Assembly: GCA_013414795.1 (NCBI GenBank)
Contig: CP058732.1
Location: forward strand, 856,501-920,500
DNA length: 64,000 nucleotides
Source: Candidatus Kapaibacterium sp.
GTDB taxonomy: Bacteria; Bacteroidota; Ignavibacteria; Kapaibacteriales; UBA2268
Direction of reading: 5' to 3'
Under the pieces are notes generated by a model that did not search any database, was not told where the DNA came from, and worked only from the letters and a program-made list of their open reading frames with translations. Position 1 is the first letter of the stretch. The number at the start of each line of letters is the position of its first letter. The position numbers and the translations under genes were made by a program. Below are positions 1 through 64,000 of the stretch, piece after piece.

Positions 1-701
1 TTGACAATATTTGCAGAAACCTTCGATAACGTATCATTCTCGGAAACAATCTTTTGAACTGCTGTTCCAATTGGTATTGTTGGAGGTATGTCGTAGGTTT
101 GAGTCACTTTGTAAGTAGCGTCAAGTTCGGCAACATCTTTATCAGTAATATCAGGAAAATCGGTACCAAATTTTTTGATGATGTGGTACAATGCAATTTT
201 TTCGCTGGGCGAAAGGTATTCATAAGCAACCATTCCCGAGCCTGGAATGCCTTCTTGCAATGTTTTATACACCTGGGTTATGCTTCTTCCATTTTTCCAG
301 CCATCTTTCTCTGCGAAGTTTCTTGGGGGTGGATTTAAACCTTTTCCAGCGATACCGTCGCCTTGACCCTTTTCTCCGTGGCAAGTCGAGCAAGTTGTTT
401 TGTAAATTTCTTCTCCACGCTTCAACATTTCTTCGGTTGGTTGTTTGATTAGTTCAACCTTCACGCCTTCGACTTTTCTGCCAAGCGTTAGTTCAACATC
501 TTTAAACAATTTTGCTGGGTCTGGCTCATCGTAAGGTGTTTCGTTTCGATAGAACTGATCGATTTGATTGAGATAAACAAGACCAATTCCAAAAATAGCA
601 AGGAAGAATACAATGAACGAATAGCCAATTAGTCTCTTTGGGTCTTTAAAAACTTCTTTGAAATTAATTTCATCGTAAAAAAAGTCGAACAATTTCTTCA
701 T
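1..701 (-). CDS. Membrane-anchored monohaem cytochrome c (3' end outside window)
   Basis: The frame is open from an ATG at 699-701 to the window edge, giving 233 codons without a stop, so the C-terminus is missing. The N-terminus is short and charged, then a single hydrophobic segment (about residues 25-43) anchors a soluble domain outside the membrane. One CxxCH haem motif (CSTCH) lies near residue 110, and a Met in the context GIPGSGM about 60 residues later is a good sixth ligand. It follows actF in the same direction after 97 bp, so it probably belongs to the alternative complex III transcript. It could carry electrons from complex III to a terminal oxidase or be a subunit of such an oxidase; the oxidase would lie left of the window. 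The cytochrome c call is firm, the exact role is not. Confidence 0.85.
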   Translation of the reverse strand, partial: MKKLFDFFYDEINFKEVFKDPKRLIGYSFIVFFLAIFGIGLVYLNQIDQFYRNETPYDEPDPAKLFKDVELTLGRKVEGVKVELIKQPTEEMLKRGEEIYKTTCSTCHGEKGQGDGIAGKGLNPPPRNFAEKDGWKNGRSITQVYKTLQEGIPGSGMVAYEYLSPSEKIALYHIIKKFGTDFPDITDKDVAELDATYKVTQTYDIPPTIPIGTAVQKIVSENDTLSKVSANIV

Positions 702-800
702 TTTTATTTCCCAAAATTAAAATTTTGTTCACTCTAACAATATTTTTTAACGATTTTTTATGAAAATATTGTAATTTTTAATTTTGACCTAAACCTATTT

Positions 801-1988
801 TTACAAATGGAACTCAACACCTCGTCTCAATTTCGGGTCGCCTATCGGGACAAGATTGACTTTGCTCGCAACATAATAGAATACCATTATAAATAATCCT
901 AAACCAAGGACAATCGGTACCAACTCGAACCAGTTGAATGGAATACCATTTTTTGAAAAAGTTGGCATAACAACCCAAAACAAATCATAATAATGTGCAA
1001 AGAGTATCCAAAGTGCAGCAATTTTCAACCTTTTGGGGTCCATTTTTGCTGGTTGTGGAAGAAGAAGAATGTAGGGGACAATGAACTTTACAAGGATAAT
1101 TCCTATGGACATATAAAACCAAGAACCAACGCCTCGATTAATGAACCAAAAAGTTTCTTCGGGTAAATTTGCATACCATATTAACATAAATTGACTAAAA
1201 GCAATGTATGCCCAGAAATTCGTAAAACCAAAAAGCAAAGCACCCATACTGTAATAATGGTCTGGACCGAGACCTTCGACCAAGTAGCCCTTTTCATTCA
1301 ATAGGATTGAAATGTATGTAAATGCTCCAAGCGAAGCAAGAAAAGTCCCAGCAAAATAGTAAACGCCAAAAATGGTAGAATACCAATGCGGTTCAAGGCT
1401 CATCAACCAATCGATTGCAAAAAATGTCAACGATATTGCAAAAACAGGCATAAAAGCAGCCGAAACAATCGAATTTCGCTTGGTTAGTTTCTGGTCGGAT
1501 GTTGAGTCTTGCTTTCGAGAGTTACTAATAAATAGGTAATAAAACAAAAACCACAGAAATATAAAGACAACAGTGCGTATGATAAAGAATGTTTCGTTTA
1601 AATATGGGGCTTTATTTTTTAAAATCGTATCGTTTTGAACTGCTTCGATGTGTGTCCAATGATAAAGAGAATGAATATTCAAAATTATCGGTACAATTAA
1701 AATCGGAAGAACAAAAATTATCGCTGAATTAATTTCGGCAACTCTGCGAAAAGGCACACTCCATACTGCCCCAGTTAAATACTCAATTCCAATGAAGAAC
1801 AAAGAGCCAATACCAATGCTTGCGAGCCAGGTAGTCAGAACCACAAGATTAAAAGAAATACGTGCCGAGTCCACAAAAAAACCAGCAATGGTACCAAGCA
1901 AACCAACAACAAAAAGTAGCAAACCAAGGTTTAAAAGTTTTTTTGGCAGTGGCTTTTTGTGATACAAAATTTGTTGATTTTCTATCAT
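801..1988 (-). CDS. actF: Alternative complex III subunit ActF (NrfD-like quinone-binding membrane protein)
   Basis: This 395-residue polytopic membrane protein has about ten hydrophobic segments and the NrfD/PsrC-like character of ActF. In the complex it is the second large quinol-side membrane subunit, paired with ActC. Its ATG overlaps the stop of actDE by 4 bp, so the two are translationally coupled. Order and orientation match the actABCDEF operon known from Rhodothermus and Flavobacterium. No haem motif is present, as expected. The C-terminus is short and ends near a conserved-looking GDPKLRRG stretch. The function rests on family likeness and on the complete operon around it. Confidence 0.9.
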   Translation of the reverse strand: MIENQQILYHKKPLPKKLLNLGLLLFVVGLLGTIAGFFVDSARISFNLVVLTTWLASIGIGSLFFIGIEYLTGAVWSVPFRRVAEINSAIIFVLPILIVPIILNIHSLYHWTHIEAVQNDTILKNKAPYLNETFFIIRTVVFIFLWFLFYYLFISNSRKQDSTSDQKLTKRNSIVSAAFMPVFAISLTFFAIDWLMSLEPHWYSTIFGVYYFAGTFLASLGAFTYISILLNEKGYLVEGLGPDHYYSMGALLFGFTNFWAYIAFSQFMLIWYANLPEETFWFINRGVGSWFYMSIGIILVKFIVPYILLLPQPAKMDPKRLKIAALWILFAHYYDLFWVVMPTFSKNGIPFNWFELVPIVLGLGLFIMVFYYVASKVNLVPIGDPKLRRGVEFHL

Positions 1989-3124
1989 TGAACATCCTCC
2001 TGTTTTGCATTTAAAGAGCGTTGCAATGCACGAATGTATAGTACTATTGCCCAGCGTTCTTTTTCAGTTAATTGCTTTGCATACGAAGGCATCACATTCT
2101 GTCCTTCAACAATTACGTGGTAAATCCTGCCGTCGCTCCAGGTTCGAACTTTTTCAGAATGCAAACTTGGTGGATTGGGGAATTGTCCATTTAGGTGGCT
2201 ATCGCCTTCGCCACGCCAACCGTGGCAAGGACTGCAAAATGTATTGTATTTTTCTTGGCCAAGTGCCAAATTTTCTTTTGTCGGCAACAATGGATTTATC
2301 AACTTTGCCCCAGCCTCCTCGGGCTTACCTTTAAAAGGATAATAAATATCACCTCGGGCAACAGTTCCTGGAACAGGTTTTCGCATTCCAAATCCATCGG
2401 CAAAAAATGTCGAGGATTCTTGTGGTCCCAGTCGAAATTGGTTCAACATAAAGTCGAAAGGAGGCATATACAAAATCTTGTTATTAAATAAATAGCCAAC
2501 AGCGGAGGTCAGAACAGCAATAACCACAAGAAAAGTAATAAATTTCCAATCGAAAACTTTTGGTTTGTAGGCGACTTCTTCCTCTTGATAATAAATATCC
2601 AAAATTTGGTCTGGTTCGAATTCCTGAAAAAGTGCTTTAACTTTTTCGTAGTCGAAATTTTTGTCTTTTGCTTCGATTACAATCCCGCAATGGTCGACAG
2701 AAACTTTCTTCATATATTCTGTGTCGTGGAGCGGATGCCTATTATTAGGAAATTTAAATATTATAAAAAGCATAACGATAGCAGTTCCAACCGAAGCAAG
2801 CAAAACCGTAAGTTCGAAAAGTACAGGCACGAAGGCTGGGAAAGAAAACCACGGCTTACCCCCGATAGTTAGCGGATAATCAACAGACATCGTCCACCAG
2901 GTGAAAAACACGCCAAAAGATGTTCCAGTTAGCCCCAAAATCAATGCGATATAACCAAGTGGAGACCATTTAAGTCGCATTAAACGTGGAAGCCCGTGCA
3001 AAGGATATGATGAATGAACATCCCAATTTTTGTATCCAAGTTCAACTATTTTCTTCGCAAGTTTTACCAACTTGTTTGGGTCTTTAAATAATGCTCCAAG
3101 TGCATACAAATTGTTAGACACCAT
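1985..3124 (-). CDS. actDE: Fused ActD-ActE subunit of alternative complex III (DUF3341 + monohaem cytochrome c)
   Basis: The 379-residue protein joins two subunits that are separate in the best-studied complexes. Residues about 1-185 are ActD-like (DUF3341), with two membrane segments near 57-78 and 95-122. A third membrane segment near 198-216 leads into an ActE-like domain with the stretch RKPVPGTVARG, one haem motif CSPCH near residue 300, and an axial Met in NVMPSY near 345. Known ActE proteins are generally lipid-anchored; here the third membrane helix replaces the lipid anchor. A clear ribosome site (GAGGT) precedes the ATG. It starts 10 bp after actC and overlaps actF by 4 bp. The continuous frame across both domains is seen directly; the electron-transfer role is family knowledge. 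Confidence 0.92.
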   Translation of the reverse strand: MVSNNLYALGALFKDPNKLVKLAKKIVELGYKNWDVHSSYPLHGLPRLMRLKWSPLGYIALILGLTGTSFGVFFTWWTMSVDYPLTIGGKPWFSFPAFVPVLFELTVLLASVGTAIVMLFIIFKFPNNRHPLHDTEYMKKVSVDHCGIVIEAKDKNFDYEKVKALFQEFEPDQILDIYYQEEEVAYKPKVFDWKFITFLVVIAVLTSAVGYLFNNKILYMPPFDFMLNQFRLGPQESSTFFADGFGMRKPVPGTVARGDIYYPFKGKPEEAGAKLINPLLPTKENLALGQEKYNTFCSPCHGWRGEGDSHLNGQFPNPPSLHSEKVRTWSDGRIYHVIVEGQNVMPSYAKQLTEKERWAIVLYIRALQRSLNAKQEDVQ

Positions 3125-3134
3125 AATTACCTCA

Positions 3135-4496
3135 TTAATGATGACCTGGTTGTGAACCTTTAATAACTGCTTTCACTTCAGAAATCGAAACAACTGGTAG
3201 CGAGCGAATGAAGAGAATCACAAGCGTGAAGAACAGACCAAAACTACCAAGCAAAATTCCAATATCGACAAGGGTTGGCTTGTAATAATCCCAGTTGGAT
3301 GGCAAAAAGTCCTTGGAAAGAGTGGTAACAACAATCACAAATCTTTCGAACCACATACCAACATTAACCAAAACGCCAATTATGAACATTGGAACAATGC
3401 TTCGACGAATCTTTTTAAACCAGAAAAGTTGAGTAAAAATAACATTGCAAGAGACCATAATCCAGTAAGCCCAAGCGTAATTACCAAAGGCTCGATTAAG
3501 GAAAACAAAAGATTCAAGCGGATTTCCGCTATACCAAGCGATAAAGAATTCCACTCCATAGGCATAGCCAACCATCATACCAGTGGCAAGCATAACTTTG
3601 TTCATCTTTTCAAGCGTATCCAAAGTTATTATGTGTTCAAGATTGAAAATCTTTCGAACGATAATTAAAACATTTTGCACCATTGCAAAACCCGAGAAAA
3701 CCGCACCAGCAACGAAATAGGGCGGAAAGATTGTCGTATGCCAACCTGGTAGGATTGATACTGCAAAGTCGAAACTTACTATTGTATGTACCGAAAGAAC
3801 CAGGGGCGTTGCAAAGCCAGCAAGAATAAGATATATCATTTCATAATGGTTCCAATGTCGATTTGAATGACGCCAACCGAGACTGAAAATCGAATAAATC
3901 ACTTTCTTGATCTTGCTTGTAGTTCTATCCCGCAACATTGCAAGGTCGGGAATAAGACCAATGTACCAAAAAACAAACGATACAGTTAAATAGGTCGAAA
4001 CAGCAAAAACGTCCCAAATCAGTGGGGAAGTGAAATTAACCCACAAATGATGCTGATTTGGCAAGGGGAAAAGATAACCAGCAAGCCAGGGTCGCCCAGT
4101 GTGAATCAACGGAAACAATCCAGCAGTAATGACAGCAAAGATTGTCATCGCTTCGGCAAATCGAGCGATACCAGTTCTCCATCTTTGTCGAAAAAGGAAA
4201 AGAATTGCGGAAATCAATGTGCCAGCGTGTCCGATGCCAACCCAGAATACAAAATTTACAATTGGTACAGCCCAACCAACTGGTTGATTGTTGCCCCAAA
4301 GTCCAATTCCGTAGTAGAAAGAGTAGCCCAAACACACAGCACCAATAAGTAGCAAAGTCGAGGAAATTCCAAGTGCAATATAGTATTTCCAAGTTGGTTT
4401 GGTTTCGAGTGGTTTTGCTATTGCATCATTAACAGCCGAATGGGAAGGCTTGCCTTCAACTACTTCTGGTTCAATTGTATAGTCGATATTGCTCAC
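3135..4496 (-). CDS. actC: Alternative complex III subunit ActC (NrfD/PsrC family)
   Basis: This is a 453-residue integral membrane protein with about ten transmembrane segments, of the NrfD/polysulfide-reductase C type. ActC is taken to form the quinol-oxidising site together with ActB. The start is GTG at 4494-4496, overlapping the actB stop as GTGA. A strong AGGAGG lies six bases upstream, which settles this start. A hydrophilic N-terminus of about 35 residues precedes the first helix. It sits between actB and actDE in the usual operon order. Nothing in the reading frame suggests damage. Confidence 0.93.
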
Positions 4497-7400
4497 GCTT
4501 TATCCTCCTGTTTTTTGTTCCTCAATTTTGCAATGTATGTAACATTTGGCTTAATATTCAATTCTTCCAATACAAAATAGCCAAGTTTATGGTTACGCCA
4601 GTAGTAAACTTCGGATTCTTTGTCGTGCATATCCCCAAAGATAATTGCATCGGCTGGACAGGCTTCCTGGCAAGCAGTTTTGACATCGCTTCCCTTCAAT
4701 TCTCGTCCTTCTGCCAAAGCGTTCTGCCTTGCTTCTGTAATTCTTTGAATGCAGAAGGTACATTTCTCCATCACGCCACGGGAACGAACCGTAACCTCGG
4801 GGTTGTTTAGCAATCTTAACGAGTCTTGGTAGAAGAAACCGTTGGCAAAATGATCTCTGAAATCGTAGAAATTAAATCTTCGCACCTTGTACGGACAGTT
4901 ATTGGAACAATATCTTGTACCAACGCAACGATTGTACACCATTTGATTCAATCCATCGGGGCTGTGATTTGTAGCAACTACTGGGCAAACATTCTCGCAA
5001 GGAGCGTCGTCACAATGTTGACATAGCATTGGTTGAAGGCTTACTTCTGGATTATCGGGGGTTCCGCTGAAATAGGTGTCAACACGAATCCATTGCATTT
5101 CCCTTCCACGCATAACTTGGTCTTTGCCAACAACAGGGACATTGTTTTCTACGTTGCAAGCAGAAATGCAAGCACCACAGCCAATGCACTTGTTTAAATC
5201 AATTGCCATTGCCCATTTGACGCCAGTGTATTTAATTTCTGGTATGATGGACAATTTCTCTTCCACACGGTGAATTTTGAATTTACCATTTAGATATTCC
5301 TCTACGGTACCTTCTTGGATGATATGTCTCGACTTATGCAAATCTTTAACAAAAGTATCATTTAGTGAATGATGTTCAACAGTGCTGGCAAGTTGATATT
5401 TTCGATTTAACTTTTGAATTTTCACGTTGGTCAAAACATAACCATTGGAAAAATTCTCCTTCGAAAGCAAAGCAATAGGATCGAAACCGACATTTTCGCC
5501 AATTGCACCAGTAACCTTTCTCCCAAAGCCAGCCTCGATTGCAAGGGTCTTGGTTGCAATTCCTGGCACAATGAAAACTGGGGCTTCGAGTTTCTTACCA
5601 TCTGCTTGAACCTCTACGAAGTCTCCAGAGTTGAGTGCCAAACTTTTGGCTTCGGTTTCCGAAATAGCAAGGTAATTATCCCAAGTAACTTTTGTAATCG
5701 GATGCGGAAGTTCAAGAAGCCAGGGATTGTTTGCAAATCGTCCATCTCCAATAAAATATGGCTTCTTGACAATCAATGTCCAGGAAGTTTCTTGGGGATT
5801 AATTGCGATTTTATCTAAACTTTGATAATTGCAAACCAAAGGCTGTGGTTCGATTTGTTCCAATTTGAATACTCCATCGTGGAGAACCGAAAACCAAAAC
5901 TGTTCGAATGCAACTCCTGAATTTGATTTCGGATAAATTTCATTTTGCCAGAAATTTTGCAAATATTTATGATAATTGTCATAGATCATTTTCCCATCGA
6001 CAAGAGAAAGAATTATGCTTTCTTTCTGATACGTTTCGTAAAGTGGCTCGATTACTGGTTGAGCAAGAGAATAAAGCCCCCAACCATTGTAAAAGTCGCC
6101 CCAACTTTCGAAGTTATGGCTTATGGGTAGAATGTGTGTTGAATGTTCTGCTGTTTCATTTTGAGATTCAGCCATTGTAAACACGTAAGAAACTTTGCTA
6201 AATGCATTTGCAAGGTCAATATCCTTCGAGAAATGGAAAACTGGGTTACAATCCAAATTAATCACAAGCCCTACTTGTCCTGATTTCATTTTTTCCGAAA
6301 GGGCGACAAAATCAACGACTCTGTTGTTCGGCAACACTGGCTTTGGAGCAATTCTATAGCATTTTGTATTTCCCAGAATTTCATTGAGAAGGAAGCCAAG
6401 GTAATGGACCTCGTATGGAACAGAATCGCCAGTTACAACCGCCGATTTGCCTTGATTTTCGAGCAAATCACTTACAATAGATTGCAATGAAGAAAACTTT
6501 ATGCCATTTTGCCTTGCAAAATCTTCTAAATTGAAACCTGAAAACTTTGCATTTAATTTAGATACTGGAACACTTGTGTTAACTAATTTTCCAGAGTGTT
6601 GTGTAACAATTTCATTAATTAAACTTGCCAGGAAAGTCGTAAATTGGCTTGGGTTCAATGGAATACGATAATCCGCATTAGCACCAGTAAGAGTGAAATC
6701 AGACTCAATTGCATAGAATCGATTAAATTCTTTTGCATTATCAACGTTTCGATTGGCAACAAACTCACGGATATTCTTAATGAAACTACCTTCGGTAGCA
6801 AGGAAATTACTTTCGATCGAAAGAATGACTTTCGCTTTGGAAAAATCAACCTCAAGCATTGGAGTATTCGGATAGAGTTCTTCCCAGGCTTTTTCTTTGG
6901 CGTACGGCTCTAAAAATTCGTATGTGTAAATTTTTGTCGTAGGATATTTTTGTTGAAACTCATTCAAAATCTTTGCAAATGAGGGAGAGAAAATTGGTTT
7001 GGAGATAATTGAAATTTCTTTCCCATGGGAAGATGCTTCGGTTACTGCTCTAATCAAATCGGAATAAACAGCCGTAAAACCTACTTCCTGCAATGTGTTG
7101 TTTCGTCGAACATATGACTTTTTGTACCTTTCAGGGTCGTAAAGATTTAGTATTGCTGCTTGTCCAGTTGCACAAATTTTACCCTTGTTACCAGGATGGT
7201 CTGGGTTGCCGTCAACTTTAATTGGTCTTCCTTCCCGTGTCTTAATAAGTATACCACAATGATTTGCACATCCAGTACAAGTCGAGGAGTAGTAATTTGC
7301 CTTACCAGGAAGTACGTTTTCTGGCTTTTGATTGTAAGGAACAATTGCTCCTTTGTCTCGATAATTTTTGCAAGCAGTAGTTGCAACAGCAACTGTTGCA

Positions 7401-7555
7401 GCAGAAATAGCAAGGAATTTCCTTCGCGACAAGCCTTTCAACTTGTTTGGGTCGAATTCCTCTTTAATGTCACTTGGGAATTCGGTTTGTTTAAGCATTT
7501 GACTTTTGGCGGGGAATTTTAGTTCCTCAACACTTTTCCAATATTTTCTATCCAT
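4493..7555 (-). CDS. actB: Alternative complex III subunit ActB (iron-sulfur, molybdopterin-oxidoreductase-like)
   Basis: The 1,020-residue protein starts at the ATG at 7553-7555, which gives the typical [10 protein letters not shown]-terminus. A TTG 24 bases upstream is possible but less likely. Near residue 45 there is a Tat-like signal (SRRKFL, then a hydrophobic run ending TTAC). A molybdopterin-oxidoreductase-like domain fills the first two thirds; homologues are reported to lack molybdenum. The C-terminal third carries four cysteine clusters ([39 protein letters not shown]...CQEAC), matching three [4Fe-4S] and one [3Fe-4S] cluster in known complexes. A further N-terminal CTGCANHC set with a later Cys is also visible. 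The subunit passes electrons from quinol to the cytochromes. Confidence 0.94.
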
Positions 7556-7752
7556 TTGAAACCTTTTTTTGTCTTTCAACAGCGTTGGAGTTTATTTTTA
7601 CATTTAGATTGGAAGAAAATGATGATTGGTTGTTTAAATTTTTTTGAGTTTCCACAATCGAAATATTACTGTCTTTTAAATTTTTTGGCATAAATTTGGC
7701 AAATATCTTTCTTCGATTAAATTTAATGCCCATACCGATACCTACAAAATAG
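7556..7752 (-). other. Gap between actA and actB
   Basis: This 197-bp stretch separates actA from actB in an operon whose other junctions overlap or lie within 10 bp. I see no ribosome site followed by a convincing protein. A 74-codon frame crosses it but takes its start from inside actA and its stop from inside actB. It may hold a processing site or an internal promoter, but no recognisable element is visible. Confidence 0.4.
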
Positions 7753-8334
7753 TTATCTATGGCAAGCACCACAAAATTCTGGTCCTTTATTCACTTTGCC
7801 TGCCAATTCTGGCATTTTTGCGTGTGGATTGCGATGGCATTCCAAGCAAGCACCCATAGTAAATCGTTGGACTTGTTGGATCTTATCCATTTTTGCAACA
7901 TCTCCGTGGCAATATTTACAATCGATTCCCCTATTGACGTGCACGCTATGATTGAAGTAAGCAAAATCGCCAAGTCGGTGCACTCTTTTCCATTGAAGGG
8001 GTCGTTCGTCCGCGTAAAATTGCGCCAGTTTCAAAATTTCTGGTCGGTCCTTACGCGCTATTGTATGACAATTCATACAAATATCTGTTGATGGAACTGT
8101 TGCAAATCGTCCTTTATCCACACTGATATGGCAATACTTACAATCGATTTGCATATTGCCTGCGTGAAGTTTATGCGAAAAGGCAACAGGTTGATCTGGC
8201 ATATACCCGACCCCGTCCCGTTCAGGACGAGACACAAAAAAAGTAACCAAATAGGCAACTGCAACCACAAATACAGTTACAGGAAGCCTTACCTTTAATA
8301 TGTAATCGAGTTGAGATTTACGCACTTCAAACAC
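7753..8334 (-). CDS. actA: Alternative complex III subunit ActA (pentahaem cytochrome c)
   Basis: This 193-residue protein has one N-terminal membrane segment (about residues 17-35). Five CxxCH haem motifs follow: CKYCH, CMNCH, CKYCH, CLECH and CGACH, the last one residue from the end. Five haems are the hallmark of ActA, which forms the periplasmic electron wire of alternative complex III. The start is GTG at 8332-8334 with only a weak upstream AGG. It is the first gene of the operon. A TATTTTTG sequence on the minus strand (8366-8373) resembles a Bacteroidota -7 element, but I see no matching -33 element. Confidence 0.94.
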   Translation of the reverse strand: MFEVRKSQLDYILKVRLPVTVFVVAVAYLVTFFVSRPERDGVGYMPDQPVAFSHKLHAGNMQIDCKYCHISVDKGRFATVPSTDICMNCHTIARKDRPEILKLAQFYADERPLQWKRVHRLGDFAYFNHSVHVNRGIDCKYCHGDVAKMDKIQQVQRFTMGACLECHRNPHAKMPELAGKVNKGPEFCGACHR

Positions 8335-8693
8335 CTAAATAACTTACAAAATGCATACAAATTTACAAAAATAAGAAAAAAAAGTATTTTTAAAAATTTT
8401 GAAATAAATTTTTTGAAACTTTTTAGATTATAATAACTTATTTAAACTCAATTTTCTAAAATTCGACTAAATTTTTTTTTAATTTAACTAAAAGAAATTT
8501 GTTCCAAAATGGTTTCAATAATTTCAAAGTTTGCTCGTTTATTATAGTGATGCTTTTGAGTAATATTGCTTTTATTAAAGAGTAGTTACCCATTATGATT
8601 TCAACGGTATCCTTTCCAGACTCCGATTTGTTCGATTGATTCAAAAGCATCACATCAGTCGAACTTTTTGTTAAACAAATCAAAGGAGTTTTA
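8335..8693. other. Divergent intergenic region upstream of actA and the ARPP-1 gene
   Basis: These 359 bp carry no convincing gene. The actA-side half (8335-8470) is extremely A/T rich and should hold the act promoter. The other half holds a long-spaced inverted repeat (see 8547-8653) and ends in a good ribosome site, AAAGGAG, five bases before the ATG at 8694. The leader of the rightward gene may be unusually long. Confidence 0.6.
8547..8653. repeat. Perfect 13-bp inverted repeat with 81-bp spacer in the leader of the ARPP-1 gene
   Basis: GTGATGCTTTTGA at 8547-8559 is the exact reverse complement of TCAAAAGCATCAC at 8641-8653. The arms could pair in RNA and enclose 81 bases ending 40 bases before the start codon of the next gene. 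The arms do not extend beyond 13 bp. A structured leader, a small RNA or ends of a tiny element are all possible. Both arms were read directly; any function is open. Confidence 0.6.
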
Positions 8694-9707
8694 ATGGATA
8701 CAGCAGTTGCATCTCTGATTTCCAAAATCGAATTTGGAAATCCCATTTCTTTCGAAAGTATGACTGTTATTCCTCTCTTCGTCAATTCCAACGGTTCTCA
8801 TCTTGACTTTTTATCCTTGAACGAGGCAATCGAGTCCAAAAGTCTTGAAATCACAGAAACTTCCGCCTCTGGAACAGTTCCTTTTCTTCTGGCGAAAAAT
8901 TTCGGCGAAAAACCAGTTGTTATCCTCGAGGGTGAAGAAATAATCGGCTTGAAACAGAACCGTATTCTTAATACAACTGTTGTAATCAAAGAAAAAAGCG
9001 AAACCAAAATTCCCGTGAGTTGTTGCGAGTCTGGTCGTTGGGGATATCGATACCCTTATACTACGTCAGGAACATTTGTGAGTAGTTCCAATAGTAAAGA
9101 AAATGAACCAGTTCTACCCGAAATCGATTCAAATAGCATTGCACCCGCACTGTTGCGAGCCTCAAAAATTGACCAAGTTACAAAACATTTGAGAGAAGAT
9201 AAAAATTATCACTCAAACCAAAGTGAGGTTTGGGCTCTTATTGATAACTATCATAATCGTTTGGGAACCCACAGCCAAACTTCTGCATTGCAAGATGCTT
9301 TTGAGAAAAAAAGGATCGATATTCATACTTATGTGAAATCCTTCCCTATGATGGAAAAACAAAAAGGTGTTTTGGTTTTATTCAACGGCGAGCCAGTTGG
9401 AATGGATTTGTTCTACTCCGAAAAGTTCTATTCCAAAGTGCACGAAAAACTTATTCGTGGGTATAGTTTCGATGCTACTTTAGTAGAAAAAGAAGCGAAG
9501 GAATTCGACCCAATTGCAGTTGCAAAAGACTTTTTCGATTTAATTTTAAATTCCAACGAAACAAAGCACCAATCGGCAACCTACGGTTGGGATATTCGCT
9601 ACGAAAGCGACAAAATTGCTGGCTTTTCAATACTTTACGATAACGTCGTAGTCCACTCGGCATTTTTCTCCCTAACGCAACGTGGTAGACCAATGATTAG
9701 ATATTGA
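8694..9707 (+). CDS. ARPP-1 domain protein of unknown function (DUF6569-type)
   Basis: The 337-residue protein has no signal peptide or membrane segment and looks cytoplasmic. Its sequence, with the stretch VVILEGEEIIGLKQNRIL near residues 80-97, fits the ARPP-1 domain family, named for association with ADP-ribosylglycohydrolase and rhodanese/phosphatase domains. That family has no settled biochemical role. The ribosome site AAAGGAG and ATG are clear. It is transcribed alone, away from the act operon, behind a long leader with an inverted repeat, and ends just before a hairpin at 9728-9749. The family assignment is from memory of its motifs. Confidence 0.7.
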   Translation: MDTAVASLISKIEFGNPISFESMTVIPLFVNSNGSHLDFLSLNEAIESKSLEITETSASGTVPFLLAKNFGEKPVVILEGEEIIGLKQNRILNTTVVIKEKSETKIPVSCCESGRWGYRYPYTTSGTFVSSSNSKENEPVLPEIDSNSIAPALLRASKIDQVTKHLREDKNYHSNQSEVWALIDNYHNRLGTHSQTSALQDAFEKKRIDIHTYVKSFPMMEKQKGVLVLFNGEPVGMDLFYSEKFYSKVHEKLIRGYSFDATLVEKEAKEFDPIAVAKDFFDLILNSNETKHQSATYGWDIRYESDKIAGFSILYDNVVVHSAFFSLTQRGRPMIRY

Positions 9708-9727
9708 GAATTAATAAACTTCTTTTA

Positions 9728-9755
9728 GAGGCTGTCGCAAGGCAGCCTCGGTTTT
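9728..9755 (+). terminator. Hairpin terminator after the ARPP-1 gene
   Basis: GAGGCTG (9728-9734) pairs with CAGCCTC (9743-9749) around an 8-base loop, 20 bp after the stop codon. A modest T-rich tract (GGTTTTATTG) follows. This is an intrinsic terminator of ordinary shape. Confidence 0.75.
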
Positions 9756-9948
9756 ATTGTTTCAATTGCTTTATAAAATCCTAAATCAAAATCGCACAAA
9801 GAAATTGACCTATCCAACCCAATATCATTCGTAAAAATTTTTTTGTAGGAAAATTTAAACTGTTTTTTTAATTTGTATTTACTTAAAGAAATTTTTAAGA
9901 AATTTCAATGCAAACATTAAATGTCAACCTAAGTCAAAATCCCAATAG

Positions 9949-10113
9949 AAGCAAAAAGAGAAAAAGTGGGGTTATTGCCACAATAATGGTAAATAAATTA
10001 TCCCCGCGAGATATGAACTTGCCTATACTCTCGAAGAAGGTCTTGCTTATGTAAAACTCAATGGCAAATGGGGTTATATTGACCTATACGGCACAGAATA
10101 TTGGGAAGAGTAA
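9949..10113 (+). pseudogene. Truncated WG-repeat gene remnant
   Basis: A frame here reads KQKEKKWGYCHNNGK, then a TAA stop (9994-9996), then IIPARYE and about 30 residues ending NGKWGYIDLYGTEYWEE before a final TAA. The first part resembles the first repeat of the intact WG-repeat gene that starts 42 bp later (DKWGYCDRNKK). The last part resembles its C-terminus (IDKNGTEYWED). Several internal repeats are missing and no start codon or ribosome site is present. It is best read as a decayed tandem copy that has lost its middle and gained a nonsense codon. Translation was checked base by base. Confidence 0.75.
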
Positions 10114-10155
10114 AATAAAAATTTATAGTTTATTAAACAAAAAAGGGGGTGTATT

Positions 10156-10917
10156 ATGAAAAAGTCAACTTATTTAATTTTAGCCATAGTATTGATGGCA
10201 ATCAGCGTGAGCCTTATGGCTCAAACATCAGAACTTATCCCCTACCGCAAAGGCGACAAATGGGGATATTGCGATAGGAATAAAAAAATAGTGATTAAAC
10301 CAAAATACGAATCTGCTGATCCTTTTTCGGATGGACTCGCCTGGGTGCAAATTAATGATAAATGGGTCCTAATTAATAGAGAAGATAAGGAAATTACCAA
10401 ATGCAAATATGACTTTGCCTGGGATTTCCACGAAGGTCTTGCTTTAGTTCAAAAAGGAAAAAAATTTGGCTTTGTCAACAAAGAAGGCTTGGAAGTGGTT
10501 GCGTGTAAATATGATGAAGCAGAATTTTTTAACGAAGGTTTAGCAAAAGTAAAACTCAACGGGAAGTTTGGTTTTTTAAATAAAAACGGAGATGAAATTT
10601 TATCTTGCAAATATGATCGCACTTGGGATTTTAAAGAAGGTATTGCAAAAGTTATTGAAAACGGAAAATGGGGATTAATATCAAATGAAGGGAAAGAAAT
10701 CATACCTTGCATATATGATTTTATAGGAGATTTTAAAGAAAATTTAGCGGGTGTAAAACTTAATGGTAAGTGGGGTTTCATTGATAAAAACGGACAGCAA
10801 ATTATCCCCCCAAAATACGAGGAAGTTTGGGAATTTAGAAATGGAGTGTGTTTGGTTAAGTTTAATGGTAAAGAATTTTATATTGACAAAAACGGCACTG
10901 AATATTGGGAAGATTAA
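10156..10917 (+). CDS. Secreted WG-repeat protein
   Basis: The 253-residue protein begins with a signal peptide of about 22 residues (cleavage likely after SLMA). Seven to eight imperfect repeats of about 30 residues follow, each built on a pattern like NGKWGFIDKNGxxIIPxKY followed by an acidic/aromatic stretch and EGLAxV. These are WG (KWG) repeats, which form beta-rich units in exported proteins of mostly unknown function. A purine-rich AAAAGGGGGT precedes the ATG. A broken relative lies directly upstream, which suggests local duplication. A binding or surface role is an inference; no catalytic motif is visible. Confidence 0.85.
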   Translation: MKKSTYLILAIVLMAISVSLMAQTSELIPYRKGDKWGYCDRNKKIVIKPKYESADPFSDGLAWVQINDKWVLINREDKEITKCKYDFAWDFHEGLALVQKGKKFGFVNKEGLEVVACKYDEAEFFNEGLAKVKLNGKFGFLNKNGDEILSCKYDRTWDFKEGIAKVIENGKWGLISNEGKEIIPCIYDFIGDFKENLAGVKLNGKWGFIDKNGQQIIPPKYEEVWEFRNGVCLVKFNGKEFYIDKNGTEYWED

Positions 10918-10971
10918 TTCTAATATACAATTTTAAACAACTTTTGGTTAGGTTGCGGGTTTTCGAATTGC

Positions 10972-11688
10972 TTATTGAAGATTAATGTGATATTTAAACA
11001 CTCGGCGTGTTTCACCACTTAACAATACCAATGTATTTGGGTTGAAAAACGTACCCGAAGAGAAATTGGTTCCAGTAAATTTAAATGTTTTCGAAACAGA
11101 AAAGTTTTGCGATATATCGCATACTTGTATGGTTTTCTTCTCGTTATCTATCAATAGCAAATGCTTGGAAAATTGAAATGCATTTTCGACCTGGGCTCCT
11201 TGTCCTATGCGTTGTGTTTTCATTTTCTTGAAATTTGTTGGGTTGTATTGAAAAATTGACAACTTTATCCTCGTAACCACAAAGTCGAAAGTTTTCGACA
11301 AAGGATTAAAGTAGAAGCCAACAATTCTATATTGCTTCAAACCAAGTTTTGCAAGCGAAACTCTATTTTTTACCTCGAAATTGCTCTTCAATAGAGTAAT
11401 TAACTCCTTTTCAGAAATCGCATAAACAAAGACTTCGTCTGCATAGATGTACTGGAAAGACTCGTTATTAAATTCCTTTTTGGCAAGAACATTGAAGTTG
11501 GTATCCAATTCGGCAATGAACCCGTCTTGCGTTGCTAAAAAATATGCTGTATCCCAAACTGAATAAAAAATACTTTGTGGCTTTGCCAAATCGAGCCTTT
11601 TTACATCGTACTCGACAAGTTTAAATGTTTGATATTCCTTACAAGACAGAAGAAGGGTCAACAATAAGATAAATGTTTTAAGTTTCAT
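10972..11688 (-). CDS. Lipoprotein of unknown function
   Basis: I place the start at the ATG at 11686-11688, giving 238 residues with a lipoprotein signal (hydrophobic run ending LLSC, about residue 16). Longer versions run into the preceding methyltransferase gene and lose the signal. The rest has alternating beta-like segments (for example FATQDGFIAELDTNF and LLLIDNEKKTIQVCD), which hints at a beta-propeller, but no family is recognised. The start overlaps the end of the upstream gene by 11 bp, so it is the last gene of the operon beginning at 15545. Confidence 0.75.
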   Translation of the reverse strand: MKLKTFILLLTLLLSCKEYQTFKLVEYDVKRLDLAKPQSIFYSVWDTAYFLATQDGFIAELDTNFNVLAKKEFNNESFQYIYADEVFVYAISEKELITLLKSNFEVKNRVSLAKLGLKQYRIVGFYFNPLSKTFDFVVTRIKLSIFQYNPTNFKKMKTQRIGQGAQVENAFQFSKHLLLIDNEKKTIQVCDISQNFSVSKTFKFTGTNFSSGTFFNPNTLVLLSGETRRVFKYHINLQ

Positions 11689-12463
11689 ACTTTTCATTAA
11701 AATACTTGTAAAGAACAATACCGACGGAAATAGCCAGATTGAGCGATTCGACACGTCCAGTTCCTTCGATTTTGAATTTTGTCTCGGCAAGTTGTAGAAC
11801 ATAGGGGGAAATCCCACGTGCTTCGTTGCCAAAAATGATTATCGAGTTCTTTGGGAATTTAATTTTGTTTAAAGGAAGTTTACCATTTGGTGTTGCAGCA
11901 AAGACTTTTGCTTCTCCAACTCGTTTTTGGATAAAGTCGACAAGGTCTTCTTTTTGAATTACATTAATCCGAAAGAAGGAACCCATCGAACCACGAATTA
12001 CTTTTGAATTATACTTTTCGACACTGTCTTGCGAAGTAACAATCGTACGTACACCAAACCAATCGGCAGTTCTAATTATAGTTCCAAAGTTCCCTGGGTC
12101 GCTAATTCCATCAAGTACGATAATTGGGTATTCAATCGGTACTTCAATTTTTTCCGAGCGGGCAACAGCAAGAATATCTTGCGGAGTTTCAGTTTCACAA
12201 AGTTGTATAAATTGGCTTCGACGAGCGGTGTAAACTTCAACGCCACGTTCAAAGAATTTTCGAGCAAGTGCTATCGTCGTTTCTTTCGCATTTCCTTCGA
12301 CCACAATAAGTTCAGTCGGATAGTTGGAATTGTAAAGTTCCTCGCAAATTTTGTAACCTTCGGCAATGAAAAGCCCAGTCTCTTTCCTTTGCTTCTTGTC
12401 TTTCAACGAAACGATAAACTTCTTTAAATTATTGCTAATTGGTTTAAACTTCACTACCAACAT
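11678..12463 (-). CDS. SpoU/TrmH-family RNA 2'-O-methyltransferase
   Basis: The 261-residue protein has an N-terminal substrate-binding domain and a C-terminal SPOUT knot. The three family motifs are present: PGNFGTIIRTADWFG (motif 1), IIFGNEARGIS (motif 2) and VESLNLAISVGIVLY (motif 3). It should transfer a methyl group from S-adenosylmethionine to a ribose 2'-OH in rRNA or tRNA. The target base cannot be told from the sequence. It overlaps yihY by 20 bp upstream and the lipoprotein gene by 11 bp downstream. Confidence 0.9.
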   Translation of the reverse strand: MLVVKFKPISNNLKKFIVSLKDKKQRKETGLFIAEGYKICEELYNSNYPTELIVVEGNAKETTIALARKFFERGVEVYTARRSQFIQLCETETPQDILAVARSEKIEVPIEYPIIVLDGISDPGNFGTIIRTADWFGVRTIVTSQDSVEKYNSKVIRGSMGSFFRINVIQKEDLVDFIQKRVGEAKVFAATPNGKLPLNKIKFPKNSIIIFGNEARGISPYVLQLAETKFKIEGTGRVESLNLAISVGIVLYKYFNEKYET

Positions 12464-13328
12464 TATCCTTGGTATAAAACTTTGGAAAAAGATACAATGT
12501 TAATTCAGCAGAGAAAAGAATAATAAAGAAAAGATAGTAGACCCAAATTAGAATCGAAACAATCAAACCATAAGTCCCATAGAATTTGCTGTAATTTGCA
12601 AAACTTTTGAGATAAATCGTAAACCCATAGCGAGCAACTTCGCTAAGCAAAGTGCAAATTACCGAAGCAATAAGAACAATTTTGAATGGAACTCTTGTGC
12701 TTGGAATGAATCGATATATAAAAACGAAAAAGAGGAAATATAATGCCAACCAAATTCCTTGTAAAGTCAGATTGGAAAGCAAATTCGATATATACTCTGG
12801 AAAAACATTTATGATTGTTTTACTTATAATAATTAAAATTGGAAGAAGATAAGTGAGCAACAAAATGAAGATTGTAAGCACAAGCGTTAATAAAATATCT
12901 TTAAGTTTATAGATAACAAAAATTCTCGTTGCTTTGGTTTCGAAAACCACATTTAAACTGCTTCTCAATGAACTGAACAAAGTAGAGGATACCCATAAAA
13001 GTACTAAAATTCCGATAATCCCAACGAAACTGCTGACACTGAAAATGTTGTTAATTTCGAGAAGTAGATTGCTAACAAAAGAGTATGCCTCTTCTGTTTC
13101 TGGCAAAAAAGAAAAGAGCAAATTGGAAATCAATTCCATAAAGGAATTTTTATTCAAAAATAGCGTGGCGATATAAATACCAACAAGAATCAAAGGTATA
13201 ATGTAAAGCAATATGTTAAAAGAAATTGCAGCAGAAAGGAGAAAAATATGGTGGTTGTCGATTCTTTCGATAAACTTATCGACCCAGCGATAGGTTTTCT
13301 CGATGAAATTGGGTATTTTAATTTTCAA
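12444..13328 (-). CDS. YihY/BrkB-family inner membrane protein
   Basis: The 294-residue protein has six or so transmembrane helices and the YihY/BrkB signature near the N-terminus (LLSAAISFNILLYIIPL). The only workable start is TTG at 13326-13328, inside the end of nadB, with GAGGG about ten bases upstream; no ATG occurs before the first helix. The family is widespread but its function is unsettled; an early claim that it is RNase BN was withdrawn. It is coupled by overlap to genes on both sides. Confidence 0.87.
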   Translation of the reverse strand: MKIKIPNFIEKTYRWVDKFIERIDNHHIFLLSAAISFNILLYIIPLILVGIYIATLFLNKNSFMELISNLLFSFLPETEEAYSFVSNLLLEINNIFSVSSFVGIIGILVLLWVSSTLFSSLRSSLNVVFETKATRIFVIYKLKDILLTLVLTIFILLLTYLLPILIIISKTIINVFPEYISNLLSNLTLQGIWLALYFLFFVFIYRFIPSTRVPFKIVLIASVICTLLSEVARYGFTIYLKSFANYSKFYGTYGLIVSILIWVYYLFFIILFSAELTLYLFPKFYTKDNVGSEV

Positions 13329-14868
13329 GATAGTGAGACCCTCGGCTTACTTTATCCTCAATTGTAGCATTAGTAACAGCGATGGCAGTAATTATTCCAT
13401 TACGCAATTGAAGAATATCCTTGCTCATTTTTGCTTTCTGATAAAATTGCTCGATTTCATTCTGCAAATGACGAAGAATTGTCGTAGCACGCATTAATCT
13501 TTGGCGAGTTCGAACCAACCCAACATAGTTCCACATTGTGTTCTTAATTGTCAACCAATCTTGTGCAATCAATGCTGGGTCGATTTCTTCTTGCTCCTCT
13601 TTCCAAGGAAAAATCTCTGGAATGTATTCATCGCTCTTATGAATTTCGGAAGCATCCAATCCAGCGTTGTAACCCCAAACCACTGCTTCAAGAAGTGAAG
13701 TGGAAGCCAGACGGTTCGCTCCGTGTACACCAGTGCAAGAGACTTCGCCAACGGCATACAACCGAGCGAGGGAAGTTCTGCCACGAAGGCTAACCCCAAC
13801 ACCGCCACAAGAATAATGGGCGGCGGGTACAACGGGTATTGGTTCCTTTGTCATATCAATACCAGCGTTGAGGAGATGTTCATAAATGGTTGGAAATCGG
13901 GATTTAATCCACTCTGGGTCTTTATGCGTAATATCAAGGTAGACGCACGGGTGGTTAGTTTTTAGCATAGTTTGATGAATACCTCGTGCAACAACATCGC
14001 GAGGTGCAAGAGAACCAAGTTCGTGGAAGTCTTTCATAAATTCGTAACCATTTTTGTCGATAAGCCGACCTCCCTCGCCACGAACTGCTTCGCTAATCAA
14101 GAATCGGTCCCGTTCGTTATAAAATGCGGTCGGGTGGAATTGAATAAATTGCAAATTCAAAAGCCTTACCCCAGCGCGAAATGCCATTGCAATTCCGTCG
14201 CCAGTTGCTTCGGGCGGATTTGTCGTGTGCAGATAGATTTGTCCAAGACCGCCAGTTGCAAGAATTGTTTTAAATGCATAAATTGGAAAAACTTTACCAG
14301 TTTTATTATTGAGAACGAAAGCACCAAAACAAGTCGGTTTTTCATAAATATCAATTGAACGCTTGGAATGGTGGGAAAGGGTTAGTAAATCGACAGCAGT
14401 GTGGTCGACAAGATACTTAATGTTTTTATGATTTAAAACTGCCTCAATTAACTTTTTGTGGATTGTTTCGCCAGTTTTATCCTTGGAATGCACAATTCTA
14501 TGCGTAGAATGGGCACCTTCGGCAGTGAGATGTAATTCACCAGAGTCCGTTGTATCGAACGGCACTCCATACTTTTCAATTAGCAACTCTCGCACCAGCC
14601 TTGGTCCGTGTTCGGCAAGCAATTCCACCGCTGGGGGCCAACTGTGCCAATGCCCAGCCTCGAAAATGTCTTGCTTCAACTTCTCGGGGGAATCGTTTTT
14701 TCCCAAGTAAACTATTCCTCCTTGTGCCCAAGGAGAATTTCCGCTTAAAAGAGAAGGCAATTTGGTGATGATTAAGACTTCTCTTCCTTTTTCCGCTGCT
14801 GTCAAAGCAGCAACCAAACCAGCGACACCAGAACCTATTACAAGTATTTCAGTCCTAATTTCATCCAT
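13318..14868 (-). CDS. nadB: L-aspartate oxidase
   Basis: The 516-residue flavoprotein starts with an FAD-binding Rossmann motif (GSGVAG, about residues 12-17). It contains the succinate-dehydrogenase-like active site regions: QGGIVY, HPTAFY, the substrate Arg in RGEGGRL, and HYSCGGV. It converts L-aspartate to iminoaspartate, the first step of de novo NAD synthesis; quinolinate synthase (nadA) is not in the window. It overlaps SemiSWEET by 8 bp and yihY by 11 bp. The aspartase fusion at 37464 competes for the same substrate. Confidence 0.95.
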   Translation of the reverse strand: MDEIRTEILVIGSGVAGLVAALTAAEKGREVLIITKLPSLLSGNSPWAQGGIVYLGKNDSPEKLKQDIFEAGHWHSWPPAVELLAEHGPRLVRELLIEKYGVPFDTTDSGELHLTAEGAHSTHRIVHSKDKTGETIHKKLIEAVLNHKNIKYLVDHTAVDLLTLSHHSKRSIDIYEKPTCFGAFVLNNKTGKVFPIYAFKTILATGGLGQIYLHTTNPPEATGDGIAMAFRAGVRLLNLQFIQFHPTAFYNERDRFLISEAVRGEGGRLIDKNGYEFMKDFHELGSLAPRDVVARGIHQTMLKTNHPCVYLDITHKDPEWIKSRFPTIYEHLLNAGIDMTKEPIPVVPAAHYSCGGVGVSLRGRTSLARLYAVGEVSCTGVHGANRLASTSLLEAVVWGYNAGLDASEIHKSDEYIPEIFPWKEEQEEIDPALIAQDWLTIKNTMWNYVGLVRTRQRLMRATTILRHLQNEIEQFYQKAKMSKDILQLRNGIITAIAVTNATIEDKVSRGSHYLEN

Positions 14869-15127
14869 CTGCTTTTCTGTACTTTATTTTCAAAATTAAA
14901 ATAGTAAATGTTAAAGTAAAACCAATAGTATTAGCAAAGATGATTGGGGGTTCACGAAGAAGAATTCCGTAAATCAACCAGAAAAGAATTCCCGTAGTTA
15001 AAATCAAATACATTCCCAGCGAAATATCTCTTGTGCTTTTGGTTCGAATAATTTTGACAGCCTGGGGAACGAAAGCCGTAGTGGTCATTATTGCCGCAAT
15101 CGAACCAATTAGTTGTGTCCAATCCAT
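14861..15127 (-). CDS. SemiSWEET-type PQ-loop transporter
   Basis: This 88-residue protein has three membrane helices and the PQ-loop motif (FVPQ near residue 20, followed by KSTRDISLGMYL). That is the half-unit of SWEET sugar transporters, which work as dimers; bacterial members move sugars such as sucrose or glucose. The ATG at 15125-15127 sits just after the yjbQ stop; longer in-frame starts would lie inside yjbQ. It overlaps nadB by 8 bp. The substrate cannot be inferred, and its place in an NAD-synthesis operon does not obviously explain it. Confidence 0.85.
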   Translation of the reverse strand: MDWTQLIGSIAAIMTTTAFVPQAVKIIRTKSTRDISLGMYLILTTGILFWLIYGILLREPPIIFANTIGFTLTFTILILKIKYRKADG

Positions 15128-15128
15128 C

Positions 15129-15545
15129 TTATTCACCAATAATTTTGACAAGTACACGCTTTCGGCGGTTACCGTCGAACTCGCCGTAGAAAATCTGCTC
15201 CCAGGGTCCAAAATCCAATTTACCATTAGTAATTGCAACCACAACTTCCCGACCCATTATTGTTCTTTTCAAGTGTGCGTCAGCATTGTCTTCGAACGTA
15301 TTGTGTTTGTATTGTGAATAAGGCTTTTCGGGGGCGAGTTTTTCCAACCAAACTTCGAAATCGTGGTGCAATCCACTTTCATCGTCATTAATAAACACGC
15401 TGGCAGTGATGTGCATTGCATTCACAAGGCAAAGTCCTTCTTTGATGCCACTTTCGTCGACACATTTTTGAACTTCAGGCGTAATGTTCACAAATGCTCT
15501 TCTTTTTGGAATATTAAACCATAGTTCTTTGCGATATGATTTCAT
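15129..15545 (-). CDS. YjbQ family protein (UPF0047)
   Basis: The 138-residue protein matches the YjbQ/UPF0047 family over its full length. Characteristic parts are [28 protein letters not shown] and [13 protein letters not shown]; the conserved histidines are probably catalytic or metal ligands. Some databases name the family secondary thiamine-phosphate synthase on indirect evidence, so the activity should be treated as open. It is the first gene of the operon that runs to 10972. Confidence 0.88.
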
Positions 15546-15551
15546 TTTCTA

Positions 15552-18341
15552 TCACTTCATTTTTACAAACTTTTGATAAACTATTTTCCCTTTCGCAGAA
15601 ATTTTAATAAAGTAAACACCTTCTTCCAGATTTGAAACATCAATCCTATTTGTTTGTAATTTTCCTTCACAAACAATTTTACCAAGAGTATTATAAATTT
15701 GGAACTCCGAGAAAAAGAAGTCCTTGTCCAGGTTATCAATATATAAATAATCTTTTGCTGGATTTGGATACAAGGTCAAAACGTTTGGTTCAATGTTGCT
15801 ATCAACAGAGGTGTGAAGAATATTTTCAAGGAAAATTTTCCGCAAATCTTCCCGACTGGTACTAATTGCAATCATCATTGAAAAAGTTCGCTCCTCGCCA
15901 GGAAGAAATGCTCCAGGGAACTTCATTCCGGTTACAACTGAAATATCGTCTTTGCCTTGGAATTGCAGTTTCGTGCCAGAATTCAAAGCAAGAATTTGCC
16001 TATCTTTGGAAAATGTAACAGTAAAATCAGAATTTAACCCAGCAGATTGAGGTTGATTTGCAGAATTTTCCGAATGTACTCCAACACCAACAAAAACAGA
16101 AGAATCGCCAGATTGAATAAATTCCACAGCAGCGGAAACTGGTAAAATGGTCTTTGGTATCGCCTCTGGTTCAAGATATACAAAGTTATCAGATGATGAT
16201 TGCCCAACATCCCAATCTTGATAATACCCCACAGAAAGGTTTTTTAAAGTTCTGTTAGAAATATTTCTAATTCTGAAGAAAATCTTAAAAAATTTGTTTC
16301 CAAAAGGTGGAACATAAACGAATTGTTCAATTTCAACTCCAATCCTTTCCAAAGGCGAGGCTAAACTGTCGTCGACAATACCAATATTTTTATTCGGATA
16401 GGCAAAAGGTTTCACAATTCTGAAATCGCTTTTGTCTGGGTTCAATCCAAAAAGTGCAGTAACAATTCTACTACTATCTTCGGAAACCATTAACCCAGCC
16501 TTGAACAATTGATTTCCCAATGTTTTGCTCGCCACACCTTTCCCCACTTTTTCGTTTGGTGTGTTGTAAAAACCAAGCGTTCCTTTATCGCTTATAGAAA
16601 AAACTATTGAATCGTTCTCAAATGTTGTGACATAATTTGTTGGAATGAATGGAATTAAAAAGAAGTCACGGTAATTCTGTTCTCCGAAGATATCCACTCG
16701 CAAAAATGTTTTCGATTCGTTCCTTTCTTTTATGCGAAACGAAAAGGGACCAATTTTGAAATCAGCATTAGCCTCCAATCTGTCCAAATAAAACTCGTTG
16801 TCAACAACTTCAAGTGAGTTGTCGAATATGTCGGCAACGGAAAGTTGAAAACGTAAGTTCTGGGCTCCTCCAAGATAATTGTGTGCATCAATCATAACAA
16901 GCACAGTATCTCCAAGCCAAAACCTATCGTCAACTTTGCCGTCGGGATGGAGGAAGTTAATCTTTATAGGCTTGATTCCAGGAATTGAGAATGGATTAAT
17001 TTCCAGCAACTTACTAATATTGATTCTTCCTGGAATCAGATATGGTTGCGATGGATTCAATTCTGAAATTTCATCAGCAAGTTGACGAACATATTCTATC
17101 GTCTGCAAAGGGTCCAGATTGGGATATACGGTACGCACTATTGCAGTTGCGCCAGCAACAACGGGGGCGGCAAAAGATGTTCCTCCAGTATTCGAAATTT
17201 CGTAACCGTTTGGTGAATTTAATGTTATGTAATTTCCAACGCCAGGAGCCATTATCCGAATTGTTTCGTTAACAATAGAGTTCGGGGTAACATAGTCGAC
17301 TTGGTTCACCTCTCCAACGGCAAGTACACCGAAGTAGCCCGCTGGATAATACACTTCGCTTGGGCTATTTTTGACATTTCCTCCAGCGACGACAACCACA
17401 ACATCCCGTGCTATTGCATAATCAATAATAGATTGGTCAATTGGTGATGGCGTTTTCACTTTTCCCCAACTACAATTTACCACTTTAAAACCACAAATGG
17501 CAGTATAAAGAATCCCCTTGTAACCATAGTCGATTGTCCCGCTATTCGACAATTTCGATGCTTTAATTGGGAAAATTCTACACTTGTAGCCAACGCCAGC
17601 AATTCCTTTAGCATTATTTGTTGTTGCACCAGCAATTCCCGCTACACCAGTTCCGTGGGCATTAGGATGGTAGGTATTTCCTCCATTCGGTTCTTCACCA
17701 TAAGCCAAGTTGCAACCAAGATAGTCGTCGACGAATCCATTTTGGTCGTCGTCGATGTTATTGTCGGGAATTTCTGCCCAATTCGGTGCAATCGAACCAG
17801 ACAAATCCTCGTGGTTTTGTAAAATTCCAGTATCAACAATGCCAATAACGATATTTGTGTCGCCTTGTATTGTATCCCAAAGATTAAATGCTTTAATATT
17901 AGCAAGCATTGTTTGATTGGAAGCATACGGGTCGTTTGGAATAAACAAAGGCTCGTCGGGATAAATTGGTTCAGCAATTTCTATTTCTTTGTACTTCTTC
18001 AACAGGTCGTTGCAAAATTTTTGAATATCCTTAACATTTCCTACAAAAACCTCATAAGTTCTTAATAATGGTTCTTCTGCCTTCAAAATCTTCTTCAACT
18101 GCTCATCGTTAAAACTCAACAGTTGTTCTCCCTTCCCAATCTTGTATTTAATTGAGGCTTCGAGGGGCAAAAGTTGATTGAACTTAATAAAATTCTCGTT
18201 TTGCAAGATGCTTTGGATTTCTTTCGAATCGACATTCGGTTTAAATCTTAAATAAATAGACTGGTTTAAAGTTCCTTCCGTGGCAAATCCAGTATAGAAT
18301 AATACAAAAACCCAGATGATGAATAAAATTACTTTTTTCAT
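15552..18341 (-). CDS. Subtilisin-like serine protease with type IX secretion C-terminal domain
   Basis: From the ATG at 18339-18341 (another ATG lies 6 bases upstream) the protein has 929 residues. It has a signal peptide, an inhibitor-like propeptide to about residue 130, and an S8 catalytic domain: Asp in IVDTGI (about 167), His in NAHGTGVAG (about 230), oxyanion Asn in VVAGGN, and Ser in GGTSFAAPVVAG (about 387). A long beta-rich region follows. The last 75 residues are a T9SS sorting domain (LYPNPAKDYL ... GVYFIKI ... KFVKMK). It should cross the outer membrane by type IX secretion and act on the surface or outside. It reads toward yjbQ, ending 6 bp before it. Confidence 0.93.
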   Translation of the reverse strand: MKKVILFIIWVFVLFYTGFATEGTLNQSIYLRFKPNVDSKEIQSILQNENFIKFNQLLPLEASIKYKIGKGEQLLSFNDEQLKKILKAEEPLLRTYEVFVGNVKDIQKFCNDLLKKYKEIEIAEPIYPDEPLFIPNDPYASNQTMLANIKAFNLWDTIQGDTNIVIGIVDTGILQNHEDLSGSIAPNWAEIPDNNIDDDQNGFVDDYLGCNLAYGEEPNGGNTYHPNAHGTGVAGIAGATTNNAKGIAGVGYKCRIFPIKASKLSNSGTIDYGYKGILYTAICGFKVVNCSWGKVKTPSPIDQSIIDYAIARDVVVVVAGGNVKNSPSEVYYPAGYFGVLAVGEVNQVDYVTPNSIVNETIRIMAPGVGNYITLNSPNGYEISNTGGTSFAAPVVAGATAIVRTVYPNLDPLQTIEYVRQLADEISELNPSQPYLIPGRINISKLLEINPFSIPGIKPIKINFLHPDGKVDDRFWLGDTVLVMIDAHNYLGGAQNLRFQLSVADIFDNSLEVVDNEFYLDRLEANADFKIGPFSFRIKERNESKTFLRVDIFGEQNYRDFFLIPFIPTNYVTTFENDSIVFSISDKGTLGFYNTPNEKVGKGVASKTLGNQLFKAGLMVSEDSSRIVTALFGLNPDKSDFRIVKPFAYPNKNIGIVDDSLASPLERIGVEIEQFVYVPPFGNKFFKIFFRIRNISNRTLKNLSVGYYQDWDVGQSSSDNFVYLEPEAIPKTILPVSAAVEFIQSGDSSVFVGVGVHSENSANQPQSAGLNSDFTVTFSKDRQILALNSGTKLQFQGKDDISVVTGMKFPGAFLPGEERTFSMMIAISTSREDLRKIFLENILHTSVDSNIEPNVLTLYPNPAKDYLYIDNLDKDFFFSEFQIYNTLGKIVCEGKLQTNRIDVSNLEEGVYFIKISAKGKIVYQKFVKMK

Positions 18342-18512
18342 AAACATTTTCAAAAAGTTAAATTATCAAGACGAAAAAAAGGCAATTTATGTAATTTTAT
18401 CATATCACTGTTTCCACAAAATATTAATCCTTTAAACCAGTTAATCATTATTTCAATCGGATTATTACCAGTAGGATTTTTGTTAATTTAAAAATTTACA
18501 AATTCGTATAAA

Positions 18513-20102
18513 ATGGAATATATCGTTACAGCAAGAAAGTGGCGTCCATTACGATTTGACGAAGTTATTGGTCAAGAACACGTAACACAAACATTGAAAA
18601 ACGCTGTTCGTATGAACAGAATCCACCACGCCTATCTTTTCTCTGGACCACGTGGAGTAGGCAAAACCACGACCGCAAGAATTCTTGCCCGTGTTGTAAA
18701 TTGCCAGAATCCGATTGATGCAGAGCCGTGCAACAAATGTGAATCTTGTATCTCTATCCTCGAAGGACGCTCGCTCGATGTGATTGAAATCGATGGTGCT
18801 TCGAACAACAGTGTCGATGACGTACGAACTTTGAGAGAAAATGCCAAATATCCACCAATCAGCGGGAAATACAAAATATATATCATCGATGAAGTCCATA
18901 TGCTCTCGACATCGGCTTTTAATGCACTGCTTAAAATCCTTGAAGAACCACCAAGCCACTTGATTTTTGTTTTCGCCACAACCGAACCACACAAAGTGCT
19001 TCCAACGATTTTAAGCAGATGCCAGCGATTCGAATTCCATCGAATGGAAATCAACACAATAATTGAACAAATTTCAAAGATTGCTCGTTCGGAAGGTATC
19101 ACTATCGACGATATGAGTTTGTACACGCTTGCAAAAAAAGCCGATGGTTCGATGCGTGATGCACAAAGCATTTTCGACCAATTTGTAGCCTCCGCTGGTA
19201 AAACAATCCAATACGAAAAGGTCAAAGAGTTGCTCCATATTATCGATAACGAGTACTACTTCAAAGTATCCGATGCATTTCAAACTGGCAACTCCTCATT
19301 GGCTTTTGAAATTACAGAAGAACTAACCAGAAACGGCTATGATTATTCTGAATTCCTTTCTGGCTTACTTGAACATTTTCGAAATATTTACTTTTTCAAA
19401 ATTGTATCCAAACCAGAGCAATTGAACCTTCCGAAATCCATATTCGACAAATACGTAGATACCGCCAGAAATTTCAATGAAAAGGACTTGATTCGAATTA
19501 TGAATCTAATTTCCTCTGTTGAACAGCAAATTAAGTTTGCAACTTTGCCAAGAATAAGGGTCGAGTTGTTACTATTGCAGATTATTGAAATGCCTACTGT
19601 TGTAGAAATTAACGAACTTATCCAAGAATTGAGGGAATTAAAATCGACCACAATTTCAACAAATTTGCCCGAACGAACCGAAAAACCGAAACAAGATTCG
19701 AATACATCCATAGAATCAAATGAAATGAAAAGTTGGGATAAATTTCTCGAAAAGTATAACACAAAATTCAATGGATTAAAGGGCTTTTTCACGAGTAATC
19801 TTTTGGATGTTGAGTTCAAAAACAAACAAATTATTATCATTGCTAAAAATGATTTTGTTTTCGAAAATGTTAATTCCAAGAAAAGAGCATTAAAAATTGC
19901 GGTTAAAGAATTCTTTGGAAGCGATTATGATATTGAAATAATTCAATCGGAAAAAGTTAATTCCAAAGTTAAGACCAATTTATCAGAAAATTCAAAAACA
20001 CAAAGCGAGGAGAAAACAGACCAATCCTCTCAAAATAATTATAGCGAAGTAGAGCAAACAATAATTAATCTTTTCGGAGCAAGGGAAATTCCTTTGCCAT
20101 AA
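18513..20102 (+). CDS. dnaX: DNA polymerase III subunit gamma/tau
   Basis: The 529-residue protein carries the clamp-loader AAA+ module. The Walker A motif GPRGVGKTT is at residues 45-53; zinc-type cysteines follow (NCQNP...CNKCESC); Walker B and sensor parts are DEVHML and FATTEPHKVLPTILSRC. The C-terminal 150 residues are divergent and charged, as in tau tails. It loads the sliding clamp for replication. The gene stands alone, divergent from the protease gene and ending one base before the convergent kinase gene. Confidence 0.95.
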   Translation: MEYIVTARKWRPLRFDEVIGQEHVTQTLKNAVRMNRIHHAYLFSGPRGVGKTTTARILARVVNCQNPIDAEPCNKCESCISILEGRSLDVIEIDGASNNSVDDVRTLRENAKYPPISGKYKIYIIDEVHMLSTSAFNALLKILEEPPSHLIFVFATTEPHKVLPTILSRCQRFEFHRMEINTIIEQISKIARSEGITIDDMSLYTLAKKADGSMRDAQSIFDQFVASAGKTIQYEKVKELLHIIDNEYYFKVSDAFQTGNSSLAFEITEELTRNGYDYSEFLSGLLEHFRNIYFFKIVSKPEQLNLPKSIFDKYVDTARNFNEKDLIRIMNLISSVEQQIKFATLPRIRVELLLLQIIEMPTVVEINELIQELRELKSTTISTNLPERTEKPKQDSNTSIESNEMKSWDKFLEKYNTKFNGLKGFFTSNLLDVEFKNKQIIIIAKNDFVFENVNSKKRALKIAVKEFFGSDYDIEIIQSEKVNSKVKTNLSENSKTQSEEKTDQSSQNNYSEVEQTIINLFGAREIPLP

Positions 20103-20103
20103 A

Positions 20104-23100
20104 CTACATCAAAGGCAACTCTATTTCAAAAGTAGTTCCTTTGCCTAATTCAGATTCAACATTGATGTGACCACCAAGCAAATCGACAGCGTTTTTTACA
20201 ATCGACAAGCCAAGCCCAGTTCCAGAAATAGTTTTAATGTTTTTACCACGATAAAATGGTTCAAAAATATAAGGAATTTCCTCTTTACTTATCCCTATAC
20301 CATTATCCCTAAATTTAAGATGAATTTTATCGTTAAGAATATTTATATCAATATCTATTTCTGGATTAGGTTGTGAATATTTAACACCGTTAGAAATAAT
20401 ATTTCCAAATATAATCTGCAAAAGTTTGTAATCCACATTAACTTTCTTCTGTTTGGTATGAAGCTTGAAGTTAATTTTAGCAGTGTCTTGATAGTAAAGA
20501 ATATAATCACGAAGCAGGCTTTCAAAGAAAACTTTTGAATCAACAAGTTCAAGGTTGACTCTTTCTTTCGGTTGGGATAATTTATTGAAAAGAATAACAT
20601 TTTCCAGCATATCATTCATCTCTTTCACTGCTTTTTCTATTCTTTGAAATTGCTTTTCCTTTTGTTCGGGTGTTAACTTATCGAAATGCTTCTTCAAGAT
20701 TTCCGCTGAAAGTATCACTGCTTGAAGTGGTGTCCTATACTCGTGGGAGATTAGATTAATAAAGTTAGAATGCAGTTCGTTTATTTGAAATTGCTTAATG
20801 AGAAGATTCTGCAGTTCAGATTGATATCGTATTCTATCGACATTTGTGGCAAAAATCAAAGCAAATCGTTCAATCAAGGATATTTCTTCGGTGTATTCTT
20901 CCTCCTTCCCATAAACTATCAGTAAACCATACACTTCTTCGCCACTTTGAAGCGGAACAATAACCAATCTTTCTCCATTCAAGAAACTTAATTCCGCAAT
21001 TAATCTGTCTTCCGATGCAGAATCAATTACCAGAGATTCTCTTTGCAAAAAAACTTTGCCAAGATAAGTATTAACAAACTTTTCGATGGGGATAAACAAC
21101 GAAGAAATTTGTTTTTCGCTGAATTTATAATCAATCAAACGTGTTAATGTGAAGTTCTCGTGAATTTGGCTACCTTCGATAAAGCAAACACCTTTTGAAT
21201 TTGAAATTTGAAGCACAACGGGAAGCAGAACATCAATAAGAGTTTCTTTGTCTTCCACATTTATTGCTAAATTTGAAATTGAAGCCAAGCGGGAATTGGT
21301 TTCTGCGAGGTACGAAAGCCTTCTTTGGAATTCCTCTTTCAATGTTATATCCTCGAAAACTTCAATTCCACCAATAAGATTCCCATTCCTATCTCTCATT
21401 TGCGTAGCCTTTTTGGAAATAATAAGTTCTCTCCCACTTTTATTTTTGAATTTCATCACCTTTTCGAATGGGGTACTATCGTATTGTCTGTCTATTATCT
21501 CGCATCTACGAAATACATTTATATTATCGCAAAGGAAGCAACTATTCCCGACTACTTCTTCAAATGTATATCCAGTAATTTCCTCAGCAAATTTATTCCA
21601 AGATGTAATCTTCGTATCTGTATCAATGGTAAAGATTGCAACTGGAACAAGGTCGAGAATCAACTTGTTATATTCAAGTGCTTTTTGCAATTCCTCTTCG
21701 TATTGTCTTCTTTCAGTGATATCTATTAAAATTCCAACAACTGCTTTTTCGTTCAACTGTTCAATAATTATTGGGGAACGAATCGATAGATAGATTTTTC
21801 TTTCTCCTTTGCTATCTGATTTGATTAACTCGTATGCTTGGGTGCTTTGCTTCGATATGACTTCATCATCTTTTTCATAAAGGAACTCTGCAATTTCTTT
21901 ATCAAAGATTTCATCTGGAGTTTTTCCAATAATTTCTGCCTTTGGTCTTTCTGCAAACACCTCGTAAGCCGAATTACAAAATCTATATTTTTTATTAATA
22001 AGGTCTCTGTAATAAATAGGATAGGGAATAGATTCTATAAGGACTTCGAATAATTTAAGTTGAACTCTCAGTTTGTCTGCAAGAAGTTTTCGCTCCAAAC
22101 CTAAAGAAATCTGCTCGGCAAGGGTGTTCAAATAATATGTGTGTGCTTTAGTAAGCAGTTTCTCCGAAGAGTAGGAATAAATTGCAATCACACCAATAAC
22201 CCCACTCCGTGATAACAAAGGGATTGTAACCAACGCTGATGGTGGCTGGTATCGTTTATCGAACCAAAAACTATCGAGGTCTTTGTCCTGATATAAGGAA
22301 ATTTTTTGGTTATGAATGCATTTAATGATAGGATTACTATCATCTGAAAGTGATAATTTAAAGAAACGGTTACCGAACCTATCAATATGCTTAATAATTT
22401 TTAAAGAATTGTCTTCCTCGTCAACAACTCCAAAAATAAAGTTTCGAACGTTTGTTAAATATTCCAAGGCTTTCATTATGTTGTCGGCGATTTCGAACAA
22501 ATCTCTTTCTTGGTTGAAGGTTCGAAAGATTGTAAAAATCGAACTCATAAAGTTTTGATTTTCAATTTCATCGGTAACATCCCGAAGAAGGGTTTGAATA
22601 TATTGAATCCCAGGTTCAGGTTCAAAAAGGAAGAAATCACCCTTTAAAAATCTAATCTCGTTGTTTGAAGTTTTGAAACTAATAAGGACACTCCTTGCTT
22701 CTTTTTTTTCGAGTAAAATTTCCTTAATTCGTTCGAACCAATTGGGTTTTTCTAATAAATTAGAAAAGTTCTCCCCTTTCAATTCCTCTGGTTTGAATCC
22801 AAGCACTTCTTCAACAGAAGGAGAGACTAAAAGAATTTCGCCTTCCTCTGTCATTTGAAAAAGAATTTCGTTAAGGTTTTCGAAAAGTTCCCTGAATCGT
22901 TTCTCATTCTTTTCCAATTCCTTTTCAATTTGATATTTATCTGTTACGTCAACGATAATTCCATCAATAAGAACCTCCCCAGTCTCTTGATTAAATAAAG
23001 AACGTCCATAATCATTTACGAAAATTCGTCTTCCATCCTTGGTAATCAATTCTGTCTCAACTTTAACCAGATTTTGCTTCTCTTGAGAGTGTTGTTGAAG

Positions 23101-24387
23101 CACTTCATTTCTCTTTTCCCTTGTCTTGTAAAATTCTATTGCAGAGACACGTTTCAATTCTTCAACATCTTTGCAACCAAGGATTCTTGCCAAGGTTCGA
23201 TTCGCAATTATAAAATTCCCATCAAGAGTAGTACGATAAACGCCAACGGGAAGATTGTCAATGAAGTTCCAATAGTTCTCCTCGCTCTTTTTTAATTCTT
23301 TCTCGAAAACCTTTCTTTTTTCAATTTCCTCGGCAAGTTTTTTGTTTGCTTCCTGCAAATCCACAATAGTCTTTGCCAATTCTTCCGTTTTTTCTTTAAC
23401 TTTATTATCCAACTGTAAGTTTAATTCATTCAACTGGTCGATTAAATTTTGTAATTCTGTGATATCGGTAACCAAACCTGCTATTAAATAATCACCATCC
23501 ACTAAATCTATTTTGAAGAGCCTTTGAATGAAATGATAGGTCTTGTTCCCTTTTATAAATTTGCCTTTAAAAACCTTAGGAAATTTAGAAATGTCGCCAT
23601 TAGTCAGAATCTCAATAATTTTATTTTTTAAATAATTTTTTCTTTCCTCTGGTAACCTTTTTACTGTTGGGATTTTAAAGAAACCCTCCAAAATTGTTGT
23701 TTCCAAAATTTCTTTTTTATCAATATCAAAAAAATTTAAAAATGCATTGTTACAACTCACGATATATCCATCTTTGTTAACAAAAACAACGGCAGTGTCC
23801 ATAACATCGAGTAATGCTTGATACATAGCCTCGGTTCGACTTTTGGGCGTAGATTTATTAATAAAAATTAAAAGCCCCGGTTCATCTAAGAAAGTGGCAT
23901 CCTTGCAAAAAATTTCAACTGTACCCTCAACTGCATTAAGTTCGTTTGTTCTAAAATAAGTTTCGCCTGTTTCCAAGAACTTTTTGTCATTTTCAATTTC
24001 GTTTCGAAGCGGCAAATAATCAAAAAGATTAGGATTTGTAGAACTGGAAATATTTAAAATTTCTTTTGCCCCATTATTTGCAAATAGTATCTCTCCTTGG
24101 TAGTTGGCAAAAATAATTCCAATAGAAGACAAATCAGAAATGCTATCAAAAATTGACTTTTGTTTTATACAGGAATTTAACTCTTCCTTAATAACTTTCG
24201 AAGAAAAATAATGAAAAGAAAATGTAAATAGTAGTATTATTGTCAAAAGGAAAGGAGTTGAAAATAGAAAAGAATAATTCAAAGGCGTTTGCTTTAATAT
24301 TTGGTCGAACAAAGATACAAGTGACAACAATAAAGAGAAAATCAAAAGTATTGAAAAAAGCGACGAGTTGTAATTAAACTTTTTCAT
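20104..24387 (-). CDS. Multi-PAS/GAF sensor histidine kinase
   Basis: From the ATG at 24385-24387 the kinase has 1,427 residues; longer starts run through the infC promoter. Two N-terminal membrane helices with almost no external loop are followed by about six PAS domains, two GAF domains and a coiled coil between PAS 2 and PAS 3. The HisKA domain has SHEYRTPL (phospho-His near 1214, Tyr instead of the usual Leu). The ATPase domain has NIISNGVKYS, DNGIGIS and GTGLGLSIV. No receiver domain is attached and no response regulator is adjacent. The short membrane hairpin argues for sensing inside the cell, such as redox, gas or small ligands. The signal is unknown. Confidence 0.93.
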   Translation of the reverse strand: MKKFNYNSSLFSILLIFSLLLSLVSLFDQILKQTPLNYSFLFSTPFLLTIILLFTFSFHYFSSKVIKEELNSCIKQKSIFDSISDLSSIGIIFANYQGEILFANNGAKEILNISSSTNPNLFDYLPLRNEIENDKKFLETGETYFRTNELNAVEGTVEIFCKDATFLDEPGLLIFINKSTPKSRTEAMYQALLDVMDTAVVFVNKDGYIVSCNNAFLNFFDIDKKEILETTILEGFFKIPTVKRLPEERKNYLKNKIIEILTNGDISKFPKVFKGKFIKGNKTYHFIQRLFKIDLVDGDYLIAGLVTDITELQNLIDQLNELNLQLDNKVKEKTEELAKTIVDLQEANKKLAEEIEKRKVFEKELKKSEENYWNFIDNLPVGVYRTTLDGNFIIANRTLARILGCKDVEELKRVSAIEFYKTREKRNEVLQQHSQEKQNLVKVETELITKDGRRIFVNDYGRSLFNQETGEVLIDGIIVDVTDKYQIEKELEKNEKRFRELFENLNEILFQMTEEGEILLVSPSVEEVLGFKPEELKGENFSNLLEKPNWFERIKEILLEKKEARSVLISFKTSNNEIRFLKGDFFLFEPEPGIQYIQTLLRDVTDEIENQNFMSSIFTIFRTFNQERDLFEIADNIMKALEYLTNVRNFIFGVVDEEDNSLKIIKHIDRFGNRFFKLSLSDDSNPIIKCIHNQKISLYQDKDLDSFWFDKRYQPPSALVTIPLLSRSGVIGVIAIYSYSSEKLLTKAHTYYLNTLAEQISLGLERKLLADKLRVQLKLFEVLIESIPYPIYYRDLINKKYRFCNSAYEVFAERPKAEIIGKTPDEIFDKEIAEFLYEKDDEVISKQSTQAYELIKSDSKGERKIYLSIRSPIIIEQLNEKAVVGILIDITERRQYEEELQKALEYNKLILDLVPVAIFTIDTDTKITSWNKFAEEITGYTFEEVVGNSCFLCDNINVFRRCEIIDRQYDSTPFEKVMKFKNKSGRELIISKKATQMRDRNGNLIGGIEVFEDITLKEEFQRRLSYLAETNSRLASISNLAINVEDKETLIDVLLPVVLQISNSKGVCFIEGSQIHENFTLTRLIDYKFSEKQISSLFIPIEKFVNTYLGKVFLQRESLVIDSASEDRLIAELSFLNGERLVIVPLQSGEEVYGLLIVYGKEEEYTEEISLIERFALIFATNVDRIRYQSELQNLLIKQFQINELHSNFINLISHEYRTPLQAVILSAEILKKHFDKLTPEQKEKQFQRIEKAVKEMNDMLENVILFNKLSQPKERVNLELVDSKVFFESLLRDYILYYQDTAKINFKLHTKQKKVNVDYKLLQIIFGNIISNGVKYSQPNPEIDIDINILNDKIHLKFRDNGIGISKEEIPYIFEPFYRGKNIKTISGTGLGLSIVKNAVDLLGGHINVESELGKGTTFEIELPLM

Positions 24388-24509
24388 ACCAACAATGAAT
24401 TGATTGAAATAGAAAATTAAGAAATTTTTGTGAAAGGCAAATAGTTTATTGAAAATTCTTATTATTTTTGTATTTTTAAATGTTTTTATGAACAAATTTA
24501 AGGGGATAA
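24388..24509. promoter_or_regulatory. Divergent promoter region of the histidine kinase and infC
   Basis: This A/T-rich stretch lies between the two divergent starts. TATTTTTG at 24463-24470 fits the Bacteroidota -7 element (TAnnTTTG) for infC, about 40 bases before its start codon, but no TTTG occurs at the usual distance upstream. AGGGG at 24501-24505 is the infC ribosome site. Confidence 0.4.
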
Positions 24510-25118
24510 TTGAAAAGTTCAAACTTTACGCCTTCCAAACCACCCATCCGCGGGAAACAATCGGAACCTAAGTACAAAGTAAATAACGAAATTCGGGTCG
24601 AACAAGTTCGATTAATCGACGAGCAGGGGAAGATGATTGGTATTTACCCAACACGCGAAGCCTTGAAAATTGCCAGCGAAAGAGACTTGGATTTGGTGCT
24701 TATTGCCCCACAAGCCGACCCGCCAGTTGCTCGAATCATCGACTATGGTAAATTTATTTTTGAGCAGCAAAAGAAAGAAAAAGCCGAACGCAAAAAACAA
24801 GCCCAACAACAACTTAAAGAAATTCGCTTTAAATGGAGAACAGATACCCACGACTTCAACTTCAAAGTCCGACATGCGCGGGAATTCCTTCTCGAAGGCA
24901 ACAAAGTTAAAGCCTCGGTCTTCTTTCGTGGACGCGAAATTATGCATCAAGAGGTTGGAGAAGAACTCCTTAATAGGTTTATCCAAGAATTAAGCGACAT
25001 TAGCAAAATAGACCAATCACTTAAATCCGAAGGAAAAAGAATTTCTGTAATTTTAGCACCAGATAAAGCAAAAATCCAGCAATACGAGAAGCAAAAGAAA
25101 CAGGAGAACCAATCATAA
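24510..25118 (+). CDS. infC: Translation initiation factor IF-3, with TTG start
   Basis: The 202-residue protein has both IF-3 domains: the N-terminal KYKVNNEIR...VRLIDEQG part and the C-terminal KEIRFKWRTDTHDFNFK part. It binds the 30S subunit and rejects poor start codons and initiator mismatches. The start must be TTG at 24510-24512: an in-frame TAA lies immediately upstream (24507-24509), AGGGG is placed 4 bases before the TTG, and the next ATG falls within the N-domain. A rare start codon lets IF-3 repress its own translation, as known for AUU in E. coli infC. Unusually, rpmI and rplT do not follow. Confidence 0.95.
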   Translation: MKSSNFTPSKPPIRGKQSEPKYKVNNEIRVEQVRLIDEQGKMIGIYPTREALKIASERDLDLVLIAPQADPPVARIIDYGKFIFEQQKKEKAERKKQAQQQLKEIRFKWRTDTHDFNFKVRHAREFLLEGNKVKASVFFRGREIMHQEVGEELLNRFIQELSDISKIDQSLKSEGKRISVILAPDKAKIQQYEKQKKQENQS

Positions 25119-25126
25119 GGTTCTCC
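25103..25126 (+). terminator. Hairpin at the 3' end of infC
   Basis: GGAGAACC (25103-25110) and GGTTCTCC (25119-25126) form a perfect 8-bp stem that includes the infC stop codon in its loop. No T-run follows (TCGAAAATC), so it may stabilise the mRNA end or act as a weak terminator. Confidence 0.55.
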
Positions 25127-25190
25127 TCGAAAATCTACAAGATAAATTTTAATCTAATTTCCAACAAAATCTTTGTCGGAAATTCTTCGT

Positions 25191-26183
25191 TTAGAGTTTA
25201 TACGAAGATATTGCTTTAACATATTGGACTCTTTCGTATTCGGTTGGGTTAGGTGTCTTTTCTTGCGACATAACACCTATCATCTGCTGGACGCTTTCGT
25301 ATTCGTGTTCTTCCATCCATTCAATTAGTTCCTTTTCAAGTTGCAATAGGTAGAAAACACCATTTTTCAACAAAGCAGAACAAAGCATAGTAACATTTGC
25401 CCCGACAAGAAGCATTTTTACAACATCGTCGGAAGTATGTATTCCACTGGTTGCAGCAAAATCCATATTTATTTTATGCTTAAGAATTGCAATCCAACGC
25501 ATTGGCAAACGGTTTGCGTGCGAAGTACTTAAATGAATTGACGGTCTTACCTCAAGATTATCCAAATCAACATCGGGTTGGTAAAACCGATTGAAAAGGA
25601 CAAGAGCATTAGCACCAGTTGCCTCTATTTTTTTTGCAAAATTTGCAAAGTTCGAAAAGAATGGACTCAGCTTCACTGCTACTGGAATTTTTACCGCCGA
25701 CCTCACGCTCTTGATTATTTCAAGATAAGTATTTTCAACTGTTTCTCCACTTTGATTCAAATCAGTTGGAATAAAGTAAATGTTCAACTCAAGAGCGTCT
25801 GCACCAGCCTCTTCAATCCTTCTTGCAAATTTAGTCCAACCACCAATTGTAGCACCGTTCAAACTACCTATAACTGGGATTGAAAGATTTTCCTTCGCCT
25901 TGCGAATCAATTCCAAATAATTATCTGTAACGAACCTATATTGGTCAAATTCGGGGAAATATGTTAGAGATTCGGCATAAGAATAGGTCCCTTGGGTTGT
26001 ATAAAAATGCAAATCGTGTTGTTCAGCACGTAGTTGCTCTTCGAAAATTGAAGGAAGAACTACAGCAGCAGCGCCAGCATCCTCCAATTTCTTCAAGTTT
26101 TTTAAATCCTCAGTCAATGGCGAAGCAGAAGCAACCAACGGTGATTTTAATGTCATTCCAAGATATTTTGTTGTAATATCCAT
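25191..26183 (-). CDS. Dihydroorotate dehydrogenase-like flavoprotein
   Basis: The 330-residue protein has the FMN-binding TIM barrel of the PyrD family (for example NGATIGGWTKFARRIEEAGADALELNIY and PVAVKLSP). It belongs to the group annotated only as dihydroorotate dehydrogenase-like and lacks clear evidence of true PyrD activity. GAGGA lies close before the ATG at 26181-26183, while the longer frame crosses a terminator. It follows nifJ in the same direction, but the terminator at 26224-26247 separates them. A link with ferredoxin-dependent redox chemistry is inferred from this neighbour. Pyrimidine genes are not nearby. Confidence 0.85.
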   Translation of the reverse strand: MDITTKYLGMTLKSPLVASASPLTEDLKNLKKLEDAGAAAVVLPSIFEEQLRAEQHDLHFYTTQGTYSYAESLTYFPEFDQYRFVTDNYLELIRKAKENLSIPVIGSLNGATIGGWTKFARRIEEAGADALELNIYFIPTDLNQSGETVENTYLEIIKSVRSAVKIPVAVKLSPFFSNFANFAKKIEATGANALVLFNRFYQPDVDLDNLEVRPSIHLSTSHANRLPMRWIAILKHKINMDFAATSGIHTSDDVVKMLLVGANVTMLCSALLKNGVFYLLQLEKELIEWMEEHEYESVQQMIGVMSQEKTPNPTEYERVQYVKAISSYKL

Positions 26184-26217
26184 ATATTCCTCATAAATTT
26201 TTGAAATGCTTATCCAA

Positions 26218-26251
26218 AAAAGTGGGCTGCCGTCCAAACGACAGCCCTTTT
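26218..26251 (-). terminator. Intrinsic terminator after nifJ
   Basis: GGGCTG (26224-26229) and CAGCCC (26242-26247) form a stem that extends inward with CGT/ACG around a mismatch. On the minus strand a run of six T follows two bases after the stem, on the plus strand five T follow at once. It is well placed to end the nifJ transcript 36 bp after its stop. Confidence 0.8.
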
Positions 26252-26282
26252 TGTAAAAGATAATATTTATCTAAAAATCTGT

Positions 26283-29200
26283 TCATTGGTTACCATTCGA
26301 ACTAAATTTCATTTCAGCAAGATATTTATACTTTTCGTAACGTTTCTTAACATATTCTTGGGCTTCTTCTTGTAAATACTTTGCCAGTTGTGGTTTGCTT
26401 TGTGCAAGCATTCGAAAACGAATTTCAGTGTTCATATATTGACTAATCGGCAAACTAGGTTCTTTTGAATCAAGAATCAATGGATTCTTACCCTCTTTTG
26501 CAAGTTCTGGATTGTAGCGATATAGTATCCATTGTCCTGTATCAACAGCGAGTTTGTGTTGCTTCAATGGCTGGCTCATATCAATTCCGTGGGCAATGCA
26601 ATGTGAATAGGCTATAATTATGGACGGACCCTCGTAAGCCTCTGCTTCAAGGAAGGCTTTCAATGTATGCTCATCTTTTGCTCCGAAAGCCACAGTTGCA
26701 ACGTAAACATTACCGTAGCTCATTGCCATCCAGCCCAAATCTTTCTTGAATGCGGGTTTACCATTGGCGGCAAATTTGGCAACTGCTCCAAGAGGAGTGG
26801 CTTTCGAGGCTTGACCACCAGTGTTTGAATAAACTTCTGTATCAAGCACCAAAAGATTGACGTCTCTGCCCATTGCAATTACGTGGTCGAGCCCACCATA
26901 ACCAATGTCGTATGCCCAACCATCACCACCAATAATCCAGACACTCTTCTTAACAAAATAATCGGCAATTGTAATTAATTTTTTAGCCTCTGGGGTATCG
27001 ATTTCTTTTAACTTCTCAACAAGAATCTTAACACGTTGGCGTTGTTCGTAGATGTCGGATTCAGTCTTTTGCTTTGCATTGATTATTTCGTCAACAAGTT
27101 GTTCTCCGACATAGGAAGCAAGGCTTTTTAGCAAGTTGGTTGCAATTTCCTTTTGAATATCAATAGCAAGCCGAAAACCAAATCCAAATTCTGCATTATC
27201 TTCGAAAAGCGAATTCGACCAGGCGGGTCCTCTTCCATTTTCGTCCTTTGTCCAAGGCGTAGTCGGCAAATTTCCACCATAAATTGAAGAGCATCCAGTT
27301 GCGTTGGCAATTATTGCTCGGTCGCCAAATAGTTGGGAAACAAGTTTAACATATGGAGTTTCACCACACCCAGCACAAGCACCCGAAAATTCAAACAAAG
27401 GCCTTTGAAGTTGTTGCTGACGAATTGTAGTAACTTTAATCTTTGTTCTATCGAAATCTGGAATTTTAAGGAAGAAGTCCCAATTCACTGCCTCTTGCTC
27501 GCGCAATGGTAATTGCGGCATCATATCCAAAGCCTTGTGTTTCGGATTGGTCTTGTCTTTCACTGGGCAAACCTCGACGCAAACACCGCAACCAGTGCAG
27601 TCTTCTGGGGCAACTTGAATTGAATACTTCAAACCAGCAAATTCCTTGTCGCGAGCATCTGTGTATTTAAATGTCGGTGGGGCATTTTCCAAATATTTTG
27701 GCTCAAATACCTTGATACGAATAGTGGCGTGTGGACAAACAAATGCACATTTGCCACATTGGATACAAATCTTTTCGTCCCAAACTGGAATTTCTAAAGC
27801 AATGTTTCTCTTTTCGTATTGCGTTGTCCCAGTAGGCCAGGTACCATCGACAGGGAAAACGCTTACTGGAAGCCAATCCCCGCGCCCAGCAATCATTGGT
27901 CCTTCTACTTTCTTTACGAATTCTGGGGCGTAGTCTGGAACTGGGGGACGAATGTCGCAAGTTGCAGTAATCTTTTGTGGAACTTCAAGTTCTTTAAGAT
28001 TTGCCAAAGTATTTTCTACTGCTTGTATGTTCTTACTAACGATATCTTCGCCTTTCTTTCCATAAGTTCTAACAATCGAGTCTTTGATTGCTTGTATTGC
28101 TTGGTCTCGAGGTAGTATGCCAGAAATAGCAAAGAAGCAAGTTTGCATTATTGTGTTTATTCGCCTACCCATACCACTCTCTTCGGCTACCTTTTGGGCG
28201 TCGATGTAAAAAACACGTAATTTCTTATTCAGGATTTGCTCTTGAACAGTTTTGGGGAAGAAATTCCACAACTCCTCTCCCTCGAATGGAGCATTTATGA
28301 GAAATGTCCCGCCGGAAACCAAATTGTCCAACATATGATATTTTTCTACAAACACTGTCTGGTGGCAAGCAACAAAATTTGCTTTGGTAATCAAATATGG
28401 TGCTTTGATTGGCTCGGGACCAAAGCGCAAATGCGAAACTGTCAAAGTTCCGGCTTTGCGGGAATCGTAAACATAGTAGCCTTGGGCATATAAATCTGTA
28501 TGTTCACCAATGATTTTAACTGAATTCTTATTTGCACCAACTGTACCGTCCGAACCCAAGCCAAAGAACATAGCCCGAACGACTTTATCGGATTCGATAG
28601 AAAATTCTGGGTCGAAGTCTAAACTTGTGAAAGTAACATCATCAATTATACCAACAGTGAAATGGTTTTTCGGTTTGTCAAGTTTAAGATTATCCAAAAC
28701 AGCCTTAACCATTGCCGGAGTAAATTCTTTCGAGGACAAGCCATACCTACCACCGACTATTTTGGGATATTGCTTGAATTTTGGAGTTCCATTATTGTAA
28801 TGCTCATAAATTGCATTTACGACATCTTGGTACAAAGGTTCACCAGGGGCGCCAGGTTCTTTCGTTCTGTCGAGCACAGCAATTGCTTTGACAGTTGAAG
28901 GTAAGGCATCAATGAAGTGTTTAATACTGAAAGGTCTATATAGGCGGACTCGGATAACCCCAACTTTTTCATAGTAATTTTTCACAAGATATTTAACTGT
29001 CTCTTCGGCAGTTTCGCCGCCACTAGCCATCAAAACGAGAATCCTTTCAGCCTCGGGATGTCCAACGTAATCGAATAAATGGTATTGCCGACCAGTCAGA
29101 GCGGCAAATTTATCCATTTGTTCTTGAACTATATCGGGACAGGCAAGGTAGAATTTGTTCACTGTTTCCCGGTTTTGGAAGAAGACATCGGGGTTTTGGG

Positions 29201-29858
29201 CTGTTCCTCGAATAACTGGTCTTTCTGGATTCAACGCTCGAAGACGATGTTCGCGGACCAGGTCATCGGGTATCATTTGGCGCATAATTTCATCGGGAAC
29301 AACTTCGATTTTATTTTCTTCGTGTGAAGTTCTAAAGCCGTCAAAAAAGTGAATCATTGGGATACGCGATTTCAATGAGGAAGCATATGAAATTAAACCC
29401 AAATCCATTACTTCTTGAACCGAACCAGATGCTATCATACCAAAACCAGTTGTTCTTGCCGCCATCACATCGCTATGGTCGCCGAAAATCGATAGTGCGT
29501 GGGTGGCTATTGTTCTTGCACTAATATTAAAAACCGTCGGGGTCAGTTCACCAGCAATTTTGAACATATTTGGGATTTTCAAAAGCAATCCTTGCGCCGC
29601 TGTAAAAGTAGTCGTTAATGCTCCCGCTTGCAAAGCCCCATGGACTGCACCCGCAGCACCACCCTCGCTTTGCATTTCTACAACAGTTGGGGTTACACCC
29701 CAAATATTTTTATAGCCTTTTGCAGCCCATTCGTCACACCACTCTCCCATATTCGAGGAGGGAGTGATAGGATAAATTGCAATAACCTCATTAACACGGA
29801 AAGCCACGTATGCAGCGGCTTCGTTTCCATCCATTACAGCAAATTTTTTCGTTTCCAT
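26283..29858 (-). CDS. nifJ: Pyruvate:ferredoxin (flavodoxin) oxidoreductase
   Basis: From the ATG at 29856-29858 the protein has 1,191 residues, the full single-chain length for this enzyme. The order is: N-terminal pyrimidine domain (IYPITPSSNMGEWCDEW), a transketolase C-like part, the gamma domain, a two-cluster ferredoxin domain (CIQCGKCAFVCP and CTGCGVCVEVCP, about 690-770) and a TPP domain (GGDGWAYDIGYGG, DTEVYSNTGGQASK). CAGCGE and a C-terminal Cys supply the third cluster. It oxidises pyruvate to acetyl-CoA and CO2, reducing ferredoxin, and points to low-oxygen metabolism. It is transcribed alone. Confidence 0.96.
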   Translation of the reverse strand: METKKFAVMDGNEAAAYVAFRVNEVIAIYPITPSSNMGEWCDEWAAKGYKNIWGVTPTVVEMQSEGGAAGAVHGALQAGALTTTFTAAQGLLLKIPNMFKIAGELTPTVFNISARTIATHALSIFGDHSDVMAARTTGFGMIASGSVQEVMDLGLISYASSLKSRIPMIHFFDGFRTSHEENKIEVVPDEIMRQMIPDDLVREHRLRALNPERPVIRGTAQNPDVFFQNRETVNKFYLACPDIVQEQMDKFAALTGRQYHLFDYVGHPEAERILVLMASGGETAEETVKYLVKNYYEKVGVIRVRLYRPFSIKHFIDALPSTVKAIAVLDRTKEPGAPGEPLYQDVVNAIYEHYNNGTPKFKQYPKIVGGRYGLSSKEFTPAMVKAVLDNLKLDKPKNHFTVGIIDDVTFTSLDFDPEFSIESDKVVRAMFFGLGSDGTVGANKNSVKIIGEHTDLYAQGYYVYDSRKAGTLTVSHLRFGPEPIKAPYLITKANFVACHQTVFVEKYHMLDNLVSGGTFLINAPFEGEELWNFFPKTVQEQILNKKLRVFYIDAQKVAEESGMGRRINTIMQTCFFAISGILPRDQAIQAIKDSIVRTYGKKGEDIVSKNIQAVENTLANLKELEVPQKITATCDIRPPVPDYAPEFVKKVEGPMIAGRGDWLPVSVFPVDGTWPTGTTQYEKRNIALEIPVWDEKICIQCGKCAFVCPHATIRIKVFEPKYLENAPPTFKYTDARDKEFAGLKYSIQVAPEDCTGCGVCVEVCPVKDKTNPKHKALDMMPQLPLREQEAVNWDFFLKIPDFDRTKIKVTTIRQQQLQRPLFEFSGACAGCGETPYVKLVSQLFGDRAIIANATGCSSIYGGNLPTTPWTKDENGRGPAWSNSLFEDNAEFGFGFRLAIDIQKEIATNLLKSLASYVGEQLVDEIINAKQKTESDIYEQRQRVKILVEKLKEIDTPEAKKLITIADYFVKKSVWIIGGDGWAYDIGYGGLDHVIAMGRDVNLLVLDTEVYSNTGGQASKATPLGAVAKFAANGKPAFKKDLGWMAMSYGNVYVATVAFGAKDEHTLKAFLEAEAYEGPSIIIAYSHCIAHGIDMSQPLKQHKLAVDTGQWILYRYNPELAKEGKNPLILDSKEPSLPISQYMNTEIRFRMLAQSKPQLAKYLQEEAQEYVKKRYEKYKYLAEMKFSSNGNQ

Positions 29859-30077
29859 TATGTTTACCAAAATATTTATAAAAAAACAAAATTAGGAATA
29901 TTTGCTCGAAAAACTGGCAATATTCTAATTTCTGTAACTGACTACTGTTTGATAACCAATATTCAATCTATAAAAAAAGATATATATTTAATTTTTAAAA
30001 ATTTGGAAATTTAAATAATGTTGCTTTTTTTGTTGTAATTAGGCCAAACTTATAAAAATAATTAAAATAAATTCGAA

Positions 30078-30109
30078 TTTGTATACAAAAAAAATTTTTA
30101 CTAATTTTG
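30078..30109 (+). promoter_or_regulatory. Bacteroidota-type promoter of tRNA-Gln
   Basis: TTTG at 30078-30081 and TAATTTTG at 30102-30109 match the Bacteroidota -33/-7 pattern TTTG-N20-TAnnTTTG. The expected start of transcription lies about 6-8 bases before the mature tRNA. It may also drive prs and rplY, which follow without a visible terminator. Confidence 0.65.
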
Positions 30110-30122
30110 TAGTTTAAGAAAC

Positions 30123-30196
30123 AGGGATGTAGCCAAGTGGTTTAAGGCATCGGCCTTTGGAGCCGACATTCGCAGGTTCGAATCCTGCCATCCCTG
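30123..30196 (+). tRNA. tRNA-Gln (anticodon TTG)
   Basis: The 74-base cloverleaf folds cleanly: acceptor AGGGATG/CATCCCT, discriminator G, anticodon stem TCGGC/GCCGA with loop CTTTGGA (TTG at 30157-30159), and T stem GCAGG/CCTGC with loop TTCGAAT. The first pair is A-U, as is common in Gln tRNAs. CCA is not encoded. Confidence 0.95.
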
Positions 30197-30218
30197 CTAA
30201 ATTTTTTTTGGTTGTGAA

Positions 30219-31157
30219 ATGCTGGATTTTAAAATTGCAAGCGGTAGGTCCAATGTTCCGCTTGCCAATAAAATTGCTGATTATATTGGAGTTGACTTAA
30301 CCAATGTTACCATTAAAAATTTCAGTGATGGTGAAATTTGGGTAAAATACGAAGAGAATATCCGTGGCGTTGATTTATTTATAATTCAGTCAACAAATCC
30401 GCCAGCAGATAATCTGCTTGAACTTTTGCTTTTAATCGATGCAGCAAAACGAGCCTCGGCAAAGCGAGTAACTGCTGTTATTCCATACTTTGCCTATGCT
30501 CGACAAGACCGTAAAGACCAGCCACGTGTTTCAATTAGTGCAAAACTTATTGCAAATTTAATCACACGCGCTGGCGCCGACCGTGTCATTACAATCGATC
30601 TCCACAGTTCTCAAATTCAAGGCTTTTTCGATATTCCATTCGATCATCTTTATGCTTCGCCAGTGCTGATTCGAAGGCTTTTCCATTTGGATCTGAGCAA
30701 TTTTGTTGTTGCTGCCCCGGATATTGGCGCAGCCCGAACAGCCCGAGCCTATGCAAAGCGTCTGAATTTGGATCTAATCCTGGTCGACAAAAGAAGGCCA
30801 GAACATAATGTCGCCGAGGTTGTAAATATTATTGGAAACCCAGATGGAAAAAATATAATAATGGTGGATGATTTAATCGATACTGGAACAACATTTGTCG
30901 AATGTGCGGAGGCATTGAAAAAACACGGTGCACTCGAAATTTATGGAGTATGTGTCCATCCAGTATTTTCTGGAAATGCTTACGAAAAAATTTCTAATTC
31001 TACTGCCATCACAAAGATGTTTGTTACGGATACAATACCTTTAAAGCAAAGTTTGGAGAAGATTGAAGTTGTTTCTGTGGCTGAATTATTTGCCGAGGCA
31101 ATAATAAGAACCCACGATAATCGTTCTATAAGTTCTTTGTTTGAAATTGAAAGATAA
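30219..31157 (+). CDS. prs: Ribose-phosphate pyrophosphokinase
   Basis: The 312-residue enzyme makes PRPP from ribose-5-phosphate and ATP for nucleotide, His, Trp and NAD synthesis. Landmarks are the ATP loop FAYARQDRKDQPR, the metal-binding DLHSSQIQGFF, and the PRPP signature MVDDLIDTGTTF. Full length for the family. It follows tRNA-Gln by 22 bp and precedes rplY by 27 bp. Confidence 0.97.
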   Translation: MLDFKIASGRSNVPLANKIADYIGVDLTNVTIKNFSDGEIWVKYEENIRGVDLFIIQSTNPPADNLLELLLLIDAAKRASAKRVTAVIPYFAYARQDRKDQPRVSISAKLIANLITRAGADRVITIDLHSSQIQGFFDIPFDHLYASPVLIRRLFHLDLSNFVVAAPDIGAARTARAYAKRLNLDLILVDKRRPEHNVAEVVNIIGNPDGKNIIMVDDLIDTGTTFVECAEALKKHGALEIYGVCVHPVFSGNAYEKISNSTAITKMFVTDTIPLKQSLEKIEVVSVAELFAEAIIRTHDNRSISSLFEIER

Positions 31158-31184
31158 TGTTGGTTAATAAATTGGGAAATTAAA

Positions 31185-31745
31185 ATGAGCGAAGTAATTC
31201 TAAAAGTTAAGAAAAGAGGAACTGGCAAAACCGAAGCAAAAAATCTTCGAAAAAAAGGCTTGATTCCAGGTATATTCTACACAAAAGATATCGCACCAAT
31301 ACCTATTGTTGCCGAGCCTAAACCACTTCGACCAATTGTTCACACTTCCGAAACAAAGATTGTTCGATTGCAAATCGAAGGAGAAGAAAAAGAATATCAA
31401 TGCATTTTGAAAGACGTTCAAATTGACCCTTTGAAAGACACAATTTCACATTTCGATTTGTTTGGTATTCACGAAGGTAGCCGTCTTTCGGTGGAAGTAC
31501 CAATCGTGTTAAAAGGGCAGCCGGTTGGAGTTCGCGAAGGTGGCACTTTACAGCAAAGTCTTTCGAAAGTCAGAGTAAAATGTCTCCCCGACCGAATTCC
31601 AACTCATTTCGAAATCGATATCTCTAATCTTAAAATTGGTAAGGCAATTCATATCTCTGATATACAAAGCGAAGGTTTTGAATTTGAACTTTCCCCGGAA
31701 ACCGTTATCGTTGCTTGCATTGCCCCAAGGGTTTCTAAAAGTTAA
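31185..31745 (+). CDS. rplY: 50S ribosomal protein L25 (CTC form)
   Basis: The 186-residue protein has the N-terminal 5S-rRNA-binding L25 domain (KTEAKNLRKKGLIPGIFY) and the C-terminal TL5/CTC domain (PVGVREGGTLQQSLSKVRVKCLP). It stabilises 5S rRNA on the large subunit. The prs-rplY pairing is common in bacteria; pth, often next, is absent. A bidirectional terminator follows. Confidence 0.95.
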   Translation: MSEVILKVKKRGTGKTEAKNLRKKGLIPGIFYTKDIAPIPIVAEPKPLRPIVHTSETKIVRLQIEGEEKEYQCILKDVQIDPLKDTISHFDLFGIHEGSRLSVEVPIVLKGQPVGVREGGTLQQSLSKVRVKCLPDRIPTHFEIDISNLKIGKAIHISDIQSEGFEFELSPETVIVACIAPRVSKS

Positions 31746-31761
31746 TTTTAGAAGTAAAAAA

Positions 31762-31786
31762 GGGCTACCGTTTGGTAGCCCTTTTT
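31762..31786. terminator. Bidirectional terminator between rplY and the C69 peptidase gene
   Basis: GGGCTACC (31762-31769) and GGTAGCCC (31774-31781) form a perfect 8-bp stem with loop GTTT. T5 follows on the plus strand and A-rich sequence precedes it, so it serves both convergent genes. Confidence 0.88.
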
Positions 31787-33460
31787 CTATTTCGACCCTT
31801 CGGTCGCTTTTCCTTCTTTATTGTAGAAAGTTTCCGGCTTTTCGCGCCATTTTACATCATAATAACCAGGTCTTTCTTTAATAAACATCTTGAAGAATTC
31901 GTTGCCATAGCCAACTCCTTTGGGCTTCCTACCGTGGTCTTTCGTTACGTCGTTGACGTAACCATCGTTGTATTTCATAACCAAATATTCCCAAAGTTGT
32001 CGCCATTTCCGCATTACTAAATTTGACTGCGAAATCGAATAATCAGTTAAAAAGTCAACAGCTAATTCTGGTTTCGTTTTATAGAGTTCAAGGGCAACTT
32101 TTTCGATTGCCGGCTGAAAATCGAAAAATTTGTCTTCCAATTCTTTTTGCACTTTACGAATATCTTCGTACATATAAGAATACTTTGTATAAGCCCAATT
32201 TGCAACAAGATTGAAAATCCAAAATGCAGATTCAAGGGTAAAGTTGCTAATGCTTCCTACGCGAAAACATTCTGGTGGTTCTTTAATCGAACAATAAATT
32301 GGGATATAAACATTTGTGTAATTATCATCGACACCATACCAATGAATTCCACCAATCTGTCGGGGCAACCAAGCACGAAGTTGCGAAACAAAAGCAAAGG
32401 CAGTCTGTTGGGTGGATATAGGCCTTTCCCAGGCATATTCGTTTGTGTCGCCCTCGATTTTCCAGACAAGAGGTTTCCAACGAACTGGACAACCAAAGGG
32501 TCCCGCAGCCAAACCTTTTTTCAAGTCGTAAGGGGTTCCGTCGAAATGGTCCCGCATTAAGTTAATGACATCGCGGACCGATAGTTTTTTGTCGGGCTTT
32601 ATCCACAACGGATAAGGCTTTGCACCTTTGACAGCCCGCCAGTAATCTTCGGGAAAATTCTGGGAAGGTGCAGCACGACGAAAGATACTCCACACGCGTC
32701 CTTCGCAATATAAAAGCGAACCTGGGGTCGGCGGGTCGTAAACATCAGAGAACGAAAACGGTCCGTCGCTTGGCTTGTAATATCCCTTCTCGATTGCAAA
32801 TGAGATAACATCGGGCGCATACATACAATTTTCTGGGTCGTTTAACGGGAACTCCCTAATTCGGGAATGATTTGCGTGGGCAGAAATGTAACCGTCGGGA
32901 ATTCGCAAAGCAACCCAAACAGCTCCTTTACGGCCAGGTCCCTTTCCAATCATCTCCATAATCCAAACTTCGTTCGGGTCGGCAATGGAAAAAGATTCAC
33001 CTTCGGAATAATACCCATACTCGGCAACGAGAGAAGTCATAACTTTGATTGCTTCGCGTGCGGTTTTCGCTCTTTGCAAAGCCAATTGCATTAAACTTCC
33101 GTAATCAATGATACCCGTTGTGTCACGCAATTCTTCGCGACCGCCGAAAGTGGTCTCGCCAATCGATACTTGATATTCATTTATAAGACCAACGACTTGG
33201 TACGTATGTGGGACTTGTTTAATTTTCCCAAGATATTTGTGAGTGTCCCAATCGTAAATTTCAATAGAGTCGTTGGGTCCCCAATCGCGTGCGGGCGAAA
33301 AATATAATGGCTCCATAAAACCGCCTGCGTCGGCATTATAGGAAATCATAACCGAGCCGTCGACCGAGGCTCCTTTCGTTACCAAGATATTTGTACAAGG
33401 ATAAAGTGAAGCAGTTCCAAAAATAATTATTATCCCAAATAAAAATAATTTTTTAATCAT
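31787..33460 (-). CDS. C69-family dipeptidase (exported)
   Basis: The 557-residue protein is a peptidase family U34/C69 member. A hydrophobic signal precedes Cys22 (SLYPCTNILV), which becomes the N-terminal nucleophile after cleavage in this Ntn-hydrolase-type family. Further family parts are DGSVMISYNADAGG, YGYYSEGESFSIADP and HANHSRI. It should act on dipeptides or short peptides in the periplasm. It is transcribed alone toward rplY. A divergent promoter region (33461-33581) separates it from the MCE gene. Confidence 0.9.
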   Translation of the reverse strand: MIKKLFLFGIIIIFGTASLYPCTNILVTKGASVDGSVMISYNADAGGFMEPLYFSPARDWGPNDSIEIYDWDTHKYLGKIKQVPHTYQVVGLINEYQVSIGETTFGGREELRDTTGIIDYGSLMQLALQRAKTAREAIKVMTSLVAEYGYYSEGESFSIADPNEVWIMEMIGKGPGRKGAVWVALRIPDGYISAHANHSRIREFPLNDPENCMYAPDVISFAIEKGYYKPSDGPFSFSDVYDPPTPGSLLYCEGRVWSIFRRAAPSQNFPEDYWRAVKGAKPYPLWIKPDKKLSVRDVINLMRDHFDGTPYDLKKGLAAGPFGCPVRWKPLVWKIEGDTNEYAWERPISTQQTAFAFVSQLRAWLPRQIGGIHWYGVDDNYTNVYIPIYCSIKEPPECFRVGSISNFTLESAFWIFNLVANWAYTKYSYMYEDIRKVQKELEDKFFDFQPAIEKVALELYKTKPELAVDFLTDYSISQSNLVMRKWRQLWEYLVMKYNDGYVNDVTKDHGRKPKGVGYGNEFFKMFIKERPGYYDVKWREKPETFYNKEGKATEGSK

Positions 33461-33581
33461 CGCTCATCCAACTTTTTAAACAAATTACAAATATAGTTTT
33501 TAATTTGTTTTCTAACAAAATCTGAAATGTTTAAATTTTATCAAAATATGCTTATTTTTGATTTATAAATTGTAATATAAT

Positions 33582-34547
33582 ATGAAAAAGAATAGGATAA
33601 CAGTAAACTTTTTTATCGGATTATTTGTTGTTGTCGGTTTTGTTTTGATTGGCTTCGGATTTATCTGGTTCGGTGCCTCAAAATTTTTTAAAGAAAATGT
33701 TTATTACGTCACATACTTCGAGGGTTCGGTCGAAGGAGTTACGAAAGGCACTCCTGTGAAATATCTTGGTGTTCCAGTGGGAAGTGTTTATGATATTCGC
33801 GTCGCACCCGACGGAAAAATGATTGAAATCATAATGATTTTGGAAAAAACTGTAAAAGTTACCGATAGTCTACGCGTAAAAATTGAATTTTCTGGTTTAA
33901 CTGGTGGTCGTTTTTTGCAATTGTTCTATTCCAACGACCCTTTCGTTTTGAATTGGTATCCAAAAATTCCATTTCAACCGCCTTTCCCATATATTAAATC
34001 TGCACCTTCGGGCATCGAAACACTCGAAGCCGGTGTTCGAGAAGTAGTTAATCGTTTGATGGAGTTTCAATTTAGAGAAGTTTCGACGAGCGTGGTAAAT
34101 TTTCTGCAAACTGCTACTGATTTTTTATCCAACGAAGAACTACTTCAAACAATCCAAAACCTTGAACAAACCACCGAACATTTGAAATCTTTCGCTTCGA
34201 AAATAGATACAACCAAAATCATTGAAGAGTTGGAACAAGCGTCTGCAAATATCACACGCATTACAAACAAATTGGAAAACTTTGCGGATTCCCTCCAAAA
34301 AGAAGTCAATGCAATGCAATTATCTAACAGAATTGATAAAACATTTAACAAAGTAGACAGCCTTGTAAATTTCGGGAATACTGTCGTCTATTCTTTCGGC
34401 ACAAAGGCAGAACTCGTTACCTATTCGTTGAATGAACTTATATTCGGATTAAAAAGGTCGAATGCTCTTCTACAAAAATTAATTAGGGAATACACACAAA
34501 ATCCTGGTCAATTGCTATTAAGCGAACCACCGCCAAAGGAAAACTAA
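33582..34547 (+). CDS. MCE/MlaD-family lipid-transport protein
   Basis: The 321-residue protein has one N-terminal membrane helix (residues 9-30), then an MCE domain (about 38-120; TKGTPVKYLGVPVGSVYDI, SGLTGGRFLQLFY). A long helical tail follows with heptad-like stretches. MCE proteins form hexameric rings that ferry lipids between membranes. The usual partners MlaE (permease) and MlaF (ATPase) are not adjacent, so it must use distant ones. A TATTTTTG at 33553-33560 could be its -7 element. It begins a plus-strand run that ends at 39347. Confidence 0.9.
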   Translation: MKKNRITVNFFIGLFVVVGFVLIGFGFIWFGASKFFKENVYYVTYFEGSVEGVTKGTPVKYLGVPVGSVYDIRVAPDGKMIEIIMILEKTVKVTDSLRVKIEFSGLTGGRFLQLFYSNDPFVLNWYPKIPFQPPFPYIKSAPSGIETLEAGVREVVNRLMEFQFREVSTSVVNFLQTATDFLSNEELLQTIQNLEQTTEHLKSFASKIDTTKIIEELEQASANITRITNKLENFADSLQKEVNAMQLSNRIDKTFNKVDSLVNFGNTVVYSFGTKAELVTYSLNELIFGLKRSNALLQKLIREYTQNPGQLLLSEPPPKEN

Positions 34548-34564
34548 CATAAATTGGTGTGGAA

Positions 34565-35314
34565 ATGGAAATACCAGAAAGATTAATCGACATACTCGAA
34601 AAAGCAAATTATGTTGCAGTTTTAACTGGGGCTGGGGTTTCGGCAGAAAGCGGAATCAAAACATTCCGCGACCCCGACGGCTTGTGGGCAAAATTCAACC
34701 CAATGGAACTGGCAAGTATCGATGGGTTTATGTCTAATCCACAACGAGTTTGGGAATGGTATCAATATCGACGAGAAGTGGTCAACAAAGCACAACCAAA
34801 TGCTGGACACTATGCACTCGTTGAATTCGAAAAACTTTTTCCGCAATTTACCTTAATTACACAAAATGTCGACCGATTGCACCAGCGTGCGGGTTCAACA
34901 AATGTGATTGAACTGCACGGCAACATAATCGATAACCACTGCTTTAACTGCAAAGAACCATACTACGGCGAGACAGATTTACCCGAGGGACAAATTCCAC
35001 GTTGTCCAAAATGTGGCGGATTGATTCGCCCATCGGTTGTCTGGTTTGGCGAAATGCTTCCACCCGATGCTATCCAACAAGCAGAGGAAGCCGCAATGGA
35101 TTGTGATGTGTTCTTCTCAATTGGTACATCCGCAGAAGTCTACCCCGCTGCAAGTTTGCCATACATTGCAAAAAGGTCGGGAGCAGTCCTGGTCGAGGTT
35201 AATCCAAATCCGACAAGTCTTTCATCCTTTGCAGATTTCAAAATTTCAACAACTTCTGCCGTTGGTTTACCAAAAATTGTCGAAATGTTGAAAAAAAGAA
35301 AAGGTTTGTTGTGA
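34565..35314 (+). CDS. cobB: NAD-dependent protein deacylase (Sir2 family)
   Basis: The 249-residue sirtuin has the NAD-binding GAGVSAESGIKTFRD, TQNVDRLHQRAG, catalytic His in ELHGNI, and a four-cysteine zinc site (CFNC ... CPKC). It removes acetyl or other acyl groups from lysines using NAD. A GTG two codons upstream (34559) is an alternative start. It overlaps acpS by 4 bp (GTGA). Confidence 0.94.
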   Translation: MEIPERLIDILEKANYVAVLTGAGVSAESGIKTFRDPDGLWAKFNPMELASIDGFMSNPQRVWEWYQYRREVVNKAQPNAGHYALVEFEKLFPQFTLITQNVDRLHQRAGSTNVIELHGNIIDNHCFNCKEPYYGETDLPEGQIPRCPKCGGLIRPSVVWFGEMLPPDAIQQAEEAAMDCDVFFSIGTSAEVYPAASLPYIAKRSGAVLVEVNPNPTSLSSFADFKISTTSAVGLPKIVEMLKKRKGLL

Positions 35315-35682
35315 TTGTTGGGGTTGGCATTGACATCATAGAAGTCGATAGAATTAAGAAAGCAATTGAAAATTACGGCGAAAGGTTTTTAAAAAGAGTT
35401 TTTACCGAAAAAGAAATAGAATATTGCGAGGAGTTCAAAGAATCCAAATGGGTTCACTATGCTGTCCGATTTTCGGCAAAAGAGGCTTTTAGCAAAGCAA
35501 TCGGAACAGGTTTGACGCAAGGTTTCAAACTAAACGAAGTCGGAATTAAAAATAGTAATAACGGCAAACCAGAGGTCGACCTTTATGGGGAACTACTGGA
35601 AAAGTGGGGTAAATATAAAATTTTTGTAAGCCTTTCGCATATAAATACTGTTGCAACTGCAATTGTAATCATTGAGATTTAA
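35311..35682 (+). CDS. acpS: Holo-[acyl-carrier-protein] synthase
   Basis: The 123-residue enzyme moves 4'-phosphopantetheine from CoA to a serine of acyl carrier protein. The conserved GIDIIEVDRI (Asp8) and RFSAKEAFSKAIGTG (Glu near 57) form the magnesium site, and VSLSH lies near the end. It starts with GTG inside the stop of cobB. Confidence 0.95.
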   Translation: MIVGVGIDIIEVDRIKKAIENYGERFLKRVFTEKEIEYCEEFKESKWVHYAVRFSAKEAFSKAIGTGLTQGFKLNEVGIKNSNNGKPEVDLYGELLEKWGKYKIFVSLSHINTVATAIVIIEI

Positions 35683-35729
35683 AAACAAATAGAAAATTAT
35701 TTCGTTATTTAACTATTTTTCGGGTTTCA

Positions 35730-36233
35730 ATGGGAACGAAACCAAGCGACAGAAAAGTTAAAGTTGTTGTACGAAACAAAAAGGCTTTGCACGATTTCGA
35801 AATATTGCAAAAATTCGAGGCTGGGATTGTTCTTTCTGGCTCCGAAGTTAAGTCCATCCGCCAAGGCAAATGTTCAATACAAGATGCATATTGTATTTTT
35901 GAAAAGAAGAGAGGGAAATCGAAAAGAAACAATTTAGAAAGTTTGGAACTCTATGTGCGAAATTTACATATTAGTCCATATCAACAGTCGAACGACCCAA
36001 AATACAACCCAACGAAGGAACGAAAACTTTTGTTGCATAAAAAGGAACTTATCCGCTTAAAAACAGCTATCGAGCAAGGTGGTTTAACTTTGATACCGCT
36101 TTCTGTTTATTTTTCAGGTCCATTTGTAAAGTTAGAACTTGCCCTTGTCAAAGGTAAAAAGAAGTATGATAAACGAGAAGATATAAAGAAAAAAGATTTG
36201 CAAAGAGAATTATCGAAAAAAGTCAAATTATAA
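35730..36233 (+). CDS. smpB: SsrA-binding protein SmpB
   Basis: The 167-residue protein matches SmpB throughout: LSGSEVKSIRQGKCSIQDAY, HISPYQQSN, and a basic C-terminal tail (KKKYDKREDIKKKDLQRE). It delivers tmRNA to stalled ribosomes. The ssrA gene is not seen in the window. It lies 9 bp before tyrS. Confidence 0.96.
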   Translation: MGTKPSDRKVKVVVRNKKALHDFEILQKFEAGIVLSGSEVKSIRQGKCSIQDAYCIFEKKRGKSKRNNLESLELYVRNLHISPYQQSNDPKYNPTKERKLLLHKKELIRLKTAIEQGGLTLIPLSVYFSGPFVKLELALVKGKKKYDKREDIKKKDLQRELSKKVKL

Positions 36234-36242
36234 GGAGTTGCA

Positions 36243-37460
36243 ATGTTTCCACCAGTTAACGAGCAGATGGACATAATTAAAAGTTTCGCTGTCGAAGTCT
36301 TTCCAGAAGACGAACTTGTACAAAAAATTGAAAAATCCTATCGAACTAACAAACCTTTGAATATTAAATTGGGTTGCGACCCAAGTAGACCCGATTTACA
36401 TATTGGTCATTCGGTCGTGTTAAGAAAATTGCGTCAATTTCAAGACCTTGGACACAAAGCAATTCTCATCGTCGGGGACTTCACGGCAATGATTGGCGAC
36501 CCATCGGGGAGAAGCAAAACCCGACCAGCATTGACTCTGGAAGAAACCAGAATCAACGGGAAAACATATCTTGAACAAGCCACAAAGATACTTTCAACGA
36601 AGAACCTCGAAGTGCGGTTCAATTCAGAGTGGCTTGGAAAAATGACTTTCTCCGATGTGATAAGATTGGCGTCCAAGTATACTGTTTCACAGATTCTTGA
36701 ACGTGACGATTTCTCGATTCGCTTTAAAAATGGTATTCCAATTAGCATACACGAATTTTTATACCCGCTGGCACAAGCAATGGATTCCGTTGCAATCGAA
36801 GCCGACGTCGAACTTGGCGGTACCGACCAGAAGTTCAACTTGATTGTTGGAAGGGAAATACAGAAAGCATACGGACTTGAACCTCAATGCATAGTTCTTA
36901 TGCCAATCCTTGAAGGTACCGACGGCAAGGAAAAGATGAGCAAATCATTGGGCAACTACATTGCCATTACAGACTCGCCTCGTGAAATGTTTGGTAAAGT
37001 GATGTCCATACCAGACGAGTTGATTTTGAAATACTATAAATATGCAACATTTCCCAACGCAGACGAATTGCAAAAGTTTGAAAATGAACTCCAAAGTGGA
37101 ATATTGCATCCACGCAATGCAAAAGTTGAAACTGCAAAGCGTATTGTAAGTTTGTACCACAGCAAGGAAGAAGCAGAAAAAGCACATCAAGAATTCGAAA
37201 AAATATTTGCTAAAAAAGAAATTCCCGACGAAGTCGAAACTTTTGCGTTAAACATAGACAATCCAGAATGCCCGCTCGTTGAAATTCTTGTTGCGACTGG
37301 GCTATCTCCTTCCAAAAAGGAAGCCAGAAGGATGATTGAACAAGGCGGAGTTTACGTCGATGGGAACCGAATTTCAGACATTAACGAAAGAATTGATTTG
37401 TCAACGAAAAAATTAATCAAGTATGGAAAAAGAAAATTTCTCTATGTTCAAAAAGGGTAA
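36243..37460 (+). CDS. tyrS: Tyrosyl-tRNA synthetase
   Basis: The 405-residue class I enzyme has HIGH at residues 53-56 and KMSKS near 230, with a C-terminal S4 RNA-binding domain (SKKEARRMIEQGGVYVDG). It charges tRNA-Tyr. AAGGAG lies just before the ATG. Its stop is 3 bases from the next gene, so both are probably cotranscribed. Confidence 0.96.
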   Translation: MFPPVNEQMDIIKSFAVEVFPEDELVQKIEKSYRTNKPLNIKLGCDPSRPDLHIGHSVVLRKLRQFQDLGHKAILIVGDFTAMIGDPSGRSKTRPALTLEETRINGKTYLEQATKILSTKNLEVRFNSEWLGKMTFSDVIRLASKYTVSQILERDDFSIRFKNGIPISIHEFLYPLAQAMDSVAIEADVELGGTDQKFNLIVGREIQKAYGLEPQCIVLMPILEGTDGKEKMSKSLGNYIAITDSPREMFGKVMSIPDELILKYYKYATFPNADELQKFENELQSGILHPRNAKVETAKRIVSLYHSKEEAEKAHQEFEKIFAKKEIPDEVETFALNIDNPECPLVEILVATGLSPSKKEARRMIEQGGVYVDGNRISDINERIDLSTKKLIKYGKRKFLYVQKG

Positions 37461-37463
37461 TTT

Positions 37464-39347
37464 ATGGAAACATTAGTTGAATTTTTCAAAAAAGTTGAAA
37501 TATTTAGAAATTTGAAAGATGAAGAACTGTTGGAAATAATTCCAAACATAGAATTTTTGGAATTGCAACCCGATGAATACTTGTTTGTCGAAAACTCACC
37601 AAGAGAAGGAATGTATATTGTAAAAGATGGACGAATTGAGTTATTCAAAAAATCACCGTTTGGCGAGCAGAAAAGACTGGCTTTCTTTGGGAAATATGAC
37701 TTTCTATCCGAAGGTGCTTTGCTCGACGATTACCCACACTCGACTAATGCAATTGCAAAAGAACACACGCAAGTCATTTTTTTAAGTAGAGATAAATTTC
37801 AAAATATATTGAAACAGAATACCGAAATTGCCTCGAAGGTTATTTCTGGCATTAGTCGTGTGATTTCCCGAAGAATGCGACAATCGACGAACCAAGTTGT
37901 GAACGCCGCAGCACAATATATTTCTGGACGAGTTCGAATTGAACACGACTTGCTTGGTGAAAGGGAAGTTCCATACGAATTCTATTATGGCATACAAACA
38001 TTGCGAGCATTGGAAAATTTCCCAATCACTGGTATTCCTATTAGCCATTTCCCAGAACTCATCGTAGCACTTGCACAAGTCAAATATGCTTGTGCCTTGG
38101 CAAATCACCATCTTGGCTTACTTCCCACTCACATAAAAGACGCTATTGTCCAAGCCTGCAAGGAAATAATCGACGGGCGTTTCCACACGCATTTCGTCGT
38201 CGATATGATTCAAGGCGGGGCAGGAACTTCAACAAATATGAATGCCAACGAAGTTATAGCAAATCGAGCACTTGAAATAATGGGGTATGAATTTGGGCAA
38301 TATCAGTATTGCCATCCAAACAACCACGTAAATCTTTCGCAGTCAACTAACGATGTATATCCGACGGCACTCCGAATTGCTTTTATCTATGCTATTCAAA
38401 AACTTATGCCAGTGCTAGAAGACTTGATAGAATCATTTCATCAAAAGGGGCAAGAATTTGCCCATATTTTAAAGATGGGAAGGACACAGTTGCAAGACGC
38501 TGTGCCAATGACGCTTGGTCAAGAGTTCGAGGCTTTCGCTGTAACACTTGAAGAAGAGATCGAAAGAATTAATAATAACAAAAATCTTCTATTGGAAGTC
38601 AATCTTGGCGGAACAGCAATTGGCACTGGAATCAACACCCATCCTCAATATCGAACGCTTGCCCTGGAATATCTGCGGGAAATTACTGGCTTGCCACTTG
38701 TTCATTCCGAAAATCTTGTCGAGGCAACACAAGACACTGGGGCTTTCGTAATGGTTTCGTCTGCTTTAAAAAGGCTTGCAGTAAAACTTTCCAAAATTGC
38801 AAACGACTTGCGATTGTTAAGTTCTGGTCCAAGGGCAGGTTTCAATGAAATTAATTTGCCAAAAATGCAACCAGGGTCATCAATTATGCCTGGAAAAGTC
38901 AATCCAGTCATTCCCGAAGTCGTAAATCAAATTGCATACAAAGTGATTGGTAATGATTTAACAGTTACGCTTGCAGCCGAGGCTGGACAATTGCAATTAA
39001 ACGTATTCGAACCAGTTATTGCCCAAAGCATATTCGAATCTATCGAAATGCTTCGAAATGGCATTGTTACATTTAACCATAGATGTGTTAAAGGAATTAC
39101 TGCAAACGAGAAAAAGTGCCGTGAGTATGTCGAAAACTCTATTGGTTTGGTAACCGCTTTAAATCCTTATCTTGGTTATGAAATTTCCACGCAATTGGCA
39201 AAAGAAGCACTCGAAACGGGAAAGTCTCCTTACGAACTTGTGTTGGAAAAAAAGTTGCTTTCGAAAGAACAACTCGAAGAAATATTGAAACCAGAAAATA
39301 TGATTAAACCAAGTTTGAAAATAGACTTTACGAAGCACAGAGAATAA
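37464..39347 (+). CDS. aspA: Fusion of cyclic-nucleotide-binding-like domain and aspartate ammonia-lyase
   Basis: The 627-residue protein has an extra N-terminal domain. Residues about 10-145 fit a CRP/PKA-type cNMP-binding fold (MYIVKDGRIELF, FLSEGALLDDYPHSTNA). The phosphate-binding Arg usually found after ALL...P is His here, so the ligand may differ or binding may be lost. Residues about 155-620 are a full aspartase/fumarase-superfamily enzyme: GGAGTSTNMNANE, the substrate loop SQSTNDVYPTA, and GSSIMPGKVNP near 472-482. The features and loop favour aspartase, giving fumarate and ammonia from aspartate; other superfamily activities are not excluded. The frame is continuous with no break at the joint. 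It follows tyrS by 3 bases. Confidence 0.92.
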   Translation: METLVEFFKKVEIFRNLKDEELLEIIPNIEFLELQPDEYLFVENSPREGMYIVKDGRIELFKKSPFGEQKRLAFFGKYDFLSEGALLDDYPHSTNAIAKEHTQVIFLSRDKFQNILKQNTEIASKVISGISRVISRRMRQSTNQVVNAAAQYISGRVRIEHDLLGEREVPYEFYYGIQTLRALENFPITGIPISHFPELIVALAQVKYACALANHHLGLLPTHIKDAIVQACKEIIDGRFHTHFVVDMIQGGAGTSTNMNANEVIANRALEIMGYEFGQYQYCHPNNHVNLSQSTNDVYPTALRIAFIYAIQKLMPVLEDLIESFHQKGQEFAHILKMGRTQLQDAVPMTLGQEFEAFAVTLEEEIERINNNKNLLLEVNLGGTAIGTGINTHPQYRTLALEYLREITGLPLVHSENLVEATQDTGAFVMVSSALKRLAVKLSKIANDLRLLSSGPRAGFNEINLPKMQPGSSIMPGKVNPVIPEVVNQIAYKVIGNDLTVTLAAEAGQLQLNVFEPVIAQSIFESIEMLRNGIVTFNHRCVKGITANEKKCREYVENSIGLVTALNPYLGYEISTQLAKEALETGKSPYELVLEKKLLSKEQLEEILKPENMIKPSLKIDFTKHRE

Positions 39348-39358
39348 TTAAATAAGCG

Positions 39359-40255
39359 TCAAGTTGTTGATTCTTTGCCAATTCGTTTAAAAATCAATCC
39401 GCCAAATTCGGATGTTGCAACTCCAAGCAAAATTAGGAAAGCACCCAAATATTCTATTGGCTTGAGTATTTCGTTGAAAATTACCAGTGCGAAAATGCTT
39501 GCAAAGACTGGTTCAAGCGAGAAAATCAACGCCGCTTTCACTGGTGTGGTATATTTTTGTACGCTGGTGTGAATCGTTGTTAAAACTACCGTTGCAATAA
39601 TTCCATTGTAAAGTAACGCAATTACAAGTTTGGAGTTGAAAATAATATTTGCACCCCACTCGAAAAATACCGAACCCAGAAGACCAAAAACGAAAACCAC
39701 CAAGAATTGCGAAATAACAATTTGAGTAGTGATTTTAAAATCGGTAACATCATTGGTTAAGCGATTCATATAAACGATATAGAAAGCCCAGAAGAAAGTT
39801 GAAAGAAGTGTTAAAACATCGCCAATGTTGATATTGTCGATTTTGGGATTTGTAAACAGCCATAGCCCAACAACAACAATTGCAACGCCAAGCCATTGAA
39901 AAATCGAAATTTTCTTGCTTTCGACAATTTTATAAACAAAAGGTGTGAATGCAACCGAAAGTCCAGTAATAAAAGCAGATTTGGTTACAGTTGTAAATTT
40001 TAAACCAATAGTTTGAAAAACAAAACCACCAGCATAGAAGAGACCTAAAACGATTCCAGCAATGAGATGTATTCGTGAAATTTTGAGAAAACTTCTACCC
40101 CAAATCGAAAGAGCAACAACAAGAGCAATTGCAAAGCGAAAGAATGTAAATGTCAAAGGAGAGCAAAATTCCAGACCAATTTTCGTAAACGAAAAGGTTG
40201 CTCCCCAAACAATTGTTATCACAAGCAAAAGTATTTCTGCCTTCCAGGACTTCAT
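39359..40255 (-). CDS. EamA/DMT-family transporter
   Basis: From the ATG at 40253-40255 this 298-residue protein has ten transmembrane helices in two EamA repeats (first WGATFSFTKIGLEFC, second TTIHTSVQKYTTPVKAALIFSLEPVFA). Members export amino acids or other metabolites; the substrate is unknown. The long upstream frame reaching into comB is spurious. It converges on aspA with 11 bp between stops. Confidence 0.9.
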   Translation of the reverse strand: MKSWKAEILLLVITIVWGATFSFTKIGLEFCSPLTFTFFRFAIALVVALSIWGRSFLKISRIHLIAGIVLGLFYAGGFVFQTIGLKFTTVTKSAFITGLSVAFTPFVYKIVESKKISIFQWLGVAIVVVGLWLFTNPKIDNINIGDVLTLLSTFFWAFYIVYMNRLTNDVTDFKITTQIVISQFLVVFVFGLLGSVFFEWGANIIFNSKLVIALLYNGIIATVVLTTIHTSVQKYTTPVKAALIFSLEPVFASIFALVIFNEILKPIEYLGAFLILLGVATSEFGGLIFKRIGKESTT

Positions 40256-40352
40256 ATCTGCAAATTCAAAAAAGTAATAAGAAGAAAAAAGAATTTTTTT
40301 ATTTAATTTTGAGTTTTCAAAGAAATGTTTCTTAACGAGGAAGTGGCGGGGA

Positions 40353-41096
40353 ATGTTGCAAATCGATGTTTTCTTTATACCATCGGAATTTGAACTACCA
40401 GAACGCAAAGAAGAGACAATAGTTGTTGGCGTCGATATTTTGCGAGCAGGCACAACGATTTGCACTGCTTTGAATTCTGGTGCGAAACAAATCATCCCCG
40501 TTGCAAGTACCGAAGAAGCATTAAACATTTACAGCAAAATGGACAAAGAAACAGTTTTACTTGCTGGCGAACGAAATAGCAAAAAAATTGATGGTTTCCA
40601 TCTTGGTAACTCCCCATTAGAATTCACTCCCGAAGTAGTTTCTGGCAAGATTATTATTTTGAATACTACCAACGGTTCGAAATTGTTCAATAAATGTAAA
40701 TCATTCCCAAATTTTTTCATTGGTTGTTTTGTGAACTTTTCGAGCCTCATTACAAAAATATTAGATACGATTAACGCTCAAAACGCCAAAAATCTCATAC
40801 TTGCTTGTAGTGGGCAAGACAACAAATTCGCATACGAAGACGCTTTGTTCTGTGGCAAGGTAATTGATACGTTATTAAACAGTAAACTAATCGAAAAAGA
40901 TATTAAAATGAACGATGCTAGTTTGGCATCTGTGGAACTTTTTGAACTGCATAAAGATAATTTCGTCGAGGCTATCAAAGCATCATCACATAGCCGTCAT
41001 CTCATTGAACTTGGCTTCGAGGACGATGTGGATTTTGCTTTAACATTGGATAAGTTTTCAACTGTTCCAACTTTCGAGGGGCTGTATCTTGTTTAA
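40353..41096 (+). CDS. comB: 2-phosphosulfolactate phosphatase family protein (ComB-like)
   Basis: The 247-residue protein matches ComB by VDILRAGTTICTAL near the start, LLAGERNSKKIDGFHLGNSP, ILNTTNGSK, and a late FEDDVDFALTLD. In methanogens ComB removes phosphate from 2-phosphosulfolactate in coenzyme M synthesis. In bacteria the family is common without coenzyme M, so sulfolactate metabolism or another phosphatase role is possible. TAATTTTG at 40304-40311 may be its -7 promoter element. It is followed by ftsK after 10 bp. Confidence 0.85.
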   Translation: MLQIDVFFIPSEFELPERKEETIVVGVDILRAGTTICTALNSGAKQIIPVASTEEALNIYSKMDKETVLLAGERNSKKIDGFHLGNSPLEFTPEVVSGKIIILNTTNGSKLFNKCKSFPNFFIGCFVNFSSLITKILDTINAQNAKNLILACSGQDNKFAYEDALFCGKVIDTLLNSKLIEKDIKMNDASLASVELFELHKDNFVEAIKASSHSRHLIELGFEDDVDFALTLDKFSTVPTFEGLYLV

Positions 41097-41106
41097 ATAA
41101 TCATAG

Positions 41107-43710
41107 ATGGCAAAGGAAAAGGATATAGAAATTCGCTACAAAAAGGTTAAAACCGAAGACCAAAACGCTTCGAAGAACGAACTTAATTCCAAAGAGGAAT
41201 TGAGAAACCAAATATTGCAAGAATACCAAAAATGGCTACGAATTTCATCAATCCTTTTGTCAATCCTTTGCATTTTCGTGATAATTTCAATTCTGTCCTT
41301 TTCTCCATCGGACGAGTTCATTTTAGAACTTGGAATCAAAGACTACTTCAATGCAATTTTTGGTAAGGATGATGTTGTTGGCAAAATCAAACAAGTTTCA
41401 AATTTGATGGGTCCTTTCGGTGCAATCGTTTCAAGTTTCTTGATAAATAAAACAATTGGGTATTTCTCGGTTATATTCCCAATTCTTTTGATATTGTGGT
41501 CGGTAAAAATACTTGTAACACAGAAAGTTACGGGGAAACTTGTCAATTGGACGATTGCATCTCTTCTTTTCTTTTTCAGTTTGAGTGCATTTCTCGGAGC
41601 AATTAATATTCTATTTGAACTTTCCATTCCATTTCAATGGATTGGTAGCGTTGGTGTTTTTCTATCGACGATTAGTTCAAACTTTTTAGGACGATTTGGG
41701 GCTTTCGCTTTTTACTTTTTTGCTTTAATCTTGATTTTAGTCTTGTCTTTCGATATCCGAGTTGAAAAATTATTAATTAAACTTATTGAAAAAGTTAAAT
41801 CATACTTTGCAAAAGAAAATCTACCACCAAATTCCGAATTAAAAGAAAAAGACAAATTACAATCCAAAACAGATGTACAAATCGAAGAGCCACCAGAAAA
41901 TTTAAATATTGAAAATACCGAAGATAGAGAAACAGCACAAATTCTAATCCGCAGTTTCGAAAGCCAGTCTGAAGATGAAGAAATCGAATCGGTTGAACAA
42001 ATCGAGCCAAACACTGATGGGCAGATTGAAATTACATCCCCAAAGAAGTTCACAGCAGAAGAAAAAATAATTTCGCAAACAGAAGAACCAGTTCCGAACG
42101 AACCACCGGCAAATAAAGATAAACTTGTTGTTTATGTCGAAGAGACCCTCGACGAGGAAAAGAACTCCGAAGAGGGGAAAAACCAGCAATTCACACCAAT
42201 TTCCACATTGACCTTGGACGAGAAAATAAATTACACCCCGCCGCCAATTGATTTACTCATCGACGACGAAAGCAAATTCCAGATTAATGAAGAGGAACTA
42301 AAACAAAACGCAAGACTGTTGCAAGAAAAACTCGAAACATTCAAAATCTACATCGAAAACTTGACGGTTACCCCAGGTCCAGTTGTTACACAATACGAAT
42401 TCGTTCCCGCACCAGGAATAAAATTAAGCAGAATACAAAGTTTAGCCGACGACATAGCCTTGGGCTTGAAAGCCAAAGGAATAAGAATAATCGCTCCGGT
42501 ACCGGGAAAAGGAACTGTCGGAATTGAGATTCCTAATAAGCGACCACTTGTTGTCCGCTTTGGGAACTGTTTGAAGAATGCAAAAATAAATCCAAATTTC
42601 CAATTGCCCATTATTCTTGGTAAAACAATTTCTGGGGAAGTGTTCGTCGAGGACCTTGCACGAATGCCCCATCTACTAATTGCCGGAGCCACTGGTTCGG
42701 GTAAAAGCGTTGGAATTAACACAATTATCGCTTCGCTAATTTTTCGCATGCATCCACAAAATTTGAAGTTTGTTATTATCGACCCCAAAAAAGTTGAACT
42801 GACACATTACCAGCAACTTCTTTACCATTTTCTTGCCGTCTCGCCAGAAATAGAAGATGCAATCGTAACCGAACCCACGGACGCAGTACTGGTCCTTAAA
42901 GCATTGATTGCTGAAATGCAAAGCCGCTACGATATTCTCGCTTCTGTACAACAGAAAAACATTTACGAATACAACAAAAAAGTCCGAGAAGGTTTGTACC
43001 GAAACGACCCAGAATTCATTCATCGTCCTATGCCTTACATTGTAACAATAATCGATGAACTCGCCGATTTAATGTTGACAACTGGGAAAGAAATCGAGGC
43101 ACTGATAATTCGTTTGGCTCAACTTGCCCGTGCTGTTGGAATACACCTGGTTGTTGCAACGCAAAGACCCTCGGTAGACATTATCACTGGACTAATTAAA
43201 GCCAATTTCCCAGCAAGAATTGCTTACTTGGTTGCTTCCCGAGTAGATTCAAGAACGATAATCGACACAATTGGTGCAGAGCAACTGCTTGGCAACGGCG
43301 ATATGCTATTCCTTCCCAGCGGTTGGCCCAACCCAATTCGAATTCAAAACGCATTCCTAACAACGGAAGAGATAGAAAGGATTTGCGATTACATTTCGAA
43401 TCAGAAAGGCTATTCCAAACCATACTATTTGCCAAAAGTCGAAGATGGGAAGTCTGGAAAGGAAACCTTCGACCGCGAGGGTTTCGACCCATTGTTCGAA
43501 GAAGCAGCACGAATGATAATCCGCTATCAACAAGCCTCGGTCTCTATGCTTCAACGTAGGCTTAAAATTGGATACAATCGGGCTGGTAGAATTATGGATG
43601 AACTCGAAATGGCGGGGATTGTTGGTCCTTTCGACGGAAGCAAAGGAAGAACAATAAAAATTGCTACAGAAGACGAACTCGATAAGTTCCTTAATGAAAA
43701 GGGACTGTGA
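41107..43710 (+). CDS. ftsK: DNA translocase FtsK/SpoIIIE
   Basis: The 867-residue protein has four or so N-terminal membrane helices (residues about 38-220), an acidic linker (about 230-400), the alpha and beta motor domains with Walker A GATGSGKSVGIN near 527, Walker B-type TIIDELADLM, and a C-terminal gamma winged helix (ASVSMLQRRLKIGYNRAGR). It pumps DNA at the septum and activates XerCD at dif. The stop is 3 bases from that of the convergent next gene. Confidence 0.96.
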   Translation: MAKEKDIEIRYKKVKTEDQNASKNELNSKEELRNQILQEYQKWLRISSILLSILCIFVIISILSFSPSDEFILELGIKDYFNAIFGKDDVVGKIKQVSNLMGPFGAIVSSFLINKTIGYFSVIFPILLILWSVKILVTQKVTGKLVNWTIASLLFFFSLSAFLGAINILFELSIPFQWIGSVGVFLSTISSNFLGRFGAFAFYFFALILILVLSFDIRVEKLLIKLIEKVKSYFAKENLPPNSELKEKDKLQSKTDVQIEEPPENLNIENTEDRETAQILIRSFESQSEDEEIESVEQIEPNTDGQIEITSPKKFTAEEKIISQTEEPVPNEPPANKDKLVVYVEETLDEEKNSEEGKNQQFTPISTLTLDEKINYTPPPIDLLIDDESKFQINEEELKQNARLLQEKLETFKIYIENLTVTPGPVVTQYEFVPAPGIKLSRIQSLADDIALGLKAKGIRIIAPVPGKGTVGIEIPNKRPLVVRFGNCLKNAKINPNFQLPIILGKTISGEVFVEDLARMPHLLIAGATGSGKSVGINTIIASLIFRMHPQNLKFVIIDPKKVELTHYQQLLYHFLAVSPEIEDAIVTEPTDAVLVLKALIAEMQSRYDILASVQQKNIYEYNKKVREGLYRNDPEFIHRPMPYIVTIIDELADLMLTTGKEIEALIIRLAQLARAVGIHLVVATQRPSVDIITGLIKANFPARIAYLVASRVDSRTIIDTIGAEQLLGNGDMLFLPSGWPNPIRIQNAFLTTEEIERICDYISNQKGYSKPYYLPKVEDGKSGKETFDREGFDPLFEEAARMIIRYQQASVSMLQRRLKIGYNRAGRIMDELEMAGIVGPFDGSKGRTIKIATEDELDKFLNEKGL

Positions 43711-43713
43711 ATT

Positions 43714-44133
43714 CTACTTATTTCTTAATTGAATTTGAACTTTTTTCAATTCGTTTAAATCATAGCAAAGGTCGATTAAATTTAATTGGGCACCCTCGTC
43801 TGATTTTAAATATATTCGATTAAATCTATCGACCAAATCATCTTCTTCAAAAAAAGAGACAATATCAGAAAGTAAATCAAGGACTTTTGCAAACAGATTT
43901 TGGATTTCGGCTTGAACTCTTGCCGTCAAAGAAGGATCGCTTTGGGTTTTTATAATGCGATAACTTCCCCAGAGTGCCGAGCCATAGAAGATAAGTTCAT
44001 TGGCAATTTCTGGTTGGTTTTGTGTTGCAAGAGTTTCAAGAATTATACCCAAATCGTTTCGTTTTCGCAAAGTGCCACCGCTTGTATAATCTAAAAATTC
44101 TAAGACTTGTTTTGTATCTTCTGAAAATTCCAT
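43714..44133 (-). CDS. Small helical protein of unknown function
   Basis: The 139-residue protein has no signal peptide and no membrane segment. It appears mainly alpha-helical and acidic, with predicted helices around QPEIANELIFYGSALWGSY and LTARVQAEIQNLFAKVLDLL. I recognise no family. It follows the lipoprotein gene at 44135 by one base and converges on ftsK, so it is the last gene of the run starting at 45548. Confidence 0.7.
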   Translation of the reverse strand: MEFSEDTKQVLEFLDYTSGGTLRKRNDLGIILETLATQNQPEIANELIFYGSALWGSYRIIKTQSDPSLTARVQAEIQNLFAKVLDLLSDIVSFFEEDDLVDRFNRIYLKSDEGAQLNLIDLCYDLNELKKVQIQLRNK

Positions 44134-44134
44134 A

Positions 44135-44761
44135 TCAAAACTTAATTGTGCTTAAAACCGAAGAAAAAATTTTGTCGAAATCAGCATCGGAAATCTCTTG
44201 TTTTTCCTTAACGTCGAGTTGTAAAAGCGAAAATTCGTAAACTTCATTCAAACCAGTAACAAAGACAGCAGATTTCCCAATTAAACCATTCTGCAAGTTT
44301 TCGTATTTAAATATGTAAAATTTTTGTGTGGCGTTTTTGACCGGCTCGAAATTTCCCAGCAAACGCAAATTGTTCAAACTCTTCAATTGTTTCATTTCGA
44401 AGATTTTAGTTGCAATGCCAAGAAGACCATCTTTCTTTAAAATACTTATTACATCCAATTTGTTCGTCCATTTAGAAAAGACAATCGAAAGAGTATAAGA
44501 TTGATTAACAGAGACAGCAAAAACATTAACTGGCGACTTGTTCTCTGTGTCGACCAGCAACCAGCCTTCGGGCAAGAACGCTATCATATCTCCGCGTTCG
44601 GAGCGAATTGATTCGTTCCCCATCGGAATAGATGGCTTTTCTAAGAGCGTAAATTCGGTGGAAAACTCCTCGTCGGGAACTCTTTTTTCCTTTACAACTA
44701 TACAACTTGTAAAAAGAAGAAGCAAGAGAGCAAAAAAAATCGACCTACCATTCTTCAACAT
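44135..44761 (-). CDS. Lipoprotein of unknown function
   Basis: The ATG at 44759-44761 gives 208 residues with a lipoprotein signal (hydrophobic run ending FTSC). A GTG three codons upstream is an alternative. The mature part has a mixed alpha/beta character without a family I know. It overlaps the ferredoxin-NADP reductase gene by 17 bp and stops one base before the next gene. Confidence 0.75.
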   Translation of the reverse strand: MLKNGRSIFFALLLLLFTSCIVVKEKRVPDEEFSTEFTLLEKPSIPMGNESIRSERGDMIAFLPEGWLLVDTENKSPVNVFAVSVNQSYTLSIVFSKWTNKLDVISILKKDGLLGIATKIFEMKQLKSLNNLRLLGNFEPVKNATQKFYIFKYENLQNGLIGKSAVFVTGLNEVYEFSLLQLDVKEKQEISDADFDKIFSSVLSTIKF

Positions 44762-45548
44762 GGAGTGCACCAGGCTTTACTCTTGTGTGCCTTGTATATC
44801 CTTTTTCTTTCAATATGTTCGAAACGCTTTCGACCATTTTTGGATTTCCGCAAAGGAAGAAATGGGTTTTCTCTGGATTGATTTCAATGCCAGCCTCGCG
44901 TTCGAGCAATCCACTTTGAATATGCTCTTCGATATAGCCACGCAAACCACCCCACTCTTTTTCTGCGTGAACTAATGTCGGAAAGTAGTAGAAATTCTTA
45001 AAGGTGAACTTTAAAAATGTCAATTCACTGTAATAACCCAAATCCCAAGGATAGGAAGCCCCGTGGATGACAGCAAGTTTCCTATGCTGGTTTTCGGCAA
45101 TATGCGAGCGAAGGAAACTAATGTATGGAGCCAAACCAGTTCCCGTCGCAACCATAACAATGTCGCATTCCTTCGGTGTTTCGTTCAGTTTAAAAAGGCC
45201 TAAGATTTTGGTGTCGACCCACATTCGACTTCCCAAATTGAGATTGAAAAGTCGTGGGGTAAGTTGTCCCGATTTCACTTGGCTGATGTAAAATTCAAAG
45301 TTCTGGGTTTCGTGGTTAGCCGAGGCAATAGAATATGGTCGTTTGATTAACTTATCTGGGGGAAAATTTTCTTCAATTTGCAGAGAGTTAGATGAACGCG
45401 GTTCCTTTGCTAATACACCAATTTGTGTAAATTGTCCCGCTTCGAATTTTGGGCGCGGTTCGTCTGTTCGAACGCGGAGAATCATCAAATCTGGCGTCAA
45501 TAAAATCTTACCAACTACAGTCGAATTGTAAATAGATTCTTCCATCAT
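44745..45548 (-). CDS. fpr: Ferredoxin-NADP reductase (Fpr type)
   Basis: The 267-residue flavoenzyme has the FAD-binding KRPYSIAS, the NADP-binding VATGTGLAPYISFLRS, FLCGNPKMV, and a C-terminal aromatic residue (HVEEW), all typical of bacterial Fpr. It exchanges electrons between NADPH and ferredoxin or flavodoxin, and could serve the ferredoxin reduced by NifJ. It heads a three-gene run with two unknown genes. Confidence 0.92.
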   Translation of the reverse strand: MMEESIYNSTVVGKILLTPDLMILRVRTDEPRPKFEAGQFTQIGVLAKEPRSSNSLQIEENFPPDKLIKRPYSIASANHETQNFEFYISQVKSGQLTPRLFNLNLGSRMWVDTKILGLFKLNETPKECDIVMVATGTGLAPYISFLRSHIAENQHRKLAVIHGASYPWDLGYYSELTFLKFTFKNFYYFPTLVHAEKEWGGLRGYIEEHIQSGLLEREAGIEINPEKTHFFLCGNPKMVESVSNILKEKGYTRHTRVKPGALHVEEW

Positions 45549-45588
45549 CGATACTTTTTTGAAAAATACAAATTTACCAAAAATTTAT

Positions 45589-46647
45589 CTAGGAATTGCC
45601 TTCCACTTGATTTTCTTTATCTTGAACCAACTTCAATCGATTCAATCTTTTGCGTTTGGCTACTTCACGTAAATCAATGTACTTGTCTGCTTCGTCTATG
45701 ATTTCTTCCCCAAGTATTGTCTCGATTAGGTCTTCCATTGTCAATAAACCTTCAATGCCACCAAACTCGTCGACTACCAAAAAGATATGTTGTCTTTTAG
45801 AAAGGAACTGGTTCAAAGCATCGTCGAGGGTGACATTTTCTGGAATGAAATGTATTTCGCGAGCAAATTCTCGAAGTTTAATTTCGAACTTGTTGTTAAG
45901 TGCCGCCTGGAATACATCTTTTGAAACTACGTAGCCAATAACTTTTTCGTCAAGCGATTCTCCTTCATATATTGGAAACCGAGAATAGATTTTTATTTCC
46001 GGCAATTTTATAGCATCGCCAACAGTCATATCTGCATTGCACGAAAAAATAACTGTACGCGGGGTCATTACATCCGAAACGGGAACTTTGTTGAATTTAA
46101 TAACATTTGTAAAGATTTTGTACTCACCAGTTTGAATAGTACCTTCCTCGTGGGCAGTTTCGACGACTTCTTGGATATCTTCGAGCGTTGCCTCTTCTTC
46201 CTTAGCAGTGATTTTCTTATGAAACCAATGGTAGAAAATTCCAAAAAAACGAAAGAGCAAGTAGAAGAAATAGATAAGGTTTTGAAATTGTTTAATAAGT
46301 TTGTCTGAATATCTTTGCCCAAGAAAATATAAAGTTGTTCTAAGGAAAAACACAAAGATTGCAATTAGTATAAGAAAAAGAAATAGGTGGGTCGATGCAA
46401 AAATCAAAGACAAATATGCAAAGTATATCGAAAGTAGATTTAAGGAAATCAAGTAAAAAACAATTTCAACGAAAAGAAACGAAGTTTTAATTATTGATTG
46501 ATTTTCAAGTATTGAATAAAGTTTTTGATTCGACTCCTTTGAATGATTGATTTGTTCTTCGACTGGCGACTCCGATACAATCCCATTCAAAAAAGCCAAA
46601 AATATTGCCAAGGAAATTAGAAACAGTGATAGCAGGCTTGCTTCCAT
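45589..46647 (-). CDS. CNNM-domain protein with CBS pair
   Basis: The 352-residue protein has a four-helix DUF21/CNNM membrane domain (about 1-150) and two CBS domains (VSDVMTPRTVIF ... LVVDEFGGIEGLLTMEDLIETILGE). Family members transport or sense magnesium or other divalent ions. The CorC/HlyC C-terminal domain is absent; the protein ends about 40 residues after the CBS pair. It follows the LEA-like gene by one base. Confidence 0.88.
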   Translation of the reverse strand: MEASLLSLFLISLAIFLAFLNGIVSESPVEEQINHSKESNQKLYSILENQSIIKTSFLFVEIVFYLISLNLLSIYFAYLSLIFASTHLFLFLILIAIFVFFLRTTLYFLGQRYSDKLIKQFQNLIYFFYLLFRFFGIFYHWFHKKITAKEEEATLEDIQEVVETAHEEGTIQTGEYKIFTNVIKFNKVPVSDVMTPRTVIFSCNADMTVGDAIKLPEIKIYSRFPIYEGESLDEKVIGYVVSKDVFQAALNNKFEIKLREFAREIHFIPENVTLDDALNQFLSKRQHIFLVVDEFGGIEGLLTMEDLIETILGEEIIDEADKYIDLREVAKRKRLNRLKLVQDKENQVEGNS

Positions 46648-46648
46648 T

Positions 46649-47266
46649 TTAGTTGAAACTATCGCTATTTATTCTAATTTTGGGAGATTGATAATCGCCG
46701 AACGGGGTTGAAAAAGTGGGCACTGCTTCGATTACTATTTTCGATGGGTCAGATCTTACTCCGCCAAGATATAGAGCCAAATTGATTAATCCTTCGTAGC
46801 CACGGTTTCCAAAAAATTCGAACAAATCGAGGCTGACTTCCAGGGGCAGATAGCCAATAGTATTATTTGCGGGATATTGAAATTCTTTATTCAACTTTCC
46901 AGATATCGTTTGCACTCCATCAATAAACAAAACCCAATCCATCTTTTTAAGAGTTACTGGAATTGGCTTTGAACCACCCACCCCAGTATTCGGATTTTTT
47001 ACAGCAATGTTAATAATGAAAGAAGCTGGCAATCGATTGCGTGCCACTTCTTGCCCAAGTTTAACAGCATCAATTGGCGAAAAGTCATTAATCGAGGATT
47101 TAGTGGCGAGCGGAATTCCCGCAAGTTTAAATTCCGTTATGTTCTCAATCTTAAATCTGGGAGCAGAAAAATTACTCAATGTATGAGTAACATTTTTGAT
47201 TTGCTGGCAAGCAATAATTACGATTAAGACCAAGGTTATAACAAAAAATTTTAAAACGAGTTTCAT
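46649..47266 (-). CDS. LEA-type-2-like lipoprotein
   Basis: Starting at the ATG at 47264-47266, behind a strong GGAGAGGA, the protein has 205 residues and a lipoprotein signal ending IIAC. The central part (NIAVKNPNTG, DWVLFIDGVQTISG, YLPLEVSLDLFEFF) resembles LEA14/WHy-type domains. In bacteria these are periplasmic proteins of unclear, possibly stress-related, role. An upstream extension reading through the tRNA-Met gene is an artefact. Confidence 0.75.
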   Translation of the reverse strand: MKLVLKFFVITLVLIVIIACQQIKNVTHTLSNFSAPRFKIENITEFKLAGIPLATKSSINDFSPIDAVKLGQEVARNRLPASFIINIAVKNPNTGVGGSKPIPVTLKKMDWVLFIDGVQTISGKLNKEFQYPANNTIGYLPLEVSLDLFEFFGNRGYEGLINLALYLGGVRSDPSKIVIEAVPTFSTPFGDYQSPKIRINSDSFN

Positions 47267-47300
47267 TTTATCCTCTCCATTCAAAAATAATACAATTAAA

Positions 47301-47326
47301 ATAAAAAATGGAGTATCAACTCCATT
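47301..47326 (-). terminator. Intrinsic terminator after tRNA-Met
   Basis: On the minus strand AATGGAG (47326-47320) and CTCCATT (47313-47307) form a perfect 7-bp stem with a 6-base loop, followed by a run of T. It begins 3 bases after the tRNA end. Confidence 0.8.
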
Positions 47327-47329
47327 GAG

Positions 47330-47403
<74 letters not shown>

Positions 47404-47429
47404 AGAAAACACAAAATTACATAAGTTTT

Positions 47430-48050
47430 TCAACTTTTCAAAATCTTTTTAATTTCATCCCGAATCTTTGCCGCCAGTTCGTAGTTTTCCTCTTTGATTG
47501 CTTTTTCAAGTTCTTCTTGGAGACGCTCGACACGGGACTTGGGTCGCTCGCGCTCTATTCTACGAGTGAAATCGAAATCTTCTTCTTCCTCATCGGATGT
47601 TCCAAAAATGTCGCTTTCGGTTTTTTCTTCGATATCTCTTTGCCTTTCGCCAAAAGTAATTCCAGCCTGTTCCAGAATTTCATTATTAACATAAATTGGA
47701 ACTTGACATCGAAGAGCCAAAGCCACAGCATCGCTTGGGCGAGCGTCGATGTCCAATGGAGGATCTTCGAAAATTATTCGAGCATAGAATGTACCATCTC
47801 GAAGATCGTTGATGTATACTTCTTCAATCTTTGCATCGAGTTTTTCGAGTATATTCCGCATTAAGTCGTGTGTTAAGGGCCGCGGTGTCGTCAACCCTTC
47901 AAGCACAAGAGCAATTGCTTGTGCTTCGAATGTTCCAATGATAATAGGCAAACTCCTCGTTCCATTCTTTTCCCGCAATATCAAAGCATATGCATTTGGG
48001 CTATCGGGACTTTGAGTTATTCCTATTGCTTTTACTTCAACCTTGTCCAT
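47430..48050 (-). CDS. Bifunctional nuclease (DUF151) domain protein with UVR motif
   Basis: The 206-residue protein has an N-terminal BFN/DUF151 domain (LPIIIGTFEAQAIALVLEG, IDARPSDAVALALRC), an acidic linker, and a C-terminal UvrB/UvrC-like motif (LEKAIKEENYELAAKIRDEI). Plant members show RNase/DNase activity; the bacterial role is uncertain. It is followed by tRNA-Met after 26 bp. Confidence 0.9.
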   Translation of the reverse strand: MDKVEVKAIGITQSPDSPNAYALILREKNGTRSLPIIIGTFEAQAIALVLEGLTTPRPLTHDLMRNILEKLDAKIEEVYINDLRDGTFYARIIFEDPPLDIDARPSDAVALALRCQVPIYVNNEILEQAGITFGERQRDIEEKTESDIFGTSDEEEEDFDFTRRIERERPKSRVERLQEELEKAIKEENYELAAKIRDEIKKILKS

Positions 48051-48106
48051 TGTTCTCTCTTATTATTCGATTTTAAAGACTATAAGTTTGCCTTTTTATT
48101 TTACTT

Positions 48107-49078
48107 TTATTCCTTGTACTTCTTTATTTCATTTATGAGTTTGGGTATTACATTAAACAAATCGCCAACTATGCCGTAGTCCGCAACTTTAAAAATTGGA
48201 GCATCTTTATCTTTGTTAATAGCAAGGATATATTTCGAACTCGACATTCCCGCAAGGTGCTGAATTGCACCACTAATTCCGCAAGCCACATATAGGGTCG
48301 GGGAAACAGTCTTTCCAGTTTGCCCAACTTGCTCGTTGTGTGGTCGCCACCCAGCATCAACAACAGCACGCGAAGCACCAACAGCCCCACCAAGGACATT
48401 TGCAAGACTTTCGATGAGATGGTAATTCTCGGGTCCTTTGATGCCACGCCCACCAGAAACCACAATGTCGGCTTCCAAAACGTCCAGTTTACCTTCGTTT
48501 TTAACAACATCGACAACAACTTCTTTTCGGTCGGTTTCGGAAACATTTGGTTCATATGTTTCTATGCTCAGATTATCAATTGGTTTGGGTTGGGCTGTAA
48601 ATACATTTGGTCTTAGCGAGCAAATTTTAATTTCACCATTGAGTTTAACTTTAATCTGAGCCTTCCCAGCATAAACTGGCTTCCTGGCAAAAAATTCACC
48701 GTTTGCAACTTCGAGAGCAACACAATCGGAAACATATGCAGAATTCAAACTCGCAGAAACTCGTCCAGCAATTTCAAATCCATAGGTATGGGCTGGGAAA
48801 AGCACCAAATCGAAACCTTTTTCTTGTACTAAATTTGCTATGGCTTTCGAAAAAAGAGAAACAGAATATTTGTCGAATAAAGGCGAGTTGATTTGAATCG
48901 CATTACTCAATCCAAATTCCTTTGCCGTTTCCAATGCACTTTGCGTTGCATTTATTGCTACTCCGAAGAGTTCAGCACCAGTTTGCTCCGATAGTGTTTT
49001 GCCCGCTGTAATTAGTTCGTATGATACTCTTTTAAGTTTATCACCAATTGGTTCCAAATAAACTAATATTTTCTTCAT
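48107..49078 (-). CDS. etfA: Electron transfer flavoprotein, alpha subunit
   Basis: The 323-residue protein has the C-terminal FAD domain of EtfA (GRGIKGPENYHLIE, GASRAVVDAGW, QVGQTGKTVSPTLYVACGISGAIQH). With EtfB it passes electrons from acyl-CoA and other dehydrogenases to the quinone pool. A near-perfect AAGGAGGG precedes the ATG. It lies 17 bp after etfB. Confidence 0.96.
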   Translation of the reverse strand: MKKILVYLEPIGDKLKRVSYELITAGKTLSEQTGAELFGVAINATQSALETAKEFGLSNAIQINSPLFDKYSVSLFSKAIANLVQEKGFDLVLFPAHTYGFEIAGRVSASLNSAYVSDCVALEVANGEFFARKPVYAGKAQIKVKLNGEIKICSLRPNVFTAQPKPIDNLSIETYEPNVSETDRKEVVVDVVKNEGKLDVLEADIVVSGGRGIKGPENYHLIESLANVLGGAVGASRAVVDAGWRPHNEQVGQTGKTVSPTLYVACGISGAIQHLAGMSSSKYILAINKDKDAPIFKVADYGIVGDLFNVIPKLINEIKKYKE

Positions 49079-49095
49079 TTTCCCTCCTTAGTTAA

Positions 49096-49842
49096 TCAAA
49101 TTATTTTGGCATCTTCGTGGAGAAGACGAACAATTTCTGCAATTTCCTCGTCGCTGTCGCCAACGATTTTGTTTTTTCTTGAACGAAGTGGTATTTCCAT
49201 ATTTAAAATTTCGACCATCGCTTGGGTTGTCTCGGGATTTATTTCTTCGATTGGTTTGTTTTTTGCTTTTAAAATGTCGGGCAATTTTGGATAGCGAGGC
49301 TCGTTCAAACCTTTTTGTGCAGAAATTACACAAGGCAAAGTTGTTTCGATAACCTCTTTCCCGCCAATAACGTCTCGCTCGGCAACCACTTTGTTCCCAT
49401 CAATTGTCAGTTTAGAAACAATTGTTATCAACGGTAATCCCAAAAATTCAGAAACCATCGCAGGAACCATCAGTGAATCGAAATCGACGCTTTGCCTACC
49501 GAAAAAGATTATGTCTGGGTTGAATTGCTTTGCGTAATTGGCAAAATTTTTTGCCACAAAGTACGAGTCGAAGAATCCATCGGTTTTTACAAGAACTGCC
49601 CTATCCGCTCCCATTGCCAAAGCAGAGCGAATTACTTCTTTCGAAGCCTCTGGACCAACTGTAATGGTTACAACAGTTCCACCGAACTTTTCCTTCAATC
49701 GCAAACCTTCTTCGAGAGCAAATTCATCGTAAGGATTGATGATAAATTTTACCCCTTTTTCATCGATAGATTTACCATCGGGTCCAATAAGAATTTTGGT
49801 AGCGGTATCGGGAACTCGTGAAATCCCAACAAGTATATTCAT
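49096..49842 (-). CDS. etfB: Electron transfer flavoprotein, beta subunit
   Basis: The 248-residue protein matches EtfB: INPYDEFALEEGLRLKEK, ALAMGADRAVLV, FFGRQSVDFDS and a basic C-terminal part. It forms the ETF heterodimer with the next gene. AAAGGGGA lies before the ATG. The ETF dehydrogenase and acyl-CoA dehydrogenases are not in the window. Confidence 0.96.
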   Translation of the reverse strand: MNILVGISRVPDTATKILIGPDGKSIDEKGVKFIINPYDEFALEEGLRLKEKFGGTVVTITVGPEASKEVIRSALAMGADRAVLVKTDGFFDSYFVAKNFANYAKQFNPDIIFFGRQSVDFDSLMVPAMVSEFLGLPLITIVSKLTIDGNKVVAERDVIGGKEVIETTLPCVISAQKGLNEPRYPKLPDILKAKNKPIEEINPETTQAMVEILNMEIPLRSRKNKIVGDSDEEIAEIVRLLHEDAKII

Positions 49843-49962
49843 AAACTTCCCCTTTGGTTAAACAAAAGATGCATAACTAAATTACTAATTTACAAATTTA
49901 ATTATTTCCCCAAAAACAATTAAAGAATTAAAACATATAAATCGATTTTTCGTTCTTTTTCT

Positions 49963-49970
49963 TAATTTTG
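49963..49970 (+). promoter_or_regulatory. Putative -7 promoter element of secG
   Basis: TAATTTTG matches the Bacteroidota -7 consensus and lies 20 bases before the secG ATG. It is the same octamer as in the tRNA-Gln promoter. No clear TTTG lies at the -33 position, so confidence is limited. Confidence 0.4.
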
Positions 49971-49990
49971 TAGTTTTATAAGGGTGAGAT

Positions 49991-50320
49991 ATGTTTACTT
50001 TATTTGTTATAATAATAATTATTGCATCTATTTTACTTATTGGTGTTATTTTGCTCCAACCAGGAAAAGGAGACCTTTCCCCAACATTCGGTGGGCTGAC
50101 AACGCAATTCGGCTCGATGTTTGGCACCCAACGAACAATGGATTTCCTTCAGAAAACCACTCGAATTCTTATTATCATAGTTCTGGCTTTGTCCCTTTTT
50201 GCAAACAAATTCCTTTTGAAATCTGGCGGAACACAAGAAATAAAACCTGTTACCCAAGGCGCCCAAATTCCAAAATCTATGCCTTCAACTCCGCCGCCAG
50301 TAGAAGTCCCCAAAAAGTAA
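49991..50320 (+). CDS. secG: Preprotein translocase subunit SecG
   Basis: The 109-residue protein has two transmembrane helices (residues 2-20 and 52-70) joined by the SecG loop (LLQPGKGDLSPTFGG). A Pro-rich tail ends the protein. It assists SecYE in protein export. The TonB-dependent receptor gene starts 20 bp later. Confidence 0.93.
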   Translation: MFTLFVIIIIIASILLIGVILLQPGKGDLSPTFGGLTTQFGSMFGTQRTMDFLQKTTRILIIIVLALSLFANKFLLKSGGTQEIKPVTQGAQIPKSMPSTPPPVEVPKK

Positions 50321-50340
50321 AAATTAAAATGGTGTAGTTT

Positions 50341-52479
50341 ATGAAAAAAGTAATTTTATTAGCAATTACTTTGCTATTGCTATTTTCTTTTTCTATTTAT
50401 TCAAACGAAAAAGACACTGCAAAATTCTACTTCAAAGAAGTTGTTATCTCTGCTCTACGCTATCCAGAAAAACTTTTGGAAGTGCCTCTTTCAGTCACTT
50501 ATCTGGATGGTCAAGATTTTATTGCCTATCGTGGAATTGGTATCGACGAGCCTTTACAAACTGTCCCTGGTGTGCTTTCTCAAATTAGAAGCGGTTCGCA
50601 GGACATTCGAATCACTGTTCGTGGATTTGGCTCTCGTGGTGCTGGCGACCGCTCCAATAGTGGTACAGTGCGTGGCTTGAAATTTTTGCTCGATGGCATT
50701 CCCCAAACAGAACCCGACGGCAGAACCTCGCTCGATTTCTTCGACATTGCATTTGTTGAAAATTTGGAAGTTATTCGTTCCAATGCTTCCGCACTTTGGG
50801 GAAATGCCTCTGGTGCTGTTTTCAGTTTTAATACAGTTCCAAGCAATAACACTCCATCGGCAACTTTTTCCAAATCTATTGGAACCTGGGGCTACGACAA
50901 AAATGTGTTGAAATTGAAAACCAAATTCAATGAAGATGGGGTTGTCTATTTAAATTCCCTTTACTTAAAATTCGACGGCTGGCGGCAAAATTCAAATTCT
51001 GAAAAGTTTCTGTTCAATTTTGGTATTAAAACACCATTAAACTTAACAACTATCGATTCGGAGAAAAGCAATTCTAATACCACATTGCAATTAAACATTA
51101 ATCTTGCGAAAAACTTGTTCCATATTCCCGGGGCTTTAACCCAAACAGTCTACGACAGTTTGCCAGAATCTGCAAATCCAGTATACTTGAAGAACAAAGA
51201 ACGAAGGAACAATAGACTGGCACAAATTGGAATAGGTTTAACACACAATTTTGATGAAAACAATTCATTCTTTGCCCAAGGCTTCCTTACTTCAAAATAT
51301 TTACAGCGTTCCGAGCGCGGAACTTTTCGTGATTTTACTCGATATTTCCTCGGTTCAACCTTGTATTACAAAAACCAAGCAAACCTTGGGAGTTTGAAAA
51401 ACATAGCCCTTTTGGGATTGGACCAAACCTTGCAAGATGGGGCAATTCTTTTTTACAATTTGGACTCGAACGCAAATCGCTCGAATCAACTTCGAACCGA
51501 TAAACGAGAAGGAGCAAGCACTCTCGGATTTTTCCTACAAGACGAGTTGATTTGGAACCGATTAAGCGTTCTTCTTGGGCTTAGATATGATGCAGTAACA
51601 TACTCCTCGCAAGATTTTCTGAATTTTACCAAAACGGATGAAAAAAAATTCGATAGGCTTACCCCTAAATTTGGGCTAACCTACCGCTTTCTCGATAACT
51701 TGTCAATCTTTGGAAACGTTGGTGGAGGAATTGAAGTTCCAGCAGGCAACGAAACCGACCCACCGCCGGGCGAGGACACAATCTATCAAGTAAATCCTTT
51801 GCTCGAACCAATAGTTTCGACAACGTACGAATTAGGGATAAAATCCTTCTTTGAAACTGGTAATATTTTGAAAAGCCTCGATTTCGAGGCAAGCAGTTTC
51901 TACATCGACACGAAGAATGAATTAGTCCCATACCGTGAAGGTCGCTTTTACTTCTCCGCAGGCAAGACAAGTCGACTGGGCTTGGAAGTACTTATAAAAA
52001 CAAATTGGCAATACGGCATAAAATTCAATGGCTCTTTTACCTACATCATTGGCAAGTTCGTAGATTATAAAGTAGACTCGTCATTCTATGACAAAAACAA
52101 GGTCGGCGTTTTTGCAGATTTTAAAGACAACTATCTTCCTGGTGTACCAAAATATTATTACAATTTATCTTTAACAATCCCATTTCTCGCAAATTTCGAA
52201 TTTTCCTTAAATGGTGTTAGCAAATATTACTGTGATGATGCAAATAAGATAGAAGTGCCCGCATACAATATTTTCAATTTTCGTGTCTGGTTCGACAAAA
52301 TATTTATAAATAATAAAATTAATCTTTGGGTTGGGTTTAATGTAAACAATGTTTTCGATACGAAATACGTTGGGTCTGCTTTTCTCAATCCTATTTACGA
52401 GAAGACAACCAATTTGCCATATTTCATTGAACCTGGTTTACCAAGGAATTATCTTTTCACTTTCGGTGTCAAATTTTAA
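50341..52479 (+). CDS. TonB-dependent outer membrane receptor
   Basis: The 712-residue protein has a signal peptide (about 20 residues), a likely TonB box (KEVVISA), a plug domain (IRITVRGFGSRGAGDRS, FLLDGIPQTEPDGR, VIRSNASALWGNASGAV), and a long beta-barrel ending in a short strand with terminal Phe (FTFGVKF). It resembles FecA-like siderophore or metal-chelate receptors, but the ligand is unknown. Its stop is one base from that of convergent hemC. Confidence 0.93.
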   Translation: MKKVILLAITLLLLFSFSIYSNEKDTAKFYFKEVVISALRYPEKLLEVPLSVTYLDGQDFIAYRGIGIDEPLQTVPGVLSQIRSGSQDIRITVRGFGSRGAGDRSNSGTVRGLKFLLDGIPQTEPDGRTSLDFFDIAFVENLEVIRSNASALWGNASGAVFSFNTVPSNNTPSATFSKSIGTWGYDKNVLKLKTKFNEDGVVYLNSLYLKFDGWRQNSNSEKFLFNFGIKTPLNLTTIDSEKSNSNTTLQLNINLAKNLFHIPGALTQTVYDSLPESANPVYLKNKERRNNRLAQIGIGLTHNFDENNSFFAQGFLTSKYLQRSERGTFRDFTRYFLGSTLYYKNQANLGSLKNIALLGLDQTLQDGAILFYNLDSNANRSNQLRTDKREGASTLGFFLQDELIWNRLSVLLGLRYDAVTYSSQDFLNFTKTDEKKFDRLTPKFGLTYRFLDNLSIFGNVGGGIEVPAGNETDPPPGEDTIYQVNPLLEPIVSTTYELGIKSFFETGNILKSLDFEASSFYIDTKNELVPYREGRFYFSAGKTSRLGLEVLIKTNWQYGIKFNGSFTYIIGKFVDYKVDSSFYDKNKVGVFADFKDNYLPGVPKYYYNLSLTIPFLANFEFSLNGVSKYYCDDANKIEVPAYNIFNFRVWFDKIFINNKINLWVGFNVNNVFDTKYVGSAFLNPIYEKTTNLPYFIEPGLPRNYLFTFGVKF

Positions 52480-52480
52480 C

Positions 52481-53398
52481 TTAAACGGTCAGAACCGACT
52501 TTGCTCCGAGTGATAATATCTCTCGGGCAAGTTTTTGACCAACTTTTTCTGGCTCGATTGCAAGCCCAAAAGTCGAGCCACGAAAGAATTGTTGTCCATC
52601 GGCAGATGCAATCATACCTTCAATAAAAATTTCGTAGTCCAAAATAATTGCATATGCTGCAATCGGATTGTGGCATCCACCACCGAGTTCTCGAAGGAAG
52701 GCTCTTTCGGCTCGAACAGCATATTCCGTTTCGACATCGTTAATTCCTTCCAGAACCTCTTTAGCAAATTCATTATCTTTTCGAATTTCAATTGCGATAG
52801 CTCCTTGCCCAACGGCTGGAATTATGACCTCGGGCGAAAATATTTCTGTTATTGCATACTGCAATCCCAATCTCTCAAGCCCAGCCCTTGCTACAATTAT
52901 TGCGTCAAGATCTGAATTGAATAGTTTCTGCAATCGTGTGGTTACGTTCCCTCGAAGGGGAACTATGTTCAAATCTGGGCGAATTTGCAAAAGTTGCACT
53001 TTGCGACGGAGCGAACTCGTACCAATTTTTGCACCCGTTGGCAATTCAATAAAGAACTTGTTGCTTTTTGCAACCAAAACATCTTCCGGATTCTCTCGTT
53101 GAATAAAGGCTCCAATTGTCAACCCATCGGGCAACTCCGTTGGCAAATCCTTTAAACTATGAACAGCAATGTCTATTTCTCCTCGAAGGAGGTGTTCTTC
53201 GATTTCTTTTGTGAAAAGGCCTTTCCCCTCAATTTTGGAAAAATCCTCGTTTTGAAATTTATCGCCAGTTGTTTTAATAATCTTAAGTTCAAAAACTAAA
53301 TTGGGGAAAAACTTTTGAAGTTGTTTCAATACCAAATGGGTTTGAACGATAGCAAGTTTGCTACCTCGACTGCCAACTTTTAACCTTCTTTCTATCAT
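52481..53398 (-). CDS. hemC: Hydroxymethylbilane synthase (porphobilinogen deaminase)
   Basis: The 305-residue enzyme polymerises four porphobilinogens in haem synthesis. It has RGSKLAIVQT, HSLKDLPTE, GTSSLRRKVQLL, RGNVTTRLQKL, and the dipyrromethane-binding Cys in LGGGCHNPI. Its ATG overlaps the regulator stop by 4 bp. Haem supply fits the cytochrome-rich chain encoded at the left of the window. Other hem genes are not adjacent. Confidence 0.96.
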   Translation of the reverse strand: MIERRLKVGSRGSKLAIVQTHLVLKQLQKFFPNLVFELKIIKTTGDKFQNEDFSKIEGKGLFTKEIEEHLLRGEIDIAVHSLKDLPTELPDGLTIGAFIQRENPEDVLVAKSNKFFIELPTGAKIGTSSLRRKVQLLQIRPDLNIVPLRGNVTTRLQKLFNSDLDAIIVARAGLERLGLQYAITEIFSPEVIIPAVGQGAIAIEIRKDNEFAKEVLEGINDVETEYAVRAERAFLRELGGGCHNPIAAYAIILDYEIFIEGMIASADGQQFFRGSTFGLAIEPEKVGQKLAREILSLGAKSVLTV

Positions 53399-54012
53399 TC
53401 AGAAGATTTTTTGGTTTTCAGAAGTAGTTTTTTAATTGCTTCTATACTTTTTTGCTCGTCCTCTTCTTTGTAACTTTGGGAAATCTTTTCTTGCACTTTA
53501 CCTGCAGTTTGAACAGAACCAGTACTTTCCGGTTGTGACGTTTCTGTGAGATTAGTTGACTTAGTTGTAGGTATTTCGATTTCTTCCTCAAGGTAGGATC
53601 TATCAATAGGAAGACCAGCGGAGATTCGCTCCATTCGATCTGGTCCAAAAATACTAACAAGTTTATCAAACACGGTCGTACGGGTAAACGGCTTGGAAAT
53701 AAAGCCATTGACACCAAGCTTTATCGCCTTGCCAAGATTTTCGGTGTCCGAGAGAGCAGATACCATCAAAACCGGAATATGTTTGGTCTTTTTAATTGTG
53801 CGGAGAAGTTTCAAAGTTTGGTGCCCAGAGAGATCCGGCATAAGAATATCGAGAATGATAACATCTGGAATATGCTCTATCGCAAGGTTTACTCCTTCAT
53901 ATCCATCAGAAGCAAGCAAAGTTTTTCGAAAGCCATAACTTTGAAGAGTTTTGGAAAGGATTCTTTGCATCCAGATATCATCATCTATTATCAAGGCACA
54001 ATATTCCACCAT
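53395..54012 (-). CDS. Stand-alone response regulator with unstructured tail
   Basis: The 205-residue protein has a receiver domain (residues 1-122): acidic DDD at 10-12, phospho-acceptor Asp55 in ILDILMPD, Ser85, and Lys107 in SKPF. The remaining 80 residues are rich in Ser, Thr, Glu and Lys and show no DNA-binding or enzymatic output domain. It lies 4 bp after csrA and overlaps hemC by 4 bp. No kinase is adjacent; the orphan kinase at 20104-24387 is a possible partner, by inference only. Confidence 0.9.
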   Translation of the reverse strand: MVEYCALIIDDDIWMQRILSKTLQSYGFRKTLLASDGYEGVNLAIEHIPDVIILDILMPDLSGHQTLKLLRTIKKTKHIPVLMVSALSDTENLGKAIKLGVNGFISKPFTRTTVFDKLVSIFGPDRMERISAGLPIDRSYLEEEIEIPTTKSTNLTETSQPESTGSVQTAGKVQEKISQSYKEEDEQKSIEAIKKLLLKTKKSSE

Positions 54013-54016
54013 TTTC

Positions 54017-54334
54017 TCATCCCTCCTTCGATGGATTTTGATTAATACTTTCTTTATTGAAGATAACTGTTTGCTTATTAAGATTGTCCTGAATTTTTTT
54101 ATCGACCTTCACAGAAATGTTTTTCATTGCACTTTTAAGTTTTTCAATTTCAATTTTTGCAGACTGACGGTTTAATTCAATAATCTTATCGTAAACTTCT
54201 TTTCTATGCACTGGAATGGATTTTGGTGCCTCGATACCCAATCGAACTACTCCTCGGCTAAATCCAAGAACAGTTATCTTAACTGTTGAACCTATTGTTA
54301 TCACTTCACCTATCTTCCTTGATAGAACAAGCAT
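54017..54334 (-). CDS. csrA: Carbon storage regulator CsrA, C-terminally extended
   Basis: The first 55 residues are CsrA (MLVLSRKIGE, the RNA-binding GIEAPKSIPVHRKEVY with its Arg). CsrA dimers bind GGA sites in mRNA leaders and block translation. At 105 residues it is clearly longer than the usual 60-75; the added tail is charged (EIEKLKSAMKNISVKVDKK). FliW binds CsrA near its C-terminus in Bacillus, so the tail may matter for that contact. AAAGGA precedes the ATG. It lies 8 bp after fliW. Confidence 0.94.
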   Translation of the reverse strand: MLVLSRKIGEVITIGSTVKITVLGFSRGVVRLGIEAPKSIPVHRKEVYDKIIELNRQSAKIEIEKLKSAMKNISVKVDKKIQDNLNKQTVIFNKESINQNPSKEG

Positions 54335-54342
54335 ATATTCCT

Positions 54343-54780
54343 TTATTCTTGTTTACTTTTCTTTGGAATAACAAAATTAGTTGAATATTTATCGCTTGGA
54401 AGTATTGTCTGCCAACCTCGTTGATTTTCAACATCGAAAACAATTGGGGCTTTCATATTTGCAGTCATTTGCTTATTCTCATCTTCAAGAGTAATTATTA
54501 CCATCAACACCAGTTTTTCTAAATCGAACTCTGGGCCAGGATCGTACATTAAATCGAGGTGCCACGGGCTAAGAAGAGGAAATCCAATTTCTGGCTTTTC
54601 AATTGAGATTAACCATTTGAAAGGAAGTGTCTCTTTGTCTGCAATTAAAACGAACTCGTGCAAGTCTTCGAAACCAAGAATACCGTTTTCAAAATAAAAA
54701 ATATGTTGGGGCTCGATTTCCAAGGTACCAAACTGAAGAGTCTTGATGATTCTTTTTTCTTTTACTTGGTTTTCGTTCAT
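54343..54780 (-). CDS. fliW: Flagellar assembly factor FliW
   Basis: The 145-residue protein matches FliW (FGTLEIEPQHIFYFENGILGFEDLHEF, MVIITLEDENKQMTANMKAPIVFD). FliW sequesters CsrA and is released when it binds flagellin, coupling flagellin translation to export. No flagellin or flagellar gene is in the window, but the pair implies a flagellar system elsewhere or a reused switch. It heads an operon with csrA, a response regulator and hemC. Confidence 0.93.
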   Translation of the reverse strand: MNENQVKEKRIIKTLQFGTLEIEPQHIFYFENGILGFEDLHEFVLIADKETLPFKWLISIEKPEIGFPLLSPWHLDLMYDPGPEFDLEKLVLMVIITLEDENKQMTANMKAPIVFDVENQRGWQTILPSDKYSTNFVIPKKSKQE

Positions 54781-54851
54781 AAATAATAAAAATAAAACAA
54801 TATAAAATTACAAAACTTTTTCAAATTGCAAAATAAAGAAACTAACAATTA

Positions 54852-55505
54852 CTACTTGCAAGGAAGTCCTAATAATTCATTAACACAAGGCCTCTTCTTT
54901 TGTTGTGGATTTGTAGGCTTAAAGCCATATTTGGTACACTCAACAAACCTTTTTAAAGCTTCGCTAGCTTCCTTTTTGCAACCCCTTTCTTCCGAGCCAT
55001 ATCTAATTTCGTAACCAATCATTTGGCAATTATTATCAAATAAGGGTGTACTTATAATTTGCTCCGGTCTCAAATTTGGCGATACTTCAACCGCTGGCAC
55101 GGCTCCTACTTGATATCTTTTAACCGTTTGACATTTCGATGTTAAATACACTTTTGCAGTATCCTTTTGAACCAGTTTAAAAGTAATATCATTAGTCTCT
55201 AAATCTGTGGTAATATCCAGGGTAGCATCTGCTACATCAATATTAAAAATAAACTCGACTATTTCACCTTTTTTAATAGTGAAAGATTGTCCAATTTCAC
55301 TTAAAACTACCCTTTTATTGGGTAAACCTGCAACGGCAGTAGTAACATTTCCATCCTTATTAGCAACCTTAATCGTATCATAAACATATTCAGTAACACG
55401 TACTTTACTGCTTTTATGATACTGATCGGGATGTAGAACAAAATCAATAAATTTACATCCACTTAAGGTTAAAACGAATAAGGCAATGATAAGAATTTTT
55501 TTCAT
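54852..55505 (-). CDS. Cysteine-rich lipoprotein of unknown function
   Basis: The 217-residue protein has a clear lipoprotein signal (LTLSGCKF, Cys at 17). The middle (about 65-125) looks beta-rich and sandwich-like, and the last 75 residues contain six further cysteines, which may form disulfides outside the inner membrane. I recognise no family. It starts 14 bp after the gene at 55520, so it is the third member of an unknown three-gene operon. Confidence 0.8.
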   Translation of the reverse strand: MKKILIIALFVLTLSGCKFIDFVLHPDQYHKSSKVRVTEYVYDTIKVANKDGNVTTAVAGLPNKRVVLSEIGQSFTIKKGEIVEFIFNIDVADATLDITTDLETNDITFKLVQKDTAKVYLTSKCQTVKRYQVGAVPAVEVSPNLRPEQIISTPLFDNNCQMIGYEIRYGSEERGCKKEASEALKRFVECTKYGFKPTNPQQKKRPCVNELLGLPCK

Positions 55506-55519
55506 AGCGATTTAAATTG

Positions 55520-56686
55520 TTAATTTAATACATAATTGGTGCTGACATTTATTTTATAATATTTTTTCAAGATTGGGAAAACATTTCTTTCAAATTGACC
55601 GGGTTTATCAACTTTAGGTAAGTAATGATACCAAAATAAATTTCTGATTTTCGAAAAACTATCCCACAGATCTTTCTTTAAAATTTTTTCGTTTTGAGTT
55701 TCGGGGAATTTGCCAACGAACACCAAATGCTTGTAAACGGTATCGGGCAATTTAGAAATCTGATGCAAAGCCTGTTTAAATAAAAAGTTGAGGGAAGTCC
55801 AGTTGCATTTTGTCATAGCAGAAGCAGTGTTGAAAAACTCTGTGCTATCCATTCCACGACTAAGGTAGAGCAATGTAACCCCGTTCTTCGGTCCGTCGTT
55901 CCAAAAAGTAACAAAAAAGCGCGAACTTATTTGTTTCGTCAAAAATTCTAGAACTTCTTTTGAGTTTGGGGATGTAAATTTATCAAAGAAAATACAGAAA
56001 ACGTTGGGCAAGTCCAAGGGCACACATTTCCTCTCACTCTCTAAATCTACATCCAACCTTTTTAAATCGAACTTATTCGTTGCAATAAGAGAATCTTGAA
56101 TTTCTTTTTCAACTTTTTTCCTGGCATCGACCAATGCAGAAATTAGTTTAATTGGTTGACCATTTTTTCTCTTGATTGAAAGTTCTTTAATTGAATTAAT
56201 CAAAGTTTTCTTTGATTCATAATCATAGCATTCGGGAAAAGTTCCCGTTATCACATAAAAAGTGTTTTCAGGATTTTTGTCTGATAATGCATCAGACAAA
56301 AATTTAATAACCAGGTCATTAATTTTCTGATTTTCTAACGAAATTAAAACAGTATCCCGTATGGAACGATTAATATAATCTTTAATCCTAAATTTCCACT
56401 TTTGGATATCTTCGCCTGGCCTTATTTTTAACTCATAATCAGGTTTAAAAATACGAGTTGTTGTATAATAGGAAAAATTTAACTGAGTTGGTTTATCCTT
56501 TGCCAGTTCTTGCGCCAGTTTTTCCGAGACATTGTTTGCAATGGTATCAATTGTTATGTAATCATTATTCAAGATCAATATCTTAACATTGTAGACAGGG
56601 GGCTTTGTTTCAACAAACAAATAGATTATTCCCCCGATAATTATTAGGATTATGATAACTAAAATGGTAACTTTAGTTTTGTCCAT
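55520..56686 (-). CDS. Membrane-anchored protein with two VWA-like halves, unknown function
   Basis: The 388-residue protein has one N-terminal membrane helix (about 7-26) and a large outside domain. Its two halves show a similar order of elements: a strand (VKILILNND / VFCIFFDKF), a helix, another strand, a helix, and a strand ending in a shared pattern (FYVITGTFPE / LVFVGKFPE). This resembles tandem von Willebrand A-like folds, but the metal-binding DxSxS is not intact in either half (DKFTS in the second). The likeness is my inference. It overlaps the upstream gene by 14 bp. Confidence 0.75.
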   Translation of the reverse strand: MDKTKVTILVIIILIIIGGIIYLFVETKPPVYNVKILILNNDYITIDTIANNVSEKLAQELAKDKPTQLNFSYYTTTRIFKPDYELKIRPGEDIQKWKFRIKDYINRSIRDTVLISLENQKINDLVIKFLSDALSDKNPENTFYVITGTFPECYDYESKKTLINSIKELSIKRKNGQPIKLISALVDARKKVEKEIQDSLIATNKFDLKRLDVDLESERKCVPLDLPNVFCIFFDKFTSPNSKEVLEFLTKQISSRFFVTFWNDGPKNGVTLLYLSRGMDSTEFFNTASAMTKCNWTSLNFLFKQALHQISKLPDTVYKHLVFVGKFPETQNEKILKKDLWDSFSKIRNLFWYHYLPKVDKPGQFERNVFPILKKYYKINVSTNYVLN

Positions 56687-57452
56687 TTTTTACCTCATTT
56701 TTTTCAAAAACCTTGTAATAGATATCCCATAGTTCTTCTCTGCTTAAAATGTCGTTGAATTGATCTTTCGCAATTTCCTTTAGGCTATTGAATGCTTTAC
56801 GCATTTTAAACTTGACGCTTTCGGGATTTACAAGCAAAAGTTGGTAAATTCCATAATAGCCTAATCCCAGAATGTACCAAAGCCCAAAACCATTGGTCGA
56901 TAAAATGGAATATACAATTATTACAAATATTACTTGTGGTCCAATTATCTTTATGGAATCGATAGTAGAAAGTGTGTAAATTTCTTGGGAGCTTACCGGA
57001 TCAATTTCTGTATACTTGTTCACAACTAAGATTATAAAAAGAATGATTTTTACGATACCAAGAAGAATTAAAATTGGAATTCCGCTTTTTCTGTGCTTTT
57101 CTTTTTTGCTAGAATCTGGGCCAGCAAAACCACCACTTGCGAATATTGCTAAAAAACCATCTAAAACGCTAAAAAGTAACGCTAAAAATTCTTTTGGTAC
57201 ACGAATTATGTCTGAAAGATACTCCAAACTGCGGTGGGAGACCCAATAGTCGAAAATTAAAACCAAAAGACACAAAATTCCACCAACAACATAGCGTCCA
57301 GATTTTTCGTGAACGAACAGCTCCAAAAAATCCTGCTTTTTCTTGTTGAATTTTTCGAAACTCTTTTGGGCTCGTTCAAAGTCTTCGTTTAATTTTCTTA
57401 TGGTAGAAACTTTTTCTTTGATATTAGCTTCAAGTGTTTTACTTGATTCCAT
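56673..57452 (-). CDS. Polytopic membrane protein with N-terminal coiled coil, unknown function
   Basis: The 259-residue protein starts with a charged helical region likely to form a coiled coil (about 5-48). About five membrane helices follow (near 54-73, 88-109, 124-144, 167-184 and 186-207), with a basic loop (PDSSKKEKHRKSG) after the second. A charged helical C-terminus ends it. I do not recognise the family. It is the first gene of the three-gene operon; 67 bp of A/T-rich sequence separates it from the preceding ftcD stop. Confidence 0.78.
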   Translation of the reverse strand: MESSKTLEANIKEKVSTIRKLNEDFERAQKSFEKFNKKKQDFLELFVHEKSGRYVVGGILCLLVLIFDYWVSHRSLEYLSDIIRVPKEFLALLFSVLDGFLAIFASGGFAGPDSSKKEKHRKSGIPILILLGIVKIILFIILVVNKYTEIDPVSSQEIYTLSTIDSIKIIGPQVIFVIIVYSILSTNGFGLWYILGLGYYGIYQLLLVNPESVKFKMRKAFNSLKEIAKDQFNDILSREELWDIYYKVFEKNEVKNGQN

Positions 57453-57519
57453 AGATGTTAATGTTTTATTAAAAAGGCAAAAATAATTAAAAAAAATTAA
57501 AAACCAAATTTATTTTTAT

Positions 57520-59142
57520 TTATTTCCTATTTGAAATTATTTCCAATATTTCTTCGAGATATTCTTTTGATTTTTTTACTATATCTTCGGCTTCGGCTTG
57601 TATCTTTGTTTTGAACTCCTCGTCCTCAATTGTTGGTAAATTAATAAGCACATTTCTGTATGCCCCCCAAATGCCAGTTTCCAATGCTTTGGCTCCTACT
57701 TCCACATCGGATTTCGAGGCGATATTTCCAATTCGTGCCACTTCCCTCAATGGCTCCCAACATTCAAATGACAATCGCATTGTAGTCAACGGAACAAGAA
57801 TTGCTTTCTTCAATCCTTCTTGCATTGCTCTATGTCGGAATTCCATCTCTTCTGGCGTATTCTTTGGTAAACGCAACGCGTCCATATATTCGTTGAAAGC
57901 ATTCGCATCTGCATCTATCATCGAAATCAATTCACGGGTTTTGTAGTATAATGGCGGAATTACCTTTCGCAACTCATCCGTCAAATGTTCAAACTTTCGT
58001 ACTCCATATGTCAACTGTGCAACCATACAACCCAAAGCAGTACCGATTGCGGCAATTGCAGCCGAGGCGGAACCCCCCCCAGGAGCAGGCGTTCTTGCTG
58101 AAATTTTAAGAATAAAGTCTCGAACTGTGCTTTGGGCAAGCGGTTCGTTGGGTTCTTCCTCAATCATATACTCGATAATTTTTTTCTTGGGGTTAAACTT
58201 AGTAATCGAGTTTAAACCGAGCCTATCAATCACCAATTTAACTTTTTGGTCCTCATCCAAAATGAAAAGGTCTTCTTTTTGAATGTAATACTCCGCTGCC
58301 ATTAATATTGCTTCCAAAGGAATTAATCCAACAAGTTCGGAGCCTGCAACACCGACCCGCAATTCTTGTGCTTGCTTTTTAATCTCCTCGAAAACAATGT
58401 GCGGCGGCGTTACTTTGTAATTGGTTAGATTAATTGAAACTTGTGCCATATTGTATTCATCGACCCACCAACCAATTGCTTTAACTTCTTTGAAAAGCCC
58501 GGGTTGGTCTGGTCCGCGGCCAGCCTCCCGAATATTTAAAGCAATCCGATGGGCTTGTTCTTTTGTTCCCAATATGTTGACATTGTAAGCAATGAGAAAG
58601 AATCTTGCACCGGTAACAGTTGCCCCCCATTCTGGGACAAAACGAGCCGGACCAAAGTCTGGCTTCCATTCTGGTTGCTTGATTTTCTCCGCTAGTCCTT
58701 CGTATTCGCCTTCACGAATTTGAGGAAGCCTTTTCCTATAATCAAGTGGTTGTGCATATTCATAAAGATAAACTGGTACATCAAGTTCCTCGGCAAGTCG
58801 TCGACCAAATTCTTTGGCACATTCAACACATTCTTCCATCGTAACATTTGCCACGGGGACAAAGGGACAAACATCGAGCGCCCCAATTCGCGGGTGTTCG
58901 CCCTTATGTTTTCGCATATCAATCATTTTACGGGCAACTCTTGCTGCATTCAAAGCCCCTTCGACGACTGCCTTAGGTTCACCAACGAAAGTATAAACTG
59001 TCCTGTTCGTAGACTTTCCCGGATCAACATCAAGCAAAGTGCATCCGGGTGTCGTTTTGATTGCCTCTGCTATGGCATTAATGATTTCTTCATTGCGACC
59101 TTCGGAAAAATTAGGAACACATTCTACAATCTTCTTTTTCAT
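57520..59142 (-). CDS. ftcD: Bifunctional glutamate formimidoyltransferase / formimidoyl-THF cyclodeaminase
   Basis: The 540-residue protein combines two enzymes. Residues about 1-330 are the formiminotransferase (CVPNFSEGRN, catalytic-type His in KHKGEHPRIGALD, GARFFLIAYNVN). Residues about 350-540 are the cyclodeaminase (TPAPGGGSASAAIAAIGTALG). It moves the formimino group from histidine breakdown to tetrahydrofolate and forms methenyl-THF. The length and order equal the animal fusion; many bacteria encode the parts separately. Other hut genes are absent here. The ATG at 59140-59142 gives the canonical N-terminus. Confidence 0.94.
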   Translation of the reverse strand: MKKKIVECVPNFSEGRNEEIINAIAEAIKTTPGCTLLDVDPGKSTNRTVYTFVGEPKAVVEGALNAARVARKMIDMRKHKGEHPRIGALDVCPFVPVANVTMEECVECAKEFGRRLAEELDVPVYLYEYAQPLDYRKRLPQIREGEYEGLAEKIKQPEWKPDFGPARFVPEWGATVTGARFFLIAYNVNILGTKEQAHRIALNIREAGRGPDQPGLFKEVKAIGWWVDEYNMAQVSINLTNYKVTPPHIVFEEIKKQAQELRVGVAGSELVGLIPLEAILMAAEYYIQKEDLFILDEDQKVKLVIDRLGLNSITKFNPKKKIIEYMIEEEPNEPLAQSTVRDFILKISARTPAPGGGSASAAIAAIGTALGCMVAQLTYGVRKFEHLTDELRKVIPPLYYKTRELISMIDADANAFNEYMDALRLPKNTPEEMEFRHRAMQEGLKKAILVPLTTMRLSFECWEPLREVARIGNIASKSDVEVGAKALETGIWGAYRNVLINLPTIEDEEFKTKIQAEAEDIVKKSKEYLEEILEIISNRK

Positions 59143-59167
59143 TTTCTTTTCCAATTTTGTCAAACAA

Positions 59168-59710
59168 TTACCTAAATAAAACAATTCGAGTTACATTTGG
59201 AATTGTGAAGATATATCTTCTCCCAACCCAAAACATCACAGAATGGACTGGGTTGTGAATGTCAATATCGAGATTTTCGCCTTTGATTGTAATTTTTATT
59301 GGATTTAGATACTTGTAACTTGTATAAACTTCGCTGAGTTCAATTTTTTTCGTTTTTTTGCTTTCGGAAATTCTCAATGTATCTTTCCATTGATAATGTT
59401 TCTTTTGGACTAACCAAATGAAATTCGTGTCGTCGAAATTGGTTTGTTCGTAACAAAGCGTATCTTCATTATAAAATTGAATTTTTTTGAATGAATTTTT
59501 GTTCGTATCGAAGATTTTCGATATTGACTCGATATCGTAACCAACATAATAATTGCTTTTGGTTTTCTTTCCGCTTTTTAAGGTAAGTTGGTAATAGTTC
59601 AACTCCTCGGAAAATTTAGCGGGTAATTTTTTGACATTGATGGTATCTACTTGCTGCGAAAGCAACAAGGTTGGCAATAGGATTCCAATAAACAAAACAA
59701 AAAGTCTCAT
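59168..59710 (-). CDS. Exported protein of unknown function
   Basis: From the ATG at 59708-59710 the protein has 180 residues with a signal peptide (cleavage likely after LLLSQQ). The remainder is rich in Lys, aromatic and Asn residues and appears to be all beta strands. No family is recognised. It precedes ftcD by 25 bp in the same direction and could be cotranscribed, though a functional link is not apparent. Confidence 0.7.
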   Translation of the reverse strand: MRLFVLFIGILLPTLLLSQQVDTINVKKLPAKFSEELNYYQLTLKSGKKTKSNYYVGYDIESISKIFDTNKNSFKKIQFYNEDTLCYEQTNFDDTNFIWLVQKKHYQWKDTLRISESKKTKKIELSEVYTSYKYLNPIKITIKGENLDIDIHNPVHSVMFWVGRRYIFTIPNVTRIVLFR

Positions 59711-59837
59711 TGCAAAAAAAAGCAAAATTAATAAAAGTTTGAAGAGAAAAGGGAAATTAATTCAAATAGTTTGTTGGCGAAGCCAAAAATGTACTTAACC
59801 AATGAAGAAGGATATTATTTATTGGAATTCAATTTTG

Positions 59838-61067
59838 TTATTCATATCGCAAAGCCTCGATTGGGTCGAGATTTGCGGCTCGATAGGCTGGGTATGCACC
59901 GAACGAAATGCCAAGAATTGTACAGACAATTACGCTGAGAATTATCCAAGAAATTGGAAAATGCATTGGTAATTTAATCAAATTTCCAAGAAGATATCCG
60001 CCCAAAGTTCCAAAAATAATACCAACGACACCGCCAACCTGGCAAAGCGAAATCGCTTCCAATATGAATTGCCAAAGAATCCATCTTCGCTTGGCTCCCA
60101 CAGCCTTTCTAATTCCAATTTCTCTGGTTCTTTCCTTAACGGCAACAAGCATTATGTTCATTATTCCCACACCAGCAGCGATAAGAGCAAATCCGCCAGA
60201 AATAAAGCCAAAAATTGAGAGGAAATTCACGAAACTCCCAAATTGTTGCGAAATAGTTTCGTTGGTTTCAACCTCAAAAGTATTTTCTTCCCAAGGTTTT
60301 ACATTTCGAATTACTCTGAGATTTCCAATAACTTCGTCTATTGTTTCTTCTAAGGCTTCTTTGCTTTTCGCTCGAACAGAAATTGTCAAAGACTCTTCCC
60401 AAGGCGAGGCAAAGTATTTCAAAAAATTAGTCAAAGGAATAATCACCATATTATCCTTGCTTTGTCCAAGGACTGCACCTCGGGACTTCAGCACCCCAAT
60501 GACAGTGTACTTTTGATTTTTGATGGTTATCTCTTTGCCAATTGGATTTACATTGGGAAAGATTTTAACAAGAACATCATTTCCGATAATTGCAACATTT
60601 CGATTGAAATTAATATCTTCTTCTGTGAAAATCCTTCCGTAATCAACATCAATAGCATTTGTAATAAAAAAGTTATTCTCTGCCCCGGCGAGATAAACAT
60701 CCGGGTCTGTGGATAGATTTCCCGCTGTTATTGTCATACCGAAAGTGTAAGAATGGGCAGAAATAATGTTGGTTGAAGTTGTCATTTTCTTCAACTCTTT
60801 AAATTCATTATAGGTGATTGGTTTACGCTTTCGATATTTTCGCCAAGTATTTCCAGTTTGAATTGCTGGGGTTCTTTGAATCCAAAAAGTAGTTTCGCCG
60901 ACATCTTCCAATTGTTTGGTAACTGCTTTTTCGAAAGAGGTAATGATGGTGCCCGCTACAATCAAAGCAAAAACACCCATTGCAATGCTAAGCAAAGTCA
61001 GAAAAGTTCTAAGTTTGTTTGTCCTTATTGCATCAAATGCTTGGAAAATGCTTTCTGATATATTCAT
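59838..61067 (-). CDS. MacB/FtsX-type ABC transporter permease (second copy)
   Basis: The 409-residue protein has the MacB architecture without the ATPase: an N-terminal helix (about 20-41), a large periplasmic domain (MacB_PCD), and three C-terminal helices in an FtsX domain ([18 protein letters not shown]). It follows the other permease by 6 bp. Both end in the near-identical pattern YPAYRAANLDPIEALRYE / [14 protein letters not shown]. The pair probably works as a heterodimer with the ATPase at 62330. Confidence 0.92.
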   Translation of the reverse strand: MNISESIFQAFDAIRTNKLRTFLTLLSIAMGVFALIVAGTIITSFEKAVTKQLEDVGETTFWIQRTPAIQTGNTWRKYRKRKPITYNEFKELKKMTTSTNIISAHSYTFGMTITAGNLSTDPDVYLAGAENNFFITNAIDVDYGRIFTEEDINFNRNVAIIGNDVLVKIFPNVNPIGKEITIKNQKYTVIGVLKSRGAVLGQSKDNMVIIPLTNFLKYFASPWEESLTISVRAKSKEALEETIDEVIGNLRVIRNVKPWEENTFEVETNETISQQFGSFVNFLSIFGFISGGFALIAAGVGIMNIMLVAVKERTREIGIRKAVGAKRRWILWQFILEAISLCQVGGVVGIIFGTLGGYLLGNLIKLPMHFPISWIILSVIVCTILGISFGAYPAYRAANLDPIEALRYE

Positions 61068-61073
61068 ATTTCA

Positions 61074-62333
61074 CTACTCATATCTTAACGATTCAATTGG
61101 GTCGACTCGCGAGGCTCGAATTGCAGGAAGCAATCCAGCAATCGCCCCAACAAGTATTGCTACGATTGAAGCATAAAACACAAAGTCCAACGGTAAGTAG
61201 GGCTGCAAAAATGCAGTTTCAGGAACAAACCTTGGCAACAACTTCGCTACCGCAAATACCAAAATTGAACAAACAATAATTGAGGTTAGCGCCCCCGCCA
61301 AGCAAAGCGTTGCAGATTCAACTAAAAATTGCAACAAAATCGAGCGATTCTTTGCCCCCACCGCCTTTCGAATTCCTATTTCTTTGGTTCGTTCCGCAAC
61401 GGACACAAACATTATGTTCATAATTCCAATCATTCCAACAATGAAAGCCAATGTAGTCATACCAATTCCGATTCCCCAAACATAAAGACGGAATGTTGAA
61501 ACAATTTCCTCGAAGGCTTTCGTTTCGTTAATGGAAAAATCATCTTCTTCCCAAGGCTTAAGGTTTCGTATCACACGCATTAAACCTCTTGCTTCTTCGC
61601 GAACATCGTCCATTCGCTCGAGGCTTCCCGCTTTGATACCAATTGAAATACTTCGGCGATGTTCTCCCCCAAAAATGTCAAGAAAGTTTCCAATTGGAAT
61701 GTAAATTCTATCATCTATGAAGTCCAAAAGCATTGTTCCTTGCTTCTTTACAACGCCAATAACTTCGAAATTTCGACCTTTAATCTTAATATACTTCCCA
61801 ATTGGATTCTCATTTCCAAAAAACGTCTTGGCAACTTTATGGCCCAGAACAGCAACAGGTCGCGTTTCTCTTTCTTCGAAATAGGAAAAAAATCTTCCTA
61901 TCTCCACATCGCCAGCGGGAAGTCGACCATAATCAGCAGTCGTTCCATAAACACTTAAACCAGTGTAAGTGATGTTGTTCGCTTTCACTTGTGCATTCCA
62001 AGTGGTTGCTCCAGGAACAGCAATTTCTGCAAGAGTTAATTGCGATATTAGTTCTTTTGCTTGCTGGTATGTGATATCCTTTCGATTGCGAACTTCTTTC
62101 CAACTCTTACCTCCAGCCCAATCCCATTTATCGATGTAGAGCATATCTTCGCCAATAAGATTTATTGAATCTTGCAATGCCTTGTCCAGGCCAGAAATTG
62201 CCCAGCCCATCAAAACTACAAAAGAGATACCTATTACCACTCCAAGTGTTGCCAGAAATGCTCGAAGTTTGTTTGCGATTATTGATTCAAGCGATAGCCT
62301 AACTCCTTCGAACAATTCGGCAAAGATTTTCAT
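61074..62333 (-). CDS. MacB/FtsX-type ABC transporter permease (first copy)
   Basis: The 419-residue protein has the same plan as its neighbour: one N-terminal helix, a MacB periplasmic domain ([26 protein letters not shown]) and a three-helix FtsX domain ([19 protein letters not shown]). MacB-type systems do not carry substrate through the membrane but drive export of peptides, toxins or lipoproteins from the periplasm. It overlaps the ATPase stop by 4 bp. Confidence 0.92.
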
Positions 62334-63067
62334 TCGTTCACTCCCTCGAAAACTACTCTCGAATGGTTTAGTTCGTCGGATTCAATCAAACCGTCGCGAA
62401 TTCGGATGATTCTTTGTGCGTGCAAGGCAATGTCGCGTTCGTGAGTTACCAAAATTATTGTATTCCCAGCCTTCCAAATTTCATTGAACAGTTTCATAAT
62501 GTCTTCGCCACTTTTCGAGTCGAGGTTCCCCGTTGGCTCGTCTGCAAGAATAATCGAAGGATTGGTAACAAGCGCCCGAGCGATAGCAACTCGTTGCCTT
62601 TGCCCCCCAGAAAGTTCATTCGGTTTGTGCATCATTCGGTCTTCCATCCCAACAGCCATTAAAGCCTTGCGGGCTCGTTCCAATCTTTCGGCTTTCGGTA
62701 CCCCAGCATAAATCAATGGAAGTTCAACATTCTTCAAGGCGCTTGCCCTTGGCAAAAGGTTAAACATTTGAAATACAAAACCAATCTCTTTATTTCGAAT
62801 ATCGGCGAGTTCATTGTCATCCAATTCGCTGACGTTTACGCCCTTTAAAATATATTCACCACCGGTCGGTGTATCCAAACAACCAATTATGTTCATTAAT
62901 GTAGATTTTCCTGAACCGGAAGGACCCATTATTGCAACATATTCGTTTTGGTAGATTTTCAAATTGATATCCCGCAAAGCAAATACTTGCTCGACACCAA
63001 CAAGATAGACCCGCGAAATGTGTCGCAATTCAATCAGTGGTTGACCATTGGGTTTATTTTCATTCAT
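62330..63067 (-). CDS. MacB/LolD-type ABC transporter ATP-binding protein
   Basis: From the ATG at 63065-63067 the protein has 245 residues; a TTG upstream would overlap the adaptor. It has Walker [10 protein letters not shown], the signature [15 protein letters not shown], Walker [14 protein letters not shown], and the switch His in VTHERD. The sequence is of the MacB/LolD/FtsE subclass. It powers the two permeases that follow. Confidence 0.95.
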
Positions 63068-63071
63068 ACCA

Positions 63072-64000
63072 TTACTTGGATTTTTTGCCAAATTTTACAG
63101 TGTCAACTTTGATTGGAGAACCATCTTTCAATAGTTTACTTACAGCCATAAAACTACCAGAAATTACTTCGTCTCCCTCTTTCAAGCCATCAATGATTTC
63201 GATGTATCCTTTGTCGCTAATTCCAGTTTTAACTTTGACCATTTTTGCTTTTCCCTTATCATTAAGAAAGACAACCGAAGGAGGGGTCTTCTTAATCGTT
63301 TTCTTTTCTTCTTGGCTTTTTTCTATTTCACCAGAGGATACATCAGATTTTGGAGTAAAATCTTCCAATCTTACAGTAACTGCTTGCAAAGGAATAGCCA
63401 GCACATTCTCTTTCTTGTTTGTTTGGATTTCTGCATTACAACTCATTCCGGGTCGAAGTCTTCTATCTGGATTTAAAATTCGAATTTTTACTTTGAAATT
63501 CTTTACCTCGTCTTGGGTGCCAAGTTTGCTTGTCATCGCGCTATGTCCAGTTTCAACGACAACACCTTTGAAGATTTCATCTGGTATTGCATCGACTTCG
63601 ATATCGGCTGTATCGCCAACTTTGACATTAACAATATCGTTTTCGTCAACCTCAACGATTGCATTCATAACCGAAAGGTCTGCTACTTGCATTATTTCGG
63701 TTCCAGCCATTTGTGCCGTACCGACAACTTTTTCACCTTTTTCGACAGAAAGAGAAGTAACAATTCCATTAATTGGCGAGTAAATCTCAGTCCGCTCGAA
63801 ACTCTTTTGCATTTGCTTATACGCTGCTAAGGCTTGCTGGTAATTCGACAAACTTGCATTGTAAGCAGCAACAGCGCGCTCGTAGTTTGCTTTTGCCAGT
63901 TCAAATTCTTGTTTCGAAGCAAATTCTTTTTCATACAATTCCGAAATTCTACGGAATTCACTTTCAGCTCGGACTTTTTCAGCCCTTGCGCTTTCGATTT
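63072..64000 (-). CDS. HlyD/MacA-type periplasmic adaptor (5' end outside window)
   Basis: The frame is open to the right edge, so the N-terminus is missing; the visible 309 residues begin in the coiled-coil hairpin ([16 protein letters not shown]...). Next come the lipoyl half ([18 protein letters not shown]), a beta-barrel domain ([17 protein letters not shown]) and the membrane-proximal domain. An acidic, Lys-rich insertion ([16 protein letters not shown]) is also present. Such adaptors join an inner membrane transporter to an outer membrane TolC-like channel. It stops 4 bases before the ATPase start. No TolC gene is in view. Confidence 0.92.

Follow-up and report, generated by a model that had tools for sequence, protein, structure and literature searches.

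A three-gene cassette of Candidatus Kapaibacterium that appears to encode an undescribed trans-envelope device

What kind of system is encoded by three adjoining genes that no searched model library names, and do their products act together across the cell envelope? The genes lie in the window, the whole 64,000-nucleotide stretch of DNA analysed here, in a host genome of 2.66 Mb (Table 1). The initial annotation had described a three-gene unit with a 14-bp overlap between genes 1 and 2 and a 14-bp gap between genes 2 and 3, whose products would occupy three locations, and both points are borne out: the open reading frames (ORFs) are confirmed, all on the minus strand, the unit recurs in relatives, and its products carry transmembrane (TM) spans (gene 1), a TM anchor (gene 2) and a lipobox (gene 3). 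The 14/14 spacing is no signature in itself because it is not conserved across relatives; for the longest ORFs of seven genomes, the membrane and anchored-protein genes lie -29 to +9 nt apart and the anchored-protein and lipoprotein genes -59 to +14 nt apart. The further claim that none of the three belongs to a known family stands for names but not for folds. No searched library model names any of them: Pfam, NCBIfam, PADLOC and PHROGs gave a lipoprotein-signal match and otherwise chance-level rows, and PDB sequence profiles gave no row for gene 2 and chance-level rows alone for genes 1 and 3. Sensitive profile and structure searches likewise yielded neither a family name nor a fold match for the lipoprotein, but gene 2 is recognisable by its predicted structure as a tandem VWA protein. 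Overall, the trio appears to be an undescribed trans-envelope device linking the outer cell layers to the interior, and an envelope-spanning complex of the three products can reasonably be inferred from their predicted locations.

Nothing exceeds the Rfam gathering threshold in 54300-57700, promoter- and terminator-like sites are in no excess over shuffles, and the GC content of the cassette (33.0% versus 37.8% for the window) is suggestive only, as 13 of 307 overlapping 2.6-kb windows are equally low. Seven flanking genes were scanned, namely FTCD, fliW, csrA, a response regulator, hemC, a TonB receptor and one unknown. Next to FTCD, window positions 59168-59725 hold a 185-aa gene without a Pfam match over cut-off that shows 41-47% identity in three other genomes (G001, G002 and G004).

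Table 1. Positions of the trio, its junctions and the parts of gene 2 within the window
Feature	Coordinates	Strand	Basis
Gene 1: ~4-TM inner-membrane protein, 259 aa	56673..57452	-	ORF; order census
Gene 2: TM-anchored tandem-VWA protein, 388 aa	55520..56686	-	AF2, Foldseek/VIA, MIDAS check
Gene 2, predicted TM (aa 3-25)	56612-56680	-	AF2 model
Gene 2, predicted VWA domain 1 (aa 31-210)	56057-56596	-	AF2 model, Foldseek/VIA
Gene 2, predicted VWA domain 2 (aa 228-383)	55538-56005	-	AF2 model, Foldseek/VIA
Gene 3: lipoprotein, 217 aa, C17 anchor	54852..55505	-	Lipobox, structure model, Cys covariation
Cassette/FTCD junction	57453..57519	.	FTCD-fliW adjacent without trio in two same-genus genomes
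Cassette/fliW junction	54781..54851	.	FTCD-fliW adjacent without trio in two same-genus genomes

The fold of gene 2 emerges from an AlphaFold2 model built on seven rows (pLDDT 83.8, pTM 0.58), which comprises one TM helix and two domains, both halves showing the VWA element order b1-a1-b2-b3-a2-a3-b4-a4-b5-a5-b6. Leading Foldseek rows were mainly VWA/I-domains, five of them at E <=0.001 and the best at 1.1e-5, with low whole-chain TM scores, while VIA-align reached a best Z of 9.4 over 153 aa for domain 2, domain 1 being barely sampled there. A profile comparison of the two domains with one another also gives a match (E 1e-5 to 4e-5), at a score that none of 60 shuffles reached. The metal site of such domains (MIDAS: DxSxS, T, D) is absent from both domains in all eight aligned sequences, and strand 4 mostly has a G-x-F/M-P ending in its place, unlike the canonical VWA neighbour of the trio in G021, which shows DYSGS. 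Neither gene 2 of the window nor seven members of its alignment (A4) are matched by a Pfam VWA model. By predicted structure, therefore, gene 2 is two tandem VWA folds without a metal site.

Gene 3 carries the lipobox L-S-G-C17 (PF08139, 20.1 bits versus a cut-off of 20) and six cysteines beyond C17. Its model, of middling confidence (pLDDT 68), is beta-rich over aa 64-169 with a helix at aa 177-191; Foldseek and VIA yield no match to a solved fold, a result that does not by itself show a new one. The family occupies 58 places in 43 of the 123 genomes of the order. C125 and C176 are both present in 57 places and both missing from the remaining one, and a hairpin cysteine (at 160, shifted to 156 at five of the f2 loci) accompanies a helix cysteine in 33 places, with neither present in 25 and a lone one in none. 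This covariation covers all 58 places, and its Fisher p is too small since shared ancestry is ignored. Being perfect across the family, it implies two disulfides, which we infer to be C125-C176 and C160-C190. Outside the order, profile matches are partial and weak, in seven genomes of a 395-genome sample of the phylum (best E 5.2e-6). The eight named records that hold the lipoprotein are metagenome-assembled genomes. A mobile origin of the trio was considered and set aside, as a search of phage and plasmid records with the window lipoprotein gave no match at E 1e-5. Tandem lipoprotein copies stand behind one single-domain anchored protein at L084 and L085.

Gene 1 has hydrophobic spans at aa 53-73, 87-110, 121-150 and 161-195, preceded by about 50 mostly charged residues, in which a coiled coil, as proposed in the initial annotation, is plausible when the sequence is read by eye. 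D68, D98 and K135, in or near TM segments, are invariant among seven aligned sequences, and the whole unit is duplicated inside a single protein in G038 and G055. The gene was found in 8 of the 123 genomes of the order (probably Kapabacteriales); in the 395-genome phylum sample it occurs in four genomes, every one within the order, and no relative outside the order was found. DUF4407 was considered and rejected as a relative, its Pfam model matching the same genome elsewhere, below cut-off, and not gene 1. The canonical VWA neighbour in G021 is part of a lipoprotein-like gene (L079:3876-4937; PF13519, 7.8e-11) whose end lies 13 nt ahead of the membrane gene; no such gene was seen ahead of the other trios read.

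Whether the three genes depend on one another is best judged from their distribution. Relatives of genes 2 and 3 adjoin where the identity of gene 2 to the window copy is 17-64%, and gene 1 precedes them in most cases; because this adjacency persists over such divergence, the arrangement reflects more than chance. An anchored-protein gene comes after each of the eight membrane genes, and the lipoprotein stands directly next in seven; in the eighth (G057), it sits on a second contig that shares a 164-bp overlap at 97.6%. Seven of these eight anchored proteins are VWA-related, G057 again being the exception. The tandem VWA gene itself is present in 8 of 54 family genomes and has the lipoprotein next to it in every one, with a membrane gene in five; G016 and G018 have a VWA gene that is incomplete at or near a contig start, and G061 has the tandem VWA protein and lipoprotein without a membrane gene. 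Within the trio, the membrane gene is thus the dependent member. The lipoprotein ranges more widely. When its 58 places are classed by reading neighbour genes, an anchored partner precedes the lipoprotein in 33, made up of 8 trios, 8 HEPN-type loci, 3 loci with the tandem VWA protein alone, 1 sigma-linked locus and 13 in which the partner is one smaller anchored protein; at the other 25, none is in sight. These 25 comprise 7 fusions with a DUF4349-like region in front of the lipoprotein domain (the two scanned exceed the Pfam cut-off) and 1 beside a similar neighbour, 9 beside putative OmpA-like proteins (L043 confirmed with PF00691 at 1.1e-8, three others scanned without a match), 3 beside a gene read as DNA polymerase I and 5 others. 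The interdependence of the three genes therefore holds from the side of the membrane gene, which in all eight cases accompanies both partners, but not from that of the lipoprotein. Several of the fused forms (L022-L028) adjoin a long repeat protein without clear family. The paralogues directly after the gene read as DNA polymerase I (L138, L146 and L147, in three f9 genomes) are two-cysteine forms.

The modules found beside the lipoprotein in relatives differ in kind. At eight loci (seven f2 genomes and G057), a protein consisting of a HEPN-like domain, a TM helix and a periplasmic part is encoded directly before the lipoprotein, with a gap of -19 to +12 nt. All eight carry RNxxxH, in agreement with the RX4-6H catalytic motif, and Pfam HEPN models match four of the seven proteins scanned, with 22.1, 19.8, 19.1 and 15.0 bits, all below gathering (27.5 for the best); no HEPN row was obtained from Pfam for the window trio. 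In G057, HEPN-type and membrane-type operons probably stand head to head at one locus. The order in G027 is sigma factor (sigma-70 region 2, PF04542, 29.4 bits with a cut-off of 24), TM protein and lipoprotein; this TM protein has no anti-sigma Pfam row, and no relative of it was found in any other of the 123 genomes. The sigma-linked form was found in 1 of 123. Among single-domain partners, that of L088 bears four N-terminal cysteines with zinc-ribbon-like spacing, under all Pfam cut-offs. Signalling genes also occur nearby: a cyclase gene lies beside L067 and another upstream of L085, cheZ-cheA precede L089, and a CheA-like gene, read from sequence, precedes the anchored partner in G103. CheA-type genes stand directly before the anchored-protein gene at L089 and L091 in two f3 genomes, and RtcR/CARF-type genes without an AAA+ match are divergent to the HEPN-type operon at L140, L142, L143, L145 and L148.

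The periplasmic parts of these partners show a likeness to VWA domain 2 that is weak but exceeds shuffled controls. The domain 2 profile matches those of seven HEPN-type proteins as a set (G057 left out) at E 2.3e-4, and the single-domain set (7 loci), G044 and the sigma-linked G027 at E 0.002-0.003, with 0 of 60 shuffles reaching the score in each case. HHalign probabilities for domain 2 with the four sets are 24, 6, 2 and 1% under settings that differ from those of the shuffle test, and the sets show no match among themselves in HHalign. Domain 1 matches the single-domain set (E 0.01, 0/60 shuffles) and fails with the HEPN-type set (E 0.2, 1/60), the sigma-linked G027 (14/60) and G044 (4/60). 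Neither profile matches the anchored partners of G053 and G037 (9/60 shuffles reach the score for domain 2 and 26/60 for domain 1), that of G103 (3/40 and 33/40) or the protein beside the membrane gene in G057 (16/40 and 24/40). Control comparisons with the alignments of the lipoprotein and of the membrane protein gave E values no better than 0.29. A VWA relation is thus supported for 28 of the 33 partners, counting the HEPN-type and single-domain proteins as sets; it fails for four (G053, G037, G103 and the G057 trio), with the HEPN-type protein of G057 left out.

The genomic position of the trio raises the question of a link to its flagellar neighbours. A motility accessory tied to fliW-csrA and the neighbouring response regulator would explain why fliW is immediately preceded by the cassette, in the same orientation, in both the window and G001, where the site is the same, and FliMN_C genes are present in the genome. 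However, in two genomes of the same genus, G002 and G004, the trio is missing between FTCD and fliW, which adjoin at a distance of about 115 and 92 nt, the trio of G002 sits on a different contig, and G011, whose genome is 89% complete, has the trio but yields no match to FliMN_C; in G003, a different gene lies upstream of fliW. The sites lacking the trio, together with its location elsewhere in G002, indicate that the fliW-csrA neighbours are incidental, and the flagellar link, largely ruled out by these same-genus sites, is highly improbable. The trio behaves instead as a cassette whose three genes enter, leave or change place together.

Based on these observations, we tentatively favour a reading, quite possibly correct though far from secure, in which the trio is a lineage-specific trans-envelope sensor/transducer with exchangeable outputs. 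The disulfide-stabilised lipoprotein, probably located in the outer membrane, would read the state of the envelope or a ligand and physically contact the MIDAS-less VWA domains, which a TM helix holds at the inner membrane. Their protein would then relay the change inwards to an output. In the window, this output would be the multi-TM protein, acting as a gated channel or as an adaptor to some target in the cytoplasm. Relatives have a comparable pair that is joined to a HEPN RNase-like domain or stands beside a sigma factor. The reading draws on the co-occurrence of the genes, the VWA fold predicted for gene 2, the cysteine covariation, the differing modules and signalling genes next to the lipoprotein, and the FTCD-fliW sites that lack the trio. 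Speaking against it are the weak profile links between the periplasmic parts, the partners that match neither VWA profile, the HEPN matches below gathering, the single sigma-linked locus, the G061 pair that lacks a membrane gene, the lipoprotein places with no partner in sight, and the middling lipoprotein model with no match to a solved fold.

The main rival reading is an anti-phage or abortive-infection module, in which the outer parts would sense phage attachment or injection and a HEPN RNase or a membrane-damaging or depolarising protein would arrest the cell. The RNxxxH of all eight HEPN-type proteins is like the RX4H motif of anti-phage HEPN RNases (PMC11087260), and the patchy, cassette-like distribution would suit defence. 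Neighbouring genes point the same way: an RtcR-domain gene over the Pfam cut-off is divergent to the HEPN-type operon in five of eight loci (G093, G095, G096, G098 and G099), and the operon is followed by Mrr and DUF4268/PDC-S11 genes in L144 (G090) and by a NERD-UvrD gene in L142 (G096). In the remaining loci, G045 has no divergent RtcR gene, the G090 contig starts at the operon, and the divergent gene of G057 is the membrane gene. RtcR-controlled genes are reported to respond to damaged tRNAs (PMC7790460). These hints do not extend to the window, where no defence or RtcR-type neighbour occurs among the seven flanking genes scanned. The trios of the window and G002 sit among genes read as housekeeping, and the window lipoprotein lacks phage or plasmid matches. 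Moreover, PADLOC returned one chance-level row for the trio (E 0.006) and, for the four HEPN-type proteins scanned, a single weak match with a CARF-HEPN model (E 0.003). A defence role is accordingly rather unlikely, albeit one to be taken seriously.

A slightly less probable and overall unlikely alternative is a constitutive envelope machine for tethering, assembly or transport that involves no signalling, with the VWA tandem and lipoprotein bridging the periplasm and the membrane protein anchoring or energising them. VWA domains commonly mediate protein contacts, the invariant D68, D98 and K135 would suit an energised or transport role, and the lipoprotein paralogue beside an OmpA-domain gene (L043) hints at outer-membrane or peptidoglycan work. 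However, a purely structural role is hard to reconcile with the RNase-like domain and the sigma factor that relatives carry next to the lipoprotein, and the presence of the membrane gene in only 8 of 123 genomes also speaks against it.

The sensor/transducer reading, if true, would add a route along which bacteria couple the state of their envelope to the cleavage of RNA, to transcription or to an effector in the membrane, in a lineage represented here almost entirely by metagenome assemblies. A broader version, which we regard as doubtful, would make the trio part of an undescribed class of trans-envelope conflict or stress devices, in which a disulfide-bonded lipoprotein and MIDAS-less periplasmic VWA-type domains together make up the sensor and the output (HEPN RNase, sigma factor or multi-TM effector) is swapped between genomes, the devices moving as cassettes within one order. 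One sensor with exchangeable outputs would resemble immune-system logic, and the sensor could serve as bait for further effectors; it would also provide a starting point for studying VWA domains that function despite lacking a metal site. Literature searches found no publication naming both Kapabacteria and von Willebrand, and no such system turned up in those searches.

Several known systems share parts of this design. Zorya and Kiwa are multi-gene, envelope-associated defence systems with membrane proteins, a description that also suits the trio, whereas none of its three proteins has a PADLOC match to either. Bat-type proteins are TM-anchored VWA domains facing the periplasm, and gene 2 likewise encodes a TM-anchored VWA protein predicted to be periplasmic; it differs in lacking the MIDAS in all eight aligned sequences and in that none of its seven scanned neighbours is an AAA+ gene. 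In the Rcs envelope stress pathway, the lipoprotein sensor RcsF signals to the periplasmic domain of the inner-membrane protein IgaA (PMC9907809). Signalling from a lipoprotein to the periplasmic domain of an inner-membrane protein is what would be analogous in the trio, which differs in having no RcsF, IgaA or phosphorelay match in Pfam or NCBIfam, in its VWA-type partner and in its outputs. MoxR-vWA ternary conflict systems are centred on a MoxR ATPase and couple VWA domains, most of which keep two aspartates, to varied effectors (PMC7159879). Such coupling may be shared by the trio, although its VWA domains are predicted to be periplasmic and lack the MIDAS, and no ATPase lies among the seven neighbours scanned. 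HEPN RNase defence proteins such as Tha are approached by relatives of the trio through the likeness of RNxxxH to their RX4H motif (PMC11087260). The window variant has no HEPN match, and in its relatives, in contrast to those proteins, a TM helix connects the HEPN-like part with a domain in the periplasm and a lipoprotein forms the other half of the pair.
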